Made by a program: the position numbers and the translations under genes. The notes under the pieces were generated by a model, which saw only the letters and a list, made by a program, of their open reading frames with translations, searched no databases and was not told where the DNA came from. Below, piece after piece: positions 1 through 26,175 of a DNA stretch of 26,175 nt (positions within the stretch are counted from its first letter, which is position 1; each line of letters opens with the position of its first letter). Origin of the DNA: a virus; the IMG/VR virus record IMGVR_UViG_3300009192_000002, positions 1 through 26,175 of that record; one strand, 5' to 3'.

Positions 1-315
1 TAAATCAGATAATTCTACAATCATAGGTCTAGGGGCAGTATGTGGTCTAAAAGAAAAGAACCTCATATTTTTTGTCTGAATCAACTGTCCTGCTGATGTA
101 TTAATATCATCCATAACAGTATCACCATCTTTGTCCATACCTACAGCTAGGTAAAACTCTTTTGTGGCTTTAGAGCCATCTAAGGATTCATGTGTATTTG
201 CATCAAACACACCAATTTGTCCTATAGCTAAAGTTCCAACATTTGCTCCAGCAGGGAGAACAGCTTGGTCTCCTTTGGTAACTAAGATTTGGAACACATC
301 ATTGTTTCTACTCAT
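1..315 (-). CDS. Partial virion-module protein (N-terminal 105 residues)
   Basis: An open frame runs from an ATG at 313-315 off the left edge of the window with no stop. It begins MSRNNDVFQILVTKGDQ and continues with a segment containing GTLAIGQIGVFDANTH. It sits 5 nt downstream of the 238-residue neck-like gene, so it belongs to the same late transcript. The Gly/Ala-rich beginning without a signal peptide fits a phage structural protein, but I do not recognise a specific family. The C-terminus is not in the window, so length and function cannot be judged. Confidence 0.7.
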   Translation of the reverse strand, partial: MSRNNDVFQILVTKGDQAVLPAGANVGTLAIGQIGVFDANTHESLDGSKATKEFYLAVGMDKDGDTVMDDINTSAGQLIQTKNMRFFSFRPHTAPRPMIVELSDL

Positions 316-320
316 AATTT

Positions 321-1037
321 TTATTTTAAATTGTTAAGACCAAGTTTATTTAACTTAATCTGGTAATCTGGCATTTGTATTTCACCAGTAATTAATAAAA
401 CTGCAATATCCACTATTTCTCTATGTGTATGTTCTGGGAGTTCACAATTCACAGAACCAGTTAAGAGAGTACCTGAAGGTAATCTATACTGCCCACCTCT
501 AAAATCCTTTGCATTGTGGATATAAGTTAATTTTTTCAAATAACTAAGGCAAAAGGATGTTATACTAAAGGTATTATCAGTATATAATTTTACACCATTT
601 TTATTAAAAACTCCATTCACAGTCCTCCATTCAAAACTAGATTTATCAAAAGGACTATTTTCAAATTCATCATCATGTTGTCTAGGATAAAACCTAGCTC
701 TGACATCTTTACAACTTCCTTTATCCATTAGTACATCAGCTTTTATAAAATGCCAATAATCACTAGGTAAAGTTACATTGTCTCCTACAACTGCAATACA
801 AGCTGAAGGGTCAGTATCAGGTGTTACAACCAATGGTCTAATATCATCAATACTTCTTTGAGATGTTTCAAACCCTAAATTATCTTTTAGTCTAGGGTTT
901 GCTACTATCTTAACAAACAATTCTGCTCCCTCATTAAGTTTCCAATCAATTTCAGGAATTAGTAAATTTTTATATTGTTGAGTGTCAATTTTATTTAATT
1001 TCATCTTGACATCATAATGCATCTCTTCTATTGTCAT
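321..1037 (-). CDS. Putative neck/adaptor (ring-like) virion protein
   Basis: This 238-residue protein has an N-terminal helical part resembling head-tail adaptor proteins: an EIDWKLNEGAELFV segment followed by FETSQRSIDDIRPLV. From memory, this arrangement is shared by a conserved crAss-like structural protein of the neck. It has no signal peptide, membrane segment or catalytic motif. It lies 2 nt after the stop of the 265-residue gene and 5 nt before the next one, in a tight late operon downstream of the capsid gene. The structural role is inferred from position and this resemblance; which neck ring it forms is unknown. It could instead be a head-completion protein. Confidence 0.6.
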   Translation of the reverse strand: MTIEEMHYDVKMKLNKIDTQQYKNLLIPEIDWKLNEGAELFVKIVANPRLKDNLGFETSQRSIDDIRPLVVTPDTDPSACIAVVGDNVTLPSDYWHFIKADVLMDKGSCKDVRARFYPRQHDDEFENSPFDKSSFEWRTVNGVFNKNGVKLYTDNTFSITSFCLSYLKKLTYIHNAKDFRGGQYRLPSGTLLTGSVNCELPEHTHREIVDIAVLLITGEIQMPDYQIKLNKLGLNNLK

Positions 1038-1039
1038 AA

Positions 1040-1837
1040 TTAATCAGTTACTGCTGACATTAATCTCAGCTTTAAGTCTTGGTTTTCATCACTTTTTAAA
1101 TACTTAATAACATCAAAAACATCTCCTCCTAGAACTGAATCATGGTAAAAGATTTTGTGTCCTTCTTTTCTAAGAATACTTTTTTGTAAACATTCAAGAA
1201 CCATAGAGTGTAAACTAACTTCAGTATCATCCATTTGAATATATCTTAATACATCCTTAGAATTTTTCTCAAGTAACTTATCTAATTCAACTTCTACAAG
1301 TCCATCAGATTTTCCTCTAATATTTTTTCCTCCTATAATCATTATCAATTGAATTTTCTTATCTCTTGATATTTTTGTTGATTCTACAATTGCTTTCTTC
1401 TTGATAGCAATTTTTGTAGCTTTTAATTCAACTTCTTCAGTTTCATCAATCATTACATGAGTTGCTTCAGGATATAAACCTTGTTCATATTCAGCTTGAG
1501 AGTTTGCTATAAACTTACTAGCTTTCATATTTTTTATTTTAATAAAATCTAACCCTTTAGTTGTGTCAAAAAACATTGTAGCATTTAACATTTTAAAGGT
1601 AGATGTTGAGCTATCCCAAAATGGGTGAGCTTTTTCAGGATTAAAATTAGGACTTAAATCATAATTAATATTATGTTTATTTTTTAACATATCTATGTCT
1701 TCCTCTGTTAATCCTGTGTCATACAACATTGTATCACTATTTACTAAAACTTGAAACTTTTTTGGTCTAGTGAAATTATCTTTCCCAGTTTTACCATGCC
1801 ACTTCTTTTTGTCTATTGGTCTTACTTCTATTTTCAT
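1040..1837 (-). CDS. Conserved crAss-like head protein downstream of MCP
   Basis: This 265-residue protein begins MKIEVRPIDKKKWHGKTGK. It contains PHPFWDSST near residue 72 and a YPEATHVMIDETEEVELKA stretch near residue 122, features I associate with a conserved protein encoded next to the crAss-like major capsid gene. The middle (about 130-200) is Lys-rich and helical. It has no signal peptide or enzyme motif. It follows the capsid gene after an 85-nt gap that holds a terminator-like hairpin, so it is probably made at a lower level than capsid. A virion (head or head-vertex) role is inferred from context; its exact function is unknown. Confidence 0.6.
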   Translation of the reverse strand: MKIEVRPIDKKKWHGKTGKDNFTRPKKFQVLVNSDTMLYDTGLTEEDIDMLKNKHNINYDLSPNFNPEKAHPFWDSSTSTFKMLNATMFFDTTKGLDFIKIKNMKASKFIANSQAEYEQGLYPEATHVMIDETEEVELKATKIAIKKKAIVESTKISRDKKIQLIMIIGGKNIRGKSDGLVEVELDKLLEKNSKDVLRYIQMDDTEVSLHSMVLECLQKSILRKEGHKIFYHDSVLGGDVFDVIKYLKSDENQDLKLRLMSAVTD

Positions 1838-1874
1838 TATATCTTTATTATTTAATTTTTTCTTTATAAAACTT

Positions 1875-1906
1875 AAAAAGAATTAAGGAGGTTTTTACAC
1901 CTCCTT
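1875..1906 (-). terminator. Terminator or attenuator after the capsid gene
   Basis: On the minus strand, an 8-bp stem AAGGAGGT/ACCTCCTT (1899-1906 with 1885-1892) and a 6-nt loop are followed by AATTCTTTTT. This is the shape of a Rho-independent terminator. It lies between the capsid gene and two further structural genes that have no visible promoter of their own, so partial read-through (attenuation) is more likely than full termination. Confidence 0.7.
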
Positions 1907-1922
1907 TATCCTTATATATTTC

Positions 1923-3386
1923 TTAGTTATTTCTTGATAGAATTAACTCTCCACATTTAGTAATATCATGGATGTGTACACCACATGATTTCCCAACATG
2001 CATTTCATAGTAATCTCCAGCATGAGCAGAAGAACCACCTTTCTTTGGTCCATAAGGTCCAACTGTACCTTCAATGTAAGTGAATGATTCAGAATCTTTC
2101 TTTTTCATTAACTTAATGTTAGAAGATTTAGAAGTTTCTCCAGAGAAGTCCAAGAATGTAATTCTTTGAGACTCTACAGGATAACCTGATACTTCATCAA
2201 TTTCAAAGTTGATTTCTCTATCATCATACAATGGATTGTGGATTAACTCAAGAGTTGCCCCATTTGCCATATTGTACTTCACATATTGATAACCAGCTTC
2301 TAAACCATTAGAGTGCATATCAGATTGTACTTTATTAGTATAAACTTCTACATTCTTAATGAATCCAGATTTGTTCATCCAATCTTCAATTGCTCTATGG
2401 AAAATTAACATACCATATTCCCCAGTATAACCTTTGATTTTTCTACCTTTTCCTGGTTTAGTTCTTGAATAGAAAATGTCCATTAAGTACTCTTCAATCA
2501 TCTTTGCAGACAAGTGAGTATATCTGTGAATATGAGAATCTTCCAATTGCTCTTGTACTCCTGGTCCAGACCTTACTGGTCTTCCATTTGCACCTATCAC
2601 AGTATCAGCACTTCTTGTGTACCAAACACCTCTTTCAAGTTCTCTGTACCATTGTTGCCAGTACTCTACTTCAGCATATTTCATCCATGAATCATGGTAA
2701 CCACCTTTTGAATCAGGAATCTTGACAGCTAACACTTCTTGTGCAGCATAATCAGTAATCTTATACTTCTTTCTGAATTTAGACATCTTGTTGCTCAATG
2801 CAATAGGTGTACTAAATTGAGTAGAACCTGACTGTTCAGCAGCTTCTTCATAAAGAGAGAATAACTTACTCCATTGTGTACCTGGTTTCAAGTACTTAAC
2901 TGGAATAAATGCTTGAGCATCATCAGTTACCATTCTAACTGTATATACCCATCCATCTCCATGTCTTTGAACTTCATCAGTAATCCTAACTTGGAATCTC
3001 TTATTAGAAGTTCCAGGACTTAATACATCCCCAGGAACATACCAATTTTCATCCAATTTAAGTTTTAAAGTTCTCTTGAACTTTCCAGGAGTAGTATTTG
3101 AAACAGGTTCAACATTTTCCATAACCACAAGTGGTCTAGTGTTTGCACCTTTCAAATCCCATTCCCATGAGGTAGAAGTGATAGTTTCTTCTGTTGCTTT
3201 ATTCCCCATTAACATTGATAACAAAGGGTTATCAGAGTAATAGTTTTCAGCAGAGAATAATTTATCCATCTGTCCCATCAGTTTGTGTGGTTTTGCAATA
3301 AGAGCTGCCCCTAAGTGAGATTGCTCTGTCATGTTTGCATTCCACTCCATTTCTTTAGTAATTAATTTACTTCCAAGTGTTGCCAT
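1923..3386 (-). CDS. Major capsid protein (crAss-like, HK97-fold expected)
   Basis: This 487-residue protein is of the size usual for crAss-like major capsid proteins and sits in the expected place after the portal and the acidic scaffold-like gene. The N-terminus, MATLGSKLITKEMEWNANMT, starts a helical arm. Internal blocks include PVKYLKPGTQWSKLFSLYEE and a conserved region around YGMLIFHRAIEDWMNKSGF. The C-terminus contains GPYGPKKGGSSAHAGDYYEMHVG. There are no enzyme motifs or signal peptide. Base composition is less extreme than in neighbouring genes, as expected of a highly expressed gene. A terminator hairpin lies directly downstream. The HK97 fold is family knowledge rather than visible in the sequence. 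Confidence 0.85.
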   Translation of the reverse strand: MATLGSKLITKEMEWNANMTEQSHLGAALIAKPHKLMGQMDKLFSAENYYSDNPLLSMLMGNKATEETITSTSWEWDLKGANTRPLVVMENVEPVSNTTPGKFKRTLKLKLDENWYVPGDVLSPGTSNKRFQVRITDEVQRHGDGWVYTVRMVTDDAQAFIPVKYLKPGTQWSKLFSLYEEAAEQSGSTQFSTPIALSNKMSKFRKKYKITDYAAQEVLAVKIPDSKGGYHDSWMKYAEVEYWQQWYRELERGVWYTRSADTVIGANGRPVRSGPGVQEQLEDSHIHRYTHLSAKMIEEYLMDIFYSRTKPGKGRKIKGYTGEYGMLIFHRAIEDWMNKSGFIKNVEVYTNKVQSDMHSNGLEAGYQYVKYNMANGATLELIHNPLYDDREINFEIDEVSGYPVESQRITFLDFSGETSKSSNIKLMKKKDSESFTYIEGTVGPYGPKKGGSSAHAGDYYEMHVGKSCGVHIHDITKCGELILSRNN

Positions 3387-3414
3387 AATTGTTTATTTTT
3401 TATTATTTAATTTA

Positions 3415-4572
3415 TTAAAAGAAATCAGCTAAACTTTCTTTTTTGTTTTTTTGTGAACTACCTGTTGCTGATTTTGGTGTAATTGTCTTACCTCTTCTGA
3501 TGTCCTCTTTAACCTTCTTAGCTACCTTTGTTGTTGCTTCAGTTTTGATACTTTCAAAATTGAAATCATCTTTTATTAATTTTGCAATCAATATTCTTTT
3601 ATTTTCATCTTTTAATGCTGAATATAAATCTGTTTCCATTTGTGTAGCATAAGTACCATTACTCATTTTCACAGTTTTATCAGACATATAAGTAGGTAAA
3701 GTTTTCTTATCATCTTTAGACAATTTGATACCATTAACCTCTTCAGTTTCTTTTAGCATAACAGTTAAGTTATTTTTAAACTTTCTTCTGTTAGCTTTAT
3801 CAGCTTTTACTTTTTCTTCATTTGCTTTGAACATGGCTGTTTTATTCAATTCATCTTGAGCTTTCCATTTTTCAAAATGTTTATCAGCCATTACATCCAA
3901 TTTTCCTGAATCTTTTAAAAATTCTATTTGTGTAGCAATATCTTCATCATCATAACCAGCAGTTTTTAGCTGGTCTTTAACTACTAATTCTTTATTAGCA
4001 TCTACACTCATATCCATATCAGCACTAATTCCTGTAGTACTAGTACTTGAGACTTTATTAAAGAACTCACTTACATCTCCTCCATTCATAGCAAACTTAT
4101 TAAGTTCTTTTACTACATCTGGAAGTTCTTCAAATAGTCCAGTTAATCTGTCTTTAATTTTTTCATCTATTGAATCTTCTAAAATTTCTTCAGCTAGTTC
4201 AGATGTCATTTCAGTTCCTTCTTCTAGTTCATAATCTATAAGACCTTTATCTTTTAAATATTGAACTGTAGATACTGAAGTTTCTGATGTAACTTTTTCT
4301 CCTTCATCTGAAGTTGAAGCATCCCCTGATTCATTATCATCTTCTTCCTCTTCACTTTCTTCTTCTGTTTCTTCAAAACTAAAAGTTACTTCTTCTTTAG
4401 GGTTATCATTACTTTCATCCCCTTTATCTTCTCCTCCTTTATCTTCTATATCATCATTTTCAATCTCTTCAACTACTGTTGTAGTTTCTTCAGCTTCTCC
4501 AAAGAAGGCATCTTCTGTTGAAGGTGCATCCCATTCAAATGTTTCTTCTGTATTGTTATTTTCTGTACTCAT
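3415..4572 (-). CDS. Acidic scaffold-like head assembly protein
   Basis: This 385-residue protein lies between portal and capsid genes, the usual place for a scaffolding protein. Residues 1-95 are extremely acidic and low-complexity (long Glu/Asp runs such as EETEEESEEEEDDNE). The middle is helical (ELAEEILEDSIDEKIKDRL), and the C-terminal third is Lys-rich (KKVKEDIRRGKTITPKS), ending SLADFF. An acidic tail plus a basic capsid-binding C-terminus is typical of scaffolds. No protease triad is apparent. A promoter-like sequence ends only 5 nt upstream of the ATG, so the mRNA may be nearly leaderless. The scaffold role is inferred. Confidence 0.6.
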   Translation of the reverse strand: MSTENNNTEETFEWDAPSTEDAFFGEAEETTTVVEEIENDDIEDKGGEDKGDESNDNPKEEVTFSFEETEEESEEEEDDNESGDASTSDEGEKVTSETSVSTVQYLKDKGLIDYELEEGTEMTSELAEEILEDSIDEKIKDRLTGLFEELPDVVKELNKFAMNGGDVSEFFNKVSSTSTTGISADMDMSVDANKELVVKDQLKTAGYDDEDIATQIEFLKDSGKLDVMADKHFEKWKAQDELNKTAMFKANEEKVKADKANRRKFKNNLTVMLKETEEVNGIKLSKDDKKTLPTYMSDKTVKMSNGTYATQMETDLYSALKDENKRILIAKLIKDDFNFESIKTEATTKVAKKVKEDIRRGKTITPKSATGSSQKNKKESLADFF

Positions 4573-4576
4573 ATTG

Positions 4577-4607
4577 CAAATTTAAGATTATATATTAATT
4601 TATTCAA
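4577..4607 (-). promoter_or_regulatory. Bacteroidetes-type promoter before scaffold and MCP
   Basis: Reading the minus strand, TTG (4607-4605) is followed after 20 nt by TAAATTTG (4584-4577), matching the Bacteroidetes TTG-N19-21-TAnnTTTG pattern. It would drive the scaffold and capsid genes independently of the upstream late promoter. Its distance from the ATG at 4572 implies a start site at or next to the initiation codon. Confidence 0.55.
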
Positions 4608-4648
4608 GTTAAAACTTAATTTTTGTAAAGTTGTGTGTAATAGCTTTT

Positions 4649-7060
4649 TTATGATTTTGCTGTTTTATCAGCTTTAGAAGATGCTATTTTCTTCTCTTCT
4701 ATCTTTACTTTATCTTTATGTTCAATTTTAGATTGTTCAAATTTATCCCTTTCTAATTGATTCTTATCTCTTTGTATCTCAGCATTTACTCCATCTCTAG
4801 CAATCTCTATGAAATCATTCACTCCATCATTGTCTTTATCCATGTCAGGATTGAAAGATGCTCCCATTATAGAAGATTGTACTACAACAGTTTTCCTTCT
4901 CTCTTCTTCTTTAAGGACTACTAACTCTTTTGCTTCTTCATGTTCTTCTCTAGCTCTTTGTCTCTTCTTTTCCTCTTCAGCAGCTTGAGCATCAAGTGCA
5001 GCTTTTTGTGCTTGTATATCTTGTTCTTTTCTGTCTTTTTCAGCAGCTTTTAAAGTTTCTTCAGCTTCAACTATTCCTTCTTGTCTTAATAATGAAGCAA
5101 TATCTGAAAGTTCTGCTTTTTGATTTTGCATTGCAGCATGACCAAGTTGTTTTATAGCATCTAAAGCTTCTTGTGCTTTAGAAGAGTTAGATACAAATAT
5201 TCCTATAGTACTTGCATCTAGTAAACCTATATCCATATTAATTACTTTCCTAGACATATCATCTAGTACATAATGTAATTTTTTAGGTTTGTTTTGTGCA
5301 TAAGCAATTTTTGCTGATTCTATTAAAGCTTGTAGAACATTTCTTTTTACATTATTATGTAGTTCAAAATATGGTTCTAATATATGAGAAGTTTGAATTA
5401 AATTTTGTCTATTGTTTCCTACAGATTCTGATGCACTTGCTTGACCTTCTACAGCTTCAGTAATTCCTACTGATGCTCCAGCTTGTCTTTTTAAGTATTC
5501 AGCAAATTCTACATATTTCCCAATATCAGATGCTAATGATAAATCAATGGTCTTAGCCATTGTGTTTACATCATTATACTCCATTCCTTCTTCATTTGAA
5601 TCATACCACATAAATGGTGAGCTTTCAAAAAAGTATTGCCATTTTTCTAAATCAATTCCTGCACTATCAGGAATAGCATTTATATTCATCATTACTTTCT
5701 TTCCTTTATCTGATGCTATAAGTAACTCAATTCTATACATAACAATGTTATAATAGTATTGGTAAACTTTTAGTCTATCCATTAAGGAAGTAGGCAATGA
5801 GTTCATATTATCACAGATTGCTCCATAATAAGGTAATTTGCAATGATATAAATTATCTAGGTCTTTGAATTGCCCAGGAACAGGTCTCATGTTTACATAT
5901 ATATCTGAATTAATCTTCCAAGTCTCATAAACTTCAGGAATCCATTCTTCTTCAATTTCTACGTCTCCTGCATCAGGATTCAATTCATATTTTTCATTAA
6001 CTATAGTAGTTTGTTCATCTCCATTATCATCTAAGAAAGTTAAGAATTTTAATTTTCTTAATGACTTCCAAACACAATGTAAAACTCTTACAGTATTATT
6101 TTCTTCTTCTACATAAGTTCCAAAATTAAACTCACTATTAGTTGCTCTAACTTGAGTGTACTGAGCATAGTCAGAATATATTTTATCAATTTCTGTATTA
6201 GTTAATTCATCTCCTAAATATCCTATTACTTGTGAAGGTGTCATTCTATATTCACAACTTGCAGATTCTGCATCTTCTACAAAATTTGTATCAGTATTTA
6301 CATTACAGTTAAACCTCATAGAATTTACATTCCACACTTCAGGCTCTCCATTCAAAATACCTACATACATTATCTCTTTTGCAGACAAATTCATGTGTTT
6401 AAATGCTGTGTTAAATTTTGTTTTAACATCACATTTCTTTATTAAATATTCAAGTAACTGGTGGTGTAATACCTCAGCAGGGTCTTGATGTTCCCTTTCC
6501 ATATATTTCTTAACTGCATCAGGAGTTGCAGCTTTAGTTTCTTGTGCTACTTTTTGTTGTATTTTTTGAACTTCTTCTTCACTTAATTTTTTTCCTTCAG
6601 GAGTTTGATATTTAACTTCAATATCTTGTCTAATAGGTCTCATTATTTCAGAAATAACAAAATCTCTAATCTTCCCAAATTCAGCTTGTTCTCTTCTAGT
6701 TGTAGCTTCAGGATTAGTTGCAACTACTTTCCAAGAGAAAGGTCTTTTCATTTCCATACCTAGAATAGCTTTAATCTTTCCAGATGAAATATCTCTGTTG
6801 ACCATTGATGCAGGAAGTTCTCCTACTCCATCACCTTGAGGATTACAAACATAACTAAAATCTTTTAGGTTAAGAATATTATTAAATAAGTCATAATTGA
6901 CTTTCATTCTTTTATGTTCAGAGACTTCTCCCTGCCCACTACTTAATAGATTACCATGAGAATTATCTAATTCATCAGCTCTATCTCTATACCATTGTTT
7001 GTTCTTAGCATTTTTTTGGGAGATGCTAAGTCTTTGATTTTGTATTTTTGTTTTCTCCAT
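4649..7060 (-). CDS. Portal protein (crAss-like)
   Basis: A portal of about 803 residues sits directly after TerL, in the expected gene order and size for crAss-like phages. I chose the ATG at 7060 (MEKTKIQNQRLS); a TTG at 7078 would add six residues but overlaps the -7 box of a likely promoter. The N-terminal two thirds carry a portal-like mix of helices (PASMVNRDISSGKIKAILGME; MNSLPTSLMDRLKVYQYYYN; EYLKRQAGASVGITEAVEGQ). The C-terminal ~170 residues form a long charged coiled coil (KRQRAREEHEEAKELVVLKE). It is interrupted by DMDKDNDGVND (encoded at 4814-4846), a calcium-loop-like motif. The dodecameric vertex role is family knowledge. Confidence 0.82.
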   Translation of the reverse strand: MEKTKIQNQRLSISQKNAKNKQWYRDRADELDNSHGNLLSSGQGEVSEHKRMKVNYDLFNNILNLKDFSYVCNPQGDGVGELPASMVNRDISSGKIKAILGMEMKRPFSWKVVATNPEATTRREQAEFGKIRDFVISEIMRPIRQDIEVKYQTPEGKKLSEEEVQKIQQKVAQETKAATPDAVKKYMEREHQDPAEVLHHQLLEYLIKKCDVKTKFNTAFKHMNLSAKEIMYVGILNGEPEVWNVNSMRFNCNVNTDTNFVEDAESASCEYRMTPSQVIGYLGDELTNTEIDKIYSDYAQYTQVRATNSEFNFGTYVEEENNTVRVLHCVWKSLRKLKFLTFLDDNGDEQTTIVNEKYELNPDAGDVEIEEEWIPEVYETWKINSDIYVNMRPVPGQFKDLDNLYHCKLPYYGAICDNMNSLPTSLMDRLKVYQYYYNIVMYRIELLIASDKGKKVMMNINAIPDSAGIDLEKWQYFFESSPFMWYDSNEEGMEYNDVNTMAKTIDLSLASDIGKYVEFAEYLKRQAGASVGITEAVEGQASASESVGNNRQNLIQTSHILEPYFELHNNVKRNVLQALIESAKIAYAQNKPKKLHYVLDDMSRKVINMDIGLLDASTIGIFVSNSSKAQEALDAIKQLGHAAMQNQKAELSDIASLLRQEGIVEAEETLKAAEKDRKEQDIQAQKAALDAQAAEEEKKRQRAREEHEEAKELVVLKEEERRKTVVVQSSIMGASFNPDMDKDNDGVNDFIEIARDGVNAEIQRDKNQLERDKFEQSKIEHKDKVKIEEKKIASSKADKTAKS

Positions 7061-7075
7061 AGTTGATATATTTAG

Positions 7076-7106
7076 CAAATATACAAAAATTAATTCTTTT
7101 TGTACA
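7076..7106 (-). promoter_or_regulatory. Possible promoter before the portal gene
   Basis: The minus strand has TATATTTG at 7083-7076, a full match to the TAnnTTTG -7 box, about 16 nt upstream of the portal ATG at 7060. No TTG is found at the right distance upstream, so the -33 half is weak. It lies next to the end of the TerL gene. It also argues against starting the portal at TTG 7078. Confidence 0.3.
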
Positions 7107-9249
7107 TTTTATCTATCATGTTTACTAAATCTTTTATTTTTTTATTTTCATCTTTCTCTTTGTATTCTTTTCCAAGAGCATCTTCTTGTACTTGAAACAT
7201 ACACATGAATAGGGATGAGACTAAATCAAAGTTACCTTTTCTACTATAAAATATTAATTCTTCTAATAGTCTAATAGAATAGATTCTATCTATAACTCTA
7301 ATTGCTCCTCCATTTTCATCATAATCTAATACAGTTAATAACCATTCTTTTACATATCTTTCTCCTGCATCTTTTAATTGTAAGTTCATGTGGCAACCAT
7401 ATATCCTAGCTACTTTAGATTTTTTAATATTTTTACTAATTACTGTATCAGGTTGAGAAGCAAGAAGGTGTAACTTTTTTATTCTTCTAAAATAATTCTT
7501 TACCCCTGTTACTTCATTTTCATGCATTATCTGTGCATTATATAATTCAGCTAACATTTCTGCTACTCTATCTATAGCATCTGCTGATTCCAATCTTCCT
7601 ACATATTCTGCTACTAATATACTGTGATAAACTGTACCAATATGTACTCCTTTATATACACAAATTGCTGCCAAAGAAGTACCTTCATCTTGTCTAATAG
7701 GGTCATATCCTATTTTATATAAACCTCTAGGTGCATTATATACTGGGTACTCATATATCATAGGTACACCCCTTTTATCTTTAGGCATAGTATTAAGACT
7801 AATAATAGGTGTAGCTTTACCATTTAATAGTGGTTTTGCTGTAACTTTACCTTCTACATAATTTAACTCTACAGGTGTTCCTTTTGTATTCTGCCAATCA
7901 TTAGCTTTTACTTTAGCTAATTGTGCTTTTAATTCTACTACAGGAAAGTTATTTACTGATACTCCAGCAAATGCTTCTCCTGGACCAAGAGGTTTCTCTT
8001 GCATTCTTCTTTGTATTTCAGAAGAACTTGCACCATTTTTTATTAATTCTTTTCTTGTTGATAGCTCTAGTTGTTTAGCAGCTTCTCTATCTGAGTTACC
8101 TTGCTTATCATAATAACCCTCCATATTCCAGTTGATAGGGTGGAAAAATCCACATTGAGTTTCACTCATCCCCTCATCCCAAATATTATCAAATGGTAAT
8201 AAATCAAAAGCTTGTGGTCTTGAGTGCATGTCAGCATAATCTGCTGTACCTCCTTCCATATCTCCTGATGTACCAAATATAGTAATCATTCCAGTTTTAA
8301 TTGCTCCTGCCTTTACACAATCTTCTGAAGCTGAATATAAATCTTTTAAAAGTCCTGGAGTACCAAATGCTCCTGATTCTTCAATATAAATATCTTCTGC
8401 ATCTTTCCCCCTGTTGGCATCTGCATTATCTTTACAAGTAGTTGCTAATATTTCTGATTTAAATCCTTCTTCAATTCTAATTCCATTTTTATAAATAAGA
8501 TAAGAAGACTTTATATGGTCAGTTTTATTTACAACATCTGATGGCATTGCAAATGCAGTATTCATATTAATAAAGTTAATATAATCTACTGACATTGAGA
8601 ATAACCCTTTAGGGTATAGATATTTTTTCTCATAAGCATTAAATATTGTCAATGACCTTGGTTTAGTAAAAAAGTTATTTGCAGCAACTGATGCTGACTT
8701 ATAAGAATATCCTTTTCTTCTTGATTTACCTACAATTAAATTAAAACCTCCTTTAAGGAAATCTACTTTAATTTTTACTTCTAAATGTAACCCTTCAAAT
8801 AATTTTTTTAATTCTACAGCTTGAGCCATAGATTCTAATTCTATTACAGCTTCTTTGACTTCATCATCATCTACAGAAGCTTCTAAAATTCCTTTTTTTG
8901 CAATTTCTCTACACCAAAAATAATTATAATCTCCATCCCAGAAATCTGGGAAGCTATTAATTTTCCTAGTAATTTTTGCAGTAGTGTCTTCTACTTTTTG
9001 TATAGGACAATAATTTAAATAGAAATAATGGTCTCCTGTTATTTTTGCTCCTCCTACAGTATGACCATTCATACATCTTCTTCTTTCTTCTTTCCAATAG
9101 TCAAACCAATTGGGGGACTCCCAAGGGTCTCCACAGTAGTAACCATGTTTTATAAATTGTAGAGCAGGTTCTCTGAAACATTGGGTGTTAATCCAAGTTC
9201 CATCAGGATTCCTTATTGATTCTACTTTTCCATCTAAATAATCTTCCAT
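7090..9249 (-). CDS. terL: Terminase large subunit
   Basis: This 719-residue DNA-packaging motor has an ATPase followed by a nuclease. The N-terminus has a crAss-like signature (GYYCGDPWESPNWFDYW; ITGDHYFYLNYCPI, about 37-83). The Walker A-like loop is VGKSRRKGYS at about 173-182, a divergent P-loop. Walker B is DIYIEESG at about 286-293, and the coupling motif is GTSGD at about 326-330. The RNase H-like nuclease shows D516 (IGYDP), E577/E579 (MHENEV) and D675 (KGNFDLVSSL), so the acidic residues are intact. It cuts concatemeric DNA and pumps it through the portal encoded next. It starts 3 nt after the upstream gene. A separate small terminase is not recognisable. Confidence 0.93.
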   Translation of the reverse strand: MEDYLDGKVESIRNPDGTWINTQCFREPALQFIKHGYYCGDPWESPNWFDYWKEERRRCMNGHTVGGAKITGDHYFYLNYCPIQKVEDTTAKITRKINSFPDFWDGDYNYFWCREIAKKGILEASVDDDEVKEAVIELESMAQAVELKKLFEGLHLEVKIKVDFLKGGFNLIVGKSRRKGYSYKSASVAANNFFTKPRSLTIFNAYEKKYLYPKGLFSMSVDYINFINMNTAFAMPSDVVNKTDHIKSSYLIYKNGIRIEEGFKSEILATTCKDNADANRGKDAEDIYIEESGAFGTPGLLKDLYSASEDCVKAGAIKTGMITIFGTSGDMEGGTADYADMHSRPQAFDLLPFDNIWDEGMSETQCGFFHPINWNMEGYYDKQGNSDREAAKQLELSTRKELIKNGASSSEIQRRMQEKPLGPGEAFAGVSVNNFPVVELKAQLAKVKANDWQNTKGTPVELNYVEGKVTAKPLLNGKATPIISLNTMPKDKRGVPMIYEYPVYNAPRGLYKIGYDPIRQDEGTSLAAICVYKGVHIGTVYHSILVAEYVGRLESADAIDRVAEMLAELYNAQIMHENEVTGVKNYFRRIKKLHLLASQPDTVISKNIKKSKVARIYGCHMNLQLKDAGERYVKEWLLTVLDYDENGGAIRVIDRIYSIRLLEELIFYSRKGNFDLVSSLFMCMFQVQEDALGKEYKEKDENKKIKDLVNMIDKMYKKN

Positions 9250-9252
9250 AAT

Positions 9253-9825
9253 TTATTTTAAACTGTCAGGGTGTGCAAAAGGAGAAATAACTTTATTTGC
9301 TCTACTTTTTGTTTCTTCAAATAACTCTTCTTCTACTTTCTTTTCTAGTCCTTTAATATTAGCTAATACTTTCTCAGTATCTGTTAAAGCATTTGTTATA
9401 TCTCTAGGTTTATATACTGGGTTTCCAGTTTTAAAATTTCTTTCAGATAAATCAACTCCTTCAAAGAATTGTTGCATGTTTTCTGTTGCTTTTTTTGCAG
9501 CAATATAATAATTGTAAGTAGTAGAAGCTTCTTTTTGAAACTTATCTATAGATTTAATAGCTTCTATAATTAGTTCATCAGCTTCCCAATCATCTCTAGT
9601 AATAACTGCTTCTACAATTACTTCATGTTTTCTTTCTTCAGGGTACTGTCTATAAGGGTTTGTTTTCTTCATAGAACTCATAAATTCTATATAAGAAAAA
9701 TCTTCTATTGCAAATTGTTTACCTTTAGACTTATCTCTTTCCCAAATGTCTTTAAAGGGAGAAAGAAGTAAAGTTTCTGTATGAGGTATAACTGCTTTGT
9801 TTTCTACTTGAAATAAATATGACAT
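9253..9825 (-). CDS. Conserved phage protein upstream of TerL, function unknown
   Basis: This 190-residue, mostly helical, soluble protein has no signal peptide. It contains FKDIWERDKSKGKQFAIEDF followed by YIEFMSSMKKTNPYRQYPEE, a pattern I recall from proteins encoded just before terL in crAss-like phages. The C-terminal half looks coiled-coil forming (EKVLANIKGLEKKVEEELFE). It is separated by 3 nt from TerL on one side and from the 101-residue gene on the other. Position and helical character make a packaging accessory or small-terminase-like role possible, but no DNA-binding motif is evident. Confidence 0.6.
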   Translation of the reverse strand: MSYLFQVENKAVIPHTETLLLSPFKDIWERDKSKGKQFAIEDFSYIEFMSSMKKTNPYRQYPEERKHEVIVEAVITRDDWEADELIIEAIKSIDKFQKEASTTYNYYIAAKKATENMQQFFEGVDLSERNFKTGNPVYKPRDITNALTDTEKVLANIKGLEKKVEEELFEETKSRANKVISPFAHPDSLK

Positions 9826-9828
9826 ATT

Positions 9829-10134
9829 TTAATTTTTTATTGAGGGGGCAATATTAAGATATAAAAAACTATAACTTTTATCAAATATTTTTTTTGATAG
9901 TTTTAATTTATTTTTTAATTCTTTTCTTATTTGCTTATCCCATTCATCATGTTGTTTTTGAGATACAGCAAAATCTTTATAAAATCTTGCTGTTTCTCCA
10001 GGTAAAAATACTCCATTTTCTTTTTTATAATTTTTCTCTTCTTCTTTAAGTGTAGTATTATGATATTTTTTTAACCAAGTATCTACAAGTAAAGTTTCTG
10101 ATATATCTTTCTTTTTTACTTTATCTAAATACAT
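9829..10134 (-). CDS. Small Lys-rich phage protein, unknown
   Basis: This 101-residue, Lys-rich protein begins MYLDKVKKKDISETLLVDTW. It ends in a hydrophobic-aromatic segment (SYSFLYLNIAPSIKN). It starts at the base next to the stop of the amidase gene and ends 3 nt before the next gene, so translation is probably coupled. No family, membrane segment or catalytic motif is recognised. The position between lysis and packaging genes suggests a late role only by association. Confidence 0.55.
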   Translation of the reverse strand: MYLDKVKKKDISETLLVDTWLKKYHNTTLKEEEKNYKKENGVFLPGETARFYKDFAVSQKQHDEWDKQIRKELKNKLKLSKKIFDKSYSFLYLNIAPSIKN

Positions 10135-10743
10135 TTAAATTCCTTCTTTATATAATTTTTCCATGACTTCAACTATAGCATCAACTATTAAGCTAAGATA
10201 GTTTTCATCCCACAAATTTGCATAATCTTTTGAAGAATCCATAAATCCACATTCTAATAAGAATGCTCTACCTATAAATTTTCTAAGTACATAGAAGTTT
10301 GATTCTTTATCTCTATCTCCATCAGAGTAATCAAATCTCATTTTTTGTTCTGTCATTCTTAACTCTATATTAGCTAAGAACATTTCAGCTATTGCATCAG
10401 ACTTTGTAGTACCTTTAGTAGTAAATCCTTCTACTCCAACTCCTCCTCCTGCATTTGCATGAGCAGAAAATAAATATGTACTTCTATCTTTTCCATATAT
10501 TTTATTTGCTCTGTTCATTCTAACAACAAGAGAAACATCTTCTAGTTCAGGTGATACATGGTAATAAGGTATATCTAATCTATTAAGTTTTTCAATTATT
10601 CTATTAATTACCCATCTGTTAAACATTCCTTCAAAAAGAACTCCTCTGCTCCATTTTGGACTTCTTTTTCCTGGAGTCTGATATATATTATTTATCATTC
10701 CTCCATGTCCATTGTCAAGTATTGGTACTAATTTAGTTGCCAT
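10135..10743 (-). CDS. N-acetylmuramoyl-L-alanine amidase (endolysin-type)
   Basis: This 202-residue single-domain Amidase_3 enzyme would cut the amide bond between N-acetylmuramic acid and L-alanine in peptidoglycan. All expected zinc and catalytic residues are visible: H13 in LDNGHGG, E38 in GVLFEG, H95 in FSAHANAGGG and E164 in FLLECGFMDS. There is no signal peptide, transmembrane segment or cell-wall-binding repeat, so it would be released to the periplasm by a holin or carried in the virion. It sits in the late operon immediately before two small genes and TerL. Lysis is the likeliest role, though virion-associated wall penetration is possible. Confidence 0.88.
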   Translation of the reverse strand: MATKLVPILDNGHGGMINNIYQTPGKRSPKWSRGVLFEGMFNRWVINRIIEKLNRLDIPYYHVSPELEDVSLVVRMNRANKIYGKDRSTYLFSAHANAGGGVGVEGFTTKGTTKSDAIAEMFLANIELRMTEQKMRFDYSDGDRDKESNFYVLRKFIGRAFLLECGFMDSSKDYANLWDENYLSLIVDAIVEVMEKLYKEGI

Positions 10744-10744
10744 A

Positions 10745-11041
10745 TTAATTAATTATTTTTGATTTAAAGGTCAATACATCTTTTGTACCATCCATATATC
10801 CTACTGAAATTGATTTTCTTGAGTTATACCATCCTTGTGTTTTTAAATGCTGAGGTACAGCTTTTGGTGTAAATGCTACACTCAATTCTCTCTTCTCTTT
10901 ACTGTATGTAGGTACACTACATCCACAAGAAGAACTCAATGTTTTAATTTGAGGTAATTCTGTAGTAGTTTTAAAAGTAATAGTAGTTTTTACTCCTACT
11001 TTTAAATCTTCTGTTTCTATATCTTTATTTATCCAACTCAT
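10745..11041 (-). CDS. DUF1573-like small Ig-fold protein
   Basis: This 98-residue protein matches the beta-rich DUF1573 pattern. It has DLKVGVKTTITFKTTTELP, then the family core SSSCGCSVPTYSKE (about 37-50), then ELSVAFTPKAVPQ and SISVGYMDGTKDVLTFKS. DUF1573 proteins in Bacteroidetes usually carry a signal peptide and are longer. This one has neither, so it would be cytoplasmic or virion-associated unless exported another way. It is 1 nt from the amidase gene and overlaps the upstream Cys-rich gene by 4 nt. Function is unknown; an Ig-like binding role is plausible. Confidence 0.7.
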   Translation of the reverse strand: MSWINKDIETEDLKVGVKTTITFKTTTELPQIKTLSSSCGCSVPTYSKEKRELSVAFTPKAVPQHLKTQGWYNSRKSISVGYMDGTKDVLTFKSKIIN

Positions 11042-11373
11042 AATTTTACAAATTTATTATTTTCTATTGTCCATAAAATTCCTTTTATTCCTAAAAAAGG
11101 TTTTAAATCAGTATTTAAGAACTGCCAATCTTTTTTATTTAGCATCTTTGGATAACAAAATCCATCACATGCTTTATTAGCCATTTGTAGTGCAGTCGTT
11201 CTACACCCACATTCTTTACATGAACCATCATTGTAACATTGTTTGTCCATGCTATTTATCCTAGCTTGTATTTGAAAGTATATATGATTTCTCATAAACC
11301 ACACTAACTTAGGATTATAATACAAGTAGTATCTAATATTACCTGTAATGTAAGCTCTTATTTTATTTATCAT
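11038..11373 (-). CDS. Cys-rich putative zinc-binding phage protein
   Basis: This 111-residue protein has a Cys cluster C-x5-C-x2-C-x-C, followed by ALQMANKACDGFCYPKML (about residues 46-80). This suggests a structural zinc site. The N-terminus is basic and aromatic (MINKIRAYITGNIRYYLYYN). I recall similar Cys-rich proteins in other Bacteroidetes phages, without known function. It overlaps the DUF1573-like gene by 4 nt and the 63-residue gene by 11 nt, so the genes are translationally coupled. Confidence 0.65.
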   Translation of the reverse strand: MINKIRAYITGNIRYYLYYNPKLVWFMRNHIYFQIQARINSMDKQCYNDGSCKECGCRTTALQMANKACDGFCYPKMLNKKDWQFLNTDLKPFLGIKGILWTIENNKFVKL

Positions 11374-11554
11374 AGTTTTCTGTTTTTATTGTTTTTGCTT
11401 GACAAATAGTAATTTCTTTTTGACACCAAACATTTGCCATACATAATCCTTGTACATCAATATAGTACCAAACTCCACCAACTCTTTTTCTATACCATTT
11501 ATATTTTGATAATCTATATTGTAAATGAAATAAATCTATAATTTTATTTATCAT
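11363..11554 (-). CDS. Small basic, aromatic protein, unknown
   Basis: This 63-residue protein begins MINKIIDLFHLQYRLSKYKW. It is rich in Tyr, Trp and Lys (YRKRVGGVWYYIDVQG) and has two Cys residues. It overlaps its neighbours by 11 nt at both ends. It shares the MINKI start with the next gene, perhaps by chance. No family is recognised. The overlaps and lack of any other frame support it being real. Confidence 0.5.
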   Translation of the reverse strand: MINKIIDLFHLQYRLSKYKWYRKRVGGVWYYIDVQGLCMANVWCQKEITICQAKTIKTENYDK

Positions 11555-11855
11555 TTTTATCTAAAAATTTTTCTAACATCTCTTTTAATTTAAAAAACTG
11601 CTTCGGGTCTATTTTATGCATCTTAAATCTTTTCTTTAGATTCTCTAACATATTCTTTGCTCTCTTTGGATAGACCTGTAATGTACCAAAGTATTTTAAT
11701 CTAATGGTAGGTAATTCTCCAGACTCCATTTCTCTTTTAGTGTACCTCCAAGGATTTTGACATATATCCTTAAACTGTTCTAATGTAAGGTCAGGATAAT
11801 ATTCTTTTTGTTCTAAATAGAAATCAGTAAGTAACTCAGGATTCTTTAATATCAT
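11544..11855 (-). CDS. Conserved small phage protein, unknown
   Basis: This 103-residue helical, basic protein contains LTLEQFKDICQNPWRYTKRE, ESGELPTIRLKYFGTLQVYP and RAKNMLENLKKRFKMHKID. The LPTIRLKYFGTLQVYP segment is one I recall from conserved proteins of Bacteroidetes phages, with no assigned function. The ATG overlaps the upstream stop by one base, so translation is probably coupled. No signal peptide or membrane segment is present. It may be a nucleic-acid-binding or virion-assembly factor; this is a guess. Confidence 0.6.
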   Translation of the reverse strand: MILKNPELLTDFYLEQKEYYPDLTLEQFKDICQNPWRYTKREMESGELPTIRLKYFGTLQVYPKRAKNMLENLKKRFKMHKIDPKQFFKLKEMLEKFLDKNDK

Positions 11856-12211
11856 TAGTGTATGCTTTGGTGTTGAAATTTTTCTTCTTTCATTTCTTTG
11901 AAAGTAACTTTTACTCCAGTTTCTAAATTAATTTTAATATATATCTCTGAAGCTACTTCTATTTTATTTCTAATTTTAAATTTATCTTTTGGTACATCTA
12001 AATAATAAGAATCCATAATACTTTTCATTAATCTGGAAATTAATAATAAATCCCACTCACATAAATTCTCAATTATTATTTCTTTAGTATTAAGATGATT
12101 TTCCCAAATTAAAAAAAATTCTTTAAATTCTTCTATACTTGTATGTGTATTGAAAAATTTTCCAAAATTATAACTTATACTTTGAGTTTTATCTATTACA
12201 TATTTATTCAT
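11855..12211 (-). CDS. Hypothetical protein (118 aa)
   Basis: This 118-residue protein begins MNKYVIDKTQSISYNFGKFF. It is mainly helical in the middle (IEEFKEFFLIWENHLNTKEI; ENLCEWDLLLISRLMKSI), with a beta-like C-terminal part (EVASEIYIKINLETGVKVTF). It overlaps the upstream gene by 4 nt (ATGA) and the downstream gene by 1 nt. Nothing identifies a family. It is supported by the tight overlapping gene chain. Confidence 0.5.
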   Translation of the reverse strand: MNKYVIDKTQSISYNFGKFFNTHTSIEEFKEFFLIWENHLNTKEIIIENLCEWDLLLISRLMKSIMDSYYLDVPKDKFKIRNKIEVASEIYIKINLETGVKVTFKEMKEEKFQHQSIH

Positions 12212-12564
12212 TTCTTCATAATTTTAAATCTATAACCTTGCCCATCATCTTCAGGAAGTAAATGTTCTTTTATAGTAATTTTTTTTGTTATTTCACTCTT
12301 TGTCAAACAACCTTTATTAATCAATGCTTTCAAATAGTTACTTAAACCTCCAGGTTGTAAACCTAGCTGTGCCATAACTTTCTTTCTAATAACAGGATTA
12401 AATCTATCATCTTCTATCAACTTTGGGTCTGCTCCCATAAATGCAGCAAGTACTTCAATTTCTTTAGGTACAAGATGATTTGGTAACATACTATTAATTA
12501 TAGAAAGATGTTTCTTATAGTAATCCTCATGGGACAACTTTTCAGATTTTTGTATTATTTTCAT
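12208..12564 (-). CDS. Putative winged-helix-like DNA-binding protein
   Basis: This 118-residue protein has PKEIEVLAAFMGADPKLIED, then RKKVMAQLGLQPGGLSNYLK, then ALINKGCLTKSE. Together these read like helix, turn, recognition helix and wing of a winged helix, with the GLSNYLKALINKG part as candidate recognition helix. The C-terminus has KEHLLPEDDGQGYRFKI. It is the second gene after the late promoter, so it could be a late regulator or a terminase small-subunit-like DNA binder. The fold is inferred by eye only. Confidence 0.55.
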   Translation of the reverse strand: MKIIQKSEKLSHEDYYKKHLSIINSMLPNHLVPKEIEVLAAFMGADPKLIEDDRFNPVIRKKVMAQLGLQPGGLSNYLKALINKGCLTKSEITKKITIKEHLLPEDDGQGYRFKIMKK

Positions 12565-12887
12565 CAGTTCTTATATTTTTCTATTTTTGCTCCAATATAT
12601 TCTTTATTATTCATCCATTTTAATAATGAATATCCTCTTAATTGGTTTTTAGGAATTTTGTAATAAGACCTATCTCTAATATAAGATTTTTTTACAGTAC
12701 CTCCTATGTCATAAAACTCTCCTTCTACTTTTGTAATACAATGATTGTCTAAATCAGACCAGTAAGCTATTGCTTCAGGGTATATAGTTTTTAATATTTT
12801 ATATAATCTAAAACATGAACCTTCTGTAAATATCTTGAACTGTATGTCAGCAGAATCTCTTAACTCTTTTAAAAATGTTTTAATCAT
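12564..12887 (-). CDS. Conserved small phage protein, first gene of late operon
   Basis: This 107-residue protein contains FTEGSCFRLYKILKTIYPEA followed by IAYWSDLDNHCITKVEGEFYDI, a pattern I recall from a small phage protein family of unknown function. The beta-rich centre with GSCFRLY, and the His/Asp residues in DNHCI, could form a papain-like or substrate-binding core, but this is not established. It starts 23 nt from the -7 box of the late promoter and shares one base with the next gene. Confidence 0.6.
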   Translation of the reverse strand: MIKTFLKELRDSADIQFKIFTEGSCFRLYKILKTIYPEAIAYWSDLDNHCITKVEGEFYDIGGTVKKSYIRDRSYYKIPKNQLRGYSLLKWMNNKEYIGAKIEKYKN

Positions 12888-12909
12888 AGTATTTAATTTA
12901 TTTCTGAAA

Positions 12910-12939
12910 CAAAGTTAAGAAATAAATTAATAATAACAA
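12910..12939 (-). promoter_or_regulatory. Late leftward promoter (TTG-N19-TAACTTTG)
   Basis: On the minus strand, TTG at 12939-12937 is followed after 19 nt by TAACTTTG at 12917-12910, matching the Bacteroidetes promoter pattern. The first late gene starts at 12887, giving a short leader of roughly 15-20 nt. The -7 box is identical to that of the rightward promoter. Confidence 0.65.
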
Positions 12940-13035
12940 CTAATTACAGATAAATAAATAAAAAAATATTTCATACCTCTAAAGGTTAAATATATTAGGA
13001 TGTTGAAAACTTTATCAGATATTTTGAAAAAACCC

Positions 13036-13066
13036 TTGACTTTCTCAAATATTTCTTGTAACTTTG
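13036..13066 (+). promoter_or_regulatory. Early rightward promoter (TTG-N20-TAACTTTG)
   Basis: TTG at 13036-13038 and TAACTTTG at 13059-13066 are spaced by 20 nt, a full match to the Bacteroidetes pattern. Transcription would begin near 13073, about 400 nt before the first plus-strand gene, leaving a long leader. The -7 box equals that of the opposing late promoter 120 bp away. Confidence 0.65.
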
Positions 13067-13216
13067 TACTAGGTAGTTCACCTACTAACCTAAAAGGTTA
13101 TAGATACACTCCCAAAAACATAAATATAATGGGGAAAAGAATGTAGTTTTCTTTTTGGTTCTTTTTCTTTTAGCAATTTACTGTTTTATACCACACCCAA
13201 TTTACTTCTAAAATGT

Positions 13217-13272
13217 AGCATATATCATGCAATACACCCAAAAAAAGGGGTTATTGCAGCATATATCATGCA
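13217..13272. repeat. Paired dyad repeats, candidate operators
   Basis: The 15-mer AGCATATATCATGCA occurs twice, exactly, at 13217-13231 and 13258-13272, spaced 41 bp (about four helical turns). Each contains the dyad GCAT-N5-ATGC. Between them lies an inverted repeat (TGCAATA/TATTGCA) around a run of seven A. Two dyads on the same helix face in the control region suggest binding sites for a dimeric repressor, possibly acting cooperatively. They lie 150-200 bp inside the transcribed leader. Confidence 0.6.
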
Positions 13273-13338
13273 TTTTGTAAACTTATATACTTACTTATGT
13301 CAAGTATTGTAAACAGTTTAGTTGACATTTTATGTGAA

Positions 13339-13413
13339 AAAAAAATTTGTGGTGAAAAATTTTTTTGAGAAATTATAAGAGTGTGGACCTCTCTTGACAA
13401 AACCCCCACTAAT
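13339..13413 (+). repeat. Hairpin plus CAAAACCCCCACTAAT repeat, copy 1
   Basis: A 10-bp A/T hairpin (13339-13348 with 13357-13366) is followed after about 30 nt by CAAAACCCCCACTAAT at 13398-13413. This is the first of three near-identical 16-mers in the first 1.2 kb of the early region. All are preceded by ACCT and by a hairpin. It lies 57 nt before the first start codon. Confidence 0.55.
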
Positions 13414-13470
13414 TATTGCAGGTAAAACTACCCCCTGCCTTAACTCAGAAAACATTTAAATCCACCAGCA

Positions 13471-13701
13471 ATGAATAATAAAACTAAAACCAATCTACTT
13501 GTAATATTCTTATCAATGTTGCTACTGTCTTTCATTCTTATGTACTCAATGATGTATTCTATCTATCAGTTAGATGCTACAGCTACTGACTATGTATCAA
13601 TCAAAGAAACAATGACTAATCAACTTGGTATCATTCTATGGTTACTATTAACCTCTTTAGGTTTAACACTAACTACAGTATATATCCCTGTCAATGACTA
13701 A
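13471..13701 (+). CDS. Small membrane protein, first early gene
   Basis: This 76-residue protein has two hydrophobic helices, about residues 8-32 (LLVIFLSMLLLSFILMYSMM) and 50-71 (LGIILWLLLTSLGLTLTTVY). They are joined by a short polar loop (DATATDYVSIKETMTNQ), giving a two-helix hairpin in the inner membrane. Promoter-proximal position implies strong early expression. An 11-bp perfect hairpin follows directly after the stop. The topology would fit a holin or a superinfection-exclusion protein; position in the early block favours the latter, but neither is proven. Confidence 0.65.
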   Translation: MNNKTKTNLLVIFLSMLLLSFILMYSMMYSIYQLDATATDYVSIKETMTNQLGIILWLLLTSLGLTLTTVYIPVND

Positions 13702-13706
13702 TCACT

Positions 13707-13776
13707 ATATTACCAGACTTCAATTAGCTCTGGTAATATTCTTAGTGGTGTTACCTATCTCAAAACCCTCACTAAT
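13707..13776 (+). repeat. Hairpin plus CAAAACCCTCACTAAT repeat, copy 2
   Basis: An 11-bp perfect inverted repeat (13707-13717 with 13729-13739) begins 5 nt after the stop of the membrane-protein gene. CAAAACCCTCACTAAT follows at 13761-13776. The stem lacks a T-run, so it is a weak terminator at best. The unit sits 38 nt before the next start codon. Confidence 0.6.
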
Positions 13777-13814
13777 TACTGGCATAAGCCACAAAATCCA
13801 TAATAAACAAAACA

Positions 13815-14144
13815 ATGGAAGATAATAAAACATTCAAAGCAACAATTAAAGGAGATGCTTCTCCAACATTCTCAAAGTCTAATGGTGGTAGCTATGTGCT
13901 ACACAATGCTGAGGTTACCTCTGAAGGTCCTCTGAAAGGCATGATAGTGGCTGGAACAAGAACATTGAAAAATGCTTCTGGAGATGCTAAGAAACCTGTA
14001 TCAGTTGGAGATGAAGTAACTTTGCACTTGCAAATTGTTACCAATGCTGAAGGTTCAAAGAAACCATTCTTTGAAATTGCTACTGGTGCAATGAGTACTG
14101 CTGATGCAGATATTATTGCTGCACTTGGACTGCAAAACTTGTAA
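13815..14144 (+). CDS. Small beta-rich protein, possibly OB-fold; unknown
   Basis: This 109-residue protein with alternating beta-like segments contains FKATIKGDASPTFSKSNGGS, YVLHNAEVTSEGP, GMIVAGTRTLKN and VGDEVTLHLQIVT. It has an acidic N-terminus and no signal peptide. The strand order and the VGDEVTL segment resemble small OB-fold nucleic-acid-binding proteins, so an ssDNA-binding role is possible but not shown. The gene is less AT-biased than its downstream neighbours, as in strongly expressed genes. It is promoter-proximal and ends at a good terminator. Confidence 0.7.
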   Translation: MEDNKTFKATIKGDASPTFSKSNGGSYVLHNAEVTSEGPLKGMIVAGTRTLKNASGDAKKPVSVGDEVTLHLQIVTNAEGSKKPFFEIATGAMSTADADIIAALGLQNL

Positions 14145-14164
14145 TAGTCTCAGAAAACATAATG

Positions 14165-14196
14165 AATACCAAGGCAATAGCTTTGGTATTTGTTTT
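14165..14196 (+). terminator. Rho-independent terminator
   Basis: An 11-bp stem AATACCAAGGC/GCTTTGGTATT (one G-U pair) with an AATA loop is followed by TGTTTT. It lies 20 nt after the stop of the 109-residue gene and would end or reduce transcription of the first two genes. Confidence 0.75.
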
Positions 14197-14212
14197 GGAA
14201 ACAGACCTTTCT

Positions 14213-14228
14213 CAAGACCCTCACTAAT
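14213..14228 (+). repeat. CAAGACCCTCACTAAT repeat, copy 3
   Basis: This third copy of the 16-mer differs from copy 2 at one base. It is again preceded by ACCTTTCT and lies 17 nt after a hairpin (here a terminator). Unlike copies 1 and 2, it is followed by a structured RNA region rather than by a gene. Confidence 0.55.
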
Positions 14229-14310
14229 GTTTGCTCATTATAAGACATACTAATGACTTTTTTTATTAAAGGTTATTTAGGATATTAAGAGCATGTAAAG
14301 TTGTTGTCAA

Positions 14311-14522
14311 GCTACAGTACCATCTAACCATTCAGAATAAAGTTTATTTTGGTTGGTTTTCTTTATTCTTAATGATTATTACTTCAAGAGTAATGGTTTT
14401 TAGGCTTCCATTCCTTGTGTTAAACAAGTAAACATCATCCTAGTCCTTGAAGATTAGACATTTATCCTATTAATGGTAGATGAAAGTGATAATTATAGAA
14501 TGGTTAGGAAGTGTGCTGTAGC
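14311..14522 (+). ncRNA. Structured RNA element A (unknown)
   Basis: A 344-nt gap without a gene holds a multi-helix fold of about 212 nt. The outer stem is GCTACAG/CTGTAGC (14311-14317 with 14516-14522), and the second closing stem is CTAACCATTC/GAATGGTTAG (14324-14333 with 14498-14507, 10 bp). Inside are hairpins AGAATAAAG/CTTTATTCT (14334-14342 with 14361-14369), ATTACT/AGTAAT (14378-14394) and CTTGT/ACAAG (14414-14428). It ends 50 nt before the next ATG. No known RNA family is recognised. It may be a stand-alone RNA or a 5' leader. Confidence 0.55.
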
Positions 14523-14572
14523 ACAACATCAACAACATTTAAGACATTTATAAAACCTAAAATTAACCAACA

Positions 14573-14728
14573 ATGAACAATAATAGCCAAATATTAAAAG
14601 ACTTAGAACAAAGAAGAGAAGAATTGATAGCAAGATATATAGGAGTATATGACAAACCAATGTCATATTACAACAGTTTATCAGTATTAGATAAAAAGAT
14701 AGATGACATTAATAATAACAACCAATAA
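14573..14728 (+). CDS. Small helical protein (51 aa), unknown
   Basis: An uninterrupted frame begins with ATG after an A-rich leader and encodes MNNNSQILKDLEQRREELIA, then RYIGVYDKPMSYYNSLSVLD, ending IDDINNNNQ. The heptad-like N-terminus (ILKDLEQRREEL) suggests a coiled coil. The A-rich start context matches neighbouring genes. It ends 12 nt before the oxygenase gene, so the two are probably co-translated. Function unknown. Confidence 0.6.
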   Translation: MNNNSQILKDLEQRREELIARYIGVYDKPMSYYNSLSVLDKKIDDINNNNQ

Positions 14729-14740
14729 AAACCTAAACCA

Positions 14741-15301
14741 ATGAGAACTTTTAAAATACCTAGAATATTCATCACATTAATACTACATAGTTTAAAATAC
14801 TATCCTGGTAAGAAAATACATGATATAGGACTACCAGATGGAGATGGAACAAACTTCAAATACACATCAAGTAGAAGTAAAATTAAATATTTATATTTAA
14901 GAACACCATTAGCAATGATGACTAACTATTTCTTAATGAGATACCTAAAAAGACAAACAGGTATTGATTTCAGAAGTAGTATTAACACTAAATGTTTACC
15001 ATTAAACTTCTATAACTCTGGAGATTCAATCTTAATACACAGAGATAGAAATATGCATACAGGAGAACCAATTAAGTATGTATTAATAATCACACTTAAA
15101 CAAGAAGGTAGTGCATTATTTAAATTGTATTCTAATGTAGATGTATCTAACTCAGGTAAAACTGTAGATATTGAAGATGCTAAAATAGATGCAATAAGAA
15201 CAAAACAAGGTACAGCATTATGGTTTGATAATACTGACACAGCACATGATTTAACAGTCATAGATGGTGAAAGAATATCATTAACCTATAGAAGTAAATA
15301 A
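14741..15301 (+). CDS. 2-oxoglutarate/Fe(II)-dependent oxygenase
   Basis: This 186-residue protein has the core of the 2OG-Fe(II) dioxygenase double-stranded beta-helix. LNFYNSGDSILIHRDRN holds the iron-binding HxD (H100, D102). YVLIITLKQEGSALFKLY forms central strands. TAHDLTVIDGERISLTYR holds the distal H169 and R178, nine residues later, which would bind the 2OG carboxylate. It is therefore probably catalytically competent. AlkB/TET-like members modify or repair nucleic acids and others hydroxylate proteins; the substrate cannot be read from the sequence. It follows the 51-residue gene and precedes structured RNA elements. The early location favours action on phage or host nucleic acid. 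Confidence 0.8.
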   Translation: MRTFKIPRIFITLILHSLKYYPGKKIHDIGLPDGDGTNFKYTSSRSKIKYLYLRTPLAMMTNYFLMRYLKRQTGIDFRSSINTKCLPLNFYNSGDSILIHRDRNMHTGEPIKYVLIITLKQEGSALFKLYSNVDVSNSGKTVDIEDAKIDAIRTKQGTALWFDNTDTAHDLTVIDGERISLTYRSK

Positions 15302-15307
15302 CATATT

Positions 15308-15437
15308 AAAAGTATAAGGTGGCTGTAGTAAAGGGTTCATTACCAAATTCCTATATGGATGGAGCTTACATCAAAGTCCCAATTTCCCTTATACTTTTAT
15401 AACATACTAATTAAGCTAGTTTATTATGAACAGCCAC
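15308..15437 (+). ncRNA. Structured RNA element B (crossing helices)
   Basis: Seven nt after the oxygenase stop, a perfect 12-bp stem AAAAGTATAAGG/CCTTATACTTTT (15308-15319 with 15387-15398) begins. The bases immediately after its 5' arm, TGGCTGT (15320-15326), pair with ACAGCCA at 15430-15436, beyond the 3' arm. The two helices cross, forming a pseudoknot or two alternative folds. No known family is recognised. The 12-bp stem is not followed by a clear T-run, so it is not a simple terminator. Confidence 0.55.
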
Positions 15438-15443
15438 ATAAAC

Positions 15444-15496
15444 CTAAACCTTAGTAATATTTGGTTTAGCATGAAAGAGGTGAGATGCCTTTTATG
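15444..15496 (+). ncRNA. Two tandem hairpins after element B
   Basis: CTAAACC/GGTTTAG (15444-15450 with 15463-15469) is directly followed by CATGAAAG/CTTTTATG (15470-15477 with 15489-15496). They may be part of element B or of the following structured stretch. No gene occupies 15302-15682. Confidence 0.4.
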
Positions 15497-15554
15497 ATAG
15501 AGGTGGACCAATAAAGGTTATAAATCCAACAAAAACAAAAACATAATACACATA

Positions 15555-15675
15555 ATTAAGTAAAAGAGTTAGACACTTATTACTATGATATGACCCAGGT
15601 GTATTGTGCAACAAACTGGTTGATGACTTAATAGTTAAGTAAACGGAGTGCTAGGGTGGGAAGCCTTTAACTATT
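15555..15675 (+). ncRNA. Structured leader upstream of tRNA-Gln
   Basis: ATTAAGT (15555-15561) pairs with ACTTAAT (15626-15632), and AATAGTTA (15630-15637) pairs with TAACTATT (15668-15675). The two pairings share bases 15630-15632, so they compete or trim each other. The second helix ends 7 nt before the tRNA. It could influence tRNA processing or be an independent RNA. No gene is present here. Confidence 0.35.
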
Positions 15676-15682
15676 ATTTTAT

Positions 15683-15754
15683 TGTCTCTTCGTCTAATTG
15701 GCAGGACACCAGCTTTTGGTGCTGGGAATTGAGGTTCGACCCCTTGAGAGACAA
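15683..15754 (+). tRNA. tRNA-Gln (anticodon TTG)
   Basis: This is a complete 72-nt cloverleaf. The acceptor is TGTCTCT/AGAGACA, the D arm GTCT/GGAC with GG in the loop. The anticodon stem is CCAGC/GCTGG with loop TTTTGGT (anticodon TTG), and the T arm has loop TTCGACC. The discriminator is A, and CCA is not encoded (CAA follows). The U1-A72 pair is typical of tRNA-Gln. It reads CAA, the common Gln codon of this AT-rich phage. Confidence 0.93.
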
Positions 15755-15764
15755 CAATTATTAT

Positions 15765-15878
15765 ACTAATCAAGTAGTTTAATTAACTAGATAATCACTA
15801 CAGTTGACAGTAATTCTGTTCCCTTTAATTAGGTGGACTGCTATTTATAGTAGAATACTAGAGTGATGCTTGATTAGT
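15765..15878 (+). ncRNA. Structured RNA element C, clover-like
   Basis: Eleven nt after tRNA-Gln, a perfect 10-bp stem ACTAATCAAG/CTTGATTAGT (15765-15774 with 15869-15878) closes a branched domain. Inside are hairpin TAGTT/AACTA, a second stem ATCACT/AGTGAT (15794-15799 with 15862-15867) and, within that, hairpins ACAG/CTGT and CTGCTA/TAGTAG. It ends 37 nt before the next ATG. It is not a tRNA: no T loop or anticodon arm is found. Confidence 0.55.
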
Positions 15879-15914
15879 AAAATAACTTATATTAATAGCC
15901 AAAAAACAAAAACC

Positions 15915-16124
15915 ATGCATTTATTAAAACTAATACTGAAAAGTAAACTTAAAAGACTTTACATAAGAATACAAACTTATGATAATTATAATTGTGGACA
16001 TGCAATGCAATTAATGGTAGATACTTCATACTTTAACTTATGTAAAAAGTTTAATAAAGTAGCAGATAAACTATCAAAGATAGACAAAGATTGTCCATCA
16101 TTTAGATACAATTTAAATCCTTAA
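15915..16124 (+). CDS. Small basic protein (69 aa), unknown
   Basis: I take the ATG at 15915 (MHLLKLILKSKLKRLYIRIQ) because it follows an A-rich leader like its neighbours. An upstream in-frame ATG at 15870 lies inside the closing stem of element C. The N-terminus is basic and amphipathic; the rest contains NCGHAMQLMVDTSYF and FNKVADKLSKIDKDCPSF with several Cys residues. Function unknown. Confidence 0.55.
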   Translation: MHLLKLILKSKLKRLYIRIQTYDNYNCGHAMQLMVDTSYFNLCKKFNKVADKLSKIDKDCPSFRYNLNP

Positions 16125-16184
16125 CTTATAGAATGTATGGTTTTAAAATCCTACTAATACAACTAGCGAACTAATATAAGTTAA
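16121..16184 (+). ncRNA. Small structured element H (10-bp closing stem)
   Basis: A perfect 10-bp inverted repeat, TTAACTTATA/TATAAGTTAA (16121-16130 with 16175-16184), overlaps the stop codon of the 69-residue gene. It encloses about 44 nt containing GTAT/ATAC complementarity. It ends 21 nt before the next ATG. No T-run follows, so termination is unlikely. Confidence 0.4.
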
Positions 16185-16205
16185 ACTAAAAAATATAATA
16201 CTATT

Positions 16206-16370
16206 ATGGCAACAGTATATAAAGTAGAACTAGAAGTAGTGAGTGATTGGGTAGATTTATCTACAGAAGAAATCAAAGAAATGATTGAAACTAAAATAGA
16301 GAAAGGTAATGACTCTGTAGGCAATCCTCATAAACTAAGAACTGATGATATAAAAGTAATCAGAAAATAA
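16206..16370 (+). CDS. Small protein (54 aa), unknown
   Basis: An ATG frame encodes MATVYKVELEVVSDWVDLST, then EEIKEMIETKIEKGNDSVGN, ending DDIKVIRK. Predicted order is a beta strand, a helix (STEEIKEMIETKIEK) and a strand, with a mixed-charge composition like small phage proteins. It lies 24 nt before the phosphoribosyltransferase-like gene and is probably co-translated. No family is recognised. Confidence 0.6.
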   Translation: MATVYKVELEVVSDWVDLSTEEIKEMIETKIEKGNDSVGNPHKLRTDDIKVIRK

Positions 16371-16394
16371 TAATCAACTAAAAACCTAACAATT

Positions 16395-16901
16395 ATGATG
16401 TTTCTAAAAAAAGAAGAATTAAAAAATCCAATAGGTTATCCTGTTGGTAGTGAGCCACAAAACTTACTAAGAGCAATAGATGTATATGCAGGTGTAATAC
16501 TAGAAGTTGTTAAACCAGGAGAAATAGTTAATCTATTTTGTAGAGGTTCAAGTGGAGCTATTATAGCAGGAATGTTATCTATTAAATTAGCTAATGTATT
16601 AACTATCTATATTAAACATGTTAAGAAAGATGGGGAAAACTCTCATAGTATGGGAATGTTTTTCAAACCTAATCATATTAATATAATAGTAGATGATTTT
16701 GTATCAAGTGGGCAAACTATAGATGCTATTTATGAAAAGATATTCAGTATTCAAAAAAATGCTAGAATAAGATTATTATTAGTATCTGGAGTAATAAGTT
16801 GTCTTACTGTTAATGAAGCATATATAAACAAAACAATGTTTGTAGCAGCAGAAGCAATAGATGAGGATTATTTTAACTTACAAAAAGAATTAGCACCATG
16901 A
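16395..16901 (+). CDS. Type I phosphoribosyltransferase-fold protein
   Basis: This 168-residue protein contains the PRPP-binding motif of type I phosphoribosyltransferases, IIVDDFVSSGQTI at about 97-109 (two Asp followed by a Ser-Gly-x-Thr loop). It also has a candidate pyrophosphate loop CRGSSG at 49-54 and a likely flexible loop (KKDGENSHS, about 77-85). Enzymes of this fold transfer ribose 5-phosphate from PRPP to bases in nucleotide salvage; some fold members are regulators or act on other substrates. The base-specificity hood is not identifiable, so the substrate is open. The downstream gene overlaps by 4 nt (ATGA). Confidence 0.8.
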   Translation: MMFLKKEELKNPIGYPVGSEPQNLLRAIDVYAGVILEVVKPGEIVNLFCRGSSGAIIAGMLSIKLANVLTIYIKHVKKDGENSHSMGMFFKPNHINIIVDDFVSSGQTIDAIYEKIFSIQKNARIRLLLVSGVISCLTVNEAYINKTMFVAAEAIDEDYFNLQKELAP

Positions 16902-17125
16902 AAAACAGATTAATGTCATACTATGTATGCGTAGGGGTAGGATTAAATCAGTTTTTTCCTGAATGGATAAAAATGTACATATTAACTAGACCTAGAGCTA
17001 TTAATATTATTAGTACTAAAGGTAATGTTTCATCAAGAAAATGGAATAATGCTCATTCATTTGTTAAGAACAAGGGTAAACAAAGCAGAAGAACAAAATC
17101 AAAAAGAAATAAAGAGATATTTTAG
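16898..17125 (+). CDS. Small basic protein coupled to the PRTase gene
   Basis: This 75-residue protein starts in the ATGA overlap with the PRTase-fold gene. The N-terminus MKNRLMSYYVCVGVGLNQFF has a short hydrophobic stretch. The C-terminal 35 residues are strongly basic (NKGKQSRRTKSKRNKE), which suggests nucleic-acid binding. It ends with TAG, confirming TAG as a stop. The overlap suggests a role with its neighbour, but nothing identifies it. Confidence 0.6.
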   Translation: MKNRLMSYYVCVGVGLNQFFPEWIKMYILTRPRAINIISTKGNVSSRKWNNAHSFVKNKGKQSRRTKSKRNKEIF

Positions 17126-17188
17126 TAGAGTAATATTGTGGTAATCTCCTCACTATCCAAACCATAAGGGGTAGACTAAAATGTATTC

Positions 17189-17268
17189 AAGATAACTATC
17201 ACAAAGTTTAATTAGTACCCTGCTTCAGTATTTATACTGGCTAGTTAAATGGTAGTTATCTTTTTATT
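17189..17268 (+). ncRNA. Rod-like hairpin D1 with T-run
   Basis: Three stacked helices make a long hairpin: AAGATAACTATC/GGTAGTTATCTT (17189-17200 with 17251-17262, 12 bp with one G-U), TTTAATTAG/CTAGTTAAA (17207-17215 with 17241-17249) and CAGTA/TACTG (17226-17239). TTTTATTTA follows, so it may act as an unusually large terminator for the PRTase operon or as an RNA of its own. It lies in the gene-free stretch 17126-17477. Confidence 0.5.
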
Positions 17269-17365
17269 TATCATTAGAAACTAAAAAACTTAACCAAACT
17301 CTATAAACAGAGAGTGGAGATAGAAGAACTCACATTCTTAATAATGTGCTAATGATAATATATTT

Positions 17366-17446
17366 AAACTAACTACATCAGTTGTATAACTAAACAAACT
17401 ATTCATAAGACTACTTCTTAATGAATAAGTGTTTTGTAGTTAGTTT
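17366..17446 (+). ncRNA. Structured RNA element D2 (12-bp closing stem)
   Basis: A perfect 12-bp stem AAACTAACTACA/TGTAGTTAGTTT (17366-17377 with 17435-17446) encloses hairpin AGTT/AACT and a stem ATTCAT/ATGAAT. It ends 31 nt before the ATG of the next gene. The text between it and the ATG (AATTAATAGC followed by A-rich sequence) resembles that after element C (ATTAATAGCC), suggesting related leaders. Family unknown. Confidence 0.5.
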
Positions 17447-17477
17447 ATTTTAAATTAATAGCTAAAACTTAAAAACT

Positions 17478-17831
17478 ATGTTAAAAGGAATGACACCAGA
17501 ACAATTTACAGAAATATTGAAGTTTGTACAAGACTATCATCATTTTGCTAGATATGTATCTCAAGAAAAAAAGAAAAAAGAATTAAAATTATATCCTAAT
17601 ATAGGAGAACATGGATTAAGTATTAAATATGTTGATTCATGTTATGATAGTAGAGGTAAAGAAATTTGGTCAATAACTTTTAGAAGTTTTAGTCAAATTA
17701 ACTTTAGGACTAATGCATTTATAAGTCTTGATAGAAACCCTATTAAATATCATAATTTATATGATTGGGTAATGGCTTATCTTAAAGGAGATTGGAGAGA
17801 TGAAGAAATAATTAAAACCTTAAAAAAATGA
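17478..17831 (+). CDS. Hypothetical protein (117 aa)
   Basis: This 117-residue protein has a helical N-terminus (TPEQFTEILKFVQDYHHFAR) and a Lys-rich linker (SQEKKKKELKL). The beta-rich centre contains GEHGLSIKYVDSCYD and IWSITFRSFSQINF, and the C-terminal helix (LYDWVMAYLKGDWRDEE) is Trp-containing. No family is recognised. It follows element D2 and overlaps the next gene by 4 nt (ATGA), so the two are coupled. Confidence 0.6.
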   Translation: MLKGMTPEQFTEILKFVQDYHHFARYVSQEKKKKELKLYPNIGEHGLSIKYVDSCYDSRGKEIWSITFRSFSQINFRTNAFISLDRNPIKYHNLYDWVMAYLKGDWRDEEIIKTLKK

Positions 17832-18031
17832 GAAAATATATTTATAAAATAACAATAAATGATAAATATACATTTAATGTTTATGGTGATAATAGTAAAG
17901 AAGCTGAAGATTTAGCCAAAGAATTTTACAGTAAAAATAATTATTTTATTGAAAAAGAAGTAAAAAAAATCTCTAGCCAAAGAATACTAGAGATAAGTGA
18001 AATAGTTAAACATCCAGCAAAAGAGAGATAA
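17828..18031 (+). CDS. Small protein (67 aa), unknown
   Basis: This 67-residue basic protein has a beta hairpin-like N-terminus (YIYKITINDKYTFNVYGDNS), then a helix (KEAEDLAKEFYSKNN), then a basic helix (RILEISEIVKHPAKER). The strand-strand-helix order resembles small DUF-type phage proteins, without known function. It is coupled to the upstream gene by a 4-nt overlap and followed after 1 nt by another small frame. Confidence 0.55.
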   Translation: MRKYIYKITINDKYTFNVYGDNSKEAEDLAKEFYSKNNYFIEKEVKKISSQRILEISEIVKHPAKER

Positions 18032-18032
18032 T

Positions 18033-18155
18033 ATGATACCAACATTTAAAATTAAAAATGGTTATACTTTTACAAGTATAAAGTTTAATCATTATGAGAA
18101 AATAGCTAAGTCAAGTATAGATAAAACTGTAAAGTTTACTGTATGCTTAAATTAG
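18033..18155 (+). CDS. Very small protein (40 aa), unknown
   Basis: A frame starting 1 nt after the previous stop encodes MIPTFKIKNGYTFTSIKFNH, then YEKIAKSSIDKTVKFTVCLN and TAG. Close packing behind two overlapping genes supports it. It is short enough that chance cannot be excluded. No family is recognised. Confidence 0.4.
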   Translation: MIPTFKIKNGYTFTSIKFNHYEKIAKSSIDKTVKFTVCLN

Positions 18156-18165
18156 TTAACAACTA

Positions 18166-18391
18166 TACTTCTATCTAATCAATTTAATGGTTTACAATCT
18201 GTATTAGTCAGGTGTAGAAGTAGAAAGAACACTTAATATGGGTGTGTATGGTGCAGTAGAACTTGGAGTATCACACCCAAGAGTTCTACTTATCAATTAA
18301 GTGTGATTTCCCTGCATAGCATAGGCTGGTAATGCGATAGTTAAGAAGATATTCTTAGTGAAAGAAGAGAGTTCAAATCAATCTGTGGGGG
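18166..18391 (+). ncRNA. Structured RNA element E: pseudoknot plus tRNA-like 3' domain
   Basis: A gene-free stretch (18156-18428) holds four features. TACTTCT/AGAAGTA is a stem at 18166-18172 with 18216-18222. ACACTTAAT/ATTAAGTGT (18229-18237 with 18296-18304) encloses a compact knot. In that knot TGGGTGTG (18239-18246) pairs with CACACCCA (18272-18279), and AGTAGAACT (18255-18263) pairs with AGTTCTACT (18282-18290), so the helices cross. The 3' domain 18310-18391 has tRNA-like parts: acceptor CCCTGCA/TGTGGGG, TA before a GCAT/ATGC D arm, and a TTCAAAT T loop. Its anticodon arm and T stem do not pair properly. Unknown family. Confidence 0.55.
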
Positions 18392-18428
18392 CAAAAATAA
18401 AATTATTAATAATCTTAAAACTAAACAC

Positions 18429-19019
18429 ATGGAAGTTAAAAGAATAGAATTAGAAGTTGTTAAACTTTACACAGAATTAGAAAATGGGAAAGAATCTCAT
18501 TTGTATTTTCTCAGTGGTGAAGATATAACAGACAAAGACCATTTTATCAATGATGATGGTCTTTGGCAATGTAACAATGGTATCATTCCAAATGGTTTGA
18601 ATCCAAGGAAAGTTGTTGCAACGACCAATGGGAGAATTGGTATTGAAAGAGAAAAACGAGGGAAAAATACTTGGATTGATAGATACCCAAGACCAAGTAA
18701 ATCCTTTGTTGAAAAATATGAAGCTTTAGGTACAATTAAAACTGCACTAGTTGATTATGAAATGTTATTAGTAGAGCAATGCAATTGTGAATGTCATACT
18801 AATGATAATGTAATACACATGGTAGCATGTTGTCATCCTCATTATACAGAAAGACTTAGAGTTGATAGTAATAATGAGATAAGTGTACATCCAGTAAAAA
18901 CAAGTTGGAATAGAGGAGAAGTATCAGAATTACTAATGTTAGCAATGGCTACAGCTAGTGCTTATGGTATGAAGATGGATGAAGCTAATGCAAAAGATTG
19001 GATAAGGCATAATTTGTAA
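18429..19019 (+). CDS. Hypothetical protein with Cys/His cluster (196 aa)
   Basis: This 196-residue protein has an N-terminal half (ELENGKESHLYFLSGEDI; LWQCNNGIIPNGLNPRKVVA; WIDRYPRPSKSFVEKYEALG) resembling small hypothetical proteins I have seen in Bacteroidetes phages. The second half carries a Cys/His cluster, CNCECH (about 118-123) and ACCHPH (about 132-137), which could bind zinc. A helical C-terminus follows (SELLMLAMATASAYGMKMDE). Its base composition is slightly less AT-rich than its neighbours. It may be a fusion of two small modules. Function unknown. Confidence 0.65.
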   Translation: MEVKRIELEVVKLYTELENGKESHLYFLSGEDITDKDHFINDDGLWQCNNGIIPNGLNPRKVVATTNGRIGIEREKRGKNTWIDRYPRPSKSFVEKYEALGTIKTALVDYEMLLVEQCNCECHTNDNVIHMVACCHPHYTERLRVDSNNEISVHPVKTSWNRGEVSELLMLAMATASAYGMKMDEANAKDWIRHNL

Positions 19020-19076
19020 AAAAAGAAGATAAATGATTATCTTTATAGTAATAACCAAAAACATAAAAATAGACCT

Positions 19077-19148
19077 ATGAAAAGAAAAAGAATCAAAAGT
19101 CCTAAGATGTGTGCAACATCAGGAAAAATCAAACCAACTAAAAAGTAA
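19077..19148 (+). CDS. Possible basic micropeptide (23 aa)
   Basis: A frame following an A-rich leader, shaped like that of real genes here, encodes MKRKRIKSPKMCATSGKIKP then TKK. More than a third of its residues are Lys or Arg, so if made it would bind nucleic acid or membranes. It lies between a small hairpin (AAGATAA/TTATCTT at about 19026-19044) and the 62-residue gene. It is too short to be certain. Confidence 0.3.
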   Translation: MKRKRIKSPKMCATSGKIKPTKK

Positions 19149-19152
19149 TAGT

Positions 19153-19341
19153 ATGAGTAGTAAAACTAAAAAGAATCCTTTTAATAAAAGGAAAACATCA
19201 GCAATTAAGGAGATTAAACCTATTAAAGGTATAAAAGAGAAGCTGAAATCTCCAAGAACAAGTTATTTAAATGACTTATTATTTAAAGAACATGAAGACA
19301 ATTTTAATAGCAACAATAATTCTATGCAGTTACAATTCTAA
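19153..19341 (+). CDS. Small basic protein (62 aa), unknown
   Basis: I take the ATG at 19153 (MSSKTKKNPFNKRKTSAIKE). A longer frame would need GTG at 19111 and would overlap the micropeptide. The N-terminal 35 residues are Lys-rich; the end is acidic and Asn-rich (KEHEDNFNSNNNSMQLQF). It overlaps the start of the RlpA-like gene by 50 nt in another frame, which is unusual here and lowers confidence in its 3' half. Confidence 0.4.
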   Translation: MSSKTKKNPFNKRKTSAIKEIKPIKGIKEKLKSPRTSYLNDLLFKEHEDNFNSNNNSMQLQF

Positions 19342-19675
19342 CATCACAAAAGTATCTTGGTATGGACCAGGATTTGATGGGAGAATAACTGCAAATGGAG
19401 AAATCTACAGTCAAGATAGCTTAACTGCTGCTTCACCTAATTTACCATTTAATACACTAGTTAAAATCACTAATCCTAGCAATAACAAATCAGTTGTTGT
19501 TAGGATAAATGATAGAGGACCTTTTAAGTGTTTTAAAAAAGATGGTAAAATTAGACCTGTAAGACCATTAGAACCTCATCCAAAGAGGAAGTTTGATTTA
19601 TCTAAGAAAGCATTTGAAACAATTGCAAGTACTAGTAAGGGAATCATTCAAGTAGAGTATAAACTTATAAAATAA
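19292..19675 (+). CDS. RlpA-like double-psi beta-barrel lipoprotein
   Basis: From ATG 19292 this 127-residue protein has a short signal peptide ending in Cys12 (MKTILIATIILCSYNSN), so it may be a lipoprotein. A DPBB domain follows with the RlpA signature: VSWYGPGFDGRITANGEIYS (about 21-40), LTAASPNLPFNT, SVVVRINDRGPF with the key Asp75, and FDLSKKAFETIA near the end. RlpA proteins are lytic transglycosylases acting on denuded peptidoglycan, or PG binders. This single-domain version lacks a SPOR domain. In the early/middle region it may alter the host wall or prevent superinfection. The in-frame ATG at 19271 would precede a less convincing signal peptide. Confidence 0.8.
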   Translation: MKTILIATIILCSYNSNITKVSWYGPGFDGRITANGEIYSQDSLTAASPNLPFNTLVKITNPSNNKSVVVRINDRGPFKCFKKDGKIRPVRPLEPHPKRKFDLSKKAFETIASTSKGIIQVEYKLIK

Positions 19676-19678
19676 AAA

Positions 19679-20062
19679 ATGAATTATTATACAGATGAAA
19701 ACATTGAGATGGTTAAGAATCATTTTAATGTAGATGATATGTTAAATAACTTAGTAAAACATGGGTTAATTGAAGAATTAACAGGGAATTATTCTGAAGA
19801 TATTACAGACATGTGTAATAATTGTACATTAATGTTAGGTAAGCATTTGCAAACTTATATATCAGCAGATAATATAATTGTAGTAGAAGGAGTGTTTAAT
19901 ATGATGGGTAATCATACATGGATAGTTATTGATGATATAATTTTTGATTTATCATTAGCTCAGTTTATCCCTGATGCACCTAAATTTTCAGTATTAAAAG
20001 AAAATAAGTATTACCATCCTATTAATAGAAGTTCTTTTAAAGAATGGTTAAAAACTATATAA
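19679..20062 (+). CDS. Hypothetical protein with a C-H-D papain-like pattern
   Basis: This 127-residue protein starts 3 nt after the RlpA-like stop. It is helical at first (DENIEMVKNHFNVDDMLNNL), then CNNCTLMLGKHLQTYI (Cys46, Cys49), then VVEGVFNMMGNHTWIVIDDI (His78, Asp84/85), then FDLSLAQF. A Cys at the start of a helix followed by a His on a strand and an Asp soon after resembles transglutaminase or papain-fold hydrolases. The spacing fits, but the assignment is by eye. There is no signal peptide, so it is cytoplasmic unless exported otherwise. It ends 8 nt before the tmRNA. Confidence 0.55.
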   Translation: MNYYTDENIEMVKNHFNVDDMLNNLVKHGLIEELTGNYSEDITDMCNNCTLMLGKHLQTYISADNIIVVEGVFNMMGNHTWIVIDDIIFDLSLAQFIPDAPKFSVLKENKYYHPINRSSFKEWLKTI

Positions 20063-20070
20063 TAAAACAT

Positions 20071-20468
20071 GGGGGTGAGTGGCATTTGATTACACTATGA
20101 ATGTGAATGGACAAGTATGTGGATTGATATTCTACACATTAAAAATTGATAATCAACAACAATAAATGGAACAAATAATAATTCTATATCAACTTTAGAG
20201 ATTTCTAATCCTAGAGTGATTGCCTTAAATGCACAGGTTGAAACAGAAGTGCAGGAAAGAGTAGCAGCATAATGTTGTTAAATTTCTAATAGTAGTAATC
20301 TACTCAGTTGTTTTTCTAATTATAAGACTGTGATGTAATAAATTAGATGGTGGACAGTTAACTGATTCAGTTGACCCTATTCTGAGAAGAATTAAAATAT
20401 CTATTAAACTTGTATAATCTGCTCATTGTGAGTAATGTAAGACCAGGGTTCGACTCCCTGCACCTCCA
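20071..20468 (+). ncRNA. ssrA: tmRNA (transfer-messenger RNA)
   Basis: This 398-nt phage-encoded tmRNA would rescue stalled ribosomes. The 5' end GGGGGTG (20071-20077) pairs with CACCTCC (20461-20467) 390 nt downstream, making a 7-bp acceptor stem with G3-U70, the alanyl-tRNA synthetase identity element. The discriminator is A (20468) and CCA is not encoded (CTA follows). The T arm is CAGGG-TTCGACT-CCCTG (20444-20460). A tag frame GCA...GTA GCA GCA TAA lies at 20231-20272. Its stop codon forms the loop of a hairpin AGCAGCA/TGTTGTT, as in the usual P5 helix. Later hairpins (AGTAG/CTACT; TCTAATT/AATTAGA; TTAACTGA/TCAGTTGA) fit the pseudoknot-rich 3' half. Confidence 0.9.
20231..20272 (+). other. 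tmRNA tag-peptide reading frame (AQVETEVQERVAA)
   Basis: GCA at 20231 is the likely resume codon, and the frame reads Ala-Gln-Val-Glu-Thr-Glu-Val-Gln-Glu-Arg-Val-Ala-Ala, then TAA. The length of 13 and the Ala-Ala end are typical of tmRNA tags; the final VAA replaces the common LAA. The resume codon is inferred and could lie upstream, because the frame stays open further 5'. Confidence 0.65.
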
Positions 20469-20510
20469 CTAAGGAGATAATTAATTAATAACAATCATAA
20501 AAATAAAAAG

Positions 20511-22613
20511 ATGATAGAACTGACAACAAAAATGCAGGAACAGTTTGCAAAAATGTGTGAAACTGGAAAACTATTCAAGTCTAAAATGACTGGAAGAGAA
20601 GTATGGGATATGTATTTAGAGTCTTTCCTTGATGGAAATGACCCTACATTTAGAGACCCTGAAAGTAGTGTACATAATTGTAATCATTGTAATAACTTCA
20701 TTAGAAGATATGGTAATGTGGTTGCAATTAATAAAGAATTAGAAGTGATGACAATATTTGATATTGATTTAGAATCAGATAGTGAATACTTAGAATCTTT
20801 CTTAAATATGGCAACAACACTAGGAAATAGTGGAGTTGAAAATATATTCTTTGAAACCTATAATGAATTAAATAGTTTACCTTATGAACAATGTTCTAAG
20901 ACAAATGAAGTATTTAGATTAGGATTTGAAAAGAATCACAAAAGATATACAGCAGCAGAAGCTGAAGCTTTTGGTACAAATGCTGTAAAAGCTAATGAAA
21001 CAAGAACTTTTAATCATTTCTATTTAGATTTGCCAAAAGAGTTTGTTCACATGGGCAATAACTCAATTGAATCAATTCAAGCTGAATTTAGAAGTGCTAA
21101 AGAAGTATTCCAAAGAGCAATGGTAGAAATACCATTAGATACATTAGACCTAGTGATTGATTTAATTAATCAAGGTTCATTGTTAGATGGAACTACTCAT
21201 TTACAAAAAGTAATCTTAATGAAGAAATTCAAAGAAGATTATGACAAAGTAATTGAGCAAGACTTATGGTGTTGGATAGCTTCTCATAAATTAGGTATAG
21301 CTAAGTTCAAAAATGAATTAATTGGGGTACTATGCTCTGAATTAGCTGAAGGGAAAGAACTTAATGAAGCTTGTAAAGCTTGGAATTACAGAGTTGACCC
21401 AGCTAATTATATGAAAGCAGTAGCACCAATTACTGAAACTCAAAAGAGAAATGCTCAAGAATTTGTAGAAACTAATGGTTATATTGAATCATTTGACAGA
21501 AAGATAGCAACTATGGATGACATTGAAGTTCATGAAATATTGCATTCTAATGTTGGAAAAGATGAAGTAAAATCTGTTTCTATATTTGACAATGTTAAGA
21601 CTGGGAAACCTTCAAGACATAAGAGAAATGAGTTCAAAGGAGTGGAAGAAGTAACAATTGACAAATTTATGTCAGATATACTACCTGCTTGTACTTCAGT
21701 TGAGGTTTACCTTGAAGGAAGACTTGAGAACAATTTAGTAACAATGACAACCTCTAAAGAAAAAGAGTGTAAGCAAATGTTTAAGTGGAATAATCCATTT
21801 TCATGGACTTTCAAAGGAAATCTTGCAGGGAAGTCAATGATTAAAGAAAATGTTTCTAAAGTAGGAGGTAATATTGATGCATTAGTTAGATGTTCTTTAC
21901 AATGGAATGATGAAGAGACTCCTGGAATAGTAGATTTTGATTTACATTCTAAAGGTATCAATCATATTTATCATGGTAATAATGGTCAAACACATTCTTG
22001 TGGAGGACAATTAGATACTGATATGATTAATCCTAGTAAAATAGGTATTGAGAATATCACTTGGAAAAAACATATCAAAGATGGTGAATATAGATTAGGT
22101 GTTAAAAACTACAATAGTAGGTCAAATGCTGGATTCAAAGTAGAAATTGAGTTTGGTACTGAGACATTTAACTACCATGTTACTGGTTCTGTTAAAGGAT
22201 ATACTGAAGTAGCAACTTTATCTGTGAAAAATGGAGAAGTATCTATTAAGCATCATTTACCTGAAACAAGTACATCAAGAGATTTGTATGCACTTAGTAC
22301 ACAAGAATTTCATAAAGTTAATCTTGTATGTTTATCTCCAAATCATTGGGGAGAAAATGAAGCAGGTAACAAACATTACTTCTTTATGTTAGATGGAGCT
22401 AAAATAGATAGTCCTATCAGAAGTTTTCATAGTGAGAACTTAGAGCCTGAATTAGCTCAACATAGAAAAGTATTAGAAGTTCTTGGAGCTGTTAATATGT
22501 TAGAACCAACAGATAAGCAATTATCTGGAGTTGGATTTAATTCTACAGTAAAAGATGAAGTAATACTAAGACTTAAAGGTAACTTCCAAAGAGTAGTTAA
22601 AGTTAAGTTTTAA
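20511..22613 (+). CDS. Large conserved phage protein with CxxC motif (700 aa)
   Basis: This 700-residue soluble protein is the largest early-block gene here. Near the N-terminus it has GREVWDMYLESFLDGNDPTF and then HNCNHCNNFIRRYGNVVAI (about 55-73), a motif I recall from a widespread phage protein family of unknown function. The helical middle (about 180-330) contains VDLINQGSLLDGTTHLQKV. The C-terminal half is beta-rich and holds FDLHSKGINHIYHGNNGQTH and ARSNAGFKVEIEFG-like segments. The C-terminus ends with FNSTVKDEVILRLKGNFQRV. It is followed by a terminator, tRNA and a small partner-like gene. Abundance of charged residues and lack of catalytic motifs leave the role open. Confidence 0.75.
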   Translation: MIELTTKMQEQFAKMCETGKLFKSKMTGREVWDMYLESFLDGNDPTFRDPESSVHNCNHCNNFIRRYGNVVAINKELEVMTIFDIDLESDSEYLESFLNMATTLGNSGVENIFFETYNELNSLPYEQCSKTNEVFRLGFEKNHKRYTAAEAEAFGTNAVKANETRTFNHFYLDLPKEFVHMGNNSIESIQAEFRSAKEVFQRAMVEIPLDTLDLVIDLINQGSLLDGTTHLQKVILMKKFKEDYDKVIEQDLWCWIASHKLGIAKFKNELIGVLCSELAEGKELNEACKAWNYRVDPANYMKAVAPITETQKRNAQEFVETNGYIESFDRKIATMDDIEVHEILHSNVGKDEVKSVSIFDNVKTGKPSRHKRNEFKGVEEVTIDKFMSDILPACTSVEVYLEGRLENNLVTMTTSKEKECKQMFKWNNPFSWTFKGNLAGKSMIKENVSKVGGNIDALVRCSLQWNDEETPGIVDFDLHSKGINHIYHGNNGQTHSCGGQLDTDMINPSKIGIENITWKKHIKDGEYRLGVKNYNSRSNAGFKVEIEFGTETFNYHVTGSVKGYTEVATLSVKNGEVSIKHHLPETSTSRDLYALSTQEFHKVNLVCLSPNHWGENEAGNKHYFFMLDGAKIDSPIRSFHSENLEPELAQHRKVLEVLGAVNMLEPTDKQLSGVGFNSTVKDEVILRLKGNFQRVVKVKF

Positions 22614-22628
22614 AAAATTAAAAGAGAG

Positions 22629-22656
22629 AGAGAGTAAATAAGTTTACTCTCTTTTT
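22629..22656 (+). terminator. Rho-independent terminator
   Basis: A 10-bp stem AGAGAGTAAA/TTTACTCTCT (22629-22638 with 22643-22652) with a TAAG loop is followed by TTTTATAT. It lies 15 nt after the 700-residue gene and just before the tRNA. Confidence 0.75.
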
Positions 22657-22660
22657 ATAT

Positions 22661-22734
22661 TGGGATGTAGCTCAGGTGGTTAGAGCATTGGAATCATAGT
22701 CCAAAGGTCAGAGGTTCAAGTCCTCTCTTCCCTA
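22661..22734 (+). tRNA. tRNA with CAT anticodon (Met or Ile2)
   Basis: This is a 74-nt cloverleaf. The D arm is GCTC/GAGC with TGG in the loop. The anticodon stem is TTGGA/TCCAA with loop ATCATAG (anticodon CAT at 22695-22697). The T arm is AGAGG-TTCAAGT-CCTCT. The acceptor TGGGATG/CTTCCCT has a T-T mismatch at 1-72 and another at 6-67. The anticodon stem lacks the three G-C pairs of initiator tRNA, so it is elongator Met or, after lysidine modification, Ile decoding AUA, a codon this phage uses heavily. CCA is not encoded. Confidence 0.85.
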
Positions 22735-22769
22735 CAAAGATTAATAATTAATAATAAAAAACAACAACA

Positions 22770-23138
22770 ATGAGTTACAAAAAAGCAAGTAAACAAAAAT
22801 TGAGGATTATTACTCCTCATGGTCCATTAACAGTAGAGCAAATGTGGGATTTACCTATTACTACTTTGGATAAAATAGCAGTACAATTAGAAGAGGATTA
22901 CAAAGCTTCAGGAGGAAAATCATTTTTAGAAGCAAAATCTAAAAAAGATAAAGACTTGAAATTATCTTTTGATATTGTTTTGGATATTCTTCAAACTAAA
23001 TTGGCTGATAGTGAGAAAGCAAGTAAATCTGCTGAGACTAAAGCACATAATCAAAAAATTCTTGGTCTTATTGCAAATGCAAAAGATAATGAGTTGAAAG
23101 GTAAAACTGTTGAGGAATTAGAAGAAATGCTTAAATAA
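22770..23138 (+). CDS. Small phage protein often paired with the 700-aa type protein
   Basis: This 122-residue protein starts with KLRIITPHGPLTVEQMWDLP (about 11-30) and then an amphipathic helix (LDKIAVQLEEDYKASGG). A Lys/Asp-rich helix (KKDKDLKLSFDIVLDILQTK) and a coiled-coil-like C-terminus (DSEKASKSAETKAHNQKILG) follow. I recall this beginning from small phage proteins encoded beside the CxxC large protein, so the two may work together. No enzymatic motif is present. A hairpin terminator follows. Confidence 0.65.
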   Translation: MSYKKASKQKLRIITPHGPLTVEQMWDLPITTLDKIAVQLEEDYKASGGKSFLEAKSKKDKDLKLSFDIVLDILQTKLADSEKASKSAETKAHNQKILGLIANAKDNELKGKTVEELEEMLK

Positions 23139-23152
23139 TATTAACCTTATTT

Positions 23153-23182
23153 AAAGAGAGTTGGAAACAGCTCTCTTTATTT
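23153..23182 (+). terminator. Hairpin with GAAA tetraloop, probable terminator
   Basis: AAAGAGAGTTG (23153-23163) and CAGCTCTCTTT (23168-23178) form an 11-bp stem (one G-U) closed by a GAAA tetraloop. A weak ATTT follows. It lies 14 nt after the 122-residue gene. Confidence 0.65.
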
Positions 23183-23200
23183 AATAACAAACAAAAAATT

Positions 23201-23434
23201 ATGCAATTAACAATAGATTACTTATTTGTACTAACCTTTGTATTTGGTACAATAGCACTTATATCACAAACAAAATTATTTGATGCAGATATAAAAGGAA
23301 TATTAGATGTAGTATTTGCAATAGAACTTTGGAAGAATACAAAATTTAAAATATTCATGAAATATATGGATAGATTAATACTATATTACTGTATTATGTA
23401 TCAAGTATATTGGTGGATGTGGTATTTACAATAA
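23201..23434 (+). CDS. Small membrane protein (77 aa)
   Basis: This 77-residue protein has an N-terminal hydrophobic helix (IDYLFVLTFVFGTIALISQT, about 5-24). A C-terminal aromatic hydrophobic stretch (LILYYCIMYQVYWWMWYLQ) could be a second membrane helix, separated by a polar part (DADIKGILDVVFAIELWKNT). No family is recognised. It follows a terminator and precedes a -7 box and pseudoknot, so it may be expressed separately from its downstream neighbour. Confidence 0.55.
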   Translation: MQLTIDYLFVLTFVFGTIALISQTKLFDADIKGILDVVFAIELWKNTKFKIFMKYMDRLILYYCIMYQVYWWMWYLQ

Positions 23435-23440
23435 GAAGGA

Positions 23441-23525
23441 TAAATTTGGATGTAAATAGGAGAAAGTTCAGGAAGCCTATTTCTAAATTAATTCCTGGTC
23501 CTTTGCTCACTACTTGAATGGTGAG
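23441..23525 (+). promoter_or_regulatory. Promoter-like -7 box followed by pseudoknot leader (element F)
   Basis: TAAATTTG at 23441-23448 matches the TAnnTTTG -7 box; no TTG is at the ideal distance. Starting 6 nt later is a textbook H-type pseudoknot: AAATAGG (23454-23460) pairs with CCTATTT (23476-23482) and CAGGAA (23469-23474) with TTCCTG (23492-23497), with an A-rich last loop CTAAATTAA. A CTCAC/GTGAG hairpin (23506-23525) follows. An RNA starting here would begin with the knot, as in small riboswitches or 5'-end protecting structures. The leader continues about 80 nt to the ATG at 23605. Confidence 0.5.
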
Positions 23526-23604
23526 AAGAAGAGAAAAATAGCAAGGTATAAACAAACATTCAAATTTTTATTAAGTATTAAATTAAAAAACAAAAAACAA
23601 ACAA

Positions 23605-23976
23605 ATGAAAAATTTTGGAATTGGAACAGCAATAGTGATAGGGTTAGTAGCTCTATTTGTATTAGGTAGGAGTTGTGGAGTGTTATCAAAAATAGCAGAA
23701 CCAACAAATATCATATCAAGTTATGATGAATTTGAATCAATGTATGAAACTTGTAATCAATTATGTGATGACATTAGAGTGTTAGAACAAACTGATGATA
23801 AGGTTTATGCAGAAGAGACAGGTTTTTCTAAAGGAGAAAGGTTAATAGCTCTACAAAATAAGATTAACAGGTGGATTAGAGAATATAATGCAAAAAGTAG
23901 GCATATATCTAAATCATTATGGAAATCTAATAAATTACCACATCAATTAAGTAGGAGTGATTTCTACTGTAAATAA
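23605..23976 (+). CDS. Membrane-anchored phage protein (123 aa)
   Basis: This 123-residue protein has one N-terminal membrane helix (IGTAIVIGLVALFVLGRSCG, about 5-24). A helical soluble domain contains SYDEFESMYETCNQLCDDIR and RLIALQNKINRWIREYNAKS, ending SKSLWKSNKLPHQLSRSDF. I recall this soluble domain from small membrane-anchored phage proteins of unknown function, often next to a lipoprotein like the one encoded next. The Cys residues could form a disulfide if the domain is periplasmic. It probably acts at the envelope; possible roles are superinfection exclusion or spanin-like. Confidence 0.65.
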   Translation: MKNFGIGTAIVIGLVALFVLGRSCGVLSKIAEPTNIISSYDEFESMYETCNQLCDDIRVLEQTDDKVYAEETGFSKGERLIALQNKINRWIREYNAKSRHISKSLWKSNKLPHQLSRSDFYCK

Positions 23977-24004
23977 ATTATAAACAAACAAAAAACAAAA
24001 AGAG

Positions 24005-24571
24005 ATGAAATTAAAATCATTATTATTTATACTATTAGCATTTGTGCTAATGAGTGCATCAGATAGCTGTGAAGGAGGTAACAGTACTGCAAAAGAAGAA
24101 CAAAGAAGAACTGAAGCTAATCAAGAAAAACTTAACAATGTACAACCTGCTCCAAGAGTAGAATGGTCATTAGAAAGAGATAATTTGATTAACAGATTTA
24201 AATTGATGAATGATAGAGCAGTAACTATGTACATGTATGTATTTATTGAGGGTGTAGGCACTCCAATAGGATATTATATAGTAAATAAAGTAAGCTCAGT
24301 AAATTCACAATTAACTAATCCTAATCAAGTAGTAGATGCTTCAGGTTCTGGAGGAGGATATGATAGATTTGTGTTAGAATCCCCAGCAGAAGATGGAAGT
24401 TATGGAACTAATGGAGATGCAATATTTGGATTTACACCTGATGGTTTATATATGGAACACAATATGAAGTATATAGTAGCCACAGCACCACTTAAATTTA
24501 ACAATGTTCCTATGATAGGGGAAATAAGTGTAAGTGTTTCAAATAAATTAAAGAAACAGTTGAAAAGCTAA
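24005..24571 (+). CDS. Phage lipoprotein (188 aa)
   Basis: This 188-residue protein has a signal peptide (MKLKSLLFILLAFVLMSASDSC) with a Cys at 22 as probable lipidation site, followed by a polar linker. The globular part contains NRFKLMNDRAVTMYMYVFIE, GTPIGYYIVNKVSSVNSQLT and SPAEDGSYGTNGDAIFGFTP, a pattern I recall from lipoproteins of unknown function on phages and plasmids. It lies 28 nt after the membrane-anchored gene and ends at a strong terminator, so the pair forms an envelope operon. Superinfection immunity is a plausible but untested role. Confidence 0.75.
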   Translation: MKLKSLLFILLAFVLMSASDSCEGGNSTAKEEQRRTEANQEKLNNVQPAPRVEWSLERDNLINRFKLMNDRAVTMYMYVFIEGVGTPIGYYIVNKVSSVNSQLTNPNQVVDASGSGGGYDRFVLESPAEDGSYGTNGDAIFGFTPDGLYMEHNMKYIVATAPLKFNNVPMIGEISVSVSNKLKKQLKS

Positions 24572-24595
24572 AAATCCACAAAGAGTGGTAAAATA

Positions 24596-24629
24596 ATAAA
24601 GTGTCATTGTTTGGCACTTTATTTTTTTC
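24596..24629 (+). terminator. Rho-independent terminator
   Basis: An 11-bp stem ATAAAGTGTCA/TGGCACTTTAT (24596-24606 with 24612-24622) with a 5-nt loop is followed by seven T. It closes the membrane-protein/lipoprotein operon. Confidence 0.88.
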
Positions 24630-24668
24630 TTATTACTAAGAAAATAAAACAGAAAAAATATGAAATAG

Positions 24669-25955
24669 ATGAGTTTAACACAACATCAAAATGAAGTACT
24701 ACAAGAAAGTTTACAGATACTAAAAACATCTAGTAGATTAGTAATAAAAGGTAGTGCAGGAGTAGGTAAGACCTATATGGTTAATGAATTAATTAAACAA
24801 TTAGCACCAACTATTCCTAGATACAAAGGTATTTATTGTTCAGCACCAACTCATAAAGCAGTAGCAGTAATTAAAAATAAAGTTGATTCAAGAGACAACT
24901 TATCTTTTATTACAGCTCATTCAGCATTAAAACTAAAAAGAAAAATTCATTATAAAACTGGAGACATTTCTTTTGAACCAGCATTTAGTCCAGATTATCC
25001 ACCTTTAAAGGGTATAAGTTTATTTATTATAGATGAAAGTTCAATGATAAATATAGAGTTATTATCTTTTATTGAAGAGTATTCAAGTAGATTTGGAGTA
25101 AAAGTAATTTTCATAGGAGATGAGAAACAATTAAATCCTGTTAAAGAAGAAGATAGTCCTGTTTTTACATCAGGTTATCCTGAAGTAGAATTGACTGAAA
25201 TTATTAGACAAGGAGAAGGAAACCCTATTATTGATTTAAGTAGAGATATGGGGAAAATGAATAAAGGAATTAGTATTACTAATGTAGAGATGGATGAAGG
25301 TTATCTATTTAGTAACAATGAAGCTAAAGTAATACATGAATTAGCAAAAGTTAATGGAACTGATGCTATTAAATATTTAGCTTGGACTAATAAAGAAGTT
25401 GATAAAATTAACAATTTAGTAAGAAGAGAAATTTATGGAAATCCTGGAAAAATTGAAGTAGGAGAAACTTTAATATTTAATGCTCCTTATGGAGAAGATT
25501 ATTTCACTAATGAAGAAATATATGTTGAAAGTGTAGAAGTGAAAGAAGAACCATTTTCTTATATGCATAATTCCAAAGGAAGTGTAAAAAAAGATATTAA
25601 GCTAAAATATTATTCTATTAATTACAAAAAAGGAGAAGATGGACTAATACATGATAATGTGATAGTTATACATGAAGATTCAGAAAAAGCTTATAAAGAT
25701 AGACTATTATCTATGAAGATAAAATGTAAATCTTATGTAATCAATTGGAGAGATTATTTTAAGTTTGCTGAAACATTTGCAGATTTGAAGTACAATCATG
25801 CAATAACAGTTCACAAATCACAAGGTAGCACTTATGAAAATGCTATTGTTAATCTTAAAAATTTAAAGATGAACAAAAATGAAAAGGAGAAGCAAAGGTT
25901 AATGTACACAGCAATAACTAGAGCAAGTAAATTATTAATAATATATAATCACTAA
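24669..25955 (+). CDS. SF1 DNA helicase (Dda/RecD-like)
   Basis: This 428-residue helicase would unwind DNA 5' to 3' during phage replication or recombination. Visible motifs in order are Walker A GSAGVGKT (28-35), motif Ia SAPTHKAVAVI (about 58-68), Walker B IIDES (120-124), GDEKQLNPV (150-158, motif III), TEIIRQ (motif IV), HKSQGSTYENAIV (motif V) and YTAITRASKLLII (motif VI). The length matches T4 Dda rather than full RecD. Helicases of this type occur in crAss-like replication modules. The next gene starts inside its stop codon (TAATG), an ssDNA-binding-like protein that fits a replication operon. A terminator precedes it, so it has its own transcript or read-through. Confidence 0.9.
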   Translation: MSLTQHQNEVLQESLQILKTSSRLVIKGSAGVGKTYMVNELIKQLAPTIPRYKGIYCSAPTHKAVAVIKNKVDSRDNLSFITAHSALKLKRKIHYKTGDISFEPAFSPDYPPLKGISLFIIDESSMINIELLSFIEEYSSRFGVKVIFIGDEKQLNPVKEEDSPVFTSGYPEVELTEIIRQGEGNPIIDLSRDMGKMNKGISITNVEMDEGYLFSNNEAKVIHELAKVNGTDAIKYLAWTNKEVDKINNLVRREIYGNPGKIEVGETLIFNAPYGEDYFTNEEIYVESVEVKEEPFSYMHNSKGSVKKDIKLKYYSINYKKGEDGLIHDNVIVIHEDSEKAYKDRLLSMKIKCKSYVINWRDYFKFAETFADLKYNHAITVHKSQGSTYENAIVNLKNLKMNKNEKEKQRLMYTAITRASKLLIIYNH

Positions 25956-26175
25956 TGGAAAAGAGTTATTTTAAACTAAAAGCAACAGTACAGTTGGTAG
26001 GAGAATTAATACATATTGAAAGAGAGAATAAATTTGATTTGTTTAAGAAAGTACTAACTTTAGAGACACCTGATGGACAGGTGCTATTCCCTGAAATATG
26101 GAATAATAAACTTAAAGTTCTTGAAAGAGAGAACATTGGAGTAGGATGTGCAGTAGAAATAGAATATTGTTTTCA
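25955..26175 (+). CDS. Partial OB-fold ssDNA-binding-like protein (DUF3127-like)
   Basis: The frame begins with the ATG of a TAATG overlap with the helicase stop and is open to the window edge (73 residues seen). MEKSYFKLKATVQLVGELIH, then FKKVLTLETPDGQVLFPEIW, then NIGVGCAVEIEYCF reads as a five-strand OB barrel. The order resembles DUF3127 single-stranded-DNA-binding proteins reported in crAss-like phages. Translation coupling to a helicase supports a replication role. The C-terminus lies outside the window. Confidence 0.65.
   Translation, partial: MEKSYFKLKATVQLVGELIHIERENKFDLFKKVLTLETPDGQVLFPEIWNNKLKVLERENIGVGCAVEIEYCF

Follow-up and report, generated by a model that had tools for sequence, protein, structure and literature searches.

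The window analyzed here, a stretch of 26,175 nucleotides from the virus record IMGVR_UViG_3300009192_000002, contains a complete one-piece tmRNA gene, which is encoded by a phage and carries a non-host tag. We consider it probable, at roughly 0.8, that this is a functional tmRNA gene from a crAss-like phage with a flavobacterial-type host, and that its tag of 34 amino acids belongs to a phage-specific lineage. A first-pass annotation made from the letters alone had placed a tmRNA here and named ARAGORN and the Rfam tmRNA models as checks, and both programs agree with it. ARAGORN called positions 20071–20469 as a tmRNA, and Infernal matched RF00023 end to end to positions 20071–20471 with 56.3 bits (E 8.8e-20), above the curated cut-off of 47 bits. 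The features of the gene are summarized in Table 1.

Table 1. Features of the tmRNA gene, with positions counted from the first letter of the window.
Feature	Position	Strand	Evidence
One-piece tmRNA (ssrA-like) gene	20071–20471	+	ARAGORN; Rfam RF00023 (56.3 bits, model 1–374)
P1 acceptor stem, 5′ strand GGGGGTG, G3 pairs with U70	20071–20077	+	Sequence; P1 covaries in relatives
P2 core, 5′ strand ACAAGT, pairs with 20408–20413	20111–20116	+	Sequence
UA at −5/−4 relative to the resume codon (corresponds to U85 A86 of E. coli)	20163–20164	+	Sequence; all long-tag relatives
Predicted tag frame, resume codon GGA to stop TAA, GTNNNSISTLEISNPRVIALNAQVETEVQERVAA (34 aa)	20168–20272	+	FpV4 homology, open frames, host-like position
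Alternative short tag AQVETEVQERVAA	20231–20272	+	ARAGORN; TAAAT-GCA start fits the UA rule
Helix-5-like hairpin, tag stop UAA in loop	20262–20280	+	Fold z-score −2.9
Hairpin GUUAACUG/CAGUUGAC after the tag	20357–20375	+	Fold; pattern in relatives
P2 core, 3′ strand ACTTGT	20408–20413	+	Sequence
T arm CAGGG-TTCGACT-CCCTG	20444–20460	+	Infernal; T-stem pairing in relatives
P1 3′ strand CACCTCC and discriminator A	20461–20468	+	Sequence

The ends of the RNA form an alanine-type tRNA-like domain, with the G3·U70 pair in P1, a T arm, a discriminator A and no anticodon arm. The acceptor stem had been described as perfect, and all seven pairs do form, the 3-70 pair necessarily being a G·U wobble; the T arm is likewise complete as first read. 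The discriminator A is followed by CTA, so that the CCA end is not encoded, and most host ssrA genes read likewise lack an encoded CCA. Among 13 related tmRNAs collected without the in-house pairing filter, P1 formed 90 of 91 pairs with three positions doubly changed (49–57 with a slid partner), and the T stem formed 65 of 65 with four positions doubly changed (24–45 with a slid partner). The pairing of P1 and the T stem in relatives is far above chance. The P2 core of the window comprises 6 bp by inspection, and covariation is seen in relatives with CAGC/GCTG or CATG/CATG at this place. The tag frame ends in GTA GCA GCA TAA, as noted at first pass, and its stop codon (20270–20272) lies within a hairpin of 8 bp whose 3-nt loop is exactly UAA (−8.3 kcal/mol, 3 of 200 shuffles as good); a tag stop in helix 5 is the arrangement of known tmRNAs (PMC3968760). 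Claims on the region after the tag are confined to lengths and single hairpins. The hairpin found there occupies the region of host PK2–PK4; its folding (−11.9 kcal/mol, z −1.6) is weak evidence alone, and its GGTGG...GACCC pattern was found again in relatives. PK1 was not identified upstream of the tag in the window tmRNA, which counts against our main reading; in most relatives this region holds a near-invariant CAGAGAGATAACTGT...CTAAGGTGA block.

The preceding ORF ends at position 20062, 8 nt before the tmRNA, and a 700-aa ORF starts at 20511 on its 3′ side. The 700-aa protein (20511–22613) matches PHROG 1735 and has relatives in 484 phage records, mostly phages of Salmonella, Klebsiella, and Escherichia (~32% identity). 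Records drawn by this neighbouring gene are mainly from unrelated phages, few of which have a tmRNA. Two genes upstream of the tmRNA, positions 19271–19675 encode a double-psi beta-barrel protein of the RlpA type (Pfam DPBB_1), which may act in lysis or at the cell wall, and the region is flanked by genes for tRNA-Gln(TTG) (15683–15755) and tRNA-Met(CAT) (22661–22735). A scan around the tmRNA gene gave no terminator, and promoter-like sites were an uninformative ~1 s.d. above shuffles.

The portal, TerL, and MCP of the window match PHROG 6547, 6681, and 11589, respectively. The MCP is ~24–33% identical to those of Crassvirales, and the nearest isolates by MCP are Flavobacterium psychrophilum phages of the genus Fipvunavirus (77.6%). 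The first-pass label of crAss-like is thus appropriate in a broad sense, but these nearest isolates stand outside Crassvirales at NCBI. RF00023 was searched against 50 records (46 viral contigs and four phage records, most collected by MCP and some by the 700-aa gene); 16 were over the cut-off, phage FpV4 among them, and phage profiles brought up one more tmRNA contig (G008). The window tmRNA is not found by a phage 5′-end profile, a second point against our reading. A DNA pattern encoding NAQVxANM led to many more viral contigs, in 58 of which an in-house rule gave a tmRNA whose P1 and T stem are complete. A TerL related to that of the window was present in 34 of 50 motif-bearing records, and the four examined were PHROG 6681.

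We assign to the long-tag lineage those tmRNAs with a stop-free tag of at least 30 aa and a small C-terminus; the motif NAQ[VI] is present in most of them, and the window tag has 34 aa, NAQVE and an RVAA end. Among isolates, long-tag tmRNAs are carried by 29 Flavobacterium phage records (including FpV4/Fpv1-20) and by the Cellulophaga phages phi38:1, phi40:1, and Calle (Pervagoviridae). The tmRNA of Cellulophaga phage phi14:2 (Crassvirales, Steigviridae), also called by ARAGORN, scores 46 bits, one under the cut-off. The first-pass remark that such a gene is easily missed applies to the FpV4-type phages, phi14:2 and phi38:1, whose records have no tmRNA feature, but not to Calle or to the gut phage cr106_1, in which the tmRNA is annotated. 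In phi38:1, the tmRNA is overlapped by a hypothetical protein annotated on the opposite strand (L450 1083–1256), and in Calle_1 the tmRNA feature is displaced by ~52 nt from the gene. Loss in closely related phages had been named as an observation that would speak against the gene. The gene recurs across the wider clade, but none was shown in G002, the nearest relative whose contig is almost complete (92 kb, MCP 84%), and the tmRNA is therefore not essential to the clade. The contig G001 (MCP 97%) apparently stops short of the tmRNA position. Gain or loss of the tmRNA within the clade is evident.

In E. coli, the frame of the tag is fixed by A86, 4 nt ahead of the resume codon (PMC2481249). 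UA at −5/−4 stands before two codons of the same frame in the window, GGA at 20168 (TAAAT-GGA) and GCA at 20231 (TAAAT-GCA). Judged from comparison of sequences, the tag is most likely the 34 residues of GTNNNSISTLEISNPRVIALNAQVETEVQERVAA (codons 20168–20269) and not AQVETEVQERVAA, because the relatives keep the frame open from the upstream resume codon. In all long-tag relatives the upstream site is kept at the host resume position (nt 84–99 of the gene; host mean, nt 96); the search for relatives demanded UA at this site, yet no sequence failed that demand. From here, 30–54 codons (median 35) are open in 52 distinct phage tmRNAs. All 37 distinct tag frames tested are stop-free, and each of the other two frames has stops in 37 of 37. 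The stop-free frames of 17 sequence clusters give ~4e-22 by shuffling, an over-estimated significance since most of the frames were found via an 8-codon motif. The RF00023 search, which made no use of the motif, gave 14 of the distinct long-tag sequences, and the length is therefore not an artefact of the pattern search.

The amino acids of the tag show signs of selection. Tag differences in close pairs found independently of the motif were all synonymous (4/4 in G003/G004 and 3/3 in G005/G006). Across chosen pairs, pN/pS was 0.48 downstream of the motif (p 3e-4) and a weak 0.64 upstream of it (p 0.07), the motif region itself being excluded since it is fixed by the search pattern. The first 11 tag residues are GTNNNSISTLE in the window and GNTNNSVVSLE in FpV4, a similarity reached by 16 of 20,000 shuffles. 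It is unlikely that the same tmRNA instead resumes at GCA 20231 and adds the 13-aa tag that ARAGORN calls, with the upstream open frame as a mere spacer. Such a start obeys the UA(−5,−4) rule (PMC2481249), but relatives have no UA at −5/−4 at the equivalent place (ATAAC-GCA in FpV4), so that it is not conserved as a resume site, and the codons upstream show homology and contain no stop. The first-pass annotation was thus right in giving the phage a non-host tag of its own, but the short form ending in ERVAA probably starts 21 codons too far downstream.

With the 34-aa reading preferred, the window resembles other members of the lineage in which ARAGORN tag calls can be too short. Calle and phi38:1 have the tag GNNTNAVNAQIEANMEAVNAILNLEVAVGV, read by ARAGORN as 22 aa, and the phi14:2 tag is GNDTDNTQLKANM...LAMVA by the long reading and GSSVQKLAMVA by the short one. 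Some long tags have no AA end, for example AVGV in Calle, which is a further point against our main reading. Tags of tmRNA are said to span 8 to 35 residues (PMC3968760), which places the lineage at or beyond the upper end of the known range. In 13 tags, the hydrophobic moment of an amphipathic helix was no better than in shuffles, and comparison of the tag with Pfam, PHROGs, and PDB gave no similar protein family or solved structure.

The ssrA genes of Bacteroidota and Flavobacterium are similar to the phage gene in being one-piece and ~400 nt long, with a G3·U70 acceptor, T arm and P2, a CCA that is mostly not encoded, and a GGN resume codon near nt 96, usually behind UANNN. They differ in the tag, which is of the GENNYALAA type and had 9 aa in all 24 Bacteroidota and all 30 Flavobacterium genomes checked, compared with 30–54 aa in the phages; three more host genes missed by the parsing rule also have 9-aa tags when read directly. 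The part after the tag measures 239–273 nt (mean 264) in hosts and a mean of 175 nt in phages. Because of this shorter part, the phage RNAs are not longer than those of the hosts despite the long tag (mean 376 vs. 393 nt), and the reduction fits the finding that PK2–PK4 of tmRNA are replaceable (PMC3968760).

Alignment with Bacteroidetes ssrA had also been proposed at first pass. For the tree, only the 5′ part and the final 75 nt of each tmRNA were used, the tag being excluded. It sets 25 long-tag phage tmRNAs, that of the window among them, apart from host ssrA as a separate clade (support 100/99), and the window thus groups with phages. The root and long branches of this tree limit finer claims, and the window tip branch of 0.95, that of a divergent RNA, counts against our main reading. 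Two other phage tmRNAs are placed among the hosts and look like independent acquisitions: LR756500, whose tag has 10 aa, and G045, whose tag has 54. The 54-codon frame of G045 (L174 1501–1960) ends in EEELELV, without the usual AA end. The genes of tmRNA are often integration sites, and an origin as a remnant has been proposed for other phage tmRNAs (PMC9004378, PMC11590407). That the window gene is such a captured piece of host ssrA, left for instance by a temperate phage, is nevertheless extremely improbable, since the gene is complete rather than a 3′ fragment and belongs to a phage-only lineage distinct from host ssrA. We rejected the integration-site remnant as no tyrosine integrase was found in the 31 phage records tested, many of them fragments, with a positive control.

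In the mechanism we propose, the tmRNA would be transcribed as part of the rightward-reading genes; host enzymes would process it and add the CCA tail, and host AlaRS would charge it with alanine through G3·U70. Host EF-Tu and host SmpB would then bring it to ribosomes stuck on broken mRNA; SmpB was found in none of 35 phage records, many of them fragments, and was found in the host control, the window being a 26-kb fragment in which the search covers that part of the phage alone. Translation would resume at GGA 20168, add the tag GTNNN...ERVAA and end at the UAA in the helix-5 loop. The ribosome would thereby be freed, and the small hydrophobic C-terminus would mark the peptide for degradation, to the presumed benefit of the infection. 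Of the functions suggested in the first-pass annotation, freeing of ribosomes is a fair inference, but retagging for a purpose of the phage and bypass of tmRNA-based defence are unsupported. A decoy role, in which the RNA binds SmpB or stalled ribosomes and so blocks host trans-translation, has been proposed for molecules consisting of the TLD only, such as that of mycobacteriophage DS6A; one TLD-only molecule inhibits tmRNA, perhaps by titrating SmpB (PMC4131195). For the window this is very unlikely, as the resume signal, a coding frame under purifying selection, the stop-codon hairpin and the hydrophobic tag end are all retained, and a decoy requires none of them.

A more tentative idea, which we think doubtful but worth stating, is that the long, selected tag is more than a common C-terminal degron and holds an extra signal (NAQ[VI]xANM and its neighbours), by which the phage would direct peptides to a protease, an adaptor or a fate of its own choosing. 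The tag of the Mesoplasma florum tmRNA is ~27 aa long. Mesoplasma tags are read by Lon (PMC9097571), and these Mollicute tmRNAs, from different hosts, set a precedent for recognition of the tag by a different protease; by this analogy, a change of protease would be the most interesting idea for the extra 25 residues. If true, a virus would be rewriting the protein-quality-control label of its host.

Phage tmRNAs as such are known, having been found in 402 of 18,146 phage genomes (~2%; PMC9004378), and include those of the mycobacteriophages Bxz1 and Wildcat, Bacillus phage G, Melnitz, and Calle. The Melnitz tmRNA is two-piece and riboswitch-linked (PMC9004378), unlike the one-piece RNA of the window. 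Annotations also exist for Calle and for one crAss-like phage, cr106_1 (Mahstovirus faecalis, human gut Crassvirales), where the tmRNA likewise lies beside tRNA genes but is a 304-nt gene with the 8-aa tag DNTYRVAA and no long tag; two further types of short-tag phage tmRNA have 9 and 16 aa. In compact phage tmRNAs, the tag is followed by a 43-nt element, TTTCTNTATTAGATTAAATANAGTGGTGGA (L400 7243–7285); in Lactococcus phage AM1, an element of this type, 91% identical, lies upstream of the tmRNA at a distance of ~80 nt (L451 601–642), and a similar one is present in cr106_1.

What is new, and previously unremarked, is a phage lineage with tags about four times the host length (~35 vs. 9 codons); no report of conserved ~35-aa tags was found in the part of the literature searched. 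An explanation for tmRNA genes in phages is still being sought, and the cases reported so far are mostly isolated annotations. In the present case, an entire lineage in phages of Flavobacteria-like hosts has a tag that is strongly and consistently unlike that of the host. Carriers in culture include Calle as well as FpV4, phi14:2, and phi38:1, the last three of which had stayed unannotated for tmRNA, and this makes the question directly testable; mass spectrometry could separate phage-added from host-added tags within one infected cell.
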